Positions 1-64,000 of a stretch of DNA of 64,000 nucleotides are shown piece by piece. Each line of letters begins with the position of its first letter. Positions within the stretch are counted from its first letter, which is position 1. The position numbers and the translations under genes are program-made. The notes beneath the pieces are model-generated. The model was not told the origin of the DNA, searched no databases, and saw only the letters and a list, made by a program, of their open reading frames with translations. The stretch is from Haloterrigena alkaliphila (lineage in GTDB: Archaea > Halobacteriota > Halobacteria > Halobacteriales > Natrialbaceae), in assembly GCF_017352155.2 (NCBI RefSeq), contig NZ_CP071462.1, positions 310,001 to 374,000 on the forward strand, written 5' to 3'.

Positions 1-411
1 GAGTTCGAAGTCACACTCGACGCGCCCACTGATAGTCGAAAGGGAAACGCGATTTCGGTAGAACGTCGCGCTTCGCTTATCGTAGACCATGCTCCATGAG
101 GTGAACTCCGGTTGGCTCACTCGATTGTCTTTCTTCCACCGTTCGACGCAGCCTTTCGTCGCTTGAACAGCGCGTCGAATGGCCTCTTGAACTAGGTTGG
201 CGGTGAGGTCGGTTTCCTCTCGCAGTTCCGTGTAGAGTGCGTCTCTCGCGATTGCGTTCGTGGAGATACAGTTCGTGTAGGAGTTGTCGTCCCAACAGAA
301 CTCGGCGGCACGGTTCGCACAGTAGAGGAACTGCTCGGCAGTTTCGTGGAGGTCGTCGCGGTTTTCATCGGGAACGATGAGTTTGACCGGCGCAGTTCGA
401 CGCACCTCCAT
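1..411 (-). CDS. tnpB: IS1341/IS605-type TnpB, N-terminal part (cut by window edge)
   Basis: Translating the minus strand from the ATG at 411 gives 137 residues without a stop before the window ends. The start (MEVRRTAPVKLIVPDE), the stretch FLYCANRAAEFCWDD and the later NLVQEAIRRAVQATK and WKKDN segments are typical of the N-terminal region of haloarchaeal TnpB, the RNA-guided nuclease of IS200/IS605 elements. The RuvC catalytic region and zinc finger would lie beyond the edge, so activity cannot be judged. No tnpA is visible on the right. A TATA-like palindrome 28 nt upstream fits a leaderless start. Confidence 0.85.
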   Translation of the reverse strand, partial: MEVRRTAPVKLIVPDENRDDLHETAEQFLYCANRAAEFCWDDNSYTNCISTNAIARDALYTELREETDLTANLVQEAIRRAVQATKGCVERWKKDNRVSQPEFTSWSMVYDKRSATFYRNRVSLSTISGRVECDFEL

Positions 412-435
412 ATTTCAGATCACCACTCGATGGTA

Positions 436-443
436 CTTATAAG
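436..443 (-). promoter_or_regulatory. TATA-like box for tnpB
   Basis: The self-complementary sequence CTTATAAG lies about 28 nt before the tnpB ATG at 411, the distance expected between an archaeal TATA box and the transcription start of a leaderless mRNA. This is a positional inference. Confidence 0.5.
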
Positions 444-531
444 TCCGCGAGTCAAGTGGCTGCTATCGTGTAGTTACGTCGTCCTTCGTCAGTTTCCTCT
501 CCGACCTACTCACTCGTGTTACTCGTTCCTT

Positions 532-551
532 GAGGTCGGAGGCTTCACCTC
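532..551. repeat. Palindrome upstream of tnpB, possible IS end hairpin
   Basis: GAGGT (532-536) and ACCTC (547-551) form a 5-bp stem around a 10-nt loop. IS200/IS605 ends carry imperfect hairpins recognised by the transposase. Its place 120 nt upstream of tnpB fits the element's left end, which would put the IS boundary near 552-566. The boundary itself is not visible. Confidence 0.35.
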
Positions 552-566
552 GAATTATGCTGAGTC

Positions 567-620
567 GCCGCGACGGGAGTCTCGAATCACCTGCGCCCGG
601 CTTTTCGCCCGCTAAACTAC
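567..620 (-). pseudogene. tRNA-like remnant (3' half plus D-arm-like piece)
   Basis: Read on the minus strand, this stretch has a D-arm-like beginning (GTAGTTTAGCGGGC), a T-loop-like ATTCGAGAC and an acceptor-like 3' end GTCGCGGC. The 5' acceptor strand and the anticodon arm are missing, and the T stem contains mismatches, so it cannot fold into a working tRNA. It lies immediately outside the inferred IS end. It may be a scar of integration or deletion at a tRNA gene; chance resemblance is not excluded. Confidence 0.3.
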
Positions 621-948
621 ATCACATCTGACTGTCTGAGAAGTAAAATAACGTACCTATTCAGAAAATTTATCATAATCGTTCGGGAAGGATAGTCCGC
701 CGACATTCGTCGGCACCGTTGTCATCACTCCCCAGACCGACAGCGGCACACCGAGTTGCCTCTCACCCAACACGCCGGTGTCTGCTCCCTGAACCGCTCG
801 TTCCCCACCGAGCGACCGACGCCGGCGTGATATCCCCTTTCGACGCAATCAGCGACGGCCACGTCTCGAGAACGAATCCATCCGAGCAGTGCCGAGCCGA
901 ACGCTCGAGTCCCGATCGATCCGGGTGCCGTCGCGTTTATCAAACACG
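621..948. other. Gap without a supported gene
   Basis: I see no convincing coding sequence here. The short open frames lack family resemblance. The stretch around 640-690 is AT-richer than its surroundings. The right end holds the tenA promoter. Confidence 0.5.
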
Positions 949-954
949 TATAAG
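949..954 (+). promoter_or_regulatory. TATA box for tenA
   Basis: TATAAG centred at 951 predicts transcription starting near 977, a few bases before the ATG at 984 and after the ATG at 972. It therefore decides in favour of the later start codon. Confidence 0.55.
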
Positions 955-983
955 ATCGAGCGCACCGTCGGATGCGAGCGACG

Positions 984-1643
984 ATGGCCTTCAGCGATCA
1001 GTTACTCGAGGACGGCGAGCAGATCTGGGCGGCACAGCGAGAGCATCCGTTCGTCCGCGAACTCGCGGCGGGGACGCTGGACGAGGCGGCGTTTCAGCAC
1101 TGGCTGAAACAGGACTACCGCTACCTGCTCGATTACGCGCGAGTGTTCTCGATCGCCGGGACGAAGGCCCGCGACGAGGAGACGATGACCCACCTGCTGG
1201 GGGTCGCCCACGAGGTGCTCGACCGCGAGATGGACCTCCATCGGGAGTTCGCCGCCGACTACGGCATCTCGCGGGCGGACCTCGAGGGCGTCGAGAAGGC
1301 GCCGACCTGCGTCGCCTACACGAACTTCCTCGTGCGGACGGCCTACGAAGGCACCATCGCCGAAATCGCGGCGGCGCTGTACCCGTGCATGCAGGGATAT
1401 CTCGACGTAGCCGACCACATGGCCGACCTCGCCGAGGAGGAACACCGGTACACGCCCTTCATCGAGCTGTACACGGGCGGGGAGTTCCGCGAGGCGACGG
1501 CCTGGTGTCGCGAGTTCGTCGACGAGTGCGGAGAGCGCTATCCCGGGGAGCACGCGGCGATGCGCGAGGCGTTCCGCACGAGCGCCAAACTCGAGTACCG
1601 ATTCTGGGAGATGGCGTATACGCTCGAGGGATGGGACCTGTGA
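984..1643 (+). CDS. tenA: TenA family protein (thiaminase II / aminopyrimidine aminohydrolase)
   Basis: The protein (about 219 aa, the usual TenA length) has the whole helical TenA fold. Seen motifs are HWLKQDYRYLLDYARVF near the N-terminus, AALYPCMQGYLD carrying the nucleophilic cysteine of the TenA_C class, and the C-terminal LEYRFWEMAYTLEGW. The family hydrolyses aminomethyl pyrimidines in thiamine salvage, and sometimes thiamine itself. No thiamine gene is adjacent, so the role rests on homology. The ATG at 984 is preferred over 972 because of the TATA position. It converges with the next gene. Confidence 0.88.
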   Translation: MAFSDQLLEDGEQIWAAQREHPFVRELAAGTLDEAAFQHWLKQDYRYLLDYARVFSIAGTKARDEETMTHLLGVAHEVLDREMDLHREFAADYGISRADLEGVEKAPTCVAYTNFLVRTAYEGTIAEIAAALYPCMQGYLDVADHMADLAEEEHRYTPFIELYTGGEFREATAWCREFVDECGERYPGEHAAMREAFRTSAKLEYRFWEMAYTLEGWDL

Positions 1644-1709
1644 GCGCGTCCGCTCTGTGTGCGAGTCCGAGCCGTGGTGAGTCCCCTGGGCGACGTCGTC
1701 CCGGACTCG

Positions 1710-2348
1710 TCAGTCGACCGTGACCTCGAGTTCCAGAATCCCCAGATACGGCGGTGCGCCGCCGCCGCTCTGTCGCAACTCGGTCGCGCTCGAGCCGATG
1801 TAGTCGTAGAACTCGGCGGGCGTCTGGGGGATCACGGGCGTCCCGTCGTCGCGTTTGAGGTACGCGGGGGCGTCGGTGCCCTCGATGCGGGCGACCCGCT
1901 CCTCCCAGTCGCTGCCCGAGTAGAGGAAGACGCCGAAGGAGAACCGGCCCGCCCCGAGGGCGTCGATCTTCGAGTCGAACGTCGCGGCCTCCTCGGTCTT
2001 GTACTCCTCGTCGCTGACCCACGCCAGGGCGGCCACGTCGTCGGTCTGGAGCAGGTAGAGGTCCCAGCCCAGCTGGGCGTCGAACACCGCCCACGTGTTG
2101 CGCGGCCCGATCGTGTCGACTTCGAGACTGAACGCGGGGCGGCCCCGCTGGGGCTCGTGGACGAACGTGGCGTCGTAGCCGGGCGCTCGGATTCCGCGGT
2201 CGTGGTAGACGATCCCGTCGACGGGAATGTCCACGTCGAGGTTGGCGACGATCTCCCGGACGGAGAAGGCCCCCTCGTCCTCGAGGTGATCGACGAACGT
2301 GGGGAACCGCGAGACGGTCTGCCACGGGCGGTCGTCGGGCCGACTCAC
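1710..2348 (-). CDS. Conserved haloarchaeal protein of unknown function
   Basis: I do not recognise the family. The frame is open much further upstream, but the compact protein starts with GTG at 2348 (VSRPDDRPWQTVSRFP), giving 212 residues. It is acidic, with no membrane segment or signal peptide, and is rich in aromatic and beta-strand-like stretches (WAVFDAQLGWDLYLLQ, GRFSFGVFLYSGSDW). The C-terminal PPYLGILELEVTVD looks like a final strand. It is divergent from rqcH and convergent with tenA, so it is probably transcribed alone. Confidence 0.65.
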   Translation of the reverse strand: MSRPDDRPWQTVSRFPTFVDHLEDEGAFSVREIVANLDVDIPVDGIVYHDRGIRAPGYDATFVHEPQRGRPAFSLEVDTIGPRNTWAVFDAQLGWDLYLLQTDDVAALAWVSDEEYKTEEAATFDSKIDALGAGRFSFGVFLYSGSDWEERVARIEGTDAPAYLKRDDGTPVIPQTPAEFYDYIGSSATELRQSGGGAPPYLGILELEVTVD

Positions 2349-2635
2349 GGTCTGGACACCTCGCCGAGCGCTCGTCGTCGGTCGTGGCCCCAGTTGCGGA
2401 GGGGCCCAGTCCGGCTCCGCCACCGCGTCCCGATGTCGACAGCGTCTGTCATACGTCCACGGAGGGCCGCGTGCCGGATTAGGCTTTCCGACTCCGACGG
2501 ACCCGGGCGACGACTCGAGCGCGGGTGGCGATGTGTTCGGCCCCGTGGCGATGCGCTCGGCCCCGCTGGCGTCGCGCCCGAGCGAGGAGGACGCGGAGCG
2601 ACACGCCTTTTTGACAGCGCCGGACAGTGTGAGGT

Positions 2636-4831
2636 ATGGATCCAAAGCGGGAGCTTACCAGCGTCGACCTCGCCGCCCTCGTCGGGGAACTCGGTGCCTA
2701 CGAGGGGGCGAAGGTCGACAAGGCCTACCTCTACGGCGACGATCTCGTCCGGCTCAAGATGCGCGACTTCGACCGCGGTCGCATGGAACTCGTGCTCGAG
2801 GTCGGCGAGGTCAAGCGCGCCCACACGGTCGCCCCCGAGCGGGTGCCCGACGCGCCCGGCCGGCCGCCGCAGTTCGCCATGATGCTCCGTAACCGGCTCT
2901 CGGGGGCCGACTTCGCGGGCGTCGAGCAGTACGAGTTCGACCGCATCCTCGAGTTCGTCTTCGAGCGCGACGACGGCACGACCCGGATCATCGTCGAACT
3001 GTTCGGGCAGGGCAACGTCGCGGTCACCGACGGCGAGTACGAGGTGATCGACTGCCTCGAGACCGTCCGGTTGAAGTCCCGAACCGTCGTCCCGGGGTCG
3101 CGCTACGAGTTCCCCGACAGCCGGACGAATCCGCTGACGGTCTCGCGAGAGGCGTTCGACCGCGAGATGGACGACTCCGACACGGACGTCGTCCGGACGC
3201 TGGCGACGCAACTCAACTTCGGCGGCCTCTACGCCGAGGAGGTCTGTACCCGCGCCGGCGTGGAGAAGGGACTGGACATCGCGGAGGCCGACGAGGACGT
3301 CTACGACCGCGTCTACGACGCCATCGAACGGCTCGCGCTCGACATCCGGAACGGGAACTTCGAGCCGCGGCTGTACCTCGAGGCCGAGGGCGACGACGAG
3401 GACGGCGGCGGTTCCGAGACCAAGGACGAGGACGGAGACGGTTCCGAGACCGAGGGCGACGATGCCACCCCGGAGCGAGTCGTCGACGTCACGCCGTTCC
3501 CGCTCGAGGAGCACGCCGACCTCGCGTCCGACCCCTACGACTCGTTCCTGACGGCGCTGGACGACTACTTCTTCCGGCTCGACCTCGAGGACGAGTCGGA
3601 GCCGGATCCGACCGAACAGCGCCCCGACTTCGACGAGCAGATCGCCAAACACGAGCGGATCATCGAGCAACAGCAGGGGGCGATCGAGGGGTTCGAGCAG
3701 GAGGCCGACGCGCTGCGCGAGCAGGCCGAACTGCTGTACGCCGAGTACGGGCTGGTCGACGACATCATCTCGACGATCCAGAACGCTCGCGCGCAGGATC
3801 GGCCGTGGGACGAGATCGAGGAGCGATTCGAGGAGGGCGCAGAACGCGGTATCGCGGCCGCCGAGGCGGTCGTCGACGTCGACGGCAGCGAGGGCGTCGT
3901 CACGGTCGAGATCGACGACGAGCGGATCGACCTCGTCGCCCAGCAGGGCGTCGAGCAGAACGCGGACCGCCTCTACACCGAGGCCAAGCGCGTCGAGGAG
4001 AAGAAGGAGGGCGCGCTGGCGGCCATCGAGGACACCCGCGAGGACCTCGAGGAAGCCAAGCGCCGTCGCGACGAGTGGGAGGCCGCGGACGAGGCCGACG
4101 CGAGCGATGACGACGAGGACGAGGAGGAGCAAGATCGGGACTGGCTCTCGATGCCGTCGGTCCCGATCCGCGAGAACGAACCCTGGTTCGATCGCTTTCG
4201 CTGGTTCCACACGAGCGACGGCTACCTCGTGATCGGCGGCCGCAACGCCGACCAGAACGAGGAACTCGTCAAGAAGTACCTCGAGCCCGGCGACACGGTC
4301 CTCCACACGCAGGCCCACGGCGGCCCCGTCACCGTGCTGAAGGCGACCGATCCCAGCGAGGCCTCCTCGAGCGACATCGAACTGCCCGAATCGAGTATCG
4401 AGGAGGCCGCGCAGTTCGCCGTCTCCTACGCGTCGGTCTGGAAGGACGGCCGCTACGCCGGCGACGTCTACGCCGTCGACTCCGACCAGGTCACCAAGAC
4501 GCCGGAGAGCGGCGAGTACCTCGAGAAGGGCGGGTTCGCGATCCGCGGGGACCGGACCTACTACGACGACACGCCGGTCGGCGTCGCCGTGGGGATTCAA
4601 TGCGAGCCCTACACCCGCGTCATCGGCGGCCCACCGTCGGCCGTCGAGGGCCGGGCGGAGACGACGATCGAACTCGAGCCGGGCCGCTACGCGCAGGCCG
4701 ACGCGGCGAAGCGGATGTACCGCCGGTTCCGCGAGCGCTTCGAGGACGAATCCTTCGTCCGCAAGATCGCCAGCCCGGACCGCATCCAGCACTTCATGCC
4801 GCCGGGCGGAAGCCGGATCAAAGACGATTGA
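2636..4831 (+). CDS. rqcH: RqcH / NFACT family ribosome rescue factor
   Basis: This 731-residue protein matches the archaeal RqcH/FbpA/NEMF family, which binds stalled large ribosomal subunits and recruits tRNA-Ala to add alanine tails. The N-terminal NFACT-N domain contains the conserved Asp-Arg pair (D102-R103 in EYEFDRILEF) needed for tailing in homologues. Then come a coiled-coil region (residues about 325-500, EQIAKHERIIEQQQ onward) and the C-terminal NFACT-R domain (FRWFHTSDGYLVIGGRNADQNE). Acidic inserts near residues 255-285 and 485-500 are haloarchaeal additions. A T-rich TATA-like stretch at 2606-2613 suggests a leaderless start. Confidence 0.93.
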   Translation: MDPKRELTSVDLAALVGELGAYEGAKVDKAYLYGDDLVRLKMRDFDRGRMELVLEVGEVKRAHTVAPERVPDAPGRPPQFAMMLRNRLSGADFAGVEQYEFDRILEFVFERDDGTTRIIVELFGQGNVAVTDGEYEVIDCLETVRLKSRTVVPGSRYEFPDSRTNPLTVSREAFDREMDDSDTDVVRTLATQLNFGGLYAEEVCTRAGVEKGLDIAEADEDVYDRVYDAIERLALDIRNGNFEPRLYLEAEGDDEDGGGSETKDEDGDGSETEGDDATPERVVDVTPFPLEEHADLASDPYDSFLTALDDYFFRLDLEDESEPDPTEQRPDFDEQIAKHERIIEQQQGAIEGFEQEADALREQAELLYAEYGLVDDIISTIQNARAQDRPWDEIEERFEEGAERGIAAAEAVVDVDGSEGVVTVEIDDERIDLVAQQGVEQNADRLYTEAKRVEEKKEGALAAIEDTREDLEEAKRRRDEWEAADEADASDDDEDEEEQDRDWLSMPSVPIRENEPWFDRFRWFHTSDGYLVIGGRNADQNEELVKKYLEPGDTVLHTQAHGGPVTVLKATDPSEASSSDIELPESSIEEAAQFAVSYASVWKDGRYAGDVYAVDSDQVTKTPESGEYLEKGGFAIRGDRTYYDDTPVGVAVGIQCEPYTRVIGGPPSAVEGRAETTIELEPGRYAQADAAKRMYRRFRERFEDESFVRKIASPDRIQHFMPPGGSRIKDD

Positions 4832-4930
4832 ACCCGCCATCGACGCGGCGCTCACCGTCGTTCCCACCCGACGCGGCTCGAAGGAACGTCGTGGGCAAGA
4901 CCAATGGTGGTCGTTCACGTACTCGAGCGT

Positions 4931-5308
4931 ATGTCCACGACCGACAGTACCCGCGTCGACGACGTGATGTCGTCGCCCCTCGAGACCATTTCGAAGGACG
5001 CGACGATTCAGGAGGCAGCCACGGCGATGCGCGAGAAGGGGATCACCGCGCTCGTCGTGCCGTCAAATCCGCCGTCGATCGTCACCAGCACCGATCTGCT
5101 GGACGCCGCCGCCGACGGGCGCGATCCGACCGACGTGCGGGTTGCCGACGTGATGACCGAATCCGTCGAGACCGTGCCGCCGGACCTCTACCTCGAGGAG
5201 GTCGCCGCGATGATGACCAGCCTCGGCATCGGCCACCTGCCGGTCGTCGAGAAGGACGACTACGTCGGCATGGTCTCCTCGACGGACGTCACCGCCGAAC
5301 TCTCCTGA
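4931..5308 (+). CDS. CBS-domain pair protein
   Basis: The 125-residue protein consists of two CBS domains, roughly residues 5-60 (VDDVMSSPLETISKDATIQEA) and 65-122 (VADVMTESVETVPPDLYLEE, ending VGMVSSTDVT). Such pairs bind adenosine nucleotides such as AMP, ATP or SAM and act as sensors. There is no attached catalytic domain, so it probably regulates a partner in trans. The ATG at 4931 is chosen over an in-frame ATG at 4904 because homology begins there. It sits 99 nt after rqcH and may be co-transcribed. Confidence 0.88.
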   Translation: MSTTDSTRVDDVMSSPLETISKDATIQEAATAMREKGITALVVPSNPPSIVTSTDLLDAAADGRDPTDVRVADVMTESVETVPPDLYLEEVAAMMTSLGIGHLPVVEKDDYVGMVSSTDVTAELS

Positions 5309-5433
5309 CGCCGGCAGTGACGCCGACGCCGGGGACCTTCCGGAGTCAGCCACCGAGAGCGGCCCGAGCGACTCGAGCCACGGCTGCATCTGCCGGGTAC
5401 AGGCCTACACGACCGCCGGTGGACGCCACGACC

Positions 5434-5745
5434 ATGACGGACATCGATATCGACAGCGGCACCCAGACCGAGACCGACACCGAGCGCGAACTCGGCACCG
5501 CGACCATCGTCTACGAGACGCCGGCGGAGGACGTCGAACGCGTCACCGTCGACAACGAGCACATCGCCTACTTCCAGAACCACTGGCTGTTCGCCTACGG
5601 AACCGACGAGGACGGCAACGACGTCATTCGGCGGGTGCCACACGAGCGCGTCCACTACGTCGAACGCTCCGTCGAGGAACTCGAGTCGACGTTCGAGTCC
5701 GGGGTCGAGAAGGCGAAGGGGAAACTCGAGGAACTCACCGACTGA
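5434..5745 (+). CDS. Small conserved haloarchaeal protein, unknown function
   Basis: This is a 103-residue acidic protein without membrane segments. A beta-rich core (TATIVYETPAEDVERVTVDNEHIAYFQNHWLFAYG) is followed by a C-terminal helix (VEELESTFESGVEKAKGKLEELTD). I do not recognise a named family. It follows the CBS gene by 125 nt on the same strand and converges with the membrane-protein gene, leaving a 1-nt gap. Confidence 0.7.
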   Translation: MTDIDIDSGTQTETDTERELGTATIVYETPAEDVERVTVDNEHIAYFQNHWLFAYGTDEDGNDVIRRVPHERVHYVERSVEELESTFESGVEKAKGKLEELTD

Positions 5746-5746
5746 G

Positions 5747-6334
5747 TTAACTCTCCTCCGTCGGCTCGGATTGCTCGTCGCGGGCGCTCGCTTCCGGTCC
5801 GACTCGGCGTCGTCCGGGTGCCGTCCCGGGCTCCGAACGGTCGTCGATCTCGATAGTCGTGCGGCGCTCGGCCGCGTCGTAGGACGATCCGAGGGCGATC
5901 AGGAAGCCGACCATCGCCGTGACGACGGCGACGGTGCCGATGGCGACGACCCCGATCGAGGCCAGCGTGCCCGAGAGGACTTGCCCGGCCGTCAACAACG
6001 AAACTGCGGTCACGCCCGCGATCAGCGTGAGCAGGCGGGCCAGACGACCGGTATCGACGCCGTGGTAGCGCTTCTCGCCGGTGGTGTCGAGCAACACCGT
6101 CAGGATTCCGTCGTACGAATCGTCGGTCCTCGCGTTGCCCAGCGAGTGAATCGATTGCGAGATCCAGACGCCCGCGGTGAAGTTGAGTAACGCGACGAAC
6201 GAGACCACGCCGAGCGTTCCGTCGACGAGCAGTCCCGCTCCGATCGCTCCCGCGAACGTCACCGCCATGATGGCGTGCGTTACGAGCGACCGCGTACCGA
6301 AGTCTTCCAACTGATCGATGTGTCCGTGCTCCAT
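5747..6334 (-). CDS. Four-helix membrane protein, unknown function
   Basis: The 195-residue protein has four predicted transmembrane helices at about residues 17-38, 42-62, 100-121 and 124-149, a cytosolic loop carrying GEKRYHGVDTGRLARLL, and a charged C-terminal tail rich in Arg, Glu and Ser. The start MEHGHIDQLEDFG is the first ATG. No family is recognised. It lies 150 nt downstream of purF on the same strand. Confidence 0.72.
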   Translation of the reverse strand: MEHGHIDQLEDFGTRSLVTHAIMAVTFAGAIGAGLLVDGTLGVVSFVALLNFTAGVWISQSIHSLGNARTDDSYDGILTVLLDTTGEKRYHGVDTGRLARLLTLIAGVTAVSLLTAGQVLSGTLASIGVVAIGTVAVVTAMVGFLIALGSSYDAAERRTTIEIDDRSEPGTAPGRRRVGPEASARDEQSEPTEES

Positions 6335-6484
6335 ACCGGAGGAAGGTGCGCAGCGAGGATAGCGCCGGTCCCTATCTATGTCAACCGATGACAGATAACA
6401 CGAGTTTCGGCTGCGGCGAACTGGTCGCTCGCGCCCGCTCGAGTGGCTACGGAGACGCAGTCAGAATCGGATCGCTGGCCGGAC

Positions 6485-7996
6485 TCAGTCGTCGGCGGGC
6501 AACTGCTGGCCGGTGACGTCGGGGCGGGTGACGTCGCGGTCGGTCTCCTCGCCCTCGATGTCGTAGGGGTACTCGCCCGTCACGCAGCCCAGACAGAGGT
6601 CGATGCGCTCCTTCCCGAGCACCTCGGCGACGGCGTCGGTCGAGAGGTAGGCGAGGCTGTCGGCGCTGATCGCCTCGCGGATCTCCTCGGTCGACTTGTC
6701 CGAGGCGATCAGCTCTTCGCGGGTCGCCATGTCGATCCCCATGTAACAGGGGGCGACGATCTCCGGCGCGCCGATTCGGACGTGGACCTCCTCGGCGCCG
6801 CAGTCTTTGAGCAGTTGCACGAGCTGCGTCGAGGTGGTCCCGCGGACGATGCTGTCGTCGATGACCGTGACCGTCTTGCCCTCGACCGTCGATTTGATGG
6901 GGTTGAGCTTCAGGCGAACCGCGCGCTCGCGCTCGTCCTGCGTGGGCATGATGAACGTCCGCCCGACGTAGCGGTTCTTCATCAGCCCCTCGGCGAACGC
7001 GACGCCGGCGTCGTCCGACGCGCGGGGCTCGCCGTCGGCCGTCGTCTCGCTCGCGGCGTCGGCGTAGCCGGAAGCGAAGGCGCGCCCGGAGTCGGGGACC
7101 GGCATTACAACGTCGGTCTCGACGCCGCTCTCCTCCCAGAGTTTGCGCCCCAGATTTCGGCGGGCCTCGTAGACCAGCGTCTCGTCGATGACGCTGTCGG
7201 GTCGGGCGAAGTAGACGTGCTCGAAGAAGCAGTGCGCGGTGTGCTCGTTCTCGACTAACTGGTAGGAATCGAAGCCCGAGCCGTCGTCCTCGAGGACGAC
7301 CAGTTCGCCCGGTCGTACGTCGCGGACGAGTTCGCCGTCGAGGGTGTCGATGGCCGCCGACTCCGAGGCGAGCATGTAGCCGTCCTCGAGTTTCCCGATG
7401 CAGAGCGGGCGGTTCCCCTGCGGATCGCGGACGCCGAGGATGGTGTCGTCGTGGCTGATCGTCAGCGCGTACGAGCCGTGGATCCGGCCCATCGTGCGCT
7501 TGACGGCGCGCACGAGGTCTTCCTCGAGTAAGTTGCGCGCGAGGTCGTGGGCGATGACCTCGGTGTCGCCGTCGCTGGTGAAGGCGTGGCCGACGGCGGC
7601 GAGTTCGTCGCGGATCTCGTCGGCGTTGACGAGGTTGCCGTTGTGCGAGAGGCCGAGCGACCCGCTCTTGAAGGAGACGGAGAAGGGCTGGGCGCAGGAG
7701 GAGTCGACCGAGCCGGCGGTCGGATACCGGACGTGACCGATTCCCGCCGAGCCGTTGAGCGTGTCGAGGTCGCCCTCGCCGAAGGCGTCCCCGACGAGCC
7801 CCATTTCGACGTGGCTGTGTTGCTGAAAGCCGTCGTGGGTGACGATCCCCGCGGACTCCTGGCCGCGGTGCTGGAGCGCGTAGAGCGCGTAGTACAACGG
7901 CCGCGCCGCGTCCCGACCGTCGAGTGAGACGCCGACGACGCCGCACTTTTCGGTCATTCCTGTTCGCCGGGGAGTCTCGCCCCGCCCATCAGTCAT
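6485..7996 (-). CDS. purF: Amidophosphoribosyltransferase
   Basis: PurF makes phosphoribosylamine from PRPP and glutamine, the first step of purine synthesis. The N-terminal glutaminase begins CGVVGVSLDG, with the nucleophilic Cys after MTEK. The phosphoribosyltransferase part has the PRPP loop VTVIDDSIVRGTTS. The cysteines of HCFFEHVYFARPDS, APCYMGID and LCLGC match the four ligands of the [4Fe-4S] cluster in the Bacillus-type enzyme. The TATA box at 8021-8027 predicts transcription starting at about 7998, so the ATG at 7996 fits a leaderless start; the N-terminal Cys would then need removal of a 17-residue propeptide. An internal ATG at 7957 is the alternative. Confidence 0.95.
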   Translation of the reverse strand: MTDGRGETPRRTGMTEKCGVVGVSLDGRDAARPLYYALYALQHRGQESAGIVTHDGFQQHSHVEMGLVGDAFGEGDLDTLNGSAGIGHVRYPTAGSVDSSCAQPFSVSFKSGSLGLSHNGNLVNADEIRDELAAVGHAFTSDGDTEVIAHDLARNLLEEDLVRAVKRTMGRIHGSYALTISHDDTILGVRDPQGNRPLCIGKLEDGYMLASESAAIDTLDGELVRDVRPGELVVLEDDGSGFDSYQLVENEHTAHCFFEHVYFARPDSVIDETLVYEARRNLGRKLWEESGVETDVVMPVPDSGRAFASGYADAASETTADGEPRASDDAGVAFAEGLMKNRYVGRTFIMPTQDERERAVRLKLNPIKSTVEGKTVTVIDDSIVRGTTSTQLVQLLKDCGAEEVHVRIGAPEIVAPCYMGIDMATREELIASDKSTEEIREAISADSLAYLSTDAVAEVLGKERIDLCLGCVTGEYPYDIEGEETDRDVTRPDVTGQQLPADD

Positions 7997-8020
7997 GGAA
8001 GTCAGTAGGCGTCCGAGTCG

Positions 8021-8027
8021 ATAAAAA
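8021..8027 (-). promoter_or_regulatory. TATA box for purF
   Basis: TTTTTAT on the minus strand is centred 28 nt before the ATG at 7996. The spacing supports a leaderless transcript that begins at that codon rather than at 7957. Confidence 0.55.
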
Positions 8028-8200
8028 TCCCCGTGTTTGTGCGTCCAATTCAGTCAGCCGACGTGAATTGTATCCACGATCGTGTACACATCGCGGATAG
8101 CCGCGTCGTCGGTCGATCGTCGCTACCACAGGTTGGCGCGAGCGATCGATCCGGCCCTCGAGGCACAGTGTTCAAGACAGTTGACTCGAATCCGACCAGT

Positions 8201-9982
8201 ATGCGACTCGAGGAGTACTGGGGCGTCGGGCCGAAGACGCGGGCGACGTTAGTCGAGGAACTGGGCAACGAGCGCGCGATCCGAGCGATCGAAGGCGGCG
8301 ACGTTCGGGCGCTCGCCGACGCCGGCCTCGCCCGCGGACGGGCGACGCGCATCCTGCGCCGCGCGACGGGCGGCGCCGGGATGGACGTTCTGGCGACCAG
8401 CGACGCCCGGTCGGCGTACAAGGAACTGCTCGATCTGGCCGTCGAACACGCCGTCACGCAGCGCGCGGCCGACCGCATTCGGGTGCTGACGCCGCTGACC
8501 GACCGCGAGGCCGTGGAAGATCGCCTGGACGACGTGCTCGCCGCCCGCGACGCGTGGGCCGACCTCACGGAGACCGATCGCGAGGCCGTCCTCGCCGCCT
8601 ACGAGCGCTACGACGAGCGCGCGGAGAGCGAACACGCCGCCGTCGAGGCCGCGCTCGCCCTGCTCGAGGCCGGCGTGGATTCCGGACCGTTCGCCGCCGT
8701 CGCCGACTTAGAGCGGGAGCGACTCGAGGAGGCCGCCGAGGCGCTCGCGGCGCTCGACGACGGCCGCGTGCGCGAGGGCGCCGACGAGGAACTCGACCGC
8801 TACCGGGCGGCGCTGGGGACGATCGAGGACATGGACGCCAACGCCCTCGAGTTGATCGAGGAGTTGCGCGACGATGGCGTCCGCGACGTCGGCCAGTTCC
8901 GCGAGGCCTTCGAGGATCACCTGCTGACCGAGACCGAGGTGACGATCGATCGAGTGCGCGAGGCGATGCCGACCGACGCGACCGACGCGACGGACTTCGT
9001 CGGCGCCACGCTGCGAACCCTCCGGAGCGATCTCACCGCCGCGATCGACGAGCGCGAGGTGCTGGTCGCGAGCGACCTGAAGGGGACCCTCGCGGACAAC
9101 CGCGAGGCCGTCGATCAGGCGGTGTCGGCGGTCGACGACATCGCCCTCCACCTCTCGCTGGCCCGGTTCGCGCTCGAGTACGACTGCACGCGGCCGGTGT
9201 TCCGCGACGGGCAGGACGCCGCCGTCTCCGTCGTGAACGCTCGCAACCTCACGCTCGCGGTGACCGACGAGGAGGCGGTCCAGCCGGTCACCTACGCGCT
9301 CGGCGAACACACGGTGACCGACGTGCCGGCCGGCGTGAACGCGGTGCCCGGCGAGGAGCGCGTCTCCGTCCTCACCGGGGCCAACAGCGGCGGGAAGACG
9401 ACCCTGCTCGAGACGCTGTGTCAGATCGTCCTGCTGGCGATGATGGGGCTGCCCGTCCCCGCCGACCGCGCCGAGATGACGCCGGTCGACGCGCTGGTCT
9501 TCCACCGCCGCCACGCGAGTTTCAACGCTGGCGTCCTCGAGTCCACGCTGCGCTCGATCGTGCCGCCGCTGTCGGCCGGCGGGCGCACCCTGATGCTGGT
9601 CGACGAGTTCGAGGCGATCACCGAACCCGGCAGCGCGGCCGACCTCCTGCACGGCCTGGTGACGCTGACCGTCGACCGCGAGGCGCTGGGCGTGTTCGTC
9701 ACCCACCTCGCGGACGACCTCGAGCCCCTGCCCCCGGAAGCGCGGGTCGACGGCATCTTCGCGGAGGGACTGAACCCCGACCTCGAGTTGCTGGTCGACT
9801 ACCAGCCACGCTTCGACACGGTCGGGCGGTCGACGCCGGAGTTCATCGTCTCGCGACTCGTGGCGAACGCGGACGACCGCGGCGAACGCGTGGGCTTCGA
9901 GACGCTCGCGGAGGCGGTCGGCAACGACGTCGTCCAGCGGACGCTGGCCGACGCCCGCTGGAGCGGGACGGAGAGCGACTAG
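8201..9982 (+). CDS. MutS-family ATPase with N-terminal helix-hairpin-helix
   Basis: The 593-residue protein starts at MRLEEYWGVGPKTRA, a helix-hairpin-helix-like segment (residues 1-50). A helical core and clamp-like region follow (about 60-370). The C-terminal MutS ATPase has Walker A LTGANSGGKTTLLE and Walker B TLMLVDEFEAIT, then a His-switch-like VTHLADDLE. The mismatch-reading domain I of MutS1 and the Smr nuclease of MutS2 are absent, so branched or recombination DNA is a likelier substrate than mismatches. It is divergent from purF and overlaps the convergent gene by 4 nt at the 3' ends. Confidence 0.82.
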   Translation: MRLEEYWGVGPKTRATLVEELGNERAIRAIEGGDVRALADAGLARGRATRILRRATGGAGMDVLATSDARSAYKELLDLAVEHAVTQRAADRIRVLTPLTDREAVEDRLDDVLAARDAWADLTETDREAVLAAYERYDERAESEHAAVEAALALLEAGVDSGPFAAVADLERERLEEAAEALAALDDGRVREGADEELDRYRAALGTIEDMDANALELIEELRDDGVRDVGQFREAFEDHLLTETEVTIDRVREAMPTDATDATDFVGATLRTLRSDLTAAIDEREVLVASDLKGTLADNREAVDQAVSAVDDIALHLSLARFALEYDCTRPVFRDGQDAAVSVVNARNLTLAVTDEEAVQPVTYALGEHTVTDVPAGVNAVPGEERVSVLTGANSGGKTTLLETLCQIVLLAMMGLPVPADRAEMTPVDALVFHRRHASFNAGVLESTLRSIVPPLSAGGRTLMLVDEFEAITEPGSAADLLHGLVTLTVDREALGVFVTHLADDLEPLPPEARVDGIFAEGLNPDLELLVDYQPRFDTVGRSTPEFIVSRLVANADDRGERVGFETLAEAVGNDVVQRTLADARWSGTESD

Positions 9983-10638
9983 CGGCGGTCGTCCTCCTCG
10001 TCGGACCGCCGCCGTCCGGCGTCTGTTCCGTCGTCGTCGCGGCTCAGCGAGCCTTCGCCGTCGCGGTTTCGCGGACCGGTACCGTCACGGTTCTGCCGGC
10101 CGTCGCCCTCGAGCCACCAGTCGGGTGGGGGCTCGTACGTCCCCTCGTCCGAACCGCGGCCGTACGTGTAGACCGTCCCGTCCTCGTCCTCGCAGACGCG
10201 CGCCTCGAGGTACGCCTGGGCCGCCCGTCGCGAGAGCGCCCCCATCTCGATCACGTCGGCCAGCGCCGTCTTGGTCGCGCGAAACCACGTCCGCACGCGA
10301 CGGTCGGCGGCGTCGTTCGCGACGGCGACGATCGCCCCGCGGCCGTCGTCGCGACCGTCACCCCACTCGAGCCAGCAGACTCGGTAGGCGGACACGTGGT
10401 AGTCACCGCCGGGTTCGACGAGATACAGCGCTTCATGGACGCAGGGGTCGAGGTACTCGGTCAGGATCCGGTCGCGATCGATCCCGGACGCGAGCACCTC
10501 GGCGTCGACGGTGCCGTCGGCCAGCGGCGTCTCGGCGGTGATCCGCTCGCCGAGGGACGCGTCGCCGCCCCAGTGGCTGTATCGCAGGTCGTACCGGCGG
10601 TCGGGTCGTCGGTAGGCGACGAGCGCTCTATGCCCCAT
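9979..10638 (-). CDS. DUF6735-like haloarchaeal protein
   Basis: The 219-residue soluble protein starts MGHRALVAYRRPDRRYDLRYSHWGG, which resembles the haloarchaeal DUF6735 family; function is unknown. Residues 1-165 form the conserved part (LDPCVHEALYLVEPGGDYHVSAYRVCWLEWGDG). The last 55 residues are low-complexity Arg, Asp and Gly (around RNRDGTGPRNRDGEGS) and probably disordered. It converges with the MutS-like gene, overlapping it by 4 nt. Confidence 0.65.
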   Translation of the reverse strand: MGHRALVAYRRPDRRYDLRYSHWGGDASLGERITAETPLADGTVDAEVLASGIDRDRILTEYLDPCVHEALYLVEPGGDYHVSAYRVCWLEWGDGRDDGRGAIVAVANDAADRRVRTWFRATKTALADVIEMGALSRRAAQAYLEARVCEDEDGTVYTYGRGSDEGTYEPPPDWWLEGDGRQNRDGTGPRNRDGEGSLSRDDDGTDAGRRRSDEEDDRR

Positions 10639-10797
10639 CGCCCACCCGACTTGGACGCGACGAGCGATCGTGGACGGTCCTCGGGGGACGGGGGCGGCTG
10701 GGCTGGCACTCCATCGCCGGTGCTGGCCGCCCGTCCGTACTTGAACCTCCGGACTACCGGGATCGGCGAGATTACTCGAGAAAGCGATTTCTGGACG

Positions 10798-11004
10798 CTA
10801 CTTCGGATGAAATTCGAAACTCCCCCGTTCGCGAACGTCGAGTTCGCCGCACTCCTGGCATCGGTGGTGTGCCGTATCGAAAACGGTTCCGCACGCGGGA
10901 CACTGATATTCGAGGCCGCGTTCGCCGAACGGCAGCGTCTCCGTCAGTCGATCGGAAAATCCTATGCCCCTCGTGGGAACCACGTCACCGAGAGCAGCGG
11001 CCAT
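10798..11004 (-). CDS. Small zinc-ribbon protein
   Basis: The 68-residue protein has a CPACG knuckle and a CQECG knuckle 11 residues later (positions about 35-54), the ligand set of a rubredoxin-like zinc ribbon. The segment LEYQCPACGTVFDTAHHRCQ is typical of small haloarchaeal zinc-ribbon proteins. The start is uncertain: ATG at 11004 is used, an in-frame GTG lies at 11010, and the true start may be further inside. It lies 52 nt downstream of the SRPBCC gene on the same strand. Confidence 0.65.
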   Translation of the reverse strand: MAAALGDVVPTRGIGFSDRLTETLPFGERGLEYQCPACGTVFDTAHHRCQECGELDVRERGSFEFHPK

Positions 11005-11056
11005 GCACACGCCACGGCTTCTCCCCCGTCGGATCCCGGAACTGCCGTCGGGTTCC

Positions 11057-11503
11057 CTACTCCGCCGCCGCGACGCGGCGCTCCGCCCGCTCCTTGACCG
11101 CGGCGTTCATCGCGGCGAACCCGGCCTCGAGCGAATCTCGGTTCAACAACAGCGGGACGAGCGCGCCGCGGAACGTCTCCCGGTGGAGCAGTCGCGTCCG
11201 CTCGCCGTCCCCGACCGGCTCGAGGCGGAACTCGTGGTAGCCGTCGAAAGCGAAGGGGACGACCAGTCGGCCGAGCCACGCGAGCCGGCGGTTCTCCTCG
11301 ACGGCGACGACTTCGGGTTTGAAGGTCATCCCGCGGGAGTCCGGCGGGTCGATCCGCACCCGGAGGTGTTCGCCCTTGGTCGGATCGCCCTCGATCGCGC
11401 GGACGAACGGATTCCACTCGGGATAGCTCTCGAACTCGAGGAGGACATCCCAGACGACCTCGGGCGGGGCGTCGATCTCCGCGAACACCTCGATCTGATT
11501 CAT
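11057..11503 (-). CDS. SRPBCC-superfamily protein (polyketide cyclase/START-like)
   Basis: The 148-residue protein starts MNQIEVFAEIDAPPEVVWDV, the usual first strand and helix of the SRPBCC helix-grip fold. It continues FESYPEWNPFVRAIEG, the hallmark of the haloarchaeal SRPBCC group, and ends in a long helix (SLEAGFAAMNAAVKERAERR). These proteins bind hydrophobic ligands in a deep pocket; the ligand is unknown. The much longer open frame upstream is antisense to the next gene and is not used. It is divergent from the amidohydrolase. Confidence 0.82.
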   Translation of the reverse strand: MNQIEVFAEIDAPPEVVWDVLLEFESYPEWNPFVRAIEGDPTKGEHLRVRIDPPDSRGMTFKPEVVAVEENRRLAWLGRLVVPFAFDGYHEFRLEPVGDGERTRLLHRETFRGALVPLLLNRDSLEAGFAAMNAAVKERAERRVAAAE

Positions 11504-11641
11504 GCTAACAGACAAAACTGTCCAGTCGCTTGCCTGTGTTGCCGTCGTTAGCTGGTACCGCGGACAGCAATGACACGGAGAGTCGGTCGGTCGGCCGCCC
11601 GACGTCGAATCGTTGAAGGCGCAGACGACGTAGACAGCCGT

Positions 11642-12673
11642 ATGGAACGAACGGGGACCATCCTCAGAGGCCGCGAGTTCGAACCCGTCGAGGGTCGCGT
11701 CGTGATCGACGACGACGGACGGATCGAAGCGATCGAAGAGACGGCGGTGGAGAGCGACGATATCATCCTCCCGGCGTTCGTCAACGCCCACACGCACATC
11801 GGCGACTCGATCGCGAAGGAGGCCGGCGGCGGCCTCTCGCTCGAGGAACTGGTCGCGCCGCCAGACGGGCTGAAACACCGGCTCCTCCGGGCGGCGTCGC
11901 AAGACGAACTCGCCGCCGCGATGCGCCGGTCGCTGCAGTTCATGCAGGAATCGGGGACCGCCGCCTGTCTCGACTTCCGCGAGGGCGGCGTCGAGGGCGT
12001 CGAGACCCTCGAGCGGGCCGCCGACGGCCTCGCGATCGACGCGCTCTCGTTCGCCCGGGGCTCGATCGACGCGATGCGCGCCGGCGACGGGTTCGGCGCG
12101 AGCGGCGCCAACGACTCCGAGTTCGGGGCCGAGCGGGCGGCGACCCGCGAGGCGGGCAAACCGTTCGGCATCCACGCCGGCGAGGTCGATTCCAGCGATA
12201 TCGATCCCGCGCTGGACCTCGAACCGGAGTTTCTGGTTCACATGGTTCACCCGGAGCCGGATCACCTCGAGCGCGTCGCGGAACAGCAGGTTCCGATCGT
12301 GGTCTGTCCGCGCTCGAACCTCGTGACCGACGTCGGACTGTCGCCATACGAGGAACTCAGTGAGCGTACGACGCTGGCTCTCGGGACCGACAACGTGATG
12401 CTCAACTCGCCGTCGATGTTCCGGGAGATGGAGTTCCTCACCAAGCTCTCGGAGCTGCCGGCCGACGAGATCCTCCGGATGGCCACGGTCAACGGCGCGG
12501 AGATCGCCGACCGCGAGTACGGCCTCGTCGAACCCGGTCGAGAGGCACGCCTACTGGTACTGGACGGCGACTCGCACAACCTCGCCGGCGCGCGGGATCC
12601 CGTCCGCGCCGTCGTCCGACGGGCCGGCGTCGACGACGTCCGCGAGGTCGTGTTCGGAACCGAGACGATCTGA
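11642..12673 (+). CDS. Amidohydrolase-superfamily protein
   Basis: The 343-residue protein has the N-terminal metal motif FVNAHTHIGDS, a mid-barrel GIHAGEVD, a later HMVHPEPDHLERVAEQ and the conserved GTDNVMLNSPSMFREM with the catalytic Asp. This resembles the chlorohydrolase/guanine- and cytosine-deaminase-like branch. The C-terminal composite-domain strand (GREARLLVLDGDSHNL) is present. The substrate cannot be told. The gene stands alone between a divergent SRPBCC gene and uspA. Confidence 0.85.
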   Translation: MERTGTILRGREFEPVEGRVVIDDDGRIEAIEETAVESDDIILPAFVNAHTHIGDSIAKEAGGGLSLEELVAPPDGLKHRLLRAASQDELAAAMRRSLQFMQESGTAACLDFREGGVEGVETLERAADGLAIDALSFARGSIDAMRAGDGFGASGANDSEFGAERAATREAGKPFGIHAGEVDSSDIDPALDLEPEFLVHMVHPEPDHLERVAEQQVPIVVCPRSNLVTDVGLSPYEELSERTTLALGTDNVMLNSPSMFREMEFLTKLSELPADEILRMATVNGAEIADREYGLVEPGREARLLVLDGDSHNLAGARDPVRAVVRRAGVDDVREVVFGTETI

Positions 12674-12725
12674 CCGGCTCATCCTCCTATCGCTTCGGTT
12701 GACGGTCCGCTCGAGCCGTGGAAAC

Positions 12726-12735
12726 GTTATTGTAA
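12726..12735 (+). promoter_or_regulatory. TATA-like box for uspA
   Basis: GTTATTGTAA centred near 12730 predicts a transcription start around 12756, six bases before the uspA ATG. Confidence 0.4.
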
Positions 12736-12741
12736 CTCCGT

Positions 12742-12761
12742 GTTGTATGATCACATATAAC
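12742..12761. promoter_or_regulatory. Inverted repeat over the uspA start, likely operator
   Basis: GTTGTATG and CATATAAC flank a 4-nt centre (ATCA) and pair at seven of eight positions. The repeat ends on the base before the uspA ATG and covers the predicted transcription start, so a bound repressor would block initiation. The binding protein is unknown. Confidence 0.4.
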
Positions 12762-13238
12762 ATGTACGACTGCATCCTCGTTCCGACCGACGGGTCGCCG
12801 GAGGTCGAACGCGCCGTCGACTACGCGTTCGATCTGGCGCGCACGCACGACGCGACGGTCCGGACGGTCTACGTCGTCAGCGTCGCCAACTACGGCGGCC
12901 TCCCCATGGAAACCGCCATGGAGGGGATCAGCGGCGCGCTCCGGGACGAGGGCGAGCAGGCCGTCGAGCGGGTCGAGGAGCTCGCGCCCGACGACGTCGA
13001 CGTCGAAACGAAGGTCCTCGAGGGGGCGCCGAGTCGCGTCATCGTCGACCAGGCCCGACCGGGCGAGTGCGACCTCGTGGTCATGGGAACCCACGGCCGC
13101 GGCGGCATCGATCGCCTCCTGCTGGGCAGCGTGACCGAGCGCGTCGTCCGCAGGGCGGACGTACCGGTGCTGACCGTGCAGGTCGAACCGACGGAGCGCG
13201 AGGAGCAGCGGGACCGCGAACGCGTCGCTGCCGAGTGA
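12762..13238 (+). CDS. Universal stress protein, UspA family
   Basis: The 158-residue protein starts MYDCILVPTDGSPEVERAVD and has the ATP-binding signature GTHGRGGIDRLLLGSVTERV followed by the last strand VPVLTVQV. It should be a nucleotide-binding single-domain UspA that forms dimers. The last 15 residues are charged (TEREEQRDRERVAAE). An inverted repeat abuts its start. It converges with birA across a 15-nt gap. Confidence 0.92.
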   Translation: MYDCILVPTDGSPEVERAVDYAFDLARTHDATVRTVYVVSVANYGGLPMETAMEGISGALRDEGEQAVERVEELAPDDVDVETKVLEGAPSRVIVDQARPGECDLVVMGTHGRGGIDRLLLGSVTERVVRRADVPVLTVQVEPTEREEQRDRERVAAE

Positions 13239-13253
13239 TCGGCAATACTCTCC

Positions 13254-14192
13254 TTAGACGGGGCGCAAGTGCTCGCAGTCGCCCGCCGACACCGTCTCCC
13301 GGCCGTCGTCGGTCTCGACGACGAGCGCGCCCGACGCCGTGACGTCGACAGCCTCGCCGACCAGTTCGCCCGAGGGCCGGTCAACCCTGACTCGCTGCCC
13401 CAGCGTCAGCGCCAGGTCGCGCCAGGCCGGGAGGACCGACTCGAGGTCGTTCCGGGAGCCGTCGAACTCCTCGAGCAGTCGCTGGACGAACAGTCGGCGG
13501 TCGACGTCGCCAGCCTCGTCCCGAACGCTCGTCGCGCCCTCCGGAAGCGCGTCGGCGTCGAGGTTCGCGTTGACGCCGATCCCGACGACGAGCCAGTCGA
13601 CGCGGTCGGTTTCGCCCTCCATCTCCGTGAGGATCCCCGCGAGCTTCCGGTAGTCGCCCTCCGACCCGACCGGGACCACCACGTCGTTGGGCCACTTGAT
13701 CCGAGCGTCCACCCCAGCCTCGCGGGCCGCCCGCGCCGTCGCGACCGACGCCGCGAGCGTGTATAGCGGGGCCCGTGCGGGCGCGATCTCGGGTCGGCTG
13801 ACGACGCTCACCCAGACGCCGCCCGACGGCGCCGACCACTCCCGCTCGAGGCGGCCGCGGCTGCCCGTCTGTTCGTCCGCCACGACCGCGACGTCCGCGG
13901 CCCCCTCGCCGGCGAGTTCGCGCGCGCGGTCGTTGGTGCTCCCGATCGAGTCGTGGTACTCGACGGTAAACGGCGCCTCGAGGCCGAACTCGACGGCGGG
14001 GCCGTTGTACGCCTCGACGGCGACCAGTTCGTAGCCGTTCGGTCCGCTCTCGATCTCGAAATCGGCCTCGCGCAGGCCGTCGATGTGCTTCCAGACCGCC
14101 GCCCGCGAGATATCCAGCGAGTCGGCCAGGTCCGGCCCCGAGACCGGCCCGTCGGACAGCGCCTCGAGGATCGCTCGTCGCGTCTCGTTCAT
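13254..14192 (-). CDS. birA: Biotin-[acetyl-CoA carboxylase] ligase with HTH domain
   Basis: The 312-residue protein has an N-terminal winged helix (MNETRRAILEALSDGPVSGP) and a full ligase domain: GSTNDRARELA, the biotinyl-AMP loop SRGRLEREWSAP, KWPNDVVV and the C-terminal SH3-like part (LGQRVRVDRPSGELVGEAVD). It attaches biotin to acyl-CoA carboxylases and may repress biotin genes. The ATG at 14192 is preferred over 14222. It lies 165 nt downstream of the acyl-CoA dehydrogenase on the same strand. Confidence 0.93.
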   Translation of the reverse strand: MNETRRAILEALSDGPVSGPDLADSLDISRAAVWKHIDGLREADFEIESGPNGYELVAVEAYNGPAVEFGLEAPFTVEYHDSIGSTNDRARELAGEGAADVAVVADEQTGSRGRLEREWSAPSGGVWVSVVSRPEIAPARAPLYTLAASVATARAAREAGVDARIKWPNDVVVPVGSEGDYRKLAGILTEMEGETDRVDWLVVGIGVNANLDADALPEGATSVRDEAGDVDRRLFVQRLLEEFDGSRNDLESVLPAWRDLALTLGQRVRVDRPSGELVGEAVDVTASGALVVETDDGRETVSAGDCEHLRPV

Positions 14193-14357
14193 GCCCTCGA
14201 GAGGGGCGCGCTCGTACTTCAATCGGCCGGGATCGACGCCGTCGTGGGTCCCATCCGTCGGCGGGATCCTCGCGGCTGCGCATCAAGTCTCGGGAACGTC
14301 CATCGCGACGCCCGGCGCCGCCTGCTACTGCTGGTATCGCGGCTCCCGCACCGACCG

Positions 14358-15545
14358 CTATAGCAACTGATCCGCGACGATGTTCTTCTGGATCTCGCTC
14401 GTGCCGTCGTAGATCTTGGTGATCCGGGCGTCCCGGTAGAACCGCTCGACCGGGTGGTCCGAGACGTAGCCCGCGCCCCCGTGGACCTGCAGCGCCTCGT
14501 CGGTGACGTCGACGGCGTTCTCGCTGGCGAACAGTTTCGCCATCGCGGCGAGTTTCGTCGCGGTGGCGTCATCGCCGGACTCGAGCGCGCTCGCGGCGCG
14601 ATAGGCGAGCGACCGTCCCGCCTCGATCCCCGTCGCCATCTCCGCGATCTTGTGTCGGATCGCCTGAAACTCCGCAATCGGTCGGTCGAACTGCTCGCGC
14701 TCGCCGGCGTAGTCGATGGCCGCCTCGAGGGCCGCCTGCGCCACGCCGGTCGCCTGCGCTGCGACGTCGACGCGGGCCGGCGCGAAGAACTCCATCAACT
14801 GGTAGAAGCCGCGGTCGACCTCGCCGACGACGTTTTCCTCGGGGACGCGGAGGCCGTCGAGGACGATCTCGGCGGTGTCCTGGGCCTCGATCCCCAGTTT
14901 GTTCGTGATAGGCGTCGCCTCGTACCCCTCGACGTCGGTCGGCGTGAGGAAGGCGGTGACCCCGGCGTGGCCCTTCTCGGGCGAGGTCTTGGCCATGATG
15001 ATCGTCACGTCCGCGACCGTCCCGTTGGTGATCCACATCTTCTGGCCGTCGATGACGTACTCGTCGCCCTCCTTCTCCGCGGCTGCGCCGCTCCGTTCCG
15101 AGGCGCGCTGCGCCTCGCTCTTTTCGGCGCGCGTCTCCATCCCTGCGACGTTCGATCCGTGGGCCGGCTCTGAGATTCCGGTCGCGATCGGCGTCTCGCC
15201 AGCGGTAATCCGGGGCAGCCACTCCTCGCACATCCACTCGTCGCCGTACTCGACGAGCATCCCGGTCCCGAAGTCCGCGGCGGCGATCGACCCGCCGACG
15301 CCGGGATCGGCCCGCCACAGTTCCTCGGTGACGATCGCGGTCGAAATCGGGTCCATGCCGGCGCCGCCGTACTCTGTCGGGACGTGCGGCGCGACGAAAT
15401 CGAGAGCGGCCGCCTCGGCGAGCAGTTCCGCCGGATACCGTTGTTCGGCCTCGTACTCCGCGGCGACCGGTCGGATCTCGTTCTCGCCGAACGTCCGGAC
15501 CGCGTCGCGGATCGCTTCCTGCTCCGGCTCGAGGTGGAAAGACAT
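14358..15545 (-). CDS. Acyl-CoA dehydrogenase with in-frame insertion
   Basis: The 395-residue flavoprotein has all three ACAD domains. The N-terminal helical domain includes VPTEYGGAGMDPIS. The middle FAD strand domain has TGISEPAHGSNVAGMETRAE and DEYVIDGQKMWITNG. The C-terminal domain includes REQFDRPIAEFQAIRHKIAEM and ends RITKIYDGTSEIQKNI. It oxidises an acyl-CoA to the enoyl-CoA. Residues about 137-158 (KSEAQRASERSGAAAEKE) are extra relative to the usual family pattern and lie in a surface loop of the strand domain; the DNA there carries a perfect palindrome. It is divergent from the Bat-type regulator. Confidence 0.92.
   Translation of the reverse strand: MSFHLEPEQEAIRDAVRTFGENEIRPVAAEYEAEQRYPAELLAEAAALDFVAPHVPTEYGGAGMDPISTAIVTEELWRADPGVGGSIAAADFGTGMLVEYGDEWMCEEWLPRITAGETPIATGISEPAHGSNVAGMETRAEKSEAQRASERSGAAAEKEGDEYVIDGQKMWITNGTVADVTIIMAKTSPEKGHAGVTAFLTPTDVEGYEATPITNKLGIEAQDTAEIVLDGLRVPEENVVGEVDRGFYQLMEFFAPARVDVAAQATGVAQAALEAAIDYAGEREQFDRPIAEFQAIRHKIAEMATGIEAGRSLAYRAASALESGDDATATKLAAMAKLFASENAVDVTDEALQVHGGAGYVSDHPVERFYRDARITKIYDGTSEIQKNIVADQLL
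15100..15116. repeat. Palindrome inside the acyl-CoA dehydrogenase gene
   Basis: GAGGCGC and GCGCCTC pair perfectly around a 3-nt centre. The palindrome lies within the extra segment of the encoded protein and keeps the reading frame, so it looks like a small palindromic element accepted inside the gene. Confidence 0.6.
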
Positions 15546-15692
15546 ACCACGATACTCGAGAGCGAAGCCCGTCAACCCATCGACGAGCGGCGGCCGGCGA
15601 GCCAGCGGTGACCGAACGCGGCGACGAACGAAATACCCCCTGCTATGGACTGCGAAAGAGAACAGTGCCGAGGGGGCGAAGGGCGAGCACCG

Positions 15693-16400
15693 ATGAGCCG
15701 AAGCCGTAGCGAGAAGAACGCCGTCGAGGTCGAGTTTCGGGTCGACGACCCGTCGTATCCGTTCGTCGACGCGTCGCGGACCGAGGACTGTCGGCTCGAC
15801 CTCGAGGTGATCTTTCCGCACTCCGAGGACGGGTTCGTCGAGTACTTCACCCTCGAAGGTGGACACCCGGAGCGGATCCTGAACGTGGTCGACGGCTGCG
15901 ACGACGTCGACGCGGAACTCATCGCGCGCCACGACGACGGCGGCCGGCTCCGGTTCCACGTCCGCGAGCGCTGCGTCGCGATCACGACCGTCGAATTCGG
16001 CGCCATTCCGCGAGTCGTCGAGGCCAAGGGCGGGAGCGGCCGCGTCGTCGCGGAAGTGGCGTCGCCGTTCGCCGCAACCAAACTCGTGGATCGGTTCGAA
16101 CGGGAGCACCCGACGGCCACCGTCGAGGGCTATCGCAGTCGGTCGCGGTCGACGCCGCTGCTCACGCACCACGATTTCACGCAGACGATCGTCGATTCGC
16201 TCACCGACAGGCAGCGGGAAGTGTTCCTGACCGCGTACATGAACGGCTACTACGACTGGCCGCGGAAACACGAGGCCGCCGAACTCGCCGAGAAACTGGG
16301 AATCTCGCCGGCGACGTTCTCACAGCACCTCCGGACCGCGCAGGGGAAGATCTTCAGTCGCCTCCTCGGTACGAACGACGAGGGCGTCTTCGTCGAGTGA
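15693..16400 (+). CDS. Bat-type transcriptional regulator (HTH_10)
   Basis: The 235-residue protein ends in the HTH_10 domain of the bacterio-opsin activator family (LTDRQREVFLTAYMNGYYDWPRKHEAAELAEKLGISPATFSQHLR). The N-terminal 150 residues form the ligand- or signal-sensing half common to this group, here without PAS or GAF signatures. The ATG at 15693 (MSRSRSEKNAVEVEFRV) is chosen; an earlier in-frame ATG is at 15645. Being divergent from the acyl-CoA dehydrogenase suggests it may control that gene (inference). Confidence 0.88.
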   Translation: MSRSRSEKNAVEVEFRVDDPSYPFVDASRTEDCRLDLEVIFPHSEDGFVEYFTLEGGHPERILNVVDGCDDVDAELIARHDDGGRLRFHVRERCVAITTVEFGAIPRVVEAKGGSGRVVAEVASPFAATKLVDRFEREHPTATVEGYRSRSRSTPLLTHHDFTQTIVDSLTDRQREVFLTAYMNGYYDWPRKHEAAELAEKLGISPATFSQHLRTAQGKIFSRLLGTNDEGVFVE

Positions 16401-16427
16401 GTCGACGCGCGAGGCGTATCGACCGAC

Positions 16428-17408
16428 CTATCCCCGAATCTCGAGCAGTTTCTCCCGACCCGGCGCGATCAGTTCGTCCAGGTAGCTCGCCAGCGTCCCC
16501 TTCGCGTCGGCGGGGTGGAGTTCGCCCGACTCGAGGTCCGCGGCCAGCGACTCGTAGTCGTCGTAGCGCAGATCGCCGCCGTACTTCTCGGGTCGTTCGA
16601 CGACGACTTCCTCGAAACGGGGGAAGACGTGGTACTCGAAGAGTTCGAGCACGGGGTTCTCGAGGTCGCCCTCTGGATCCCGGGTCGGCGGACAGAACGC
16701 CGAGTTGACCTTCTCCTCGAGGTCGTCCGTCGAGTCCTCCATCGAGATGGTGACGCCCTCGCTCGAGGACATCTTCCCCTCGCCGCTGGTGAGGTCGGCG
16801 ACGATGGGCGTGTGGAGGGCGGGCCGCACGTCGTAGCCGAGTTCGGGCAGTTCCTCGCGAGCGAGCATGTGGACTTTGCGCTGGTCGAGGCCGCCGACGG
16901 CGAGGTCGAGGTCGAGGTACTCGATGTCCAGCGTCTGCATCAGCGGGTAGACGACGTGGCTCACCTTCGCGGTCTCGCCGCCCTGAATCTCGGCCATCGC
17001 GCGCTGAGCGCGGTTGAGCGTCGTCGAGAGCTCGAGTTCGTGTAAGTCGAGGGCGTACTCCTCGTCGAGTTGGAACTCGGAACCGTAGACGAACTCCGTC
17101 TGCTCCTCGTCGAGGCCGTAGGCGACGAACTGCGCCTTCATCTGTTCTGCGGTGTCGCGAATCTCCTCGAAGGTGCCCTTCCCGTTGAGGTAGGCGTGGA
17201 CGTCCGCCAGCAGGACGACGACCCCCATGCCCGCCTCCTGCAGGTCGATGAGCTTGTTCGCCGTCAGCAGGTGGCCGAGGTGGAGCACGCCCGAGGGCTC
17301 GTAACCGACGTAAGCGCGCTTGCCGTCGGGATCGTCGGCGAGTTCGCGCACCTCCTCGTCGGTCACGACCTCCTCGGCGTTTCGGGTGATCAGGTCGTAG
17401 GTATCCAT
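16428..17408 (-). CDS. tyrS: Tyrosyl-tRNA synthetase
   Basis: The 326-residue class I synthetase is of the compact archaeal/eukaryal TyrRS type. It has the HIGH-type motif HLGH in EPSGVLHLGHLL and the KMSKS-type motif KMSSSEG, and VGGLDQRKVHMLAREEL contacts the substrate. No extra C-terminal domain is present, as usual for archaea. It charges tRNA-Tyr. It converges with the Bat-type regulator with a gap of 27 nt. Confidence 0.96.
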   Translation of the reverse strand: MDTYDLITRNAEEVVTDEEVRELADDPDGKRAYVGYEPSGVLHLGHLLTANKLIDLQEAGMGVVVLLADVHAYLNGKGTFEEIRDTAEQMKAQFVAYGLDEEQTEFVYGSEFQLDEEYALDLHELELSTTLNRAQRAMAEIQGGETAKVSHVVYPLMQTLDIEYLDLDLAVGGLDQRKVHMLAREELPELGYDVRPALHTPIVADLTSGEGKMSSSEGVTISMEDSTDDLEEKVNSAFCPPTRDPEGDLENPVLELFEYHVFPRFEEVVVERPEKYGGDLRYDDYESLAADLESGELHPADAKGTLASYLDELIAPGREKLLEIRG

Positions 17409-17466
17409 TCCTGTCGAAGTGAAATCAGCGGACGGATTTATGACTTTGTGAACGCGTCGGCCGCTC

Positions 17467-17661
17467 TCAAAACGGTTTCAGCGACTCGACCCGCTCGCGG
17501 GCCGTTCCCGCGAGGTAGCCGGTCGCCGCACCGACGCCGACCCCGACCGCTCCGCCCGCGGGTCCGGCAACGCCGCCGACTCGTCCGCCCAGTTTCGCTC
17601 TCTCGGCCGCGCCGCGGGAGGCGTGTTCGGATCGCAGACACGGTGGCTCGAGCGATGGCAT
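17467..17661 (-). CDS. Small glycine-rich protein, doubtful
   Basis: This possible 64-residue protein has a Gly/Val/Ala-rich stretch (GGRVGGVAGPAGGAVGVGVG) that could form one glycine-zipper membrane helix, followed by ATGYLAGTARERVESLKPF. It lies 58 nt upstream of tyrS on the same strand. No family is recognised. The overlapping frame at 17438-17755 looks non-coding. Confidence 0.4.
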   Translation of the reverse strand: MPSLEPPCLRSEHASRGAAERAKLGGRVGGVAGPAGGAVGVGVGAATGYLAGTARERVESLKPF

Positions 17662-17786
17662 CGGTCCGCGATTCGACCCGTGAGGGAATAGTAGTTACCG
17701 ATTCGAAAGAAATCGAGTCACTTCGAACCCAGTCGGCGGGTGAGGAGCACGTCACGAACCGCCACCGCGAGGCGGCTCAGCGAGCG

Positions 17787-18086
17787 TTATGCCGATTCCG
17801 CCAGATCCCGTCGAACCGTGACGGTCCCATCTTGCTGAACGTGGATGCGATAGCCGTGATAGGAAAATTCGAGTTCGGCGTCGGCGTCCGGCTCCGGCGG
17901 CGACGTGAAGAGATCGGCGACCAGATCGTCGGCGCGGTCGTAGATCGGTGCGAGGTTCATTGCGTCGGTCTCCTCGAGCTCGGCGACGAGCTCCACGAGC
18001 TGGACCGCCGGTGCGTTCCGGGTCGTCTCGAGTTCGCGGCGCGCGACGATATCGTCGTCGTCCGGCGGATCGATCGACTCGGTCAT
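17787..18086 (-). CDS. HalOD1 output-domain protein
   Basis: The 99-residue protein is a stand-alone HalOD1 domain. It has a helix pair with LVELVAELEETDAMNLAPIYD, then strands LEFSYHGYRIHVQQDGTVTV. HalOD1 usually follows receiver or other sensor domains in haloarchaeal signalling proteins; free copies have no known role. It is divergent from the amber-interrupted gene. Confidence 0.85.
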   Translation of the reverse strand: MTESIDPPDDDDIVARRELETTRNAPAVQLVELVAELEETDAMNLAPIYDRADDLVADLFTSPPEPDADAELEFSYHGYRIHVQQDGTVTVRRDLAESA

Positions 18087-18205
18087 CGGTCAGACTGTCG
18101 GCAGTGATCCCCCTAACGTTTCTACCGGCTGTGGCAGGCCCGGCCATGATAGCCGCGGGAGCGTCCCGAATACACTTGCCGCTGGCTCGCGTACTCGGCC
18201 CGACG

Positions 18206-18862
18206 ATGACCTACAGAGAGGACGCCATCAACGCCCTCCGGCGAAGCCTCCTGCCCCAGCTTCACTACCTCTTCGAGGGCAGCTTCGGCGGCTACGCCGT
18301 CAGCCACACCACGGCCGACGAGTACGCGCTGACGGCCCACTGTTCGGAGGCCCGACTCGAGTCGATCCTCGAGGACCTCGGCTTCTCGCGCAACCCCATC
18401 GCGTCGCTGTAGGTCCGGCTGGACGGCAACACCTCGGAGGGATCGTGGGTGTGGCGGCCGTCGCCGCTCGCGGACGACCAGCTCCACGTCGTACTCCACG
18501 CGATCGAGGACGCCGAGAAGGTGGACGTCTACGCCCACTGGGAGCACTCGTGGATCCGGCATCCGTACAAACACTACGTCGCGCGGGCGTACGACGCCGA
18601 GAAGGGCGTCAGGCTGGCGCGGAAGTGGCTCGTCGACTACGAGCGGCGGTGTCTCAACGGCTCCGACGGGATCGCCTACGAGATCGACGACTCCCTGTCG
18701 CGGGCGGCCAGCGAGTACCTCTCGCTGTCGTACTATCGGGTCGAAGAACGCATCGCGTCGATAAAATCGCGACTCCCCGGTATCGACGCCGAACGGAACT
18801 ACGTCATCGATCGCGAGGACGCGCGCGACGCCGTCTCGCCGACGATCACGGACCGATTCTGA
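18206..18862 (+). pseudogene. Haloarchaeal protein gene split by an in-frame TAG
   Basis: An ATG at 18206 opens 68 codons (MTYREDAINALRRSLL to FSRNPIASL) and stops at TAG 18410-18412. The same frame continues for 150 codons (VRLDGNTSEGSWVWRPSPLA to PTITDRF) up to 18862 with protein-like composition, so the original product was about 218 residues. No frameshift is needed; one base change (for example AAG to TAG) explains the break. An ATG at 18449 could make a separate C-terminal part. The family is not recognised. It may be a decayed gene, a sequencing error, or a read-through gene. Confidence 0.65.
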
Positions 18863-18898
18863 GTCCCGATTGGGGCGGGTCGCACCTCGAGTCAGTCG

Positions 18899-19678
18899 CT
18901 ATAGCTCACCCGACCGAATCCGGTCCTCGGCGGCCTCGAGGGCCGCCTCCCGATCGAATTCCTCGATGATCGCTCGCAACGACGTCTCGTCGGCGTCGGC
19001 GAGTTCCCGCGCGTGCTCGGTCATGTTCGGGACGGCGCGGATGATGTTGTCGACGATCGGCACGTCCGCGACCTGCGGCGACCGCGAGAGCGGGTTGAGG
19101 TCGATCACGATTTCGACCTTGTCCATCTCGTCTAACGCCTCGGCGCGGTCGCCGTCCTCGAGGGGGACGAGCACGACGTCGGCCGCGTAGATCCCGTCCG
19201 CGTCGACCTTCGCGCGCTGGTGGTCCAGGTTCGGAATCCGCGCGTCGGCCTCGAGCCCCCTAACGTTCTCGGCGCCGTGCTCGCGGAGGTGGTCGGCGAT
19301 CGCCTGAATTCGCTCGTCGGTGCGGTTGAAGAGGTTGACCTCGAGGTCGGCACCGGTGGCCTCGGCCAGGTCGACCATCTCGCCGGGGACGAGCGCGGCG
19401 ACGTTGCCGTTGATCGAGAGCACGGGCCGCTCGGCGAGCAGCAAGTGCGCGGCGGCCGCCCGCTCGGCCTCGTCGGCGCTGGGGATCGTCTCCTCGCCGA
19501 GCAGGTAATCGAAGGCGCTGCCCCGGCCCTCGGCGTGCATCCCCTGCAGGTGCGTGATCCCCTTCTCGACGCCCTTCTCGATTCGGTGGCGGGTGAGCAG
19601 GTCCTGGTATCTCGGGTGGTCCTCCGGAATCTCCTCCTCGTGCTCGACGTCGGCGGAGACGGTGTCGTAATCGGTCAC
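18899..19678 (-). CDS. 4-phosphopantoate--beta-alanine ligase
   Basis: The 259-residue protein matches the archaeal phosphopantothenate synthetase family (DUF137), which joins 4-phosphopantoate and beta-alanine in the archaeal CoA pathway. Seen motifs are GITHLQGMHAEGRGSAFDYL, NGNVAALVPGEMVDLAEATG, FNRTDERIQAIADHL, DGIYAADVVLVPLEDGDRAE and VIDLNPLSRSPQVADVPIVD. It partners pantoate kinase, encoded at 25911-26744 in this window. It is divergent from the methyltransferase. Confidence 0.94.
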   Translation of the reverse strand: MTDYDTVSADVEHEEEIPEDHPRYQDLLTRHRIEKGVEKGITHLQGMHAEGRGSAFDYLLGEETIPSADEAERAAAAHLLLAERPVLSINGNVAALVPGEMVDLAEATGADLEVNLFNRTDERIQAIADHLREHGAENVRGLEADARIPNLDHQRAKVDADGIYAADVVLVPLEDGDRAEALDEMDKVEIVIDLNPLSRSPQVADVPIVDNIIRAVPNMTEHARELADADETSLRAIIEEFDREAALEAAEDRIRSGEL

Positions 19679-19817
19679 GATCGATCACTTGGTTCGATCG
19701 ATAAAAAACGGCCCGATCCGGCGACTGCCCGCGGCCCGGTCGAACGGCGCCGGTCCGATCGCACTCGCGAGGATCCCGTTTAGATCGGGGGAATCGATCC
19801 TGTCGCCAGTTCTACTC

Positions 19818-19834
19818 ATAAAGCCCCGATAGGT
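19818..19834 (+). promoter_or_regulatory. Shared promoter-region motif, copy 1
   Basis: ATAAAGCCCCGATAGGT lies 42 nt before the methyltransferase ATG. A copy with one substitution occurs at 21658-21674 by the Bat-type regulator start. No other copies were noticed. It may be a regulator site that includes a TATA-like ATAAA. Confidence 0.45.
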
Positions 19835-19875
19835 TTCGCGTGAAGCTACTCACTCGAGGCGACGCATCTCCACGT

Positions 19876-20571
19876 ATGGTCACGGACCGACGAGACCGAA
19901 CCCCGACAGCCGATCCCCCCGCCACGGACGACGACCACGCCGACCACCTCGAGCGCAGTCGGACGGTCTGGGACCGCTGGAGCGACTGGTACGGCATGAG
20001 CGAGAAAGATTTCGAACCGATTCGCGAGGCGGCCATCGACCGACTCGACCTGCAGCGGGGCGACCGCGTGCTCGAGATCGGCTGCGGTCCCGGCGTCAAC
20101 TTCGAGCGGGTTCGACGCGATATCGGCGCGGAGGGCGAACTCGTCGCCGTCGACTACAGCCCCGGAATGCTCGAGAACGCACGCGAACGAATCGAGGCAC
20201 ACGGCTGGGAGAACGTCCGGGTGCTCCGGGCCGACGCGACGACGGTCGAGTTCGACGAGCCCTTCGACGCGGCGCTCGCGACGCTCTCCCTCTCGGTTAT
20301 GCCCGACGTTCGCCGCGCCGCGGAGACCGTCTCCCAGTCACTCGTCCCCGGCGCGCGCCTCGCGGTCGTCGACGTTCGGCCGTTTCCGAGCGGCCCCGCT
20401 CGAGTCCTGAACCCCTTCGTCCGACGGTTCTTGCGCTGGTACGCGAACTGGAACCCCGACGATGACGTCGCGGAGTCGCTGGACGACGTCTTCGATACGT
20501 GCGAACTCGTCGACACGCACTTCCTCGGCACCGCGTACACGGCCGTTTGCGGGAAGCGAGACGCCGCGTGA
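19876..20571 (+). CDS. SAM-dependent methyltransferase, class I
   Basis: The 231-residue protein starts MVTDRRDRTPTAD; an earlier in-frame ATG at 19840 is disfavoured. It has the SAM-binding glycine loop VLEIGCGPGVNFERVRR, the acidic ribose contact VAVDYSPGML, a motif-II-like RVLRADATTVEF and TLSLSVMPDVRRAAETV. This is the UbiE/COQ5-like methyltransferase_11 fold. The substrate is unknown. An upstream motif is shared with the regulator gene at 20970-21632. Confidence 0.87.
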   Translation: MVTDRRDRTPTADPPATDDDHADHLERSRTVWDRWSDWYGMSEKDFEPIREAAIDRLDLQRGDRVLEIGCGPGVNFERVRRDIGAEGELVAVDYSPGMLENARERIEAHGWENVRVLRADATTVEFDEPFDAALATLSLSVMPDVRRAAETVSQSLVPGARLAVVDVRPFPSGPARVLNPFVRRFLRWYANWNPDDDVAESLDDVFDTCELVDTHFLGTAYTAVCGKRDAA

Positions 20572-20682
20572 TCTCCCGTTACTCACAGTAGATCGGTTCA
20601 CGGTTTCGTTATCCGCAGTTCCCGTGAAAGCCGCGTTCAGTATCGGCTGAGAACGTACCACGCTCGGCTGAGAAACCGGCGT

Positions 20683-20817
20683 GCGGTGGCGCGCGCTGTC
20701 GGCCGACCGAGCGATAGCGAGGGCGGCTGACGATTTCGTGCGAGGGATGAGCGAACGGAGTGAGCGAATCGGTTGGGGAGGGCGTGGCGATTCCCGGTTG
20801 CCACGATAGCAGGACAG
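20683..20817 (+). repeat. Dispersed about 130-bp repeat, copy A
   Basis: Starting GCGGTGGCGCGCGCTGTC and ending CCACGATAGCAGGACAG, it is closely similar to 47088-47220 (+) and 39640-39769 (-). The core GAGCGAACGGAGTGAGCGAA is nearly identical in all copies. It encodes nothing convincing. It looks like a haloarchaeal MITE-like or REP-like repeat. Confidence 0.75.
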
Positions 20818-20887
20818 TTTTCTTCACCATCCATTCCTATCGAAGCGTCGATCCATCCGCCGAGCGACCGAGCGCAAGGGGAGGAGC

Positions 20888-20949
20888 GTCGTTCGAGACG
20901 CCTTCGGCGTCTCGTGATCACGAAAGACGCGAAGCGTCTTTCGAACGAC
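20888..20949. repeat. Nested double hairpin (three-way palindrome)
   Basis: Outer arms GTCGTTCGA and TCGAACGAC enclose two perfect hairpins: CGAGACGCC-TTC-GGCGTCTCG (20894-20914) and CGAAAGACGC-GAA-GCGTCTTTCG (20921-20943). The 12-bp palindrome TCGTGATCACGA joins them. It sits just beyond the 3' end of the Bat-type regulator, in the gap between convergent genes. It could be a bidirectional terminator or a palindromic mobile element. Confidence 0.7.
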
Positions 20950-20969
20950 AGAGAAAGAGGTTGGTGGAA

Positions 20970-21632
20970 CTATTCACCGATCGACGAGGGCTCATCCTCG
21001 AGCACCCGGTCGACCGCGTTCGCCTCGCCGCGGCGGACGAGTTCCGACGCCGTCGAGACGGCACACTCGAGTTCGTCGGCGACCGCCTCGATACCCGATT
21101 CCCGTGGAATCTCGTAGTAACCGACCGCCCGGGCCGCGCGAAGGGCCGCTTGCTGGCGGTCGGTGATCGACGTGCCGGTGACCGTCACGTCGCCGCTCAC
21201 CCAGCGGACGTCCATGGTCATCCCGTCGGGCACCTCGTCCATCACGGCGGTGAGGGCGGCCGGGTGGCCGACGACGGTCAGCCGAAGCGTCCGATCTGAA
21301 CGGACCTCGATCGGCGGTACGACCACGACGGTCTCCTGTGCGAGAGCGTTCAACAGCGACAGGCCGTCCGCACCGAGCCCCCGTCGAAGGTAGAGGAAAA
21401 ATCCGTCCTCAGTCGGCGTGATATCGTACTCGAGAACGGTCTCCAGGTCCGCCAGCAGCGCCTCGTAGGCCTCGGGATCGCCGTAGACGAACGACGTGAT
21501 CGTCTCGACGCCGTCGACCGCCTGCCCGCCGACGATGACCTCCCGCTCGAGGTCGGGCGACTCGCAGAGCCCCTCGTGAAGCGGCGGCACCGCCTCCGGG
21601 GCGTACTGCAGCCGGATGCCCATCGACTTCAT
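20970..21632 (-). CDS. Bat-type transcriptional regulator (HTH_10)
   Basis: The 220-residue protein begins MKSMGIRLQYAPEAVPPLHE. It has an N-terminal sensing half (SFVYGDPEAYEALLADLETV, SLLNALAQETVVVVPPIEV) and a C-terminal HTH_10 (SITDRQQAALRAARAVGYYEIPRESGIEAVADELECAVSTASELV). The TATA-like TTTTAT at 21657-21664 predicts transcription starting at about 21634, so the ATG at 21632 is leaderless; 21623 is an alternative. The palindrome just upstream of that box suggests self-control. Confidence 0.85.
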   Translation of the reverse strand: MKSMGIRLQYAPEAVPPLHEGLCESPDLEREVIVGGQAVDGVETITSFVYGDPEAYEALLADLETVLEYDITPTEDGFFLYLRRGLGADGLSLLNALAQETVVVVPPIEVRSDRTLRLTVVGHPAALTAVMDEVPDGMTMDVRWVSGDVTVTGTSITDRQQAALRAARAVGYYEIPRESGIEAVADELECAVSTASELVRRGEANAVDRVLEDEPSSIGE

Positions 21633-21656
21633 GGCTCGAGCGTGTCGCCGAGAGCG

Positions 21657-21680
21657 CATAAAACCCCGATAGGTATCGGG
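21657..21680 (-). promoter_or_regulatory. TATA box plus palindromic site, shared motif copy 2
   Basis: On the minus strand the TATA-like box is at 21657-21664. Beside it CCCGAT and ATCGGG (21665-21680) pair perfectly around AGGT. The 17 nt at 21658-21674 match 19818-19834 except for one base. The site lies in the BRE/upstream position of the Bat-type gene and in the region before the divergent gene at 21716. Confidence 0.5.
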
Positions 21681-21715
21681 AGTAGTTCGAGGACGGCGCC
21701 GCTGCAATCGGCGGT

Positions 21716-22702
21716 ATGGACCGACGACTCGGACGGTGGCTGCGTTACGGACTCCCGCTCGGCGCGATCGGCGCCGCCGCGTACGCCGCGTCCCGCTCCC
21801 GCACGGAGCCGTCCGCGAGCGAGCAGCGCGAGCCATCCGGGAACGCGCAGCGCATCATCACCGAACGCCACGGGGCCGCGTTTCTCGTCGGCCGGCGGAT
21901 CGACCCGGGCCGCGTCGACGCGGTCACCGAACACGTGGTACGGACGCTCACCGGGAGCGACTCGCGGCGGTTGCTCGGCCTCGAGGGCGCGAGCACGGCC
22001 TCGCTCTTTCTCGATCGACGCGGAGACGAGCCCGAACTCGTCTGGTACGTCGAAGTCCCGCGCGCCGTCGTCTCGGAGTGGACCGATCCCGACCGGACGG
22101 TCGCCGACGCGTTTCCGATCGCTCACGACGCGCTCGAGGAACCGACCCGGCCGACCGATCGATCGCTGCTCGTCCACGCCGCGAATCCGACGCGACCGCG
22201 GACGCTCGCGCCCAGTGATTCGAGCGCCGGCGAGACGCGATCGCTCGCGGTGGCCGTCGACGGCACGGTCCCGGGCATCGACGTCGATCTGGCTCGAATG
22301 CGGCTGAGACCCGGTCTCCCCGAACGGTTCGCCGACTGGTTCGAGCGCGTGAGCCGGCGCGTGATCGACGGCGACCTCGACCTCGGCCGCATCGAATCCC
22401 GGAGTGCGGAGATGCTGGACGCCGAACGGATGTACACGGAGTCGCTCGTGCTCGAGCGCGGCGAGGACGGCTACGCGTGCTATCTGTACATGGAAGCCGC
22501 GGACATGCGGGCCGTGTACGACGCGTACTACGACACCCGGAATCCGGTCGCGCGGGTGTCGGAACCCCTGGTCGGATGGCTGCTCGAGAATCCCGAGTGC
22601 GTCCTCGAGTACCCCCTCGAGTCCGCCGCAGAACTCCTCGCGCACGCGGTGAATCCGAATCGACCGCGTCGGCCGGACGACCGTCCAGAACGAACGCAGT
22701 GA
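21716..22702 (+). CDS. Haloarchaeal protein with DUF6176-like C-terminal half
   Basis: The 328-residue protein has one N-terminal hydrophobic segment (LRYGLPLGAIGAAAYAASRS) that could anchor it. Residues about 195-310 resemble small haloarchaeal DUF6176 proteins (RLRPGLPERFADWFERVSRR, YACYLYMEAADMRAVYDAYY). Residues 50-150 look like a diverged second copy (RRIDPGRVDAVTEHVVRTL, LVWYVEVPRAVVSEW). Function is unknown. The last codons run into a 17-bp tandem duplication. Confidence 0.65.
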   Translation: MDRRLGRWLRYGLPLGAIGAAAYAASRSRTEPSASEQREPSGNAQRIITERHGAAFLVGRRIDPGRVDAVTEHVVRTLTGSDSRRLLGLEGASTASLFLDRRGDEPELVWYVEVPRAVVSEWTDPDRTVADAFPIAHDALEEPTRPTDRSLLVHAANPTRPRTLAPSDSSAGETRSLAVAVDGTVPGIDVDLARMRLRPGLPERFADWFERVSRRVIDGDLDLGRIESRSAEMLDAERMYTESLVLERGEDGYACYLYMEAADMRAVYDAYYDTRNPVARVSEPLVGWLLENPECVLEYPLESAAELLAHAVNPNRPRRPDDRPERTQ

Positions 22703-22723
22703 AACGACGAACGCAGTGAAACG
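22690..22723 (+). repeat. Two 17-bp tandem copies across a stop codon
   Basis: ACGAACGCAGTGAAACG occurs at 22690-22706 and again at 22707-22723. The first copy contains the TGA of the upstream gene. A slippage duplication is likely. Confidence 0.6.
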
Positions 22724-22736
22724 TTCGGAACGAACG
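22722..22736. terminator. Hairpin between convergent genes
   Basis: CGTTCG-GAA-CGAACG forms a perfect 6-bp stem with a 3-nt loop, 20 nt after the stop of the upstream gene and 66 nt before the 3' end of the convergent gene. A terminator role is inferred from position. Confidence 0.4.
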
Positions 22737-22801
22737 GGGGAAAACGAGCGTCGATCAGCGAGCGATTCGAACCGCTGCGGCTGCCGCGGCCGTCGGCGCG
22801 G

Positions 22802-25711
22802 TTACTCCGTGAAGGTGATCCAGCCGTCGGGCGCGTGGGCCTTCACGTCGTTCATGGCCTCGCGGGCCTCGGTGCGGCTCTCGTAGGTCTGGGTGCTCTC
22901 GGCCATCGTCGTCCCGTACTCGTCGATCAGCTGCCAGACCCAGCCCTCGCCCTCGTCGGCCGTGTGGAGTTCGAAGGAGACGCCGTCGATCTCGAGGATG
23001 CTCGCCTCGGCGATCAGTCCGCGGACGTCCTCGAGGGCCGCGCGGGCGGCCTCGCTGGACTCGTGGGTCTCGGTGCCGGTCGCGATGGTGTGGCCGTCCT
23101 CGTCGATGAGCCGCCACTGCCAGCGGTCCTCCTCGTCGGCGACGAGTTCGAACGAGGCCACGTCGAAGTCGACCCGGCCGGCCATCGGCGCGAGCTGTCG
23201 GACGTCCTCGATGTCCGAGAGGATCGCCGACTTGGACGCGACGGCGCCGACCGAACTCGCGATGACCTCGCGGTCGCGGTCGACGAGGTTCCACGTCCAG
23301 CCGTCCTCGTCGTCGAGTCGCACGACCGCGTCCTCGACGGTGAACACCGGCGCGTCGGCGACGGTCGACTTCAACTGCTCGGCGCCGTCCATCGCGGCGT
23401 CGCGGTCATCGTAGGTGACGGTCGAGTCGGCGATCTCCTCGCGGTCGCGGTCGAGCAGCCGCCAGTGCCAGCCGCCGCTGTCGTACAGTTGCACCGCGAC
23501 GTCGCCGATCGTGTGCGTCTGGGCGGACGCGGCCGCCTCGCGCACGTCGTCGACGCTCTCGACGAGTTCGTCGCGGGTGGGGTGGGCCTCGCCGGCCTCG
23601 GCGACGGTCTCGCCCGTCGGCAGGACGAACCGCCACTGCCAGTCCTCGTCCGCGTACGTCTGGAAGATGGCGCGATCCATCGTCCGCACGTCGGAGTCGA
23701 GGTGCTCGAGCAGGCGGTTCATCGCCTGTCGGGCGGCCCCGCGGGTCGGGTGCGTCGCGGGGTCCTCGGCGACCAGTTTCCCGGCCTCGTCGATGAGCCG
23801 CCAGCCCCACTCGTCGTCCTCGTTGACGAACAGTTCGAAGGCGGCGGTCTCGATCTCGAGCAGTTCGGCCTCGGGGGCCTGCTCCTTGAGCGTCATCATG
23901 GCCTCGGCGGCCTCGCCGCGGGAGGTGTGTTCCTCGCCGCTGTCGGCCAGCACGTTGCCGTCCTCGTCGATGAGCCGCCAGCGCCACTCGCCGGAGTCGG
24001 CCTCGTAGACCTGGAACGCCGCGTGCTCGAACTCGATCAGGTCGGCCTCGCCGGCCTGTTCGCGGACCCGCTCGATCGCCTCGGCCGCCGACTCGTCGTC
24101 GGGGTGGGGTTCGGTGCTCGCGGCGACGATCTCCCGGTCCTCGGTGACGAGTCGCCAGTGCCAGTCGGGACCGCTCGGCCCCTGCTCGGTTCCCTCGCCG
24201 AACGTGACTTCGGTGCCGCCGTCGGCCATCGCCTCGTCGACCGTCGCCGGGAGGTTGTCGTCGTCGTCCTCGCCGGCCGGCGGCTGGCTCGCGGTGGGGT
24301 AGACCTCGTACTCCGCGTCGTCGATCTCGACGACGTCGGCCTCGAGCGCGTTGTCGCCGAACTCGTCCGCGCCGGATTCGACGGTGTCGTGGGCCGTCGC
24401 CGCGTCCGGGCTGCGGGCGATGACGTGCTCGGCCTCGTCGACGAGCCGCCAGCGCCACTGCTCGCCGGACTCGTACAGTTCGTAGGTGGGGTCGCCGGCG
24501 ACGGTCACCGACGCCTCCTCGAGTGCCGGGAGCAGCGCCTCGGCGGCTTCCTCGGCGTCCCGGCGGCCCTCGAACGAGTCGGAGGCCGTGGCGATGGCCT
24601 CGTCGTCGGCGTCGACGAACCGCCACGTCCACTCGCCGTCGCGTTCGACGAGTTCGACCCCGACGTGCTCGATGTCGAGCAGTCGGGCGCGGTCGAAGCG
24701 CTCGGCGAACGTCTGGGCGGCGTCCTCGGCCGCTTCCTGCGTCCGGTACCCCGTGTCGCTCGAGGCCAGCGGGTTGCGGTCGTCGTCGACCAGTTGCCAG
24801 TACCACTGGTCGCGCTTCTCCTCGTAGGTGAACGCGGCGCCCTCGATCTCGATGACGTCCGCGTCCGGGCCGCGGTCCTTCATGAAGCTGACCGAGTTCT
24901 CCGCGCCGTCGCGCTGGTCGAACTCGGCGGTGCTCGAGCCGACGACGCTGCCGTCGTCGCGGGCGAGCGTCCACTGCCAGGTGCCGTCGCGGTCCTCGTA
25001 GAGGCGGAACGCGGAGGTCGTCAGCTCCATCAGCCCCGCGGAGCTGATCTGAGACTGGACGCGCTCGATGCTCTCGGTCGCCTCGGGGCGGGTCGCGGCG
25101 CTGTGATCGCTGCCCGCCAGCGCCTCGAGGTGGAGCACGTGCCACTGCCAGTCGCCGTCCTCGTCGCGGAAGACGGCGAACTGGGCGCCCTCGAGCGAGT
25201 CGCCCGTGAGAATATCCGGATCGTCGGTCGCGCCTTCCTCCTCGACGAACATGCCTTTCCGTCCCGTGAGGATCGGAACGAGCGCCGTGACGCCCGCGAT
25301 GAGGCCGATACCGGCCGCGTAGACGGCGACGACCTGCACGCTGTAGTCTGTACCCAGATCGCGCCAGTTGTACGGGTACGCCCAGCCGAAGAAGACGACG
25401 CCCCCGATCGCGATGAGCAGTCCCAGCGCGCTCACGTAGATCCCGATCCTGCGTACCGGCAACATCAGGACGATCCCGAACAGACAGAGCGCGAGTCCAG
25501 CCGCGGCCGTGACTCCCGAGATCTTGATCAACGCGTACGACTCCGCGTTGCCGGCGTAGCCGACGACGAACGTGAAGATTCCGGCCGCACCCAGGAGGTA
25601 GCCGACGATGAAGACCCAGTAGCCGTAGACGTCCTTGCTCGAGTCGGGTTCCCCGACGTAGTGTTCGTACAGCCGAAACAGTTTCCGATGAATTTCACTG
25701 GTTGAAGACAT
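22802..25711 (-). CDS. Membrane protein with 13 tandem YegP/DUF1508-like repeats
   Basis: The 969-residue protein has four transmembrane helices at about residues 29-54, 58-85, 89-112 and 123-148. From about residue 170 come 13 units of 50-65 residues. Each unit has the pattern (A)xFELYxDxDGEWxWRLIDEDGxxIAxS, then a helix with a conserved acidic/Ala face. The WxW cores are DWQWHV, TWQWTL, QWYWQL, EWTWRF, QWRWRL, DWHWRL, EWRWRL, EWGWRL, DWQWRF, GWHWRL, GWTWNL, RWQWRL and GWVWQL. DUF1508/YegP proteins usually have one or two units. An acidic linker splits units 5 and 6. Function is unknown; a long acidic beta-rich domain attached to the membrane is the inference. Confidence 0.85.
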   Translation of the reverse strand: MSSTSEIHRKLFRLYEHYVGEPDSSKDVYGYWVFIVGYLLGAAGIFTFVVGYAGNAESYALIKISGVTAAAGLALCLFGIVLMLPVRRIGIYVSALGLLIAIGGVVFFGWAYPYNWRDLGTDYSVQVVAVYAAGIGLIAGVTALVPILTGRKGMFVEEEGATDDPDILTGDSLEGAQFAVFRDEDGDWQWHVLHLEALAGSDHSAATRPEATESIERVQSQISSAGLMELTTSAFRLYEDRDGTWQWTLARDDGSVVGSSTAEFDQRDGAENSVSFMKDRGPDADVIEIEGAAFTYEEKRDQWYWQLVDDDRNPLASSDTGYRTQEAAEDAAQTFAERFDRARLLDIEHVGVELVERDGEWTWRFVDADDEAIATASDSFEGRRDAEEAAEALLPALEEASVTVAGDPTYELYESGEQWRWRLVDEAEHVIARSPDAATAHDTVESGADEFGDNALEADVVEIDDAEYEVYPTASQPPAGEDDDDNLPATVDEAMADGGTEVTFGEGTEQGPSGPDWHWRLVTEDREIVAASTEPHPDDESAAEAIERVREQAGEADLIEFEHAAFQVYEADSGEWRWRLIDEDGNVLADSGEEHTSRGEAAEAMMTLKEQAPEAELLEIETAAFELFVNEDDEWGWRLIDEAGKLVAEDPATHPTRGAARQAMNRLLEHLDSDVRTMDRAIFQTYADEDWQWRFVLPTGETVAEAGEAHPTRDELVESVDDVREAAASAQTHTIGDVAVQLYDSGGWHWRLLDRDREEIADSTVTYDDRDAAMDGAEQLKSTVADAPVFTVEDAVVRLDDEDGWTWNLVDRDREVIASSVGAVASKSAILSDIEDVRQLAPMAGRVDFDVASFELVADEEDRWQWRLIDEDGHTIATGTETHESSEAARAALEDVRGLIAEASILEIDGVSFELHTADEGEGWVWQLIDEYGTTMAESTQTYESRTEAREAMNDVKAHAPDGWITFTE

Positions 25712-25910
25712 TCGTAAACTTGAGCTGATAACTGGAACCCATCATAATAAACCTCCGGCCAATATTCTGAATTTTGATATGTTATGAATCCCACAATACC
25801 CGGGCGGGCTGGAGTAAATGAGACGAACTGAAGCGAGCGATCCGGCGAACGATCTGACTCGTTGGTTTCGATTCGCGGGACGATCTGTGGGGATCGCTAC
25901 AGCTGACAGA

Positions 25911-26744
25911 TCACTTGAGCATCGCGCCGGCAGGATGGGTCGCGCAAACGCTCGGGTCGTATCCGGCGTCGGAGAGCCCCGTCCCGAGCGCGAAGACGGT
26001 CTCGCCCAGCATGGCCATCGACGCCTGCCCGCCGGCGTCGGTCACGTCACCGATGGTCCGCGCGACCTGATCGGTCAGCAACTCCGCCTCGCGAGCGAAC
26101 AGCCGCGAGGCGTACATCAGGGAGAGCAGCGTCGGCTCCTCGACGACCCGGGAGAGCGCCTCTTTTCCGGCCGCCGAGAGGCGGTCGGTCTCCCCCGAGA
26201 GCACGTCCGCCGTCGAGAGTTCCCCGAACGAGACGTACTCGACGCGCGCTCGCGCGGGAATCGCGTCCAGCTTGTTCACCTGCGGGCCGCCCGGTTCCAG
26301 GCGAATCGGAACGCCGCCGGCGGCCTGGGCGACCACGTCGCCCAGTCCCGTCCCCGCCTGTACCTCCGCACCGTGTGCGATCGTGACGAGTTCGTTCCAC
26401 GAGAGTTTGCGCTCGAACACGTGGTTGGCCGCGAGCGCGGTTCCCAGCGCCATCCCCCCCGAGACGCCGAAGCCCGACCCGAGCGGGAGCGCCGACTCGG
26501 CCTCGACGCGGGCCGTCGCCTCGAGCGTCTCGAGGACGGTGTCGACGGGTTCGATGTCGATCTCCTCGCCGTCGAGAACGATCGTCGATTCCGCGCCGTC
26601 GGCGGGTTCGACCGTCACCTCGACCCCGTCGGTGAGGGTCAGCCCCGCACCGCGAGAGCCCGCCTTCGTCGGATCGTCGTCTGGGTGAGCGCTGAAAAAG
26701 CCCGTGATGTGCCCCGGTACGAACGCCGTCGCCTCCTCGCGCAT
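25911..26744 (-). CDS. Pantoate kinase (GHMP family)
   Basis: The 277-residue GHMP kinase begins MREEATAFVPGHITGFFSAH and has the ATP-binding motif PLGSGFGVSGGMALGTALA, then GTGLGDVVAQAAGGVPIRL and the GHMP C-terminal motif GGQASMAMLGETVFALG. This pattern matches archaeal pantoate kinase, which phosphorylates pantoate before 4-phosphopantoate-beta-alanine ligase (18899-19678). It is divergent from the first lipase gene. Confidence 0.93.
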   Translation of the reverse strand: MREEATAFVPGHITGFFSAHPDDDPTKAGSRGAGLTLTDGVEVTVEPADGAESTIVLDGEEIDIEPVDTVLETLEATARVEAESALPLGSGFGVSGGMALGTALAANHVFERKLSWNELVTIAHGAEVQAGTGLGDVVAQAAGGVPIRLEPGGPQVNKLDAIPARARVEYVSFGELSTADVLSGETDRLSAAGKEALSRVVEEPTLLSLMYASRLFAREAELLTDQVARTIGDVTDAGGQASMAMLGETVFALGTGLSDAGYDPSVCATHPAGAMLK

Positions 26745-26965
26745 TGCACCACGGTTACGACTCGGTCGGTATAACCTTGTAGATTCCGTCGTCGCGGAGT
26801 CGGCCCGCGACCGAGGCGACGGCGACTCGCCGAGCCCGAACGTCTCGAGCCTCCAGTGGAGTCGCCACGCGATCCTCGACAGCGCGTACGCTATTCCATA
26901 GATCGTCCTGTATAGAGCCGCACCGTCCGGATCCGTCGGAATTGTCGGGGCAGTGCATGTGAGTT

Positions 26966-26982
26966 AATATAAATGAACGCAG
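26966..26982 (+). promoter_or_regulatory. Promoter of lipase 1, conserved with lipase 2
   Basis: AATATAAATGAACGCAG contains a good TATA box and differs by one base from 28131-28147, which stands before the second lipase. The ATG lies 50 nt downstream. Confidence 0.65.
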
Positions 26983-27032
26983 AAGTGAGCGGATACGACT
27001 AACGTACATTCAGGGATAGTAATTAGTACAGT

Positions 27033-27926
27033 ATGACGGACACTAATCGCCAACAACGCCAGAATTCGGCAGCAGACCGGACCGTCACGACTCGACGAAC
27101 GCTCCTGAAGGCGACCGGGACGACGCTCGTCGGCGGCGCGGGACTCGCCGCGACGTCCGGTTCGGCGTCCGCACAGTGGGGCGGCCCGGACGTGATCGAA
27201 ATCGACGACGGCGGCTGGTTCGGTGGCTGGAGCGCCGACGGCAGCCTGCCGGTCACCGACGAACTGCTGATCTTCATCCACGGCTGGTTCGGCGACACGA
27301 CCGCCTCGAGCCAGGCCTCCGACGTCGAAAGCTCCCTCGAGTCGGGCGGCTACTCGCCCGACGAGACCGTCGCGATCGAGTGGCCCGGTACTACCCTCAA
27401 TTTCGCCGGTGCCGAGGCCGACACCGAAGACGTCGGTGACGTCGTCGCCGGTCTCGTCGAGGAGTTCTACGACAACGGCGGCGGCAACATCCGCCTCGTC
27501 GGTCACTCGCTGGGCGGCCGCTGCGTCTACTGGACGGCGACCAAGCTGAGCAGCGGTTACGAGATCGAGACCGTCGCCGGCCTCGGCGCGGCCGCCGACG
27601 GCTCCGAGATCTGTGGCGACCCGTGGAACCCCGGGCTCGGTAACGCCTGCGAAGTCCGCAACTACCACTCGAATAACGACTCGACGGTCGGCGGGGCCTA
27701 CGGCGGCTTCGGTGACACTGCACTGGGTACCGAAGGTGCCGGCTGCGATCCCGGCTCGAACTACACGGACGTCGACGTCACGGGCAGCGTCGGGGGTCAC
27801 CTCGAGTATCTGGGTGACGGCGCCGTCGGTTCGGACCTCGCCGACGCCATCAACAGCGGCTCCTGTGACAGCAGCGGCGGCGGTGACGACGGCAGTGACG
27901 GCGACGACGGCTGGGGTTGGTTCTAA
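27033..27926 (+). CDS. Tat-exported alpha/beta hydrolase (lipase-like), paralogue 1
   Basis: The 297-residue protein has a Tat signal (VTTRRTLLKATGTTLVGGAG, cut probably after ASA near residue 47). The mature part is an alpha/beta hydrolase: an oxyanion strand LLIFIHGWFGD, nucleophile elbow VGHSLGGR with the catalytic Ser, acidic residues in the later loops and a late His in SVGGHLEYLGDG. Cysteine-bearing loops (SEICGDPWNPGLGNAC) may form disulfides outside the cell. The tail is Gly/Asp/Trp-rich. The order of motifs and tails matches the next gene, so the two are tandem paralogues. Confidence 0.85.
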   Translation: MTDTNRQQRQNSAADRTVTTRRTLLKATGTTLVGGAGLAATSGSASAQWGGPDVIEIDDGGWFGGWSADGSLPVTDELLIFIHGWFGDTTASSQASDVESSLESGGYSPDETVAIEWPGTTLNFAGAEADTEDVGDVVAGLVEEFYDNGGGNIRLVGHSLGGRCVYWTATKLSSGYEIETVAGLGAAADGSEICGDPWNPGLGNACEVRNYHSNNDSTVGGAYGGFGDTALGTEGAGCDPGSNYTDVDVTGSVGGHLEYLGDGAVGSDLADAINSGSCDSSGGGDDGSDGDDGWGWF

Positions 27927-28130
27927 CGACCGACTCTCGCCAACCGCGGACTACGTACCGATTCTGCCGGTCCGAGCGCCGCTTTTCCTCGCCACTCGGG
28001 GCAGGTCACATCCCTCCCGCTTGGTCAGCATCCGATCCCGTTCTCGGTCGTCTCTGGGACCATCGAACGACTACCGATTCACGCCGCGCGCCGATCCGCG
28101 AACCTGATCTGATCAGTGGGAGTTAGACCA

Positions 28131-28147
28131 AATATAAATAAACGCAG
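28131..28147 (+). promoter_or_regulatory. Promoter of lipase 2, conserved with lipase 1
   Basis: AATATAAATAAACGCAG is the counterpart of 26966-26982 (one difference). The TATA box predicts transcription near 28160; the ATG is at 28182. Confidence 0.65.
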
Positions 28148-28181
28148 TATCGAGTGGAAAGGAATAGTGCCGGGCGCAGCG

Positions 28182-29336
28182 ATGAATTACTCGGAAATGA
28201 ACGACGACACCGACCGGATCGACTCCGACGACGAATCGATCGAGACGAACCGACGGACGATACTGCAGTACGGCGGCGCGGCCGTGGCCGGTGTGGCCGG
28301 ACTCGCGGCGACGACCGGATCGGCCGCCGCGGACACGGACGAGATTATGGAGGTCGACCTGCGGGGCGGGATCTCGCCGGTCACCGACGCCCCACAGGGC
28401 GAGGACGAGGTGATCTTCAACGTCCACGGCTACACCGGCTCGTCGGCCAGCGTCAGCCAGTCGGAGACCCTCCAGTCGACGCTTCGCGAGTTCGGCAACA
28501 CCGAGACGGTAACCGCGGTCACCTGGGACGACAGCGGGCTTCCCAGTTCGGCCGAGTCCAGCGCCCGCCAGCAGGGCGCGGACTTCGCCGACTGGATGGA
28601 GGAGTATATCCAGGCGAATCCGGGAACGACGATCCGGGTCCTCGGCCACTCGATGGGCGGTATCGTCGCCTTCGAGTTCATGGCGGCCGCGGCCGGCCGC
28701 TTCCAAGTCGCGAACGTCGACTCCATCGGCTCCTACGAGGTCAGTGACGCGCCCTGCGAGGGGACGGAGTTCCACGACGCCATCGACCAGGTCGCGACGT
28801 TCGCCGGCAACTACTACTCGACGAACGATTCCATCGCGCGGCTCGGGAACGGGCCGGCGGACTGTGGCTTCGGCGGCGGCTCGCTGCCCGACAACTACGC
28901 TGACGTCGACGTCAGCGACTCCGTCGGCAGCCACACGACCTACAAGTCGAGTACCGGCTTCGGGCAGGCGTACATCAGCAACTTCCAGCCCGGCGTCGAC
29001 CGGAACGGCGACGGCGACGACGGTGACAACGGCGACGGCGGCGAGGACGCCGCGCCGACCATCGACTCGCTGTCGGTGGACCAACGGAGCTACTGGGGCA
29101 ACGACATCACCGTCGAGTGGTCCGTCTCGGACGCCAACGGTGACCTGTCGTCCGTCCAGTCCGTCGTCTTCGGCTCGAGCAGCAACCGGCTGGACAGCAC
29201 GCGTACGAGCGTCTCCGGCCCGAGCGCCTCGGGGACCCACGAACTCGACCCGCCGTTCTACAACGACGGCACCTACGTCAGGGTCCGGGTCACCGACGCC
29301 GCCGGCAACGATTCGACCCGTCGCGTCCGGCTGTAA
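28182..29336 (+). CDS. Tat-exported alpha/beta hydrolase with C-terminal Ig-like domain, paralogue 2
   Basis: The 384-residue protein starts MNYSEMNDDTDRID (ATG also at 28197). The Tat signal is ETNRRTILQYGGAAVAGVAG. The hydrolase has VIFNVHGYTGS, the elbow LGHSMGGIVAFEF and the late His in SVGSHTTYKSS. An acidic linker (GDGDDGDNGDGGED) leads to a beta-sandwich domain (APTIDSLSVDQRSYWGNDITVEWSVSDANG to STRRVRL) resembling PKD/Ig modules that bind surfaces or polymers. It is exported folded by Tat, as is common in haloarchaea. Substrate is unknown. Confidence 0.85.
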   Translation: MNYSEMNDDTDRIDSDDESIETNRRTILQYGGAAVAGVAGLAATTGSAAADTDEIMEVDLRGGISPVTDAPQGEDEVIFNVHGYTGSSASVSQSETLQSTLREFGNTETVTAVTWDDSGLPSSAESSARQQGADFADWMEEYIQANPGTTIRVLGHSMGGIVAFEFMAAAAGRFQVANVDSIGSYEVSDAPCEGTEFHDAIDQVATFAGNYYSTNDSIARLGNGPADCGFGGGSLPDNYADVDVSDSVGSHTTYKSSTGFGQAYISNFQPGVDRNGDGDDGDNGDGGEDAAPTIDSLSVDQRSYWGNDITVEWSVSDANGDLSSVQSVVFGSSSNRLDSTRTSVSGPSASGTHELDPPFYNDGTYVRVRVTDAAGNDSTRRVRL

Positions 29337-29637
29337 GCGACGGCCAACCGGACCTCGTCCTCGTCGGCCCGTCGATTTTTCTTCGAGGGATTCGCACTAC
29401 GGACTCAGACGGTGGCGATCACGCGGAAACGCGCTTCGCGTACGCTCGCGGTTTCCGCTTGCTCCCAGAGATTTCGCCCCATGGGCTCAATCTCTGGCGA
29501 TCCCGCAAGACTCTCGAATTGCTCGGTCTTGCTGGCTCTCAGGTCTGTCGCCTACGACGACAAACGCTGGCGATCTCGCGGGAACAACGCGGGATCGGAG
29601 ATCCCGCGAGCTCCCGATCGACGAACAGCCACCTCGC
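29337..29637. other. Palindrome-rich gap between convergent genes
   Basis: No gene is seen between lipase 2 and aspS. Three inverted repeats lie here: GCGGAAAC/GTTTCCGC at 29423-29458, CCAGAGATT/AATCTCTGG at 29465-29497, and CGCGGGATC-GGA-GATCCCGCG at 29588-29608. A block resembling GGCGATCxCGC recurs at 29414, 29496 and 29570. It may hold terminators or be a decayed element. Confidence 0.6.
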
Positions 29638-30942
29638 CTACGGCGAGAGTCGTTGCCGGTCTCTCGGGAAGAGAACAGCTTCCCGAATGTTGTCCAGCCC
29701 GAGGATCGTCATGATCAGGCGCTCGCCGCCGAGGCCGAAGCCGGCGTGGGGCGGCATGCCGTACTTGAACATCTTCGTGTAGTACTCGAACTGGTCGGGG
29801 TCGAGTCCCTGCTGCTCGAAGCCCTCGATGAGTTTCTCGTGGCGGTGTTCGCGCTGTCCACCGGAGACCAGTTCCATCCGCGGGTGCATCAGGTCGAAGC
29901 CGGTCGAGAGCTGTTCGTCGTCGTCGTGGTCCTTGATGTAGAAGGGCTTGATCTCGCTGGGCCAGTCGGTGATGAAGTAGTGGCCGCCGACGTCGTCGCC
30001 GAGGGCCTTCTCGGCCTCCGTCGAGAGGTCGTCGCCCCAGACGAGTTGCTCGTCGAGTTCGCCCGTCGCGTTGATCCGTTCGATGGCCTCCTCGTAGCTG
30101 ATCCGGGGGAAGTCACCCTCGGGCGCCTCGAACTCCTCCTCGAGACCGAGCGCCTCGAGTTCCTCCTGGCAGTTCTCGCTCACGGCGTCGTAGGCGGCCT
30201 TGACGACGCCTTCGACGACGTCCATCGCGTCGGTGTGGTCGCAGAAGGCGCCCTCGAAGTCGATCGAGGTGGCCTCGTTGAGGTGGCGGGGCGTGTTGTG
30301 CTCCTCGGCGCGGAAGATCGGGCCGATCTCGAAGACGCGCTCGACGTTCGAGCCGGCGATCAGCTGCTTGAACAGCTGCGGCGACTGGTTCATGAACGCC
30401 TCCTCGCCGAAGTAGGTGATCGGGAAGAGTTCGGTGCCGCCCTCGGTGCCGGTGGCGACGATCTTCGGCGTGTTGATCTCCGTGCAGTCGAACGCGCGGA
30501 ACTGCTCGCGGACGGCGCGCAGGATCTCCGAGCGAATCTCGAAGATGGCCTGTACGTCGGGCTTACGAAGGTCGAGCGTACGGTTGTCGAGTCGGGTCGA
30601 GAGTTCGGCGCCGACCTTTCCGGAGGGGTCCAGCGGCAGTTCGGGGTCCGCCGGGGCGATGACCTCGACCGACTCGGGCGTGACCTCGACGCCCGTCGGC
30701 GCGCGCGGTTCCTCCTCGACCGCGCCCGAGACCTTGACGACGCTCTCGCGGGCGGCGTCGAGACCGGTTTCGACGAGGTCGTCGTCCATCTCGTCCTTCT
30801 CGAACTTGATCTGGATCTTGCCCGTCGTATCCCGGAGAATCAGGAAGGCGATCCCGCCGAGGTCCCGGATCTCGTGGACCCAGCCGGCGACGGTGACGTC
30901 GTCGCCCGGCTCGGCGTCGGCAGTGTAGGTTCTGTCCTGCAT
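29638..30942 (-). CDS. aspS: Aspartyl-tRNA synthetase (archaeal type)
   Basis: The 434-residue class IIb synthetase begins with an OB-fold anticodon domain ([23 protein letters not shown]). Catalytic motif 2 is [20 protein letters not shown] and motif 3 [16 protein letters not shown]. The length and lack of a bacterial insertion domain fit archaeal AspRS, which may be non-discriminating and also charge tRNA-Asn where AsnRS is absent. AsnRS is less likely, since the active site resembles AspRS (SPQLFKQ). Confidence 0.94.
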
Positions 30943-31005
30943 ACCACCCGATTCCGGTCGCCGGAACTTAAGCGCAATCGTTCGAGACGGCCAGCACTAC
31001 TGTTC

Positions 31006-31377
31006 TCAGTACGGAGTGACCTCGGCATTCGTCCGTTGGAACTCGTCGATATTCCTGGTTACCACGGGTTTATTCGCCTCGATTGCCGTTGCTGCAATCA
31101 TCGCATCGAGAGCACCGATTTGGTCTCCCCGCTCTCGGAGCCGTCTCTGTTCCGCTATCGCTCTCCGCGATTCGGCGAGTCCATACGGAAGAACGTCCGC
31201 TCGTTGAACGATCGTCTCGAAACGCTCCCGGTCCGAATCTGACAGTCCGAATCCGACTTCTGAAACGGTAAGTGTAGAAACCGACACTTCTCGCCAATCG
31301 AACTCGTCTAATTTCGCGACCGCGGCCGCATCTTCGGTGAAGAGATCGATGAGAAAGCAGCTATCTAACAACACCAT
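31006..31377 (-). CDS. vapC: VapC-type PIN-domain toxin
   Basis: The 123-residue PIN domain has the acidic set of the family: D5 in LLDSCFLIDLF, a Glu in LTVSEVGFGL, and Asp residues in GALDAMIAATAIE and TRNIDEF. Such proteins cut tRNA or other RNA when released from antitoxin. It directly follows the antitoxin gene with no spacing, as is usual for VapBC. Confidence 0.88.
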   Translation of the reverse strand: MVLLDSCFLIDLFTEDAAAVAKLDEFDWREVSVSTLTVSEVGFGLSDSDRERFETIVQRADVLPYGLAESRRAIAEQRRLRERGDQIGALDAMIAATAIEANKPVVTRNIDEFQRTNAEVTPY

Positions 31378-31626
31378 TTATGGATTCTCGTCTGACCGTC
31401 CAGACGTACCGAACCGCTTGTTCACGTCCTCGCGGAATTCGTTCGATCGCTTTCGGACGGTCTCGAGTTCGTCTTCGTCGACTAATCCAATTAATTCTCG
31501 AAGCGGATTCTCGTCTTCTTCAGCGAGCAGTCGGTCGATCGCATCACTGAAGCTCTCGTCCTCCCGTTTTTCTCTCCGGAGCCTGCGATAGGTTTCGTCT
31601 TTTAGACTAACCGTTTTGCTACTCAT
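31378..31626 (-). CDS. vapB: VapB-type antitoxin
   Basis: The 82-residue protein starts MSSKTVSLKDETYRRLRREKREDESFSD, a ribbon-helix-helix-like segment, and continues into an acidic C-terminal half that should wrap the toxin (LLAEEDENPLRELIGLVDED). It abuts vapC. The codon use and GC content are lower than those of the neighbours, so horizontal arrival is possible. Confidence 0.85.
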   Translation of the reverse strand: MSSKTVSLKDETYRRLRREKREDESFSDAIDRLLAEEDENPLRELIGLVDEDELETVRKRSNEFREDVNKRFGTSGRSDENP

Positions 31627-31662
31627 CTGTGTATCTATAGTACTGATTCTGTGTATGTGTAT
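31627..31662 (-). promoter_or_regulatory. Direct repeats before vapB, possible autoregulator site
   Basis: CTGTGTAT occurs at 31627-31634 and 31649-31656, with a further GTGTAT at 31657-31662. The repeats lie right upstream of the vapB start, where VapBC complexes commonly bind. CTATAG between them may be the TATA element. Confidence 0.35.
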
Positions 31663-31689
31663 GTTACGCTAATCGTAACCACCACGGCG

Positions 31690-31698
31690 AATTTTAAC
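31690..31698 (+). promoter_or_regulatory. TATA-like box for the sirtuin gene
   Basis: AATTTTAAC centred 25 nt before the ATG at 31719 predicts a leaderless transcript. Confidence 0.5.
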
Positions 31699-31718
31699 GT
31701 TCGCCACGTGCCACCGGT

Positions 31719-32510
31719 ATGGACGACCTCGAGTCACTCGCCGACGAGATCCGCAGCGCAGCGACCGTCGTCGCCTTCACCGGCGCGGGCATCTCCGCGC
31801 CCTCGGGCGTGCCGACCTTCCGCGGCGACGACGGCGTCTGGGAGCAGTTCGACGAGGGCCAGTTCACTTACGGCCGTTTTCGGAGCGATCCTGAGGGATT
31901 CTGGGCGGACCGCGTCGAGCTCCAGCGGGTGATGTTCGACGAGGATTATCAGCCCAACGCGGCCCACGAGGCGCTGGCTGCGATGGGCCGAGACGGCCAC
32001 CTCGAGGCAATTCTCACGCAGAACACCGACGGCCTCCACGGGAAGGCCGCCGAGACGGTCGCGAAATCCGATGGCTCGACCCACGAGGGCAACGACACGA
32101 CCATCCTCGAGCTACACGGCAACTCCCAGCGAGTCCGCTGTACGGACTGCGGCAAGCGCAAGGAGGGGGGTCCGGTCTTCGAACGCGCCGCTGACGGCGA
32201 GATTCCCCCGACCTGCGACTGCGGCGGCGTCTTCAAACCCGACGTGGTTCTCTTCGGCGAACAGCTCCCGGGCGCGGTCATCCAGCGCGCCCAGTCGCTG
32301 GCCCGCGAGAGCGACGTCTTCCTCGCGATCGGCTCCTCGCTGGTCGTCGAACCGGCCGCGTCGCTGCCCCGACGGGCGGCCTCGGCGGGCGCGACGCTCG
32401 GGATCGTCAACCTCGAGTCGACGCCGGTCGACGACGTCGCCGACGCGATCTACCGCGAGGACGTGACCGAGGTTTTGCCGCGGCTTCGGGAGTTAGTCGA
32501 GAGCCGATAA
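31719..32510 (+). CDS. Sir2-family NAD-dependent protein deacylase
   Basis: The 263-residue sirtuin has the NAD motifs FTGAGISAPSGVPTFRG and LTQNTDGLH, the catalytic His in LELHGNSQ, zinc cysteines in RCTDCG and TCDCGG, and FKPDVVLFGEQLP and GSSLVVEPAA. It removes acyl groups from lysines using NAD. The second zinc pair is CxC rather than CxxC, a spacing found in some sirtuins. A short polar insertion follows GLHGKAAETVAKSDG. Confidence 0.94.
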   Translation: MDDLESLADEIRSAATVVAFTGAGISAPSGVPTFRGDDGVWEQFDEGQFTYGRFRSDPEGFWADRVELQRVMFDEDYQPNAAHEALAAMGRDGHLEAILTQNTDGLHGKAAETVAKSDGSTHEGNDTTILELHGNSQRVRCTDCGKRKEGGPVFERAADGEIPPTCDCGGVFKPDVVLFGEQLPGAVIQRAQSLARESDVFLAIGSSLVVEPAASLPRRAASAGATLGIVNLESTPVDDVADAIYREDVTEVLPRLRELVESR

Positions 32511-32550
32511 CGAGCGCTATCGAGTCGAGAACGGATCGGGGACGGTCCCG

Positions 32551-32748
32551 TCAGCCGGAGAGCCCCACGAGATCGCGGACGAGAAACGCCTCGCAGATCG
32601 ACGGCGTCGTCGGCCGCCCGACGGAGTCGCTCGAGTCGATGGAGTGCCCGGTCTCGAGGAAGTGCTCGAGTGCCTGTTGCGAGCGCTCCCGTTCGGTGGC
32701 GCCGTCCTCGACGGCCGCGAACCAGTCGCAGTTATGACAGAACTTCAT
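32551..32748 (-). CDS. Small Cys/His protein coupled to a HalOD1 gene
   Basis: The 65-residue protein starts MKFCHNCDWFAAVEDGATERERSQQALEHFLETGH. The CHNC and the later HFLETGH could bind one zinc ion (CxxC...HxxxxxH, zinc-finger-like). The second half is short and ends ICEAFLVRDLVGLSG. Its start overlaps the stop of the HalOD1 gene by 4 nt, so they are translationally coupled and likely work together. Confidence 0.7.
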   Translation of the reverse strand: MKFCHNCDWFAAVEDGATERERSQQALEHFLETGHSIDSSDSVGRPTTPSICEAFLVRDLVGLSG

Positions 32749-33035
32749 CGGGATCCACCTCGGTCGATCGGCGCGTTCGGGTCGATCGTGACCTCGCCGT
32801 CGCTGTCGACGGTGACGCGTTTGCCGTCGTAGGTGAACGTCACGCGGCCGGACCGGGGGCCGCCGCGACCGGTCTGTTCGAACAGGTCGTCGAGCGCAGC
32901 GGGGTCGAGACAGTGAAACAGCGGCGGTGACAGGTCCATGGGATCGACGCCGTCGTGGGCCGCGATCTCGCGAACGACCCTAACCGAAAGCGGTTCGCCG
33001 TCAGCGGGCCGTGAGGGTGACTGGGTTGCCATCAT
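32745..33035 (-). CDS. HalOD1 output-domain protein
   Basis: The 96-residue protein is a stand-alone HalOD1: VVREIAAHDGVDPMDLSPPLFHCLDPAALDDLF, then VTFTYDGKRVTVDSDGEVTI. TATAAG at 33057-33062 (read on the minus strand as CTTATA) is 25 nt upstream, so the start at 33035 or 33032 is leaderless. It forms an operon with the small Cys/His gene. Confidence 0.85.
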   Translation of the reverse strand: MMATQSPSRPADGEPLSVRVVREIAAHDGVDPMDLSPPLFHCLDPAALDDLFEQTGRGGPRSGRVTFTYDGKRVTVDSDGEVTIDPNAPIDRGGSR

Positions 33036-33247
33036 CAGTGTAAGGCCGGATATCAGTATAAGAGTGACGGAGCGTAGCGTCTCGAAACGCCTGTATCAAA
33101 GCTCTATTCTGGCTACTGGCCACGAACGAAAGGGGGGCCGGTGGCGTCGATATCCATGCGGGACGATACGGGGGATCGACGAATCAGTTCCCTCCCTACG
33201 GGTTCGGTCGCGTGAGTGTCGACTCGAAAGGACGGTTTCGAGTCCAG

Positions 33248-33952
33248 TCAGGCGTCCCGCGCCGCCTCGACCGTCTCGCGGACGGCCTCGACGCCCTCGT
33301 CGTGGGCGAGGTCGCCGACGACGATCACGTCGGCGTACTGCGCCATCGACGCGGCCGAGTCGTAGTCGTGGATGCCGCCGCCGTAGAATAGCGTCGTCTC
33401 GTCGATCGCCTCGCTCGCCGCCTCGACGACGTCCTCGTCGCCGAGCGTCCCGGAGTACTCGAGGTAGACGATCTCCTGGCCGAACATCCGCTCGGCGACC
33501 TCGGCGTAGGCGGCGACGTCCGCGGGCTCTAAGTCGCAGTCGGCTTCGGTGTACTCCGCGACGTCCGCCTCGGGGTTCATCACGACGTACGCCTCGGTCC
33601 AGGTTCGGTCCCAGTCCATGTCGTCGTCGGTTCGCACCCAGTCCTTGTGGGCGCCCGTGATCCAGAACGGGGAGCCGGCGTTGAAGACGGTCGGGATGAG
33701 GTAGCCCTCGAGCGCCCGGTTGTCGATGACGACGTCGGGGCTCGAGGGTTCCTGATAGAGCGGGACGTCGTGTTCGGCGCAGGCGTCGACGACGGCCTCC
33801 ATCTTCTCCTCGGTGATTCCCATGGTGCCGCCGACCTCGATGGCGTCGGTGCCGGTCGCACAGAGGTCTCCGTAGGTGACGCCCTCGGGGAGCTCCTTGT
33901 CCGGGTCGATCTTGAGAATATGGTTCCAGTCGTCCCAGGGGCCGGTAGTCAT
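33248..33952 (-). CDS. Geranylgeranylglyceryl phosphate synthase
   Basis: The 234-residue TIM barrel starts [20 protein letters not shown]. It has [63 protein letters not shown] and a phosphate-binding [13 protein letters not shown]. This is the archaeal enzyme that joins glycerol-1-phosphate to geranylgeranyl diphosphate, the first ether-lipid bond. A longer frame to 34048 is not used, since homology starts at 33952. Confidence 0.94.
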
Positions 33953-34025
33953 ACCGCGTCGTTTCCCGACAACCGGCAAAAGCGCTGCGAAACGCCCGTG
34001 TCCGGAAATCGGACTCGAGCGCCGC

Positions 34026-35030
34026 CTACGCGCCCCGTTTCCCGACACGCTCCGAGACCGTCAGGAGATCCCGGACGGTCTCCAGCGTCTCGTCTATCGC
34101 GGGCGCGACGTCGCTCGAGTCGGGGTCGAGCGGCGGGACCGACAGCCGAAGGACGAGCGCGTCGCCGTCTGTCACCAGATCGGTCGCCGGCGGGATCGCG
34201 GCCGCGTGGCGAGCGGCGAACGGCTGGAGGTGGTCCGCTGCACCGGGGATACGGAGGTCGACGGTTCCGCGCTCGAGGTCGTGAACGAGTCGGTGGTCGT
34301 CGGCGAGCGACGGTGCCTCGATCCCGACCGTCGCGGCGTCAGTACGCGTCGGAGCGCCGGAACGCGTTATGTCGTCGCTCCCGGTCTCGAGATCGGGACC
34401 GACGCGGAGTTCGAACGCGGGTTCGCGCTCCGTCACGAGCGACTGATACTCGTCGACGATCGACGGTGGCCCACCATCGGTCGTATCACGGGCCCCGCGC
34501 TCGATCGCGGCGTCCACCAGTGCCGCCCGGTAGTCGCCCCGGTCGGTGTCGCGCGCAGCCAATCGGTCCCGGAGCGACTCGAGTGCGATCGTCGCGTCGA
34601 ACGGCGATTCCGCGCTCGGGCCCGGGGTCGCCCCTGTCTCGGCGGGTGCGAGCAGAACCGTGTGGCAGGCGTCCCACTCCGCTTCGAGCGCGCGCTCGCG
34701 ACGCGTCCGGATTCGATCGAGCTGGGCCGTCGGGCGCGAGAACGAGTCGGCGCCGTCGATGGCTACGGCCGTGGCGAGGACGACGAGCGTTCGCTCGCCG
34801 TCGCACTCGAGATCGATCTCGACGCCGCCTCGAGCCGTTGCCGGATCGCCCGCCCCTGCACGGACCTCGGCTATGGAGTCCCGCGAGCCGAGTAGCGCCG
34901 CCGAATCCGTCGAAATCCCCACTTGCTCGAGCAGCCACGATCGAAACGACGACGAGACCGCCAGTTCCTCGCGGACGAGCGCATCGACGTCCCGGGGACC
35001 CACCGCCTCGAACGGGTGTTCCGCGCGCAT
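34026..35030 (-). CDS. Haloarchaeal protein of unknown function
   Basis: This 334-residue soluble protein is acidic and alternates helices and strands. I recognise no family. Segments such as [46 protein letters not shown] and [18 protein letters not shown] could fit a nuclease-like or PD-(D/E)XK-like core, but catalytic residues are not clear. It lies between ilvE and the lipid synthase gene on the same strand (gaps of 102 and 73 nt), so co-transcription is possible. Confidence 0.68.
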
Positions 35031-35132
35031 GCTCGAGTGCTGGCGGCCCGGTTACAAGAGGATTCGGCTCGCGACGGAGTGATCAAACGGACGGCGGTCG
35101 ATTTGCCCGAAACGGAAGCAAGGAAGAGCGGC

Positions 35133-36062
35133 TCAGACGTACTCGAACCACTCGTCGTACGCGTCGGTCTCGCGCTCGACGATCTCGAAGAACCGCTGCT
35201 GGATCTCCTCGGTGACCGGACCGCGGGAGCCGTCGCCGATGACCACGTTGTCGACCTTCCGGATGGGCGTGACCTCGGCCGCGGAGCCGGTGAAGAACAG
35301 TTCGTCGGCCGTATTGAGTTCGCCGCGGGAGATCGAGACGCTGTCGTGGACCGTGTAGCCCAAGTCCTCGGCGATCTCGATCACGGTGTCGCGGGTGATG
35401 CCGTCGAGGATCGACTCCGAGAGGCCGGGCGTGTGGATCTCGCCGTCCCGGACCAGAAAGAGGTTCTCGCCGGGGCCTTCGGCGACGTTGCCCTCCTTGT
35501 TGAGGACGATGGCCTCGGCGAACCCGTTGCGGCGGGCCTCCTCGCCCGCGAGCATGCTGTTGACGTACAGTCCCGTCGTCTTCGCGTTCGTCGGAATCTG
35601 GCTCGAGGCGTGTTTCCGCCACGAGGAGATCATGACCTCGATCCCCTCTTCGAGGGCCTCCTCACCCAGATAGGCGCCCCACGGCCAGACCGCGATGGCG
35701 GTGCGGGTCGGGCAGTCCTTCGGACTGACGCCCAGCGAGTTGTAGCCGTAGAAGGCGATCGGCCGGATGTAACACGACTCGAGGTCCTGACGCTGGATCA
35801 GTTCCTTCGTCGCCTCGGTGAGCTCCTCCTTCGTGTAGTCGATGTCCATCTCGTAGGGCTTGGCGGACTGGAAGAGCCGCTCGAGGTGTTCCTCCCAGCG
35901 GAAGATCGCGGGGCCCTCCGCGGTGTCGTAACAGCGCGCGCCCTCGAAGACGCCGCTCCCGTAGTGGAGCCCGTGCGTGAGCACGTGGATCTGCGCGTCG
36001 TCCCAGTCGACGAACTCGCCGTCCATCCAGATCGTGTCGACGTCCATCTCGTCGAATCCCAT
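35133..36062 (-). CDS. ilvE: Branched-chain amino acid aminotransferase
   Basis: The 309-residue fold-type IV PLP enzyme has the internal-aldimine lysine at about K161 (IPTNAKTTGLYVNSMLAGEEA). Also seen are GVFEGARCY, CYIRPIAFYGYNSLGV, EGPGENLFLVRDGEI, the phosphate-binding GITRDTVIEIAEDLGY and FFTGSAAEVTPIRKVD. It makes or degrades Val, Leu and Ile with 2-oxoglutarate/glutamate. Confidence 0.95.
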   Translation of the reverse strand: MGFDEMDVDTIWMDGEFVDWDDAQIHVLTHGLHYGSGVFEGARCYDTAEGPAIFRWEEHLERLFQSAKPYEMDIDYTKEELTEATKELIQRQDLESCYIRPIAFYGYNSLGVSPKDCPTRTAIAVWPWGAYLGEEALEEGIEVMISSWRKHASSQIPTNAKTTGLYVNSMLAGEEARRNGFAEAIVLNKEGNVAEGPGENLFLVRDGEIHTPGLSESILDGITRDTVIEIAEDLGYTVHDSVSISRGELNTADELFFTGSAAEVTPIRKVDNVVIGDGSRGPVTEEIQQRFFEIVERETDAYDEWFEYV

Positions 36063-36135
36063 GGTCGAGAGTGTTACAAGCCACCGTACTAAGTGTTCGC
36101 GGTTCGACCCGCGGGACGGCGCCCGAACGGGCCGA

Positions 36136-36663
36136 TCACCGCGACTCGGTCGCGTCCTCGAGGACGCCGTCGACGAGGCGGGTGAACCGGTCGACCAGTC
36201 GGTCCGGAACCGTCGGGGAGACCTCCGAGAGCAGCGCTGCGGTCCGATCGGGCCGGGCCAGCGAGAGCGTCACGCGGTTGCGCTCGCCGTAAGCCTTCGC
36301 GACGACGTCGCACTCGACCAAGTTGTCGAGGTGGTACTCGAGCGTGCTCCGGGCGACGTCGAGGTCGTCGGCGACCGCGGCCGGACGGCTCGGGCCGTGC
36401 TCGAGGAGGAAGACGACGATTTCGCGTGCCGTCTCGCGCCGAAAGAGGGCGAGCGCGGCCCGCTCCCACTCGTCGTACTCCGGGGGATAGTAGTGGGTCT
36501 GCCCGTAGCGTTCCTCGCGGACGAGTTCGTCAGCCTCGATCAGCCGGCGGACGTGATACTGGATCTGCCCCGGCGCGAACGCCGACTCCCGGACGAGTTC
36601 GTTGAAGTGAATGCCGGCGTTCGCCCGAACCTGTGCCCTGATCTGGTCTCGAGTCTCGCTCAT
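36136..36663 (-). CDS. Two-winged-helix transcriptional regulator
   Basis: The 175-residue protein has two winged-helix units. One is at residues 5-55 (QIRAQVRANAGIHFNELVRESAFAPGQIQYHVRRL), the other at about 75-130 (TAREIVVFLLEHGPSRPAAVADDLDVARSTLEYHLDNL). The start MSETRDQ is chosen. The frame stays open to 36906 through a 27-bp tandem repeat that would encode AAQSDLFSP units, which is unlikely to be protein. It is divergent from the membrane protein at 36942 and probably controls it. Confidence 0.85.
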   Translation of the reverse strand: MSETRDQIRAQVRANAGIHFNELVRESAFAPGQIQYHVRRLIEADELVREERYGQTHYYPPEYDEWERAALALFRRETAREIVVFLLEHGPSRPAAVADDLDVARSTLEYHLDNLVECDVVAKAYGERNRVTLSLARPDRTAALLSEVSPTVPDRLVDRFTRLVDGVLEDATESR

Positions 36664-36762
36664 TGTGAACCTGGTCGTCGTGGCTGGAGACCCCGCGATA
36701 CTGGGGGCGTTACTATCGGCTAGCGCCGCTGCCCTGATAACGGCTTCCGCTCGTTCCCGGCC

Positions 36763-36871
36763 GGTGGGAACGGGCCGGACGGAATCGAGGGGTGAGAACG
36801 GGTCGAACGGAACCGCGGGTGAGAACAGGTCGGACTGAGCCGCGGGTGAGAACAGGTCGGACTGAGCCGCG
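36763..36871. repeat. Four 27-bp tandem units between divergent genes
   Basis: Units are at 36763-36789 (diverged), 36791-36817, 36818-36844 and 36845-36871; the last two are identical. Each starts GGTGAGAACAGGTCGG or similar. The array lies in the shared upstream region of an HTH regulator and a membrane protein. It may be repeated operator sites or slippage. Confidence 0.75.
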
Positions 36872-36941
36872 GAGCGCTGGAGGCGAGAGGTACGCGACCG
36901 AAGCACATACGGTGCTCTCCGACCGAGCTAGCGTATCGCGG

Positions 36942-37310
36942 ATGGATTACACGAGCCCCCTCGACGTCCCGTGGCTGGACCCGCAACTGGCGCCGGTCCT
37001 GCTGGCCGTGATCGTCTTCGCCGCCGCCGGGACGGCCGTCCTCTTTTGCTGTGGAGTCGTCGCGTACTCGCGGCGCCGATCGACGCGCTATCTGCTGATC
37101 ACGGCCGTCCTCGGACTGCTCGTGGTACGCTCCGTCGTCGGCCTCGGAACCGTGTTCGGACTGGTGCCGATGACGGTCCACCACCTCGTCGAGCACGGGT
37201 TCGACTTCGCGATCGCCGTGCTGGTCCTCTACGCGGTCTATCGGAGCGGCCCCGGGGCCGGCACCGAGACGAATCGTGAAACCGCGTCGTCCGGACCCGA
37301 TGGGGACTAG
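36942..37310 (+). CDS. Three-helix membrane protein, DUF7471-like
   Basis: The 122-residue protein has three membrane helices at about residues 16-41, 48-70 and 82-99. Its order (PQLAPVLLAVIVFAAAGTAV, RYLLITAVLGLLVVRSVVG, LVEHGFDFAIAVLVLYAVYR) resembles haloarchaeal proteins found beside such HTH regulators. The polar tail is GTETNRETASSGPDGD. Function is unknown; pairing with the divergent regulator at 36136-36663 is a recurrent context that may mean joint sensing. Confidence 0.75.
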   Translation: MDYTSPLDVPWLDPQLAPVLLAVIVFAAAGTAVLFCCGVVAYSRRRSTRYLLITAVLGLLVVRSVVGLGTVFGLVPMTVHHLVEHGFDFAIAVLVLYAVYRSGPGAGTETNRETASSGPDGD

Positions 37311-37394
37311 CCGTTACCGATCGACCCCGTGCGAACACCCAATTGGACAGGACAGGAGAGAGGAGTAACAGTACATACGGTATCAGTATCAACT

Positions 37395-37820
37395 ATGAAT
37401 CGGCTTCGCCGGTGGTACTCGCAGCAGAGGTTTGCAATCACCATCGGTCTTATTTTGGCTGCCACCACGCTCTTCGTCCATCTCTACATGGCGCGTTTCG
37501 AGTACGGTGACGGACTTGCTCCGGGGATACTACTGCCGTTCTGGCTAGTTGTCGGGTCATTTCTCCTCGGGGCTATTTCGGCGTTCACCCCCGCACGATA
37601 CCGAGTCATCTCATCCGTTCTTATTGCCGTCGGGGTATACGGATGGACGCTTCTCATCTCGTGGTCTGCCACGGTTGATTCAGCACAGTCGCAGGGCGCA
37701 GGTCTCACACCGACCCTGTTCGACCTCATCGCTCCATTTTGGGTTCTCCTGCTGCTTATCGGTCTGATCGTCGGTGGAATTGAATACGGAATCCGACACC
37801 TGCGTAATTCGCAGCGATAG
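37395..37820 (+). CDS. Four-helix membrane protein, AT-richer than neighbours
   Basis: The 141-residue protein has four transmembrane helices at about residues 13-31, 45-63, 70-90 and 112-132. Its codons are clearly less GC-rich than those of surrounding genes, which suggests recent arrival. No family is recognised. The final codons and the stop are duplicated in tandem immediately downstream. Confidence 0.7.
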   Translation: MNRLRRWYSQQRFAITIGLILAATTLFVHLYMARFEYGDGLAPGILLPFWLVVGSFLLGAISAFTPARYRVISSVLIAVGVYGWTLLISWSATVDSAQSQGAGLTPTLFDLIAPFWVLLLLIGLIVGGIEYGIRHLRNSQR

Positions 37821-37848
37821 TGACACCTGCGTAATTCGCAGCGATAGT
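37795..37848 (+). repeat. 27-bp tandem duplication over the gene end
   Basis: The 27 nt at 37795-37821 are repeated exactly at 37822-37848. Each copy contains CTGCGTAATTCGCAG, a 5-bp stem with a 5-nt loop. The first copy holds the stop codon of the membrane-protein gene. Confidence 0.85.
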
Positions 37849-37932
37849 GTTCAGTTCGCGCGTCTACAATCTCGCCGAGTCAACGAAACACAGCCGAAAA
37901 CCGCTGTTCCGGTCGCTCTCGAGCGTCGACTC

Positions 37933-38694
37933 TTATCCCAGTCGCTCGAGGACCTCGCTGCCCTCGAGGTAGGTGAAGCCGTGTCGATCGGCGTACGCGC
38001 GGGCGTCGACGGGCGAGAGCGCCTCGCCGGTCTCGTCGTCGAGCATCTCGCAGACGACGACGGCCGCGGAGAGCGCCGCCGCGTTCGCGAGCGCGACGCC
38101 GAGTTCGGTGTGGCCCTCCCGCTGGGCGAGCAGGTCGGGCGCTGCTTTCAGCAGGTGGACGTGGCCCGGAACGCGGAACTCGGCGGCGAACTCCGTCTCC
38201 GCGGGCGCGGCGGCGGCCTCGCCCAGCGCTCGAATCGTCGTCGAGCGGTCGTTGTCGGTGATCCCGGTGTAGGTGTCGCGGTGGTTGACCGTCAGCGAGA
38301 ACGACGAGCGCTCGTCGTAGCCGAGTTCGTGGTCGCCGCTCGCGGGGTGGTCGACCTCCTCCGTGTAGAAGGGCAGGTCGAACGCCTCGGCGACCTCGTG
38401 GCCCAGCGCGACGCAGACCAGGCCGCCCGCGTCGTTTCGCAGGCGCGCGACGGCCTCGGGCGTGACCGCGTCGGCGTGGTAGATCAGGTCCGTCTCGCCC
38501 TCGCGGTCGGCCGCGTCGTGGACGAGTACCGGCTCGCCGACTCGCAGCGCCTCGAGCGCGCGGTCGACGGCGTCGGCGGTCGTCGCCCGGTTCGTTCCGC
38601 CGTCGGCGGTCGCGTTCGCCTCGCCCTCCGCCGTCGCGTTCGCTTCGCCGTCCGTCGCCGCGTTGGACCGCGGGCCCGCGTGGTGGCCCGTCAT
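37933..38694 (-). CDS. ribB: 3,4-dihydroxy-2-butanone 4-phosphate synthase
   Basis: The 253-residue enzyme converts ribulose 5-phosphate to the four-carbon unit of riboflavin. Seen are [19 protein letters not shown] with the metal-binding acidic loop, [32 protein letters not shown] and [15 protein letters not shown]. The first 38 residues carry Ala/Asp-rich repeats ([19 protein letters not shown]), a haloarchaeal extension. It overlaps rbkR by 4 nt, so the two genes form an operon. Confidence 0.94.
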
Positions 38695-39398
38695 TCGCGA
38701 TCACCCACGTAGACCGTGACGTGGTCGTCGTCCTCGAGGTCGAGTTCCTCCCGCAGCTTGTCCGGCGCGATGACCTCGAGCTGGTCGTCGTCGTGGTGGG
38801 TCCGTTCGGGCGCGATGGTGTAGGCTCCCTCGTAGCGCTCGCCGTCGGCCGTCTCGACCGTCGCGGGGTGACACACCGCTGGCCCGTAGGTGCGCTCCTC
38901 GTCCTCCCAGCCGTCGATCGGGACGGGCTCGAGCGAGGCCATGGCGCTGCGCCGGCGGACGCTGTCCTCCCGCAGATCGACGTTCAGGGTTCCCGGGAAC
39001 GGCTCGTACCCCAGCCGGTCCTCGAACTGGCGCTGGTAGCCGGGCAGGGAGATGTAGTGGCGACCCTCGCCCATGCCGCTGGTGACGGTCCCCTCGAGTT
39101 CGATCTGGGAGTCCGTCTCGAAGATGCGACGGTAGTCCTCGTACTCGGCGTGGAGCGCGCGCTCGCCCTCGTCCGTGATCGCCACCCACTGGCCGTCGCT
39201 GACGGTGTCGCGCTCGAGAAGGTCGGCGCTCTCGAGGCGCTGGAGCCGTCGCGAGGCGGTCTGATTCGAGGCGTTCAGTCGATCCGCGAGGTGAGAACAG
39301 GAGATCTTGACGTCGCCCTCGAGGCCTCCCTCGAGCGCGAGCAGTTTGAGCACGGCGAGTTCGTCGTGCCCGACGGCGGACGCAGCTGAGACTGACAT
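38691..39398 (-). CDS. rbkR: RbkR: HTH regulator fused to CTP-dependent riboflavin kinase
   Basis: The 235-residue protein has an N-terminal winged helix ([20 protein letters not shown] to [20 protein letters not shown]) and a C-terminal DUF120 kinase domain ([71 protein letters not shown]). The family makes FMN using CTP and represses riboflavin genes. The ATG at 39398 fits a TATA box at 39424-39428. The gene leads the operon with ribB, so autoregulation is expected. Confidence 0.93.
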
Positions 39399-39423
39399 AC
39401 GCGTGGGTATGGGCGGACTCCCT

Positions 39424-39452
39424 AAAAGCATACCGAATGTGGCATGCATGCC
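39424..39452 (-). promoter_or_regulatory. rbkR-ribB promoter with perfect palindrome
   Basis: TTTTA (39424-39428, minus strand) is centred 28 nt before the rbkR ATG. Directly upstream, GGCATGCATGCC (39441-39452) is a perfect 12-bp palindrome in the BRE/activator position. As RbkR regulates riboflavin genes in other archaea, this is a candidate operator. Confidence 0.45.
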
Positions 39453-39639
39453 AAAACTGTGATGGCGTTGTCGAGCGTTTATCGCGTATCCGGATGTTCC
39501 GGGCAGTGTGCAAAAAGCCACCGGTCGTCGGGGGTGTATCGGCGCTCGGGTCGTCGGGGGTGCATCGGCGCTCGTGTAATATACAGTCCCGATGGCGAAA
39601 TCTCACTATACCGATTCTCCAGTGTGCGTTCTGCCTAAC

Positions 39640-39769
39640 CTGGCAACTAGGGGTATCCACACCCTCCCCAGCCGATTCGCTCACTCGCTCCGCTCGTTCG
39701 CTCATCCCTCGCGCGCATTTGTGCGGCGCCTCGCTGATCGCTCGTCGCCGCGCCGCACGCGCCACCGCA
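39640..39769 (-). repeat. Dispersed about 130-bp repeat, copy C (reverse)
   Basis: The reverse complement matches copies at 20683-20817 and 47088-47220, with the common core TTCGCTCACTCGCTCCGCTC and the CCCTCCCCAGCCGATTCGCT flank. The rest of the gap 39453-39919 between rbkR and the GT2 gene holds no supported gene; it includes two short direct repeats GGTCGTCGGGGGTG(T/C)ATCGG near 39526 and 39550. Confidence 0.7.
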
Positions 39770-39919
39770 TCACGTCCCGACGATGCGCGTACCCGTGGCT
39801 GAGCGCGGATTCGGCACCAGCCGACGCGGGACGGGATCAGTAGGGGAGGGGGAGTACCCCTTGCACAATGCAAGCCGTCTGGCTATCATGCGGTCTGTTG
39901 AGCGTACACCCGTACTCTC

Positions 39920-41083
39920 ATGAAGCGGCTCCTCGAGGCCCTGTTCGGGCTGATCGCACTGACTGGCATTCCGTATCTGATCTACCTCGGGGTGTACTAC
40001 CTCCGACGACCGTCGGGGACGCCCGCCGACGCGTGGCCCCGGGAACCGTCGGTGAGCATCGTCCTGCCGACGTACAACGAGTCCGGAATCGTCGAATCGA
40101 AACTCGAGGAACTGGTCGAACTGGACTACCCGATGGAGAAGGTCGAAATCGTCGTCGTCGACTCGAGCGACGACGGAACGGCGGATCTGGTCGAGACCTT
40201 CTTCGCCGGCCGATCGGAACCGAAGCTCACGCTCATCCGCGAGGACGAACGGCGAGGCCTGGCGACCGCGCTGAACGAGGCCTACGCCGCCGCGGCGAAC
40301 GAGGTCGTCGTCAAGACCGACTGCGACTCCCGAATCGCGTCCGACGCCGTCCGGAGGGCCGTCGCGAACCTCGCCGATCCGGCGGTCGCCGCGGTGACCG
40401 GCCGCAACGCCGAGGTCCTCGGCGGGAGCGACGTCGAGCAGAATTACCGCGACATCCAGACGATGATCCAGATCCTCGAGTCCCACATCGACTCGACGCT
40501 GATCTTCCACGGCCCGTTCTCGGCGTTCGAGCGCGACCAGATCGTCCCGATCGACGAGGACTCGATCGCCGACGACACCGAACTCGCGCTGAAGATCCGG
40601 CGCAACGGGGGCCGGGTCGTCTTCGATCCCGAGATCCACTACAAGGAGGCCGCCCACTCCGACTTCGGCAAGCGCCGCGAGCAGAAGGATCGGCGCGCGA
40701 TGGGACTGCTGCGCCTGCTGTGGCGCCAGCGCGACGCGCTCGGCAGCCACGGCGCCTACGGTCGCGTCGTGTTGCCCTTCAACTGGTGGTTCATGGTGGT
40801 CTCGCCGTGGCTCGTCGGCGCCGGCGTCGCGCTCGCGACCGTCGGCTCGCTCGCCCTGCTGGGTCCCGCCGGACTGGTTACCCCAGCCGGCGTCCTCGCC
40901 TTCACGGCGCTTGGCTCGCGCGACGCCCTCGGGCCGCTCCAACCCCTCTACTCGCTGTTCGACGCCCAGATCTCGCTGCTGCGCGCGAGCGTCTCCCTGA
41001 TCCGGGCCCGCGCCGACGGCGACGAGGATACCCACGACGGCACCTGGGCGCCCGACGACGAACTACGGGAGGTGTTACAGTGA
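39920..41083 (+). CDS. GT2 glycosyltransferase, membrane-anchored
   Basis: The 387-residue family 2 glycosyltransferase has an N-terminal membrane helix (FGLIALTGIPYLIYLGVYYL). The GT-A core has VSIVLPTYNESGIVESKLEE, VVDSSDDGTADLVE, a DxD-type KTDCDSR, and a QxxRW-like region with REQKDRRAMGLLRLLWRQRDA. Two helices follow (FNWWFMVVSPWLVGAGVALA, then LALLGPAGLVTPAGVLAFTA). This architecture fits processive or lipid-linked sugar transfer with growth at the membrane. It starts a run of overlapping genes. Confidence 0.9.
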   Translation: MKRLLEALFGLIALTGIPYLIYLGVYYLRRPSGTPADAWPREPSVSIVLPTYNESGIVESKLEELVELDYPMEKVEIVVVDSSDDGTADLVETFFAGRSEPKLTLIREDERRGLATALNEAYAAAANEVVVKTDCDSRIASDAVRRAVANLADPAVAAVTGRNAEVLGGSDVEQNYRDIQTMIQILESHIDSTLIFHGPFSAFERDQIVPIDEDSIADDTELALKIRRNGGRVVFDPEIHYKEAAHSDFGKRREQKDRRAMGLLRLLWRQRDALGSHGAYGRVVLPFNWWFMVVSPWLVGAGVALATVGSLALLGPAGLVTPAGVLAFTALGSRDALGPLQPLYSLFDAQISLLRASVSLIRARADGDEDTHDGTWAPDDELREVLQ

Positions 41084-42345
41084 CCGACGCCAACGTCGCG
41101 ATCCTCCACGATCGGTTCCCCGGCATCGGCGGCGGCGAGGAGTTCGCCATCGAGGCCGCCCGCGTCCTCGAGGCGCCGATCTACACGGCCTACGTCGCCG
41201 ACGGGACCGAGATCCCCGACGACGTCGAGGTGATCCCGTTCCAGCAGGCCAAGTACACCTCGCTGCCGTGGCGTCCGTTCCTCGAGTGGAAGAACGAGGG
41301 GATGAACCCCCTCGAGACGCTCAACGTGGCGCTGGACATGACCGACGCCCACCCCGCGTTGACGGAGTACGACGTGATACTCGAGAGCGCGCCGCTGTCG
41401 AAGTACTACGTCCCGGACGTCGGCCAGCGGATCGTCCACTACCCCCACAGCCCGCCGCGGTGGCTGTACGACCTCTACCGGGACCGCCTCTCGGGCTTCA
41501 CGGCCCCGTTCGTCGAGACCGGGCTCAAGGCCTACGCGAAGGGGTGGCGGGCGCTGGACAAGGAGGCCAACGACTACGTCGACCGGTTCGTCGCGAACAG
41601 CGAACTGGTCCGGGACCGTATCCGACGCTTCTACGACCGCGACGCGACGGTCGTCTACCCGCCGGTCACGGGCGACTGGCGCGACGACGGCGACGACGGC
41701 TACTTCGTCACCTGGTCCCGGCTCGCTCCCGAGAAGCGGATCGACACCATCGCGAAGGCCTTCGCGGGGCTCGACGAGCGGCTCGTGATCGCCGGCGACG
41801 GAGAACAGCGCGAGCAACTCGAGGCCTTCGCGAAAAACTACGACAACATCGAGGTGCGGGGCTACGTCGAGGACATCGAGTCGCTGGTCGCGCGGGCCAC
41901 CGCGGTCGTCTACGCCCCCAAGCAGGAGGACTTCGGCCTCGTCGGCGCCGAGGCCATGATGGCCGGGAAACCCCTGCTCGGCGTGAACGAGGGCTTCACG
42001 GCCTATCAGGTACAGGGCGGTCGAACGGGGCTGCTCTTCGAACCGACCGTCGAGTCGATCCGCGAGACGGTTCGGCGGTTCGATCCCGCCGACTTCGACG
42101 CGAACGAGATCCGCGCGGAGGCCAGACGGTACGAGTACGACCGCTTCGCGGCGGGCCTGCGCGAGGTTATCGAGGATGTGGCGGCACCCGAGACCGCCGC
42201 GCCGGAACCCGTGCCAGTGACGGAGCGGAAACCGGAAGCAGAGCCGGCGTCGCAGTCGACAACGGAATCGGACCGCGCAGACGAGGATCGACGCGCCGAG
42301 CAGCGGCGCGAGGACGAGCGCGCTGAGGGGGTGGCCGATCGGTGA
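41080..42345 (+). CDS. GT4-family glycosyltransferase
   Basis: The 421-residue GT-B protein starts at GTG 41080, overlapping the previous stop by 4 nt. Seen are VAILHDRFPGIGGGEEFAIE, VHYPHSPPRWLYDLYRDRL, TWSRLAPEKRIDTIAKAF (sugar-nucleotide-domain start), VIAGDGEQREQLEAFA, and the EX7E-type YAPKQEDFGLVGAEAMMAGK. The last 60 residues are low-complexity (PVPVTERKPEAEPASQSTTE). It transfers a sugar from a nucleotide donor; specificity is unknown. Confidence 0.9.
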   Translation: MTDANVAILHDRFPGIGGGEEFAIEAARVLEAPIYTAYVADGTEIPDDVEVIPFQQAKYTSLPWRPFLEWKNEGMNPLETLNVALDMTDAHPALTEYDVILESAPLSKYYVPDVGQRIVHYPHSPPRWLYDLYRDRLSGFTAPFVETGLKAYAKGWRALDKEANDYVDRFVANSELVRDRIRRFYDRDATVVYPPVTGDWRDDGDDGYFVTWSRLAPEKRIDTIAKAFAGLDERLVIAGDGEQREQLEAFAKNYDNIEVRGYVEDIESLVARATAVVYAPKQEDFGLVGAEAMMAGKPLLGVNEGFTAYQVQGGRTGLLFEPTVESIRETVRRFDPADFDANEIRAEARRYEYDRFAAGLREVIEDVAAPETAAPEPVPVTERKPEAEPASQSTTESDRADEDRRAEQRREDERAEGVADR

Positions 42346-43442
42346 CGGCGAGCACGACCGCTCGCGGCGAGGGCGGCGACTCGAGGGGGTCCCGGGGCCG
42401 GACGGACCCCGATCACGCACGTCCCCGGGAATCGGAATCCGGTAATCGGTGTCTGCTCTACCAGAACAGCGACGCCCACCCCGCCCACCGGGTGTTCGCC
42501 GACGCCGTCGGCGCCGATCGGCGCCACTTCGAGACCGGGCGACCGCCCGGATCCGGGGGGAACACCGAACGAATCGCCGATCGGCTCCGAACCGCCGGGA
42601 CCCTCCCCGCCTACGACACCGTCATCGCGGAGGGGAGCGCGCCGCTCCAGACCGGGCTCGCGTACAAACTGCGCCACCCGGGGACGACCCTCGTCTACCT
42701 CGCCGCCGACGAGACGTTCTACACCCTGTCCGAGCGGCCGACGCGATTCTTCTGGCGCGGACTGAAGCCGCTCTCGAGTCGACTGCTCGACGGCGTGATT
42801 GCGGTCGGTCGGGACGTTTACCGCTGGGGGCGACCGTACCTCGGCGACGTTCCGGTCGCGTACGTCCGGCCGCCGATCGACGACGGGAAGTACGAACGGC
42901 TCGCGTCGCTCTCGCCGAACTCGCCGCAAGATCCGTTCACGATCCTCTCAGCTGGCGAGGCCAAACCGGCCAACGGCTACGATCGACTGACTCGAGCGGT
43001 CGAGCGATTCGCCGACGCGGTCGAAAGCGACGTTCGACTGGTGATACTCGGCGAGGGTCACGAGAGGGAAGGGTACGCGGATCGATCCCGCGTCCTCACG
43101 CCCGGGTTCGTCGATCTGGATACCTTCGCCGACTGGTTCGAGCGCGCGAGCGTCTACGTCCAGTCGTCGCGCGGCGACGCCTTCCCTGTCGCTGCGCTCG
43201 AGGGGATCCTCTCGGGGACGCCGACGGTGGTCACCGAGGCGACCGGCGTTCGGGAACTCCTCCCCGCTCGGCAGGTCGTCCCGCCGACCGAACGGGGGCT
43301 GCTCGAGGGGCTGCGGGACACCTTCGAGCGGTCGCCGGCGGAACGGGAGGCCACCGCGAACGACCAGCGAGACCTCGTCGCCGATCTGACCGAATCGAAT
43401 CAGGGCAAACGCTTCGGCGCCGCGCTGGAGGCACTCGCATGA
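42342..43442 (+). CDS. GT4-like glycosyltransferase
   Basis: The 366-residue protein starts at GTG 42342 with a 4-nt overlap. The first 30 residues are low-complexity. The GT-B C-terminal half has TILSAGEAKPANGYDRLTRA, RLVILGEGHEREGY, LTPGFVDLDTFADWFERASV and the EX7E-like QSSRGDAFPVAALEGILSGT. The N-terminal acceptor domain is diverged (TVIAEGSAPLQTGLAYKLRH). It forms one translationally coupled unit with the genes on both sides. Confidence 0.86.
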   Translation: MTASTTARGEGGDSRGSRGRTDPDHARPRESESGNRCLLYQNSDAHPAHRVFADAVGADRRHFETGRPPGSGGNTERIADRLRTAGTLPAYDTVIAEGSAPLQTGLAYKLRHPGTTLVYLAADETFYTLSERPTRFFWRGLKPLSSRLLDGVIAVGRDVYRWGRPYLGDVPVAYVRPPIDDGKYERLASLSPNSPQDPFTILSAGEAKPANGYDRLTRAVERFADAVESDVRLVILGEGHEREGYADRSRVLTPGFVDLDTFADWFERASVYVQSSRGDAFPVAALEGILSGTPTVVTEATGVRELLPARQVVPPTERGLLEGLRDTFERSPAEREATANDQRDLVADLTESNQGKRFGAALEALA

Positions 43443-44941
43443 CCGAAACCCAACGACCGAATATCGTCGTCCTCTGTCTCGACACCGTCAGGAAGGACGT
43501 CTACGACCGGTACGCGACCCGACTCCGGGAGCGGGCCGCCGTCCGCTTCGAGGGGATGCGGGCGCTCGGCGGCTGGAGCGTCCCGAGCCACGCCGGGATG
43601 CTGACCGGCTCGGTTCCCTCCGAGACGGGCGTTCACGCCCACCAGCGGCGGTTCGATCCGATCGACCGCGAGGACACGTGGATCGCGCCCCTCGAGCGGC
43701 AGGGGTACGAGTCGGTCTGCGTCACGTCGAACATCTACGCCAGCCCCGTCTTCGGGTTCGACCGGTTCTTCGATCGGACGATCCCCATCTCGCCGAGCCG
43801 TAGGCTGCCCGAGGGGATGGACGTCCAGGAACACATCTCCGATCGGTCGACCGACGGCGTCGAGGCCTACGCCGATTTCGTCCGCGAGGCCCTCGCCCAC
43901 GACTACCCGCTGCGGTCGCTGGCCAACGGCGTCCTCCTCAAACTCGACGACGTGAGCCGGAAGCTCCCGATCGAGAAGCCGACCGACTTCGGCGGTCGGG
44001 CGATCGCGCGGACGCTCGAGCGGGAAGTCACCGAATCCGACGGGCCGGTGGTCGCCTTCGCAAACCTCATGGACGCCCACGGGCCCCACACCGCGTTTCG
44101 CGGGCTGGACGACTCGATCCACGGCGTCTCGAGCGACTTTCACTCGAGTTCGTTCCGCGATTCGGACGTCAACGTCGCTGACGGCCTCGGCGAATATGAG
44201 TCGGACGTCGAGCGCGTCCGTCGACTGTACGCCGCGACGGTCGACTACCTCGATCGGGTCGTCGACGACCTCCTGTCCGCGCTGGCGGCCGGCGACGACC
44301 GCGAGTCGATCCTGCTCGTGACGGCCGACCACGGCGAGAACCTCGGTTACGAGTCCGAGGGCTACCTCATGAACCACATGAGCAGCCTCTCGGAGGGGCT
44401 GTTGCACGTCCCCTTCGACGTCGTCCCCACGAGCGACCGCGCCCTCGAGCTCGCGGTCGACGATATCGACGCCGCCACCGGCGCCGACGAACGGAGCGCG
44501 ACCGCCGACGGTGCTACCGGCCCCGTCGACGTGACCGGACTCAGCTCGCACGCCGACCTCGGCGACCTGGTCCGGTCGATCGCGAGCGACGACCCGTTCG
44601 ATCCGTTCGCCCTCGAGCGCGAGCGCGCCCGCGCAGAGATCGTCGGCTCCGGCTCCGGCATCCCCGAAGGCGGGGACGAATCGTACTGGGACCGCGGCCA
44701 GCGGGTCGTCTACGAGGGCGAGCGGAAGTACTACCGCGACCAGCTCGGCGCCGAGGCGGTGTACGACGTCTCCGGACCGCCGTCGAAAGGGGTCGAACTG
44801 CCCGACGAGACGGTACCCGACGGGCTTTTCGAATCCGCCTTCGGCGACTGGGTCGCCGACGACGAGCGCGACGGACGTGGCCACGCCGAGGAAGTCGACG
44901 CGGCGAGTCGCGCGCGACTGGAGGATCTGGGATACCTGTGA
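43439..44941 (+). CDS. Sulfatase-like protein of the alkaline phosphatase superfamily (1)
   Basis: The 500-residue protein has the metal sites of sulfatases: VVLCLDTVRKDVY at the start, ANLMDAHGPH in the middle and VTADHGENLGYESEGY later. At the nucleophile position the CxPxR signature is replaced by SVPSH (S47, H51 in GGWSVPSHAGMLTG), so formylglycine conversion is doubtful. A long tail (WDRGQRVVYEGERKYYRDQL) ends in ARLEDLGYL. Location in a glycan operon suggests removal or transfer of sulfate or phosphate groups on a sugar chain. No signal peptide is seen. Confidence 0.84.
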   Translation: MTETQRPNIVVLCLDTVRKDVYDRYATRLRERAAVRFEGMRALGGWSVPSHAGMLTGSVPSETGVHAHQRRFDPIDREDTWIAPLERQGYESVCVTSNIYASPVFGFDRFFDRTIPISPSRRLPEGMDVQEHISDRSTDGVEAYADFVREALAHDYPLRSLANGVLLKLDDVSRKLPIEKPTDFGGRAIARTLEREVTESDGPVVAFANLMDAHGPHTAFRGLDDSIHGVSSDFHSSSFRDSDVNVADGLGEYESDVERVRRLYAATVDYLDRVVDDLLSALAAGDDRESILLVTADHGENLGYESEGYLMNHMSSLSEGLLHVPFDVVPTSDRALELAVDDIDAATGADERSATADGATGPVDVTGLSSHADLGDLVRSIASDDPFDPFALERERARAEIVGSGSGIPEGGDESYWDRGQRVVYEGERKYYRDQLGAEAVYDVSGPPSKGVELPDETVPDGLFESAFGDWVADDERDGRGHAEEVDAASRARLEDLGYL

Positions 44942-44981
44942 GCACGAACTCGATTCGAACGATGAACACGAATACGAACCC

Positions 44982-46091
44982 ATGACGGACACCACACTGC
45001 TAGTCACGGTCGATTCCCTCAGGACCGATCACGTCCAGTACATGCCCCATACCCTGGAGTTCCTGGACGACACCCACGACGCCGCCTTCGCCACGAGCAC
45101 CGCGACGCCCGGCAGCTTCCCCGCGATCATCGGCGGGGAGTACCCGACCGGGAGCGGCCTCGAGCCCGAGGCCAGCGTCGCCCACGAGTTCGACGCCCGC
45201 TGCGTCGGAATCACGACGAACCACCTGCTGTCCGCGGAGTACGACTACGCGACCGGCTTCGACTCGTTCACGTCGCCCAAGGGCGGCGGCGAGTCGCTGA
45301 AGGACAAGGGCGCGATCCTGCTCGAGCGCGGCTCGCTCCCCTACAAGGTCGCCAGCTGGGGGTACAACCGCTACCAGCAGCTCCGGAGCTACGTCGAGGA
45401 GACCGAGAAGTCGTTCCGCCCCGCGGACGACGTCGTCGACCAGTTTCTCGGCGAGGTCTCCGGCCGCGACGAGTGGTTCGGCTGGCTGCACTTCATGGAG
45501 CCCCACCATCCCTACGACCCCGACGGCGCGGATATCGACCGAGCGGAGGCACAGCGGATCACCCGCCGCGTGCTCTCGGATCGCGGCTCCGACGAGGACG
45601 AGGCCCTCGTCCGGGACCTCTACCGACGGGAGGTCGCCGAACTCGACGCGGCCCTCGAGTCCCTCTGGGACGCGATCCCCGACGGAACGCGCGTCGTCTT
45701 CTGCGGCGATCACGGCGAACTGCTCGGCGAGGACGGCCTCTGGGGCCACCCCGGCGAGATGCGCCCCGAACTGCTGAACGTCCCGTTCGGAACGCGCAAC
45801 GCCCCCGACGTCGGCGAGGTCGTCTCCCTGATCGACGTCCCGACGATCCTGACCGGCGCCGAACACCGCCAGGGGACGCTCGACCGCGAGATCGCATTCG
45901 CCGCCTACGGGGACCGAAAGGCGGCGATGACCGCCGACCACATCGCGACGGAGGCCGGCACGTATCGACTCGAGGACGGCGAGCGGGTGGAAGACCCCTC
46001 CCTCGAGCGGGAACGCGAGCGGTTCGATCCCGCCTACGTCGTCAAGGAGGACGCGCTGCAGGAAGACCTGGAGGATCTCGGCTACGCATGA
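44982..46091 (+). CDS. Sulfatase-like protein of the alkaline phosphatase superfamily (2)
   Basis: The 369-residue protein begins MTDTTLLVTVDSLRTDHVQY (ATG at 44982). The nucleophile region is TATPGSFPAIIGGEYPTG, with Thr or Ser instead of Cys and no CxPxR. Metal motifs are LHFMEPHHPYDPD and VFCGDHGELLGEDGLWGHPG. It ends LQEDLEDLGYA. It is shorter than classical sulfatases. No export signal is seen, so a cytoplasmic or peripheral role is likely. It starts 40 nt after the previous gene. Confidence 0.82.
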   Translation: MTDTTLLVTVDSLRTDHVQYMPHTLEFLDDTHDAAFATSTATPGSFPAIIGGEYPTGSGLEPEASVAHEFDARCVGITTNHLLSAEYDYATGFDSFTSPKGGGESLKDKGAILLERGSLPYKVASWGYNRYQQLRSYVEETEKSFRPADDVVDQFLGEVSGRDEWFGWLHFMEPHHPYDPDGADIDRAEAQRITRRVLSDRGSDEDEALVRDLYRREVAELDAALESLWDAIPDGTRVVFCGDHGELLGEDGLWGHPGEMRPELLNVPFGTRNAPDVGEVVSLIDVPTILTGAEHRQGTLDREIAFAAYGDRKAAMTADHIATEAGTYRLEDGERVEDPSLERERERFDPAYVVKEDALQEDLEDLGYA

Positions 46092-47002
46092 CGGTCGTCG
46101 TACTGGCGCTCGACGCGCTCGATGCCGGGTTGATCGACCACTTCGATCTCGACGCCTACCGCCTCGCGTCCGGCGGCGAGATCGAGACGTTCGCGAACAC
46201 CCAGGACGTCCCCTATACCCCGGAGGTCTGGGCGACCGTCGCGACCGGACTCGAGCCGGCCGAGCACGGGATCACCGGCGGCGGCACGAGCGAGTGGGAG
46301 AATCCCGCGCTCGACCTCGCGTCGACGGTCACGGGCCACCTCGACGAGTCGACGCGGGGGACGCTCGGGAAGCTCGTGCGGTCGCGAACCGGCACGCGCG
46401 AGCGCATCGGCGAGACGGACCGCGAGTCGATGTTCGACGCCGACGACGCGGTCGTCCACAACTGGCCGGGCGTCCACGACGGCCAGCCGCTCCAGCGAGC
46501 GTGGGACCTGATGAACGCAGTCGCCGAGGGAATGTCCCGCAGCGAGTTCGAGCGCGAACTGTTCGGCCTCTGCGCCCAGCAGTTCGGCTGGGCCCGCGAG
46601 ATGCTCGAGCACCCGGTCTCGATCGCCGGCGTCCACGTCCACACGCTGGACGCGGCGGGCCACGCCTACGCGGATGACGAGGAGGCGTTGCGTCGCGCCT
46701 ACGAACGCGTCGGCGAGTACGTCCAGGAAATCGTCGCCGCCCTCGGCGAGGACGACGAACTCCTCGTCGTCAGTGACCACGGCATGCGAACCGAGTTCTA
46801 CCCGCCCGACGCCGGCGAGAAGCCGGCGAGTCACTCCTGGCGCGCGTACGCGAGTTCCACGGCGGACACGTATCCGAAATCGGTCTACGACGTGCGCCGG
46901 TGGGTGGAGGAGCGCGCGGCGGCGTCCGAAACGGGCGCATCCGACGACGAGGGGATCGACATGCCGACCGAACGCCTGCGCGAACTCGGCTACCTCGACT
47001 GA
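46088..47002 (+). CDS. Type I phosphodiesterase/alkaline-phosphatase-superfamily protein
   Basis: The 304-residue protein begins MTVVVLALDALDAGLIDHF. The probable nucleophile is T44 in VPYTPEVWATVATGLEPAEHG, and the metal motifs are HVHTLDAAGHAYAD and LVVSDHGMRTEF. This pattern matches nucleotide pyrophosphatase/phosphodiesterase-like proteins rather than sulfatases. It ends ERLRELGYLD. Its start overlaps the previous gene by 4 nt, and it is the last gene before the repeat and tRNA. Confidence 0.83.
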   Translation: MTVVVLALDALDAGLIDHFDLDAYRLASGGEIETFANTQDVPYTPEVWATVATGLEPAEHGITGGGTSEWENPALDLASTVTGHLDESTRGTLGKLVRSRTGTRERIGETDRESMFDADDAVVHNWPGVHDGQPLQRAWDLMNAVAEGMSRSEFERELFGLCAQQFGWAREMLEHPVSIAGVHVHTLDAAGHAYADDEEALRRAYERVGEYVQEIVAALGEDDELLVVSDHGMRTEFYPPDAGEKPASHSWRAYASSTADTYPKSVYDVRRWVEERAAASETGASDDEGIDMPTERLRELGYLD

Positions 47003-47087
47003 CCGCGACACCGAACCGCTCGGCCGTCAGTCGGTGTCTCGATCGGTATCAATGACTTCCATGTTGTTCCTGCTGACCGACCGATAC

Positions 47088-47220
47088 GCGGTGGCGCGCG
47101 CTGTCGACCGACCGAGTGCTAACGAGGGCGGTCGACACACTGCGCGAGGGATGAGCGAACGAAGTGAGCGAATCGGCTGGGGAGGGTGTGGCTATTCCCT
47201 GCCGCCACGATAGCAGGCTG
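47088..47220 (+). repeat. Dispersed about 130-bp repeat, copy B
   Basis: From GCGGTGGCGCGCGCTGTC to CCACGATAGCAGGCTG it matches copy A (20683-20817) in the same orientation and copy C (39640-39769) in reverse. It lies 85 nt after the phosphodiesterase-like gene. The rest of 47003-47576 holds no gene that I can support. Confidence 0.75.
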
Positions 47221-47420
47221 TGACTCGTCGCATTTCTCCGGTACCGCTTCGCTGTCTTCTTTCCACGTCCGCGTAGCAGTTGCCTCCCGTTTGCAGACGG
47301 GATGGTCGCATTCGACCCTCTGATGTCCGACTTCAGAGCGTTATGACCTCGAGTCCGGAATTTCCGAACAGTCACACGAGTTCGTGGCCGCCTCGAGAAG
47401 AAGGTTGGCGCGATTTGACG

Positions 47421-47528
47421 ATTTGAACCACGCCGAGACGTGCTCGCTCACGGCGCTTCGCGCCGTTCGCAATCGCGGTCGCGTTTGCGACCGCGCTCTC
47501 GCTGCGCGCGTCTCGACTGGTTCAAACT
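47421..47528. repeat. Long imperfect inverted repeat with internal hairpins
   Basis: ATTTGAACCACGCCGAGAC (47421-47439) and its counterpart at 47510-47528 (GTCTCGACTGGTTCAAACT) pair imperfectly. Inside are GGCGC-TTC-GCGCC near 47452-47464 and the perfect CGCGGTCGC-GTTT-GCGACCGCG at 47474-47495. Both outer arms contain GGTTCAAA, like a tRNA T-loop. It lies 48 nt from the tRNA-Met gene. Confidence 0.6.
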
Positions 47529-47576
47529 ACCACCGTGCTATACTCGCCGCTCGCGGATTTGCTCGCGGCAAAAGTA

Positions 47577-47651
47577 TAGCGGGAGGTAGATTTGAACTAC
47601 CGATCTGCGGGTTATGAGCCCGCCGGAATCTCCTGGCTATCCCATCCCGCT
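47577..47651 (-). tRNA. Initiator tRNA-Met (CAT)
   Basis: The 75-nt minus-strand sequence folds into a full cloverleaf: acceptor AGCGGGA pairing with TCCCGCT, D-arm GGATAGCCAGGAGATTCC, anticodon arm GCGGGCTCATAACCCGC with CAT, and T-arm GGTAGTTCAAATCTACC. The A1:U72 pair and the three G:C pairs at the base of the anticodon loop mark an archaeal initiator rather than an elongator. The gene encodes no CCA. Confidence 0.95.
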
Positions 47652-47870
47652 GTCCTCTACTCTCTGCTGGCCACGATTAAGGCTTGATATTCGCTTCCCG
47701 TCTCAGAGAGACTACCAAACTCTCGGAACGTGATCCGTACGGAGTCGTCAGCGGCGGATTACCGTATACGATCATCACGGATCGCTCCGCTCGACGCAAC
47801 TCGACTCGAGATCGGCATCTACAATCACCATTCGGTACCGAATCGAACTGTTGTCTGTCCGTAGTCGCCC

Positions 47871-47880
47871 CATAATTATG
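47871..47880 (+). promoter_or_regulatory. TATA-like box for the pyruvyltransferase-like gene
   Basis: CATAATTATG is centred 30 nt before the ATG at 47906, which favours that start over the in-frame ATG at 47891. Confidence 0.45.
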
Positions 47881-47905
47881 GCCCGTTCCGGTGGAGACGG
47901 GCGTA

Positions 47906-48916
47906 ATGAGAATCCTGCTTTTGCGGACGTGGACGACGAACATCGGAAACGGATTCATCGACTACGGGGCGAGGGCGATGCTCGAGCGGGCGTTTCCCGA
48001 CGCGGACATCGTCGAGACCGGCGGCTACCCCAACCACGCGGCGGACACCGCGGCGCTGTGGGGCGGCACCCGGAAGCTCGCCCGGATGACGGGGTTCGGG
48101 CAGTCCGACTACGAGTCGCCGACCCACCGGATTCGGCAGAATACGATGAACGTCAGCGAACTGATCGACGCCGATCTGGCCGTCCTGCCGGGCTGCGTGC
48201 TCTCCCGGCCGACGTTCCGGAAGTACTTCGACACCCTCCGGAAACTCCGGGAGCGAGAGATTCCGATCGTTATTATCGGCGGGGGCGGCGAGGAGTACGA
48301 CGAGGCCGAGCGGAAGGACGTCGAGGCCGTCTTCGACGCGCTCGACATCGAGGTCCTGCTCACGCGGGATCGAACCGCCCACGAGGAATACGGCGACCTC
48401 GTGGAGTACCTGTACGACGGGATCGACTGTTCGCTGTTCCTGGGCGACGCTCACCAGCCGCCCGAAGCGAATCAGGAGTTCGACGTCCACACGTTCGACA
48501 AGGGCGAGGAACCGGACGTCGACGGCGCGTCGACGATCATCCGGCCCGACCACGCCCCCTTCGACGAACCGTACCACTTCCCGGTCGGCGAGCGAGCGCG
48601 GGAACTGGTCGGCCTCGAGACGCCGCTGTTCGAGGAGGAGAACGTCTTCGTCTCCGATCTGGTGACCGACTACCTCTTCCTCTACGCCAACGCGGACGTG
48701 GTGCGGTCCGACCGGATCCACGCCTGCCTCCCCGCGCTGACCTACGGCAACCGGGCCCAGTTCTACTTCGACACCCCGCGAGCGAACCTGTTCGACCGGG
48801 TGCCGATCGACGGCGACGTCACGAGCGAACCGGTCCGGTTCGACATGGACGGACTCGAGCGCGAGAAAGAGGCGCAGGTCGAGGCCCTCGAGGAGGGGGT
48901 CGCGACGGTCCTGTGA
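47906..48916 (+). CDS. Polysaccharide pyruvyltransferase-like protein
   Basis: The 336-residue protein begins MRILLLRTWTTNIGNGFIDYGARAML, the typical opening of the PS_pyruv_trans family (CsaB/WcaK). It continues ADLAVLPGCVLSRPTFRKYF, IVIIGGGGEEYDEAE, VLLTRDRTAHEEYG, and a C-terminal DVVRSDRIHACLPALTYGN like the conserved RxH-containing strand. The family adds pyruvate ketals to surface sugars; some members have other roles. It is the first gene of the right half of the glycan region. Confidence 0.82.
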   Translation: MRILLLRTWTTNIGNGFIDYGARAMLERAFPDADIVETGGYPNHAADTAALWGGTRKLARMTGFGQSDYESPTHRIRQNTMNVSELIDADLAVLPGCVLSRPTFRKYFDTLRKLREREIPIVIIGGGGEEYDEAERKDVEAVFDALDIEVLLTRDRTAHEEYGDLVEYLYDGIDCSLFLGDAHQPPEANQEFDVHTFDKGEEPDVDGASTIIRPDHAPFDEPYHFPVGERARELVGLETPLFEEENVFVSDLVTDYLFLYANADVVRSDRIHACLPALTYGNRAQFYFDTPRANLFDRVPIDGDVTSEPVRFDMDGLEREKEAQVEALEEGVATVL

Positions 48917-48998
48917 GCGGAACTGTGACGGGGACTCGACGCCCTCCGGCGGCCGGTTCCATTGCCGGGAGTAGGTTCTTTACCGGAGGTATGGAACG

Positions 48999-50411
48999 AT
49001 GAACGGAACCGCGACCATGGGAGACGAGCCATCAATCGCCCTCGTCGTGCTCGATACGCTTCGAGCCGACTCGTTCGACGAGCACTTCGACTGGTTGCCG
49101 GGCGTGCAGTTCACGAACGCGTGGAGCACGACCCACTGGACGGCCCCGGCCCACGCCTCGCTGTTCACGGGCCGCTACGCGGTCGAGGCCGGCGTGACGA
49201 TCAAGTCCCAGGACTTCGACCGGGAGACGACTCGCCTCCCCGAACTGCTTCAGGACGAGGGGTATCGGACGCGGGCGTTCAGCTGCAACGTCAACATCTC
49301 GGAGCAACTGGGCTGGCACCACGGGTTCGACGAGTTCGACGGCGGCTGGCGGCTCAGCGGCCTCGGCGAGGACGTCTTCGACTGGGACGAGTTCATCGCT
49401 GAACACCGGTCGGACGGCCCCGAACGCTACCTCCGGGCGCTCTGGCGCTGCGTCGACGGCGACTGCGATACGACCCAGTCGCTGAAGCAGGGGGCCCTCA
49501 TGAAGCTCCGCGATATGGGACTCAAGGGGCGCCACCCCGACGACGGCGCGGCGGAGTTCCTCGAGTACGTTCGGGACCGGTCGTGGAACCGAGGTCAGGA
49601 ATTCCTCTTCGCGAACCTCATGGAGGCCCACCTGCCGTACGATCCGCCCGACGAGTACCGGACCTACCCGGACGAGGAGTCGCCCCACTTCGACAGCGTG
49701 AAGGCCACGCTCGGGGAGCCCTCGGCCGATCCGGACCGGATCAGGACCGCGTACGACGACGCCGTGCGGTACCTCTCGGACATCTACCGCGACATCTACG
49801 CGGAACTCGCGGCGGAGTTCGACTACGTCGTGACCCTCGCCGACCACGGCGAGGCGCTCGGGGAGTACGGCGCGTGGCAACACGGCGCCGGGCTCCACCC
49901 GCCCGTGACGGAGATTCCGCTCGTCGTCTCCGCGCCCGGGCCGAACGCCGACCACCGGACCCCGAACGCGGACGGCGCGGACCGGCCGACGCGGGACGCC
50001 CTCGTGAACCTGCTGGACGTCTACGCGACGGTGCTCGACATCGCCGGAATCGAGTCCGACCACCGCCGCGGCGTTTCGTTCCAGCCGCTGCTCTCGAGCG
50101 ACCCGCTCGCGTCGGAGCCCCGGTCGAGTGGGCTGCTGGAGTTCCACGGCATCTCGAAGCGGCGGGCGATCGCGCTCGAGGAGGACGGGTACGACGTCGG
50201 GCCGGTCGACCGCGAACGCCACGGCATCGCGACGGCCGACTGTTACTACTTCGAGGGCCTCTCCGGGACCGAACTGCTCGGCGACTGCGACCCGGCGGTC
50301 CTCGAGGCCGAACTCGAGGGCTTGATCGCCGACCTCGAGACGCGGGAGGGGCTCGCCGAGGCGGATCTGTCCGGTCTGGAATCACAGCTCGAGGATCTGG
50401 GATACCTGTGA
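48999..50411 (+). CDS. Sulfatase-like protein of the alkaline phosphatase superfamily (3)
   Basis: The 470-residue protein has VVLDTLRADSFDEHF at the N-terminus (in-frame ATG at 49017 is an alternative). The nucleophile region HWTAPAHASLFTG has Thr48 and His52 in place of the Cys and Arg of CxPxR. Metal motifs are NLMEAHLPYDPPDEY and TLADHGEALGEYGAWQHGAG. It ends LESQLEDLGYL like its relatives. It is soluble, with no export signal. It is separated from the pyruvyltransferase-like gene by 82 nt. Confidence 0.84.
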   Translation: MNGTATMGDEPSIALVVLDTLRADSFDEHFDWLPGVQFTNAWSTTHWTAPAHASLFTGRYAVEAGVTIKSQDFDRETTRLPELLQDEGYRTRAFSCNVNISEQLGWHHGFDEFDGGWRLSGLGEDVFDWDEFIAEHRSDGPERYLRALWRCVDGDCDTTQSLKQGALMKLRDMGLKGRHPDDGAAEFLEYVRDRSWNRGQEFLFANLMEAHLPYDPPDEYRTYPDEESPHFDSVKATLGEPSADPDRIRTAYDDAVRYLSDIYRDIYAELAAEFDYVVTLADHGEALGEYGAWQHGAGLHPPVTEIPLVVSAPGPNADHRTPNADGADRPTRDALVNLLDVYATVLDIAGIESDHRRGVSFQPLLSSDPLASEPRSSGLLEFHGISKRRAIALEEDGYDVGPVDRERHGIATADCYYFEGLSGTELLGDCDPAVLEAELEGLIADLETREGLAEADLSGLESQLEDLGYL

Positions 50412-50550
50412 CGGTGGGCTCGAGTCGATCGACGGTGGACGGCCGAGCGTGCTCTCCGTCCGCGGCGGCGCTCGAGCGCCGTCAGCGGCCCACGGGAGTG
50501 AGTCGAATACCTCGCCGCACGCAGCCGCCACGCCGGAGGTCCCGCGACCC

Positions 50551-51993
50551 ATGAGCGACGCGACCTCGGTCAGCCTCGGGGGCGAGACCGTCAAGGCGAC
50601 GGCCGCGAAGTTCACGATGGCCGCGATCGGGTTCCTCGGGACGATCGTCTTCGCGCGGGTGCTCGGCCCGTCCGGGTTCGGCGGCTACTACCTCCTCTTC
50701 TCGCTGGTGAAGATCGCCGATCGGGCGGTCAACGGGTGGGGAACAGCGGTGAAAAAGCGGTTCTCGGAGGCCGACGCCCCGACGGGCGAACTGGTCGGCA
50801 GCCAGGCCCTGTTCACGCTGGTCTGGATGGGGCTGGCCGTGGCGGTCGCGCTCGTCACGTCCCGCTGGCTCGTCTCCTACACGGGCCTCCCCGAGGCGCC
50901 GGTGTTGTTCGTCGTCCTGCTGCTCGCGGTCACGCTCTTCGAACCGCTCGATCTGATGGTACAGGCGCGGGGCCGCGTCGGCGCCTCGATGTGGACCGAT
51001 ACGCTCCGGTCCCTGCTCACCTTTCCGCTCCAGTTGGGACTGATCCTGCTCGGCCTCGGCGCCGCCGGCATGGCCTACGGGCTGGCCGGCGCGACCTTCC
51101 TGACGGTGCCGATCCTCGCGTACTACGTTCAGGCGCGGCCGGTCGCTCCGTCGCGAGAGACGGTCGCGAACGTCTGGTCGTACGCCAAGTACAGCATTCC
51201 GAACTCGTTTCTCGGGCAGGCCTACGATCGGTTCGACATCATCCTGCTGGGCTACCTGCTGGCGCCCGCCGCCGCGGGCCACTACGAGGTCGCGTTCAAA
51301 CTCACGGTTCCGGCGACGTTCGTCACGATGGCCGCCTCGAGCGGCCTGATGGCTCGGGTGAGCCGCCGTCACAGCGAGGGGGAGAAACTCGGGGACGACG
51401 TCTCGAACACGCTGGCGTTCACGAGCATCATCGCGATCCCGATGTTCTTCGGCGCCGTGGCGATGCCCGAGCGGCTCGTCGTGACGTTCTTCGGTCCCGA
51501 CTACGCCGAGGCCGCGTTGCTGCTCGTCGGACTCGCGGCGTACCAGATCGCGAAGACGCAGGCCGGCGTGCTCTCGAGCGTGATCTACGGGATCGATCGG
51601 CCCGACGTCAACACGCGAATCTCGGCCGTGACGCTGGGGATCAACGTCGTTCTCGGCGTCGCGCTGACGCTCGTCTACGGCGCGATCGGCGTCGTCGTCG
51701 CGACGGCCATCGCCGAGACGCTCCGCTACTGCCTCTCCGCGATCGTCATCAAACGGGAACTCTCCGAGGTCGTGCTGTTCCCGCGAACGCTCGCCGAACA
51801 GTTCGCGGCCGGGTTCGTCATGCTCGCCGTAATCGTCCCCGCGGAACGCGCCGTCGCCGTCGAGCAGTGGTACCATCTCCTGGCGATCATCGGGCTGGGG
51901 GCGGTCGTCTACGGCGTCACGCTGACCGCGATCAGCCGGAAGCTCCGCGTGACGATCAGAGGCGTCGTCCGCAGTTCGCGGCTCGGGCAGTAG
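50551..51993 (+). CDS. Polysaccharide flippase (Wzx/MATE-like, Polysacc_synt family)
   Basis: The 480-residue integral membrane protein has about 12-14 helices; the first (KFTMAAIGFLGTIVFARVLGPSGFGGYYLL) is the characteristic opening of oligosaccharide flippases. It should move a lipid-linked glycan across the membrane. The ATG at 50551 (MSDATSVSLGGETVK) is preferred over the longer frame from 50449. It is the last gene of the glycan cluster and converges with TYW1. Confidence 0.9.
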   Translation: MSDATSVSLGGETVKATAAKFTMAAIGFLGTIVFARVLGPSGFGGYYLLFSLVKIADRAVNGWGTAVKKRFSEADAPTGELVGSQALFTLVWMGLAVAVALVTSRWLVSYTGLPEAPVLFVVLLLAVTLFEPLDLMVQARGRVGASMWTDTLRSLLTFPLQLGLILLGLGAAGMAYGLAGATFLTVPILAYYVQARPVAPSRETVANVWSYAKYSIPNSFLGQAYDRFDIILLGYLLAPAAAGHYEVAFKLTVPATFVTMAASSGLMARVSRRHSEGEKLGDDVSNTLAFTSIIAIPMFFGAVAMPERLVVTFFGPDYAEAALLLVGLAAYQIAKTQAGVLSSVIYGIDRPDVNTRISAVTLGINVVLGVALTLVYGAIGVVVATAIAETLRYCLSAIVIKRELSEVVLFPRTLAEQFAAGFVMLAVIVPAERAVAVEQWYHLLAIIGLGAVVYGVTLTAISRKLRVTIRGVVRSSRLGQ

Positions 51994-52046
51994 GATCCCG
52001 CGGGGACGGTGCGTCGCGGCCCGCCGATCCGCGCGGGTTTCGGCGC

Positions 52047-53078
52047 TCAGTCGCCCGTAACCGGATCGCGCTCCCAGAACTCGCTGTCCTTCTTCAGTTT
52101 CGGCACCCAGGTGTCCGACGTCTTCGCGAGCAGGGCGACTCGAGAGGCGGGCACCTCCTTGCACTCGGTGAACTCGGGCATGTACTCGCGGACCGACTCT
52201 GCGAAGTCGACGACGTCCTCGTGGTCGGGCATCGCCGATCGGTCGAGGCGACCCCGCGAGTGGCCGACGTGCATGTACGCCTTCAGTTCGACGAAGTCGG
52301 GGTCGGCCTGCTGGTAGAAGCCCGCGTACCAGTCGGGGTGGTGCATGTTCTCGCCCTGAACGAGCGTCGTTCGGAGCACCGTACGGGTCTCGTCCTTCTC
52401 GGCGAGGACGTCCATCGTCTCGAGGAGGTTTGCCCAGGCGTCGTCCTCCATGGCGCCGACGACCTGATCGAAGGTGTGGCGCTCGGGCGCGTCGACGCTG
52501 ACGTAGAGTTGGGTGGGATCGCACTCCCGGAGCACCTCGGGTCGGGTGCCGTTGGAGACGAGGAACGTGGTGATCTCGCGGTCGTGGAAGGCCTCGATGA
52601 GTTCTGGCAGATACGGATAGAGGGACGGTTCGCCGTCCAGCGAGATGGCGACGTGGCGCGGCTCCATCGCCTGCTCGAAGACCTCGCGGGGGACCTCGTC
52701 GTTGCCCCCGAATCCGGAGAGCAGCTTCTTCTGGAGTCGGATCGAGGCGTCGACGACCGCCTCGGGGTCGTCCCACTGGACGTCGTCCATCTCGTAGGCG
52801 TGGCCCTGGTGGTCCCGCCAGCAGAAGACGCAGCGCTCGTTGCACTTGACGACGGGCGTCATCTGGATACAGCGGTGGGACTCGATTCCGTACCAGATGT
52901 TCTTGTAGCACTTGCCCTCGCCGCGCATGGCGTTTGCCGTCCAGCCGCAGGTCTGGGCGGCCGTGTGGTTCTCGCTGTGGTAGTCCGGACTCGAGACCTG
53001 CATCGGTCCGCCGTCCTCGCCCTCGTCCCGTTCGTCGCCGGGAGCCGAACCGGCGGCCCCGTCGGCGGAGTCGCTCAT
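52047..53078 (-). CDS. 4-demethylwyosine synthase TYW1
   Basis: The 343-residue radical SAM enzyme has the CX3CX2C cluster motif (VVKCNERCVFCWRDHQGHAY). It makes the tricyclic base of wyosine in tRNA-Phe. The upstream CGWTANAMRGEGKCYKNIWYG carries the extra cysteines of archaeal Taw1, which bind a second cluster. Further motifs are VAISLDGEPSLYPYLPELI and FLVSNGTRPEVL. The acidic first 27 residues are non-conserved. It lies 58 nt downstream of a small membrane-protein gene. Confidence 0.95.
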   Translation of the reverse strand: MSDSADGAAGSAPGDERDEGEDGGPMQVSSPDYHSENHTAAQTCGWTANAMRGEGKCYKNIWYGIESHRCIQMTPVVKCNERCVFCWRDHQGHAYEMDDVQWDDPEAVVDASIRLQKKLLSGFGGNDEVPREVFEQAMEPRHVAISLDGEPSLYPYLPELIEAFHDREITTFLVSNGTRPEVLRECDPTQLYVSVDAPERHTFDQVVGAMEDDAWANLLETMDVLAEKDETRTVLRTTLVQGENMHHPDWYAGFYQQADPDFVELKAYMHVGHSRGRLDRSAMPDHEDVVDFAESVREYMPEFTECKEVPASRVALLAKTSDTWVPKLKKDSEFWERDPVTGD

Positions 53079-53136
53079 GATGGCTCCGCTTGGACCGGCC
53101 CGAACAAAAACCGTGTGGTCGGCGTCGCTCGAGGGA

Positions 53137-53490
53137 TTACTCGTCGTTCGATCCGGGCGGTCGCTCGCTCGACTCGAGGGAACCGCTGCCGGCGGGCTCG
53201 TGGGGAAGCGTGCCCGGCTCCGCGGGCTCGTCGTCCTCCGTGGTCACCTCCCGTTCGAAGGTGTAGAGCACCGACCCGGTGTTGGCCGTCATGATCACGC
53301 CGGTCAGCGGCGCGTCGGGGACGAACAGGAACAGGAAGAACCCGGCCGCGAGGGTTCCGGCGGTCACGACGGCCCACAGCAGCGGCCGCGACGTGTCGAT
53401 CCGCGCCGCGTCCCAGTAGGTGATCCCGAACACCGCGAGCACCGAGACGATCCCCAGGGCGGCGACCAGGGGTGACTCCGCGAGCGCCAT
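53137..53490 (-). CDS. Small membrane protein, unknown function
   Basis: The 117-residue protein has two to three transmembrane helices at about residues 7-26, 37-58 and possibly 60-75 (LWAVVTAGTLAAGFFLFLFV), and an acidic C-terminal tail after LYTFEREVTTEDDE. No family is recognised. The ATG at 53490 is used rather than the upstream open frame, which is Arg-rich. It is divergent from the mrp operon. Confidence 0.7.
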   Translation of the reverse strand: MALAESPLVAALGIVSVLAVFGITYWDAARIDTSRPLLWAVVTAGTLAAGFFLFLFVPDAPLTGVIMTANTGSVLYTFEREVTTEDDEPAEPGTLPHEPAGSGSLESSERPPGSNDE

Positions 53491-53712
53491 ACGTACGGGT
53501 TCGAGAGTCGAGGCAAAAGCGTTCCGCGTCTCCCGCGACGTCGACGGCTGCGCGGCGCGTCGTCGACCTCGCCTCGAGACGAGCGGCTCCACGACGCGGT
53601 ATCGACGCTCGTCCCGAGCGACTCGACGACGACGGACTCCGGCCGCCGGTCGCGCTCGAATCGGCCGATGATCGACGACCGGATCGGCCGGGACGCGGGG
53701 CGAAAGGCGACG

Positions 53713-53719
53713 ATTTAAG
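53713..53719 (+). promoter_or_regulatory. TATA box of the mrp operon
   Basis: ATTTAAG centred 34 nt before the mrpA ATG predicts a start of transcription at about 53743, giving a very short leader. Confidence 0.5.
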
Positions 53720-53749
53720 TACACTCTCACGGTAGGTTACAGAAACTAG

Positions 53750-56110
53750 ATGCCGCCAGAGTTGTCGGTGGTGCTGGCCGCCGTCGGGTTGCCCTTCGCC
53801 GCCGCCGTCTGTACGCCGGTCCTGTATCGGCTCCTCGGGGAACGGACCGGCTACGCGGGCGTGGCGGTCGCGCTGGCGTCCTTCCTCCTGCTCGCGACCC
53901 AGTACGGCACCGAGGGAGCCGTCGCTCTCGAGTGGATTCCCTCGCTGGACGTCGCGCTGCAGTTCTACGTCGACGGCTGGGGACTGCTGTTCGCGATGCT
54001 GGCCTGTGGCATCGGGACGCTGATCTTCCTCTACTCGCCGGCGTACATGCACGGCGAGTCCCACCTGCCGCGGTTCTACGCCGCGTTGCTCGCGTTCATG
54101 GGCTCGATCATCGGCGTGGCGCTGGCCGCCGATCTGATCGCCATCTTCCTGTTCTGGGAGCTTACCAGCCTCGCTTCGTTCGTCCTGATCGGCCACTACA
54201 CGGCCGACGACTCCTCGCAGTACGCCGCCCGGATGGCGATGTTCATCACCGTCGGCGGCGGCCTCTTCTTGCTCGTCGGGCTCCTCTTGCTGTCGGTCGT
54301 CGCCGGCGACGTCGTCGGCCCCGACGCGGCGTTCAATCTGGCCGCGATGCTCGAGAACGCGGACGCGATGGCCGAGGGGCTCCGGGAGCAGGGCCTGTTC
54401 CTGCCGGTGCTGGGCCTGCTCGCCATCGGCGCGGGAACCAAGTCCGCGCAGGTCCCGCTCCACTTCTGGTTACCGAACGCGATGGCCGCGCCGACGCCCG
54501 TCTCCGCGTTCCTGCACTCCGCGACGATGGTGAAAGTCGGCGTCTACTTCGTCGGCCGAATGCGGCCCATCCTCGTCGGCGAGGAGTGGCTCTTCCTGTT
54601 CGCAACGCTCGGCCTGACGACGATGACGGTCTGTGCGATCATGGCCGTCGCCGCGACGGACATCAAGGAACTGCTCGCTTACTCGACGGCGAGCCACCTC
54701 GGACTGATGGTCGCCGGCTTCGGCTTCACGTCGGTCTACGGGGCCGAGACCGGCGTCTTTCACCTCCTGAACCACGCGCTGTTCAAGGCGACGCTCTTTC
54801 TCGTCGCCGGCATCGTCGCCCACGAAGCCGGCACCCGTAACATCCACAGCCTCGGCGGGCTCCGCCGCGACCTGCCGATCACGGCGCTGATCACGGTCGT
54901 CGTCGCGCTCAGCATGGCGGGTATCCCGCCCTTCAACGGCTTCTACTCCAAGGAACTGCTGTTCGAGGCGGCCGTGGAGGCGAGCCACTATCACGACATC
55001 GGCGCCCTCGGCTGGCTCTACCCCGCCGTCGCGGTCTTCGGCAGCATTTTCACCGTCCTCTACTCGCTGCGCTTTCTCGCGCTGTTCTTCGGCGATCGGC
55101 CCGAGGAACTGGGCCACGTCCACCGGCCGTCGACGACGCTGCTCGTCTCGCCGGCCGTGCTGGCGATCCTCGCCGCCGTCGTCAGCATCAGGCCGCAACT
55201 GGCCGTCGACGTCATCGTCCAGTCGGGGGTCGACGCGACGGCGCTCGAGACCCACGAGATGCACGCCGGGCTCCCCACCAGCTACTCCACGCCGGTGGGG
55301 ATGAGCGCGGTCACGATCGCGCTCGGACTGGCCGCCTACCCGTTCTACGACCGGATCCACCGCGGGATCCGCACCGTCCTGCGGACGACCCCGCCGGTCG
55401 CCGCGAACTGGTGGTACGACGCCGTCATCGGGAACCTCACGGGCGCCGGCGCCTGGGTCGGCGACCGGATCCACAACGGACTGCTCCGGACGTACGCGAC
55501 CTGGACGCTGCTCGGCACCTGCGGGCTCGCGCTCGTGGGCTTCGCCGCGGCGGGAGCCATCGCGCCGACCGAACTCGTCGGAGTCGACGCGCCGCCCGCG
55601 GTCGCGCTCGTCCTCCTCGTCGCCGTCGTGGCCGGCCTCGCGGTCGTGCTCTCGACCTCCCACATCGCCGGGATCCTCACGCTCTCGATCCTGGGCTTCA
55701 TGGTCGCCATCTTCTACATCCTCGCGAGCGCGCCCGACCTCGCGTTGACCCAGCTGGTCGTCGAGACGCTCATCCTCCTGATCTTCCTGCTGGTGGTCGA
55801 GGAGATTCCCGAGTACTACGAGGTCGAACTCGGCAAGTACGCCCGCGACGCCGTCGTCTCGCTGGCCGTCGGCGCGACGGCGTTCGTCACCGTCCTCGTC
55901 ACGACCGACGCCCGGCCCGAAGGGCGTACGGAGATCGCCCGCTTCTACACCGAGAACGCCGTCCCGGAGGGCGGCGGAACGAACATCGTCAACGTGATCC
56001 TCGTGGACTTCCGCGGCTTCGACACGATGGGCGAACTCGTCGTCGTCGCGATGGCCGCCATCTCGATCCTGACGCTGATCGTGATGCGCTCCGGAGGTGG
56101 CGACGAATGA
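53750..56110 (+). CDS. mrpA: Mrp Na+(cation)/H+ antiporter subunit A
   Basis: The 786-residue protein starts with the complex-I ND5-like antiporter module. Key elements are LFWELTSLASFVLIG, the conserved Lys in GTKSAQVPLHFWLPNAMAAP, and the His/Lys-rich helices (HSATMVKVGVYFV; LLNHALFKATLFLVAG). The C-terminal part (VLLVAVVAGLAVVLSTSHIA, ILLIFLLVVEEIPEYYEVE) is the MbhE/MrpA_C region. It is the first gene of a full seven-gene operon exchanging cytoplasmic Na+ or other cations for protons. Confidence 0.93.
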   Translation: MPPELSVVLAAVGLPFAAAVCTPVLYRLLGERTGYAGVAVALASFLLLATQYGTEGAVALEWIPSLDVALQFYVDGWGLLFAMLACGIGTLIFLYSPAYMHGESHLPRFYAALLAFMGSIIGVALAADLIAIFLFWELTSLASFVLIGHYTADDSSQYAARMAMFITVGGGLFLLVGLLLLSVVAGDVVGPDAAFNLAAMLENADAMAEGLREQGLFLPVLGLLAIGAGTKSAQVPLHFWLPNAMAAPTPVSAFLHSATMVKVGVYFVGRMRPILVGEEWLFLFATLGLTTMTVCAIMAVAATDIKELLAYSTASHLGLMVAGFGFTSVYGAETGVFHLLNHALFKATLFLVAGIVAHEAGTRNIHSLGGLRRDLPITALITVVVALSMAGIPPFNGFYSKELLFEAAVEASHYHDIGALGWLYPAVAVFGSIFTVLYSLRFLALFFGDRPEELGHVHRPSTTLLVSPAVLAILAAVVSIRPQLAVDVIVQSGVDATALETHEMHAGLPTSYSTPVGMSAVTIALGLAAYPFYDRIHRGIRTVLRTTPPVAANWWYDAVIGNLTGAGAWVGDRIHNGLLRTYATWTLLGTCGLALVGFAAAGAIAPTELVGVDAPPAVALVLLVAVVAGLAVVLSTSHIAGILTLSILGFMVAIFYILASAPDLALTQLVVETLILLIFLLVVEEIPEYYEVELGKYARDAVVSLAVGATAFVTVLVTTDARPEGRTEIARFYTENAVPEGGGTNIVNVILVDFRGFDTMGELVVVAMAAISILTLIVMRSGGGDE

Positions 56111-56162
56111 TCGTCGACGCGCGACGTCCCGGAAATCGGCGTCGAACGCGAGGTGAGCAGCG

Positions 56163-56630
56163 ATGACGACGTCCGTCGTCATGCGCACGACCGCCCGCGT
56201 GATCGTCCCGATCATCCTCGTCGTCGCCATCTCGCTGTTCGTGGAGGGCCACAACCTCCCCGGCGGCGGCTTCATCGGGGGCGTGCTCACCACGACCGCC
56301 TTCGCGGTCATCTACCTCGCGTTCGGGCTGGACTTCCTCGAGCGCGGGGTGCTGGGCCGGGACGTCGATTCGGGCAAGGAACCCTCTCGGGACCGCGTCG
56401 TCGTGGCCTACCGACGGGTCTTCGAGTACGGGCTGGCGATCGCCGTGCTGAGCGGGCTGGTGCCCCTCCTGTTCGGCCTGCCCTTCCTCAGCCAGACGTA
56501 CGTCATATTCGAGCACGTGCCGGTCTACGGCCACCTCGAGATCGCGAGCGCGCTGGCGTTCGACTTCGGGGTCTACTGCGTCGTGGTCGGCGGCCTGCTG
56601 ACGATCCTCTCGGTGGTGGGTGCCGAATGA
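56163..56630 (+). CDS. mrpB: Mrp antiporter subunit B
   Basis: The 155-residue MnhB-type protein has four transmembrane helices and the family signature VEGHNLPGGGFIGGVLTTTAF, followed by FLERGVLGRDVDSG and YGHLEIASALAFDFGVYCVV. The gap after mrpA is 52 nt and contains a fragment with no coding support. Its stop overlaps mrpC by 4 nt. Confidence 0.92.
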   Translation: MTTSVVMRTTARVIVPIILVVAISLFVEGHNLPGGGFIGGVLTTTAFAVIYLAFGLDFLERGVLGRDVDSGKEPSRDRVVVAYRRVFEYGLAIAVLSGLVPLLFGLPFLSQTYVIFEHVPVYGHLEIASALAFDFGVYCVVVGGLLTILSVVGAE

Positions 56631-56980
56631 CCGCCGTCGTCCTCGCGGCCGTGGTCGGCGCGCTGTTCGCGCTCGGGACGTTCCTGTTGCTCCGCCGGGA
56701 CCTGATCCGGGTCGTCTGGGGGCTGGCGATCATCAGCCAGGCCGCGAACGTCTACCTGCTGTCGATGGGCGGCATCGCCGCGGGAACCGCCGACTCGGTG
56801 CCCGTCCTCGCGGGTCACGGCGACCACGTCCCGGAGACGGCCGATCCGCTGGTGCAGGCGCTCGTGCTGACCGCGATCGTGATCGGCTTCGGGATGACCG
56901 CCTTCGCGCTCGTGCTGTCGTATCGGGTGTACGAGGAACACGACACGCTGGACGTCTCCGATCTGGGTGATCGCGAATGA
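56627..56980 (+). CDS. mrpC: Mrp antiporter subunit C
   Basis: The 117-residue three-helix protein resembles NuoK/MnhC: FALGTFLLLRRDLIRVVWGL, ISQAANVYLLSMGG and PLVQALVLTAIVIGFGMTAF. It has the conserved acidic/proton-path region. It overlaps both mrpB and mrpD by 4 nt. Confidence 0.92.
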   Translation: MTAVVLAAVVGALFALGTFLLLRRDLIRVVWGLAIISQAANVYLLSMGGIAAGTADSVPVLAGHGDHVPETADPLVQALVLTAIVIGFGMTAFALVLSYRVYEEHDTLDVSDLGDRE

Positions 56981-58659
56981 CGATATCGACGCTGACGGCG
57001 GACACAGCCCTCGTGACGCTCGCGGCGCTCCCCGCGGGGACGGAATCGCAACTCGTGATCGCGCCGATGCTGATCGTCCTCGTCGCCGCCGTCGGAAGCC
57101 TGCTGCTGAGCCGATGGCCGCGGGCGCGGATCGGCGTGAGCCTCGCGGGCGGCGCGGCCTACGCGATCGCCGTCGCGGCGATCGACTGGTACGTCGTCCT
57201 CGCGCCGGACGCGCCGGGGATCGCGACCTACCAGGTCGGCGACCTGCCGGCGCCGTTCGGCATCACGCTCGTCGTCGACGGGCTCTCGGCGTTCATGCTG
57301 ACGATGGTCGCCGTCCTCGGGATCGCGTCGCTGATCTTCTCGACCCGCGTACTGCCCGAGATCGACCGACGCAGTTACTACTTCCCGCTGTTTCATTTCC
57401 TGGCGCTGGGGGTCACCGGCGCCTTCCTCACCGGCGACCTGTTCAACCTGTTCGTCTGGTTCGAGGTGATGCTGATGGCCAGCTACATTTTCGTCGCCTA
57501 CTACGGCGGTCCCCAGCACACCCGGGCGGCCTTCTGGTACGTCGCGCTGAACCTGCTCGCGAGCGCGGTCTTCCTGCTGGCCGTCGGCGGGATCTACGCG
57601 ACGACGGGGACGCTCAACATGGCCGACCTCTCGCGGCGACTCGCCGACCCCGCGGCGTACGGCATCGAACCCGCCCCCGTCGTCGGCCTCTTCGCCCTGC
57701 TCCTGTCGGTGTTCGCGATCAAGGCCGGCCTCGTCCCCTTCCAGTTCTGGATTCCGACGGCCTACCGGGCCGCGCCGCCCCAGATCACCGCTCTGCTGGC
57801 CGGCGCGACCAAGAAGGTCGGCATCTACGCGATCATCCGCCTCTCCTTTACCGTCTTCGCCGACGCGGACGTCCCCGTCGAACTCGCCGTCCCCGGGACC
57901 GAACTGGCCGTCTCCGGCGACTCCCCGCTCGTGTTCGTCGGGAGCGCGCTGTTCGTCATGGCGGCCGCGAGCATCCTCGTCGGCGGGGTCGGCGCCGTCG
58001 GACGCGAGTCGATCGAAGGCGTGCTCGCCTACTCGAGCATCGCGCAGGTCGGCTTCATCGCGATCCCGGTGGCCATCGCGGCGACCGCGCCCGAACTGCG
58101 CCACCTCGCCGTCGTCGCCGCGCTCGTGTACGCGCTCAACCACACGCTGGCGAAGGGGCTGTTATTCCTGGCGGTCGGCGCGGTCCGGTCGGCGACCGGG
58201 ACGAGTCGGCTGGCCGACCTCGGCGGACTGGCGGGGCGGTCGCCGCCGCTGGCGATCGGCTTCTTCGTCGGCGCGCTCGCGCTCGTCGGGATTCCACCGC
58301 TGTCGGGCTTCTTCGGGAAGTTCCTCGTCTTCGACGCGGCCGCTCGAGTCGGGTCGGCGCCGGTGGTCGGCCTCCTGTTGCTCGGCTCCCTGCTGACCAT
58401 CGCCTACATGACCCGGACGTGGAACCGGAGTTTCTGGGGCGTTCAGACCGACGCCGTCGAGAACGCGGCCGTCGACGGCGTGCAGGTCGGGGTCGTCGTC
58501 GCGCTGGCGGTCGCCATCGTCGCGGTCGGCGTCGGCTTCGAACCCGTGTACGAGTTCGCCGACGCGGCCGCGACGGCTGCCCTGGACAGCGAGGCGTACG
58601 TCGAGGCCGTCGATCCGATCGAACCGGGCGAATTCGAGAGCGAGGGAGGTGAGCACTGA
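56977..58659 (+). CDS. mrpD: Mrp antiporter subunit D
   Basis: The 560-residue ND2/ND4-like antiporter subunit has about 14 helices. Conserved are LFNLFVWFEVMLMASYIFV with the functional Glu, FAIKAGLVPFQFWIPTAYRA, GATKKVGIYAIIRL and LNHTLAKGLLFLAVGAV. It forms the second antiporter module beside MrpA. Its stop TGA shares an A with the mrpE start. Confidence 0.93.
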   Translation: MTISTLTADTALVTLAALPAGTESQLVIAPMLIVLVAAVGSLLLSRWPRARIGVSLAGGAAYAIAVAAIDWYVVLAPDAPGIATYQVGDLPAPFGITLVVDGLSAFMLTMVAVLGIASLIFSTRVLPEIDRRSYYFPLFHFLALGVTGAFLTGDLFNLFVWFEVMLMASYIFVAYYGGPQHTRAAFWYVALNLLASAVFLLAVGGIYATTGTLNMADLSRRLADPAAYGIEPAPVVGLFALLLSVFAIKAGLVPFQFWIPTAYRAAPPQITALLAGATKKVGIYAIIRLSFTVFADADVPVELAVPGTELAVSGDSPLVFVGSALFVMAAASILVGGVGAVGRESIEGVLAYSSIAQVGFIAIPVAIAATAPELRHLAVVAALVYALNHTLAKGLLFLAVGAVRSATGTSRLADLGGLAGRSPPLAIGFFVGALALVGIPPLSGFFGKFLVFDAAARVGSAPVVGLLLLGSLLTIAYMTRTWNRSFWGVQTDAVENAAVDGVQVGVVVALAVAIVAVGVGFEPVYEFADAAATAALDSEAYVEAVDPIEPGEFESEGGEH

Positions 58660-59264
58660 TGCGGGTCAAAACCTGGCCGCTGGCCGGCGTCGTCTTCGCC
58701 GTGCTGTGGATCTTCGTCCGCGGCACCACGCTGACGCCGTCGGCGCTGCTCGGCCAGCTCATTTTCGGCCTCGTCGTCGGCCTGCCGACGGCCTTCGTCT
58801 TCCGCCGGCTGTACATCGAGCGCGTCGACGTCGCTCGCGGGGCGCGTGCGCTCCCGGCGGCCGGCCTCTACTTCGCGACGTTCGCGTGGGAGATCGTCCG
58901 GGCGAACCTCGACGTCGCCTACCGGGTGCTCTCGCCGGGGATGCCGATCGAACCCGAGGTGATTCTGGTGCCCTTGCGCGTCGAAACCGACCTCGCGGTC
59001 ACGACCATCGCCAACAGCATCACGCTCACGCCCGGCACCGTCACGCTGGACTACGACGAGGAGACCAACGCGCTCTACGTCCACGCGGTCGACGGGCGCG
59101 ATCCCGAAGCGATCGCCGCGCCGATCCGGACGTGGGAGGACTACGCCCTCGAGATGTTCGACGAGGAGGCCTCCCCCGGCGATCCCGCGCCGCCGATCGT
59201 CGTCTCCGGCGGGGAAAGAGACAGGGATCAGGGCCGCGAACGGCGAGGTGAGAGCGATGAGTGA
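58659..59264 (+). CDS. mrpE: Mrp antiporter subunit E
   Basis: The 201-residue MnhE-type protein has an N-terminal helix pair (WPLAGVVFAVLWIFVRGTTL, GLVVGLPTAFVFRRLYI), FATFAWEIVRANLDVAYRVL, and SITLTPGTVTLDYDEE, the family's conserved C-terminal strand. The tail (GGERDRDQGRERRGE) is charged and not conserved. It overlaps mrpF by 8 nt. Confidence 0.9.
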   Translation: MRVKTWPLAGVVFAVLWIFVRGTTLTPSALLGQLIFGLVVGLPTAFVFRRLYIERVDVARGARALPAAGLYFATFAWEIVRANLDVAYRVLSPGMPIEPEVILVPLRVETDLAVTTIANSITLTPGTVTLDYDEETNALYVHAVDGRDPEAIAAPIRTWEDYALEMFDEEASPGDPAPPIVVSGGERDRDQGRERRGESDE

Positions 59265-59550
59265 GGCCGCCGATCCGGCGCTGCTCGACGCCGTCGTTCG
59301 AGTGGCGCTGATCCTCGTCAGTGGGCTCTGCGTGGTCTGTAGTTACCGAGTGATCCGCGGACCGACGAACCCCGACCGCGTCGTGGCCCTGGACGCCATC
59401 GCGACGAACGTCGTCGCCATCGCCGCCCTCTTCGCCATCCTGACCGATCGCGGCCTGTTCGTCACCGTGAGCCTGGTGCTCGCGATCATCGGCTTCATCG
59501 CGACGGTCGCCGTCGCCAAGTTCGTCACCGAAGGCGAGGTGATCGAATGA
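59257..59550 (+). CDS. mrpF: Mrp antiporter subunit F
   Basis: The 97-residue three-helix MnhF-type protein has the signature SYRVIRGPTNPDRVVALDAI and LVLAIIGFIATVAVAKFV. The start at 59257 lies inside the end of mrpE, indicating coupled translation; it also overlaps mrpG by 4 nt. Confidence 0.9.
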   Translation: MSEAADPALLDAVVRVALILVSGLCVVCSYRVIRGPTNPDRVVALDAIATNVVAIAALFAILTDRGLFVTVSLVLAIIGFIATVAVAKFVTEGEVIE

Positions 59551-59939
59551 TTCACGCGACGGTCGTGGCCGCGCTGATCGTCGTCGGCGTCTTCTTCCTG
59601 ACCGTCGGCACCATCGGCATGCTCCGCCTGCCCAACGTCTACAACCGGATGCACGCGACGAGCAAACCCACGACGCTGGGCACGGCGGCGATCTTCCTCG
59701 CCGCGTTCGCCCAGTTCGGCCCCGGCCAGGAGGGGATGACCGCGCTGATCGGGATCGGCTTCCTCTTCCTGACCGTTCCGACCGGCGCCCACATGATCGC
59801 CCGCGCAGCCGAGAAGATCGGCGTGCCCTTCGAGGGCAGCGTCACCTGGCCCGATCCCGGGGCCGTCGAGCGACCCGATCGATCCGAACGAACAGAACGA
59901 GCCGACCGATCCGAGCGAACCGAGGAGTCCGGTGACTGA
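59547..59939 (+). CDS. mrpG: Mrp antiporter subunit G
   Basis: The 130-residue MnhG/PhaG-type protein has three helices, TVGTIGMLRLPNVYNRMHATSKPTT (split over the second helix) and FLFLTVPTGAHMIARAAE. The C-terminal 23 residues are an added tail with a repeated RSERTE unit (PDRSERTERADRSERTEESG). It ends the operon. Confidence 0.92.
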   Translation: MIHATVVAALIVVGVFFLTVGTIGMLRLPNVYNRMHATSKPTTLGTAAIFLAAFAQFGPGQEGMTALIGIGFLFLTVPTGAHMIARAAEKIGVPFEGSVTWPDPGAVERPDRSERTERADRSERTEESGD

Positions 59940-59945
59940 GCGGAC

Positions 59946-60146
59946 TCACCGATCGTACTCGTACTCCCGATTCCGGTCCGCTTCCCTCGCGCCATCGGAT
60001 TCGCGCCCGCGGTCGCGCACCCACTCGTCGGCGTCTTCGAGCGTCCCCGTCTCCAGCAACCGCTCGAGTTTCCGTTCGAACTGGTCGTCCGTCAGTTCCC
60101 CCGCGGCGTAGCGCTCGCGGAGCGTCTCGAGGGCGTCAATACGCGG
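59946..60146 (-). pseudogene. SHOCT-domain protein remnant without start
   Basis: Read on the minus strand, 66 codons up to the TGA at 59946-59948 encode a SHOCT domain (ALETLRERYAAGELTDDQFE, then RKLERLLETGTLEDADEW) and the usual charged tail (EADRNREYEYDR). Upstream in frame is a TGA (60147-60149) after only PRID, with no ATG, GTG or TTG. Haloarchaeal SHOCT proteins usually carry N-terminal membrane helices, which are missing here. It looks like the 3' remnant of a deleted gene. Confidence 0.6.
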
Positions 60147-60275
60147 TCATTCTCCCTGAACTGAAAATACATTGATGGGTCGAGGTGTTGGTACCTCGAG
60201 CGTCCAGTCATCGACGGCGAAACCAGTCGGTAGGGCGGATGCACTTATCGGGTCGTCCACTGTATCGGGTATCGT

Positions 60276-60563
60276 ATGCCCGAAGAAGTCCTGTTCGAGT
60301 CCGAGAGCAGCCAGAGCAGAGAAGCGATCGCATCGTACCTTCGCACCGTTGCAGAGAACCTCGAAAGCGGGAACGCGATTTCGCTGAAAGCAGGCACCGA
60401 GTCGGTGACGCTCGATCCGCCAGCCCGTCCGACCTTCGAAGTCAAGGCCGAACGCGAGGGGCCGACGGATAGTCCCGGCGAGTTGAGTATCGAGTTCGAA
60501 CTCGAGTGGGACGAGAACGGCGGTGACGGGGATGGTGGAAGCGGGCAGTTAGAAATCGAGTGA
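60276..60563 (+). CDS. Amphi-Trp domain protein
   Basis: The 95-residue protein matches the haloarchaeal amphi-Trp family: MPEEVLFESESSQSREAIAS, YLRTVAENLESGNAISLKAG, ESVTLDPPARPTFEVKAERE, and the amphipathic ELSIEFELEWDENGGDG with the hallmark Trp. Function is unknown. It ends in acidic and glycine residues. Confidence 0.85.
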   Translation: MPEEVLFESESSQSREAIASYLRTVAENLESGNAISLKAGTESVTLDPPARPTFEVKAEREGPTDSPGELSIEFELEWDENGGDGDGGSGQLEIE

Positions 60564-60612
60564 GAAATCGGAGCCGCGAGACCCGAATTCGGAGCAGAGG
60601 CGTCGCCGCAGC

Positions 60613-60698
60613 GGCGTCGCTACACAACCGGGAGCGCCGCCAGTACACGGTCGTAGCGCCGTCGCTACACAGTCGGTACTGCCGTCGCTACGCGGCGG
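60613..60698 (+). repeat. Short direct repeats in a convergent gap
   Basis: GGCGTCGCTACACAACCGG (60613-60631), GCCGTCGCTACACAGTCGG (60658-60676) and GCCGTCGCTACGCGGCGG (60681-60698) are related copies. They fill the gap between the amphi-Trp gene and the RecJ-like gene, both of which end there. Confidence 0.55.
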
Positions 60699-60721
60699 TG
60701 GACGATGGAGGAGAACGAGTC

Positions 60722-62968
60722 TTACGCGAGCGTCTCGCCGAGCGCCTCGAGTGCGGCCTCGCGGACGGCGTCGCGTTCGCCGGGCAGGAACTCGACGTGC
60801 CCGTCCCGGCCGCCGACGACGCTGACGCCGGCGTTGGGCGCCGCCTCGCGGACGGCGTCGCCGAGTTCGCGGACGTCGATCGTCTCGGTGGCCCGGACGT
60901 GCAGCTCGTCGTCGCCGACGCCGAGCGTGACGAACGGGTGGTCGGCCTGATCGCGCTGTCGTCGGTGGAGCGCGTCGAGCAGCAGCGGCGTCGTCGGGAA
61001 GTTGTACCGGTGCGTGAACGCGTCCGTGTCGAGGATCGCGACCGTCACGCCGTCGATACCCCGAAGCGCGAGGTTCTCGCGGGCCGTCTCGAGTTCGGTG
61101 TCGAGTTTCGCGCGGAACTGCTCGGAGACGTGGGCCGCGAGGTCGCCGTCTCGCGCGGCCGTCTCCTCGCCGTCGCCGAACAGCAGGTCGATCACGAGTT
61201 CGCGCTTGTCCTTGTACGACTGGTAGAAGGCCTCGAGCGCGATGGCCTCGCGGCGTTCGGAGAGCGCGGTCTCGTCGTAGCCCGCGTCGGTCGCGAGGTC
61301 GACGTAGGCCTCGGGGGTGTCCTCCCAGTAACTGACCGCGGGGAGGTGCTCGAGGTCGCTCCGGACGTCGTCGTTGACGTGGGCGGCGACGTTCGCGCCG
61401 AGCGCCGTCGAGGTGACGTCCGAGACGTCGGCACCGGCGAGCGAGGGCGCGACGGCGACGGAGACCGCATCGACGATCGCCTCGTCGGCGCGGCTGTCGT
61501 CGACGACGACCGTCTCGGCGTCGTACAGTGAGAGCAGATCGTAGCCGTCGACCGACTCCTCGGTCGAGCCGGCGTCGGCGACGACGACCAGCGGCAGTTG
61601 TTCGCCGTGGCGGTCGCGGGCCTCGAGCATCGAGGTGACGTCGCTGGTCGCGGCGTCCATGTCGTAGACGCGGCCGTCGAGCGGACGTCGTTCGAAGTAG
61701 TGGTACTCCGCGTCCTCGCGGGTGTGTTTCTCGCGGATCAGCGGGAGGACGGCCCGCTCGATGGCGGCGCCGGCGACGTAGCCGTCGGCGGTCGCGCCGT
61801 GGCGGACGACGATCGGGCGGGCCTCGACGACGGCCCGGCGGATCGCGGTCGCGGCGTCGGCGACGTCCTCCTCGACGGCGGTAACTGCCTCGTGATCGGC
61901 CAGCAGGTCGATCTCGGCCGGTCGGGCCTCGCGCTCGATCGCGCTCTCGAGGCGGTCGCGAACGGTCTCTCGCTCCTCGCCCTCGAGGATCTCGAGGGAT
62001 TCGGTCTCGATCTGGAGGTCGCCGTGGTGGCGTTCGACCTCGCCCTCGAGGACGACGGCGTCGTCGACGTCGACGTCGGGGTAGGCGCGGACGCCGGCCT
62101 CCTCGAAGGCGGCGCACTCGACGGTGGCCGTCTCGTCGCGCAGTTCGAACACCGTCGGGCCGCTGGTCTGGCGGACGCCGGTGATCTCGCCCTCGAGGCG
62201 GACGACGCTGCCGATCTGGTTCTCGATGGCGTCGATCGTGGTGCGGTTGAGCGCCGATTCGGCCTCGGGTTCGGCGTCGGCGGCGTCGTCGGTCGCCGGC
62301 GCCGAGCCGGTGGTGGCCGTCTCGGTGGCGACGGACGCGCTGCCGCTGCCGGCCGCGACGGCCTCCGGCGCGTTCGGCGTCGCGGACGTCTCGTCGGACG
62401 GGCCGGTGTCGTCGGCGGCCGCCTGCAACTCGCCCGCCTCGACCTCGTCGGGCGACTCGGGTTCGGGTTCGGGCTCGGGTTGCGACTCGGACCCGGACGC
62501 CGACTCGGACGCGGCGGCGGAACCGGACGACTGGTCGGCGTCGGCCTCGGATTCGTCGACCGCCGAGTCGGATCCGGCGTCGTCGACGTCCTCGGGCAGC
62601 ACCTCCTCGTCGCCGGTGTCGATCAGTTTGCCGCGGAACTCGCGTTCGCGCTGGCGGATCGACCAGCCCAGGTCGACGTTGCCGTTGTCCCGGACGTCGA
62701 GGACCTGAACGAAGACGTCGTCGCCCGACTCCCAGTCGAGGCTCTCGAGTCGCTGGTCGAGTTCGCTTCTGTGCAACAGACCGGTCACGTGGGCTCCGAT
62801 GTCGACGAAGACACCGAAGTCGGCGTAGCCGTCTACGGTCCCCCGGTAGTACCGACCGGGAGTCAGCTGCGAGGCTGCCGAGCCACGGAATTCGAACACC
62901 GCGTCCTCCTCGTGACTCTCGCAGATCTCGCCGTCGACGGCTGTGCCGCAGATGATACAGTTACCCAT
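60722..62968 (-). CDS. RecJ/DHH-like nucleic-acid-binding protein with S1 and OB domains
   Basis: The 748-residue protein has a CxxC...CxxH zinc knuckle (GNCIICGTAVDGEICESHEE), an S1 RNA-binding domain (about 35-105, GRYYRGTVDGYADFGVFVDI), an acidic low-complexity linker (110-235), an OB fold (about 240-320) and a DHH-like region (365-740). In that region HGATADGYVAG replaces HxDxDG, and VVVDDSRADE replaces the DHH motif, so phosphoesterase activity is doubtful; VVADAGST retains one Asp. It resembles archaeal RecJ-like proteins. It may act in repair or RNA processing without nuclease activity. Confidence 0.85.
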   Translation of the reverse strand: MGNCIICGTAVDGEICESHEEDAVFEFRGSAASQLTPGRYYRGTVDGYADFGVFVDIGAHVTGLLHRSELDQRLESLDWESGDDVFVQVLDVRDNGNVDLGWSIRQREREFRGKLIDTGDEEVLPEDVDDAGSDSAVDESEADADQSSGSAAASESASGSESQPEPEPEPESPDEVEAGELQAAADDTGPSDETSATPNAPEAVAAGSGSASVATETATTGSAPATDDAADAEPEAESALNRTTIDAIENQIGSVVRLEGEITGVRQTSGPTVFELRDETATVECAAFEEAGVRAYPDVDVDDAVVLEGEVERHHGDLQIETESLEILEGEERETVRDRLESAIEREARPAEIDLLADHEAVTAVEEDVADAATAIRRAVVEARPIVVRHGATADGYVAGAAIERAVLPLIREKHTREDAEYHYFERRPLDGRVYDMDAATSDVTSMLEARDRHGEQLPLVVVADAGSTEESVDGYDLLSLYDAETVVVDDSRADEAIVDAVSVAVAPSLAGADVSDVTSTALGANVAAHVNDDVRSDLEHLPAVSYWEDTPEAYVDLATDAGYDETALSERREAIALEAFYQSYKDKRELVIDLLFGDGEETAARDGDLAAHVSEQFRAKLDTELETARENLALRGIDGVTVAILDTDAFTHRYNFPTTPLLLDALHRRQRDQADHPFVTLGVGDDELHVRATETIDVRELGDAVREAAPNAGVSVVGGRDGHVEFLPGERDAVREAALEALGETLA

Positions 62969-63060
62969 CTATTCGGACCAAGCGGTTTCGCCCTAAAACG
63001 GTTGTCGAAATGCGTTCGCCCGCTACTGGGGGCTGCCCGGCGGACGCGATGGCCGCGCCG

Positions 63061-63324
63061 TCAGTCGAACGCCGGCGACTCGGCCTCGAGCGTCTCGATG
63101 TCGTCGGCGATTTTTCGCACGTCCTCCGGGAACAGCGACACCTGAACCTCGCTGCCGTCGGCGTCCTCGAAGACGAGTTTGACCCGCTTGTCGCCGAACT
63201 CGCGGGCCTCGGCGTCCTCGACCTCGAACAGCTTGACCGTCGCCGACTTGTTCGCCGGACCGACGTTCTTGATCGATCCGTCGTTCAACTCTATCATGAA
63301 CTCCTCGAGCGTCAGCGAGAGCAT
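63061..63324 (-). CDS. Small conserved haloarchaeal protein, unknown function
   Basis: The 87-residue protein begins MLSLTLEEFMIELNDGSIKN and has a beta-rich core (ATVKLFEVEDAEAREFGDKR, VKLVFEDADGSEVQVSLFPE) then a helix (DVRKIADDIETLEAE). The ATG at 63324 fits the TATA-like TTTTTTA at 63346-63352, about 25 nt upstream. No family is recognised. It precedes the RecJ-like gene by 92 nt. Confidence 0.75.
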   Translation of the reverse strand: MLSLTLEEFMIELNDGSIKNVGPANKSATVKLFEVEDAEAREFGDKRVKLVFEDADGSEVQVSLFPEDVRKIADDIETLEAESPAFD

Positions 63325-63345
63325 GGTCGCCGTACGGGCCGGGGG

Positions 63346-63352
63346 TAAAAAA
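63346..63352 (-). promoter_or_regulatory. TATA-like box for the small protein
   Basis: TTTTTTA on the minus strand is centred 25 nt before the ATG at 63324, predicting a leaderless transcript. Confidence 0.45.
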
Positions 63353-63574
63353 CGACACGGGGACGGCCACCGGCCATCGGTGCCGGTGCCGGTGACCATC
63401 CCGACGTTCGCGCCGGCGACGCCCCGGCCAGCGCCCGATAGCCGAGGGGGCCGATATCTCACGGTCGGGACGATCGATCTCCCGTAGCCGAGGGCGTTCG
63501 ATCGACAGATTCTCGGCCGGTTTCGGCCCGCTCGGCCACTTTTAAGTTGCGTTCGGCCGAACGAATCGCACGCA

Positions 63575-64000
63575 ATGCAAGTCACCTGGCACGGCCACTC
63601 GACGTGGCACGTCACCGTAGGGGAGACGGAACTGTTGATCGATCCGTTCTTCGACAATCCGAAGACGGACCTCGAGCCGGCCGACGTCGACGCGCCCGAC
63701 TACGTACTGTTGACGCACGGCCACGCCGACCACATCGCCCACGCCGGCGAGTTCTCCGACGCGACGCTGGTCGCGACGCCCGAGATCGTTTCCTACTGCG
63801 AGGACGAGTTCGGCTTCGAAGACGCCGTCGGCGGGATGGGGATGAACCTCGGCGGCACCGTCGAGTGTGGCGACGCGTACGTGACGATGGTCCGTGCCGA
63901 CCACACGAACGGGATCATGACCGACTACGACGCGACCGGCGGGATGCCCGCCGGCTTCGTGATCTCCGATACGAAACCCACCCAGATCGAAGACGAGGAG
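63575..64000 (+). CDS. Metal-dependent hydrolase, UPF0173 / metallo-beta-lactamase fold (partial)
   Basis: The open frame continues past the window end (142 codons seen). It starts [20 protein letters not shown] and has [12 protein letters not shown], the HxHxDH motif in [36 protein letters not shown] and RADHTNGIM. This matches the UPF0173 branch of metallo-beta-lactamase hydrolases related to UlaG. A TATA-like CTTTTAAGT lies at 63538-63546. Substrate is unknown. Confidence 0.9.

Follow-up and report, generated by a model that had tools for sequence, protein, structure and literature searches.

Candidate N-glycan sulfotransferases of the alkaline-phosphatase superfamily in a glycan locus of Haloterrigena alkaliphila

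Described relatives of the four proteins

Two proteins of the alkaline-phosphatase superfamily, Agl30 (VNG1056C) and Agl31 (VNG1057C), sulfate the N-glycan of Hbt. salinarum NRC-1, which is assembled on dolichol phosphate (PMC11980604). Their deletion strongly reduces sulfation and their expression in Hfx. volcanii yields a sulfated N-glycan, while no sulfation role was detected for VNG1063H, the third such protein of the cluster (PMC11980604). These findings make out of date the remark in the initial annotation that no described role was known for proteins of this kind. Four such proteins (A–D; Table 1) are encoded in the window analysed here, a 64,000-nucleotide stretch of Haloterrigena alkaliphila contig NZ_CP071462.1, and share with Agl30 and Agl31 the superfamily, a setting that looks like an N-glycosylation cluster and a C-terminus of the same type, read for Agl30 and Agl31 from their reverse cloning primers (HLEDLGYL and LEELGYT; PMC11980604). 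The published NRC-1 primers had no match within two mismatches in the haloarchaeal loci examined, and Hbt. salinarum DSM 3754 has, on contig C17, a set other than the NRC-1 one. Agl31 is soluble and cytosolic, as A–D appear to be, whereas Agl30 is membrane-bound (PMC11980604), and the present set differs in comprising four genes, one of them encoding a PF01663 protein.

Several better-known enzymes resemble A–D in part. Formylglycine (type I) sulfatases of PF00884, such as choline sulfatase, have the same fold and nucleophile position as protein A, but A–D carry Ser or Thr instead of Cys, and His, Phe or Trp instead of Arg, in the motif. EptA/EptC and LtaS have the fold and a Ser/Thr nucleophile in common with A–D, and the way in which they act as transferases towards glycans, lipid-linked or at the surface, is proposed by analogy for A–D; EptA and LtaS, which have a D..DH motif set, are held in the membrane by an anchor and have an extracytoplasmic catalytic domain, whereas A–D appear soluble. 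The NPP family (PF01663) resembles protein C in its Thr nucleophile and its DxxxH, SDHG and SHS motifs, from which C departs in being short (304 aa) and apparently cytosolic, in lying in a glycan operon and in bearing an LxxLGY tail. PAPS-dependent P-loop sulfotransferases (PF00685, PF13469) are distinct, as A–D lack a Sulfotransfer_1 or _3 domain.

Gene content and linkage to aglB

The GT2 gene opens a coupled operon, overlapping the next gene by 4 nt, and the pairing of a GT4 gene with an A-type gene recurs in loci L059, L150 and L152. Pfam matches bear out the three sulfatase-like proteins (PF00884) and the phosphodiesterase-like one (PF01663) of the initial description, along with the GT2, both GT4-type transferases and the flippase listed there; the PF04230 score of the pyruvyltransferase-like protein lies under the cut-off (Table 1). 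The gene for this weakly pyruvyltransferase-like protein is retained in a genus mate (G003) and in genome G013, and protein D has homologues of 81–91% identity in genus g1 and in G013.

Table 1 Features of the locus, with positions in the window
Feature	Position	Strand	Basis and remarks
GT2 glycosyltransferase	39920..41083	+	PF00535, E 6e-20; homologue in aglB-linked cluster L059
GT4 glycosyltransferase P0005	41080..42345	+	PF00534, E 2e-22; homologue in L059
Second GT4 glycosyltransferase	42342..43442	+	PF13692, E 2e-14; 4-nt overlap with protein A gene
Protein A (P0001), Ser-type sulfatase-fold, putative glycan sulfotransferase	43439..44941	+	PF00884, E 6e-16; 500 aa
A nucleophile motif, S47-V-P-S-H51 (residues 47–51)	43577..43591	+	Alignment
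A tail, LEDLGYL	44918..44938	+	Translation
Protein B (P0002), Thr-type sulfatase-fold	44982..46091	+	PF00884, E 5e-9; 369 aa; homologues near aglB, L059/L060
B nucleophile motif, T42-P-G-S-F46 (residues 42–46)	45105..45119	+	Translation, alignment
B tail, LEDLGYA	46068..46088	+	Translation
Protein C (P0003), type I phosphodiesterase-like	46088..47002	+	PF01663, E 3e-15; 304 aa
C nucleophile motif, T44-P-E-V-W48 (residues 44–48)	46217..46231	+	Translation
C tail, LRELGYLD	46976..46999	+	Translation
tRNA-Met(CAT)	47577..47651	-	Separates both halves of the locus
Weakly pyruvyltransferase-like protein	47891..48916	+	PF04230, 22.9 bits (cut-off 25.3)
Protein D (P0004), Thr-type sulfatase-fold	48999..50411	+	PF00884, E 2e-23; 470 aa
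D nucleophile motif, T48-A-P-A-H52 (residues 48–52)	49140..49154	+	Translation, alignment
D tail, LEDLGYL	50388..50408	+	Translation
MOP-type polysaccharide flippase	50449..51993	+	PF13440, E 2e-18

Most of the gene set has homologues beside aglB (loci L059, L060 and L073). In a Halobacterium genome (G090), no more than about 15 kb separates aglB from homologues of A, B, the GT2 and both GT4s; in G363, where the GT2 position falls outside the stretch read, the same distance holds for those of A, B and both GT4s. A- and C-type genes adjoin aglB in Halegenticoccus soli (L073). The locus itself is about 55 kb from aglB in the present genome and roughly 17–20 kb from it in the genus mate and in G013. 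With close homologues of most of its genes beside aglB, the locus looks like an N-glycan assembly module, and these homologues, together with the Agl30/Agl31 precedent, support the transferase side of the original suggestion, namely that the proteins work inside the cell on a lipid-linked glycan.

Active sites, probable activity and sulfate donor

In alignments, the motif of protein A falls at the FGly/C54S site of choline sulfatase and shares a column with the Cys of sulfatases that read CSPSR or CTSAR. As first reported, none of the four translations has CxPxR at this site, where they read SVPSH, TPGSF, TPEVW and TAPAH, and CxSxR (or SxPxR) is likewise absent there. Calling the proteins noncanonical nevertheless overstated the case, as the Ser/Thr type forms the majority of the haloarchaeal PF00884 proteins sampled and Thr is the usual nucleophile of PF01663 proteins. 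Protein C retains, by motif only, the NPP-type residues D9, T44, D188/H192, D230/H231 and H249, and gives a weak ENPP4 alignment spanning the DxxxH and SDHG motifs.

Pfam matches of A–D are confined to PF00884/PF01663-type families. A structural model of protein A, built from four sequences (mean pLDDT 52.6) and usable for the core although not for the tail, aligns over residues 2–456 to sulfatases, EptA/EptC and NPPs with Z of 21–24 (23.7 for sulfatases, about 22 for EptA/EptC/MCR). The predicted fold thus matches sulfatases, phosphoethanolamine transferases and NPPs equally well and does not discriminate between a sulfatase and a phosphotransferase. Maximum 19-residue hydropathy is 0.9–1.45 in A–D and 2.5 in the flippase, so that A–D show no strongly hydrophobic segment; the measure is a weak one, however, as it does not single out a relative that probably has an N-terminal anchor and reaches just 1.36.

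Comparison with Agl30 and Agl31 makes the addition of sulfate (or phosphate) to a sugar chain the most likely activity of the four proteins. We lean slightly towards an N-glycan module in which A, B and D would sulfate a glycan in the cytosol, as enzymes of the same kind as Agl30 and Agl31, and C would be a phosphodiesterase or phosphotransferase partner, the more likely role for C given its NPP-type motif set. We infer the activity, the donor and the order of steps as follows. A, B and D would decorate the dolichol-linked glycan in the cytosol, with Ser47 (A), Thr42 (B) or Thr48 (D) attacking an activated donor at a metal site; a covalent sulfo-enzyme would form, by analogy with the EptA/LtaS phosphotransferases and FGly sulfatases, and would hand its sulfate to a sugar hydroxyl before the flippase exports the decorated glycan. 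Haloarchaeal glycan sulfotransferases of this superfamily being already known, A, B and D are best read as further candidates.

A less probable reading, though one to be taken seriously, is that A–D transfer phospho-substituents (phosphoethanolamine, phosphoglycerol or sugar-phosphate type) to a lipid-linked glycan by means of their Ser/Thr nucleophile, in the manner of EptA and LtaS. It would account for the nucleophile and the D..DH motif set resembling those of LtaS and EptA, is compatible with the fold similarity to EptA/EptC/MCR, and gains from genome searches that found no known route to activated sulfate; against it, both haloarchaeal superfamily proteins with the same tail that have been tested added sulfate (PMC11980604), and EptA and LtaS are anchored and extracytoplasmic whereas no anchor is evident in A–D by the weak hydropathy measure. 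Quite unlikely is that A–D are cytosolic sulfate- or phosphate-ester hydrolases trimming or recycling glycan precursors or by-products: the fold, the family annotation and the NPP-type metal motifs kept in C would suit such enzymes, but A–D lack the FGly Cys even though three Cys-type PF00884 proteins are encoded in the same genome, they are sited repeatedly in assembly loci with a flippase and glycosyltransferases, and Agl30/Agl31 gave gain-of-function sulfation.

If A, B and D are sulfotransferases, their donor may be something other than PAPS. Neither a Sat nor a CysN-type ATP sulfurylase was found in the present genome or in Hbt. salinarum DSM 3754, APS kinase had no convincing match in either and almost none overall, and whole-genome searches of 47 haloarchaeal genomes including DSM 3754 gave no match to Sulfotransfer_1/_3 (PF00685, PF13469), subject to a caveat from G003; neither family had a match in the present genome. 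PAPS is perhaps not the donor, as these searches found neither the canonical genes of sulfate activation nor a member of the two main families of P-loop sulfotransferases. Hbt. salinarum sulfates its glycans despite the lack of Sulfotransfer_1/_3 matches in DSM 3754. The broader proposal that haloarchaea sulfate glycans through a large, LxxLGY-marked class of Ser/Thr-nucleophile sulfatase-fold transferases, using a non-PAPS donor such as APS from a divergent CysD-like enzyme or a sulfo-metabolite, is speculative and rather doubtful.

Public annotation describes such proteins as sulfatases, that is, as removing sulfate. Were they sulfotransferases, many haloarchaeal 'sulfatase-like hydrolase/transferase' entries would have the wrong direction, and the Ser/Thr-plus-tail signature would offer an easy means of telling them apart from genuine formylglycine sulfatases. 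With the PAPS pathway apparently missing, what donates the sulfate for archaeal N-glycans becomes a concrete and testable question.

Distribution of the LxxLGY tail

All four translations end in LxxLGY, as the initial annotation had noted. The same tail occurs in 94 of the 776 gene calls of the fetched loci, a sample enriched for the superfamily, and since 91 of these 94 belong to the alkaline-phosphatase superfamily the association exceeds chance. Among haloarchaeal sequence clusters it is present in 35 of 38 with a Ser/Thr nucleophile and in none of four of the Cys type (Fisher p = 3e-4). The tail carried by A–D is therefore not an element common to all sulfatases, the Cys-type ones being without it, yet neither is it specific to this locus. 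Nor does it mark a glycan context, a glycosyltransferase lying within 4 kb of only 10 of 40 Ser/Thr-type proteins (short flanks) in a Halobacterium-weighted PF00884 sample. The literature search found no publication on an LGY motif in sulfatases.

The suggestion that the tail docks these enzymes to one common partner, which would be compatible with any enzyme activity, could draw on its strong conservation at the extreme C-terminus and on the protein A model, in which it forms a predicted short helix that follows a low-confidence linker and is not part of the fold. It is very improbable, given that most haloarchaeal Ser/Thr-type members carry the tail, including many that have no glycosyltransferase as a neighbour, that some lack it, and that StrepII-His tags placed directly behind the tail of Agl30 and Agl31 still gave sulfated glycans (PMC11980604), which makes it unlikely that a free tail serves as the dock. 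LxxLGY is best regarded instead as a C-terminal feature of the Ser/Thr-type haloarchaeal class as a whole. A functional reason for the similar ending of a CysD-like protein was set aside, as the terminus of E. coli CysD itself accounts for it.

Gene content and nucleophile sites of the locus

The 4.27-Mb haloarchaeal genome of Haloterrigena alkaliphila (G000, with the window at C1:310001-374000; family f1, to which Natrononativus amylolyticus also belongs) carries sulfatase- and phosphodiesterase-like proteins with a Ser/Thr nucleophile site and a C-terminal LxxLGY tail among glycan genes, confirming the initial annotation. GT2, both GT4 genes, A, B and C make up one coupled operon, with four-base overlaps linking GT2 through A, and likewise B and C, and the same gene order is found in genus mates (e.g. 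G003) and in another genus (G013).

Genes of the glycan locus
Feature	Coordinates	Remark
GT2	39920-41083	first gene of coupled operon
GT4	41080-42345	second operon gene
GT4	42342-43442	third operon gene
Sulfatase-like A	43439-44941	PF00884
Sulfatase-like B	44982-46091	PF00884
Phosphodiesterase-like C	46088-47002	PF01663
tRNA-Met		between C and pyruvyltransferase-like gene; strand opposite to operon
Weakly pyruvyltransferase-like gene	47891-48916	after tRNA-Met
Sulfatase-like D	48999-50411	PF00884
Flippase	50449-51993	after D

Alignment places Ser47 (A), Thr42 (B) and Thr48 (D) at the position of the formylglycine Cys; the Ser47 placement is backed by pairwise alignment with choline sulfatase, and in A and D the residue shares a profile column with the Cys in sulfatases that have a CTSAR or CSPSR motif. 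The N-terminal Asp and DHG motif are retained. C should not be termed noncanonical, as it had been, because the Thr at its nucleophile site is usual for PF01663 and its other motifs resemble the NPP metal set.

Distribution of the LxxLGY tail

None of the three Cys-type PF00884 proteins of H. alkaliphila (L004, L006 and L007) has the tail, which is present in the majority of its Ser/Thr-type proteins (exceptions being L005 and the PF01663 proteins L012 and L015). Across the fetched haloarchaeal loci, 113 of 118 Ser/Thr-type ORFs are tailed vs 0 of 9 Cys-type ORFs, or 35/38 vs 0/4 after clustering at 45% identity (Fisher p = 3e-4), in a non-random sample with few Cys-type clusters and many loci picked because they resemble the window proteins. 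The tail is also missing from six Cys-type sulfatases of bacteria, taken from plasmid matches. The association with Ser/Thr is shown for haloarchaea only, since the bacterial relative L177 has neither Cys motif nor tail. Tailed proteins are not restricted to the vicinity of glycan genes. In the AlphaFold model of A, regions aligning to known structures stop near residues 445-462, and the tail (residues 488-500) forms a separate helix of low confidence. The proposal that the tail is a docking element was not supported.

An unrelated 103-aa protein (L086:6944-7255; G000:C1 about 2242944), adjoining the tail-less Thr-type sulfatase-like protein L005, also ends in VETRLEALGYLE. In Halobacterium species (L130-L138, L140-L142), a Thr-type sulfatase-like gene with a TTPA motif is conserved next to another gene of the AP superfamily; the products of both end in LGY tails, and no glycosyltransferases of the families searched were found nearby.

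Comparison with Agl30/Agl31 and linkage to aglB

VNG1056C (Agl30) and VNG1057C (Agl31), alkaline-phosphatase-like core superfamily proteins encoded in the aglB cluster of Hbt. salinarum NRC-1, are reported N-glycan sulfotransferases: deletion of their genes lowered the di-sulfated glycan 250-fold and over 50-fold, and Hfx. volcanii expressing them gained a sulfated N-glycan, while no role was detected for a third such protein, VNG1063H (PMC11980604). The reverse cloning primers of that study, as translated here, encode HLEDLGYL and LEELGYT directly ahead of the StrepII tag; both tested enzymes are therefore tailed and functional with a tag fused to the tail. Haloferax Agl7 has been implicated in low-salt glycan sulfation. 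A-D resemble Agl30/31 in fold, context and C-terminus, and on these three features we file them as putative further members of this kind; the analogy also supports the earlier suggestion that they may be intracellular glycan-modifying transferases. Hbt. salinarum DSM 3754 (L039, contig C17) encodes three tailed sulfatase-like proteins whose start residues differ from the NRC-1 Agl30/Agl31 primers, suggesting strain-level variation in the glycan-modifying set.

Halobacterium G090 has homologues of A, B, GT2 and the two GT4s in a stretch ending at aglB, and the same set occurs in G363 as far as its sequence was read. In Halegenticoccus soli aglB is adjoined by two A-type genes and one C-type gene; on a Halarchaeum plasmid aglF and a GT4 precede an A-type gene, with a flippase close by; and in Haladaptatus an A-type gene follows a GT4. 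The locus itself lies roughly 17-20 kb from aglB in G003 and G013 and about 55 kb in H. alkaliphila. This gene context makes a module for N-glycan or a related dolichol-linked glycan the likely setting, though the locus could conceivably serve another surface polysaccharide. A 19-kb glycan cluster in another Halobacterium (L068; G329:C1:1122000-1141000) holds at least five sulfatase-superfamily genes.

Putative mechanism and sulfate activation

In the simplest model, a covalent Ser/Thr-sulfo intermediate would form at a metal site (cf. the phosphotransferase branch of the fold), and an activated donor would supply the sulfate, which the dolichol-linked glycan would receive at the cytosolic side of the membrane. 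PMC11980604 names no such donor. Genome-wide searches covering 47 haloarchaea, two of them H. alkaliphila and Hbt. salinarum DSM 3754, detected neither a Sat-type ATP sulfurylase nor any Sulfotransfer_1 or Sulfotransfer_3 match, and gave a convincing APS kinase in G003 only; CysN reached the cut-off in 0 of 15 genomes tested. Such searches can overlook weak members and these absences are no proof, because a protein near the G003 APS kinase passed Sulfotransfer_3 when scanned directly (28.5 vs a cut-off of 27 bits). The APS kinase reading frame beside this neighbour (L105:7893-10865; G003:C1 about 3786000) also matches a cytidylyltransferase-like domain.

A CysD-like PF01507 protein (L101:3763-4734; G000:C1 about 3351763) is also present in 20/20 further haloarchaeal genomes read. 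Its C-terminus, TTERAGRAQDKEDLMERLRDLGYM, hardly varies and corresponds to the way E. coli CysD ends, but the protein scores far under CysD model cut-offs. Elsewhere in H. alkaliphila (L102:504-5681; G000:C1 about 1889500-1894700), a DndC-type DNA phosphorothioation gene has cysteine-desulfurase-like and AAA-ATPase-like neighbours.
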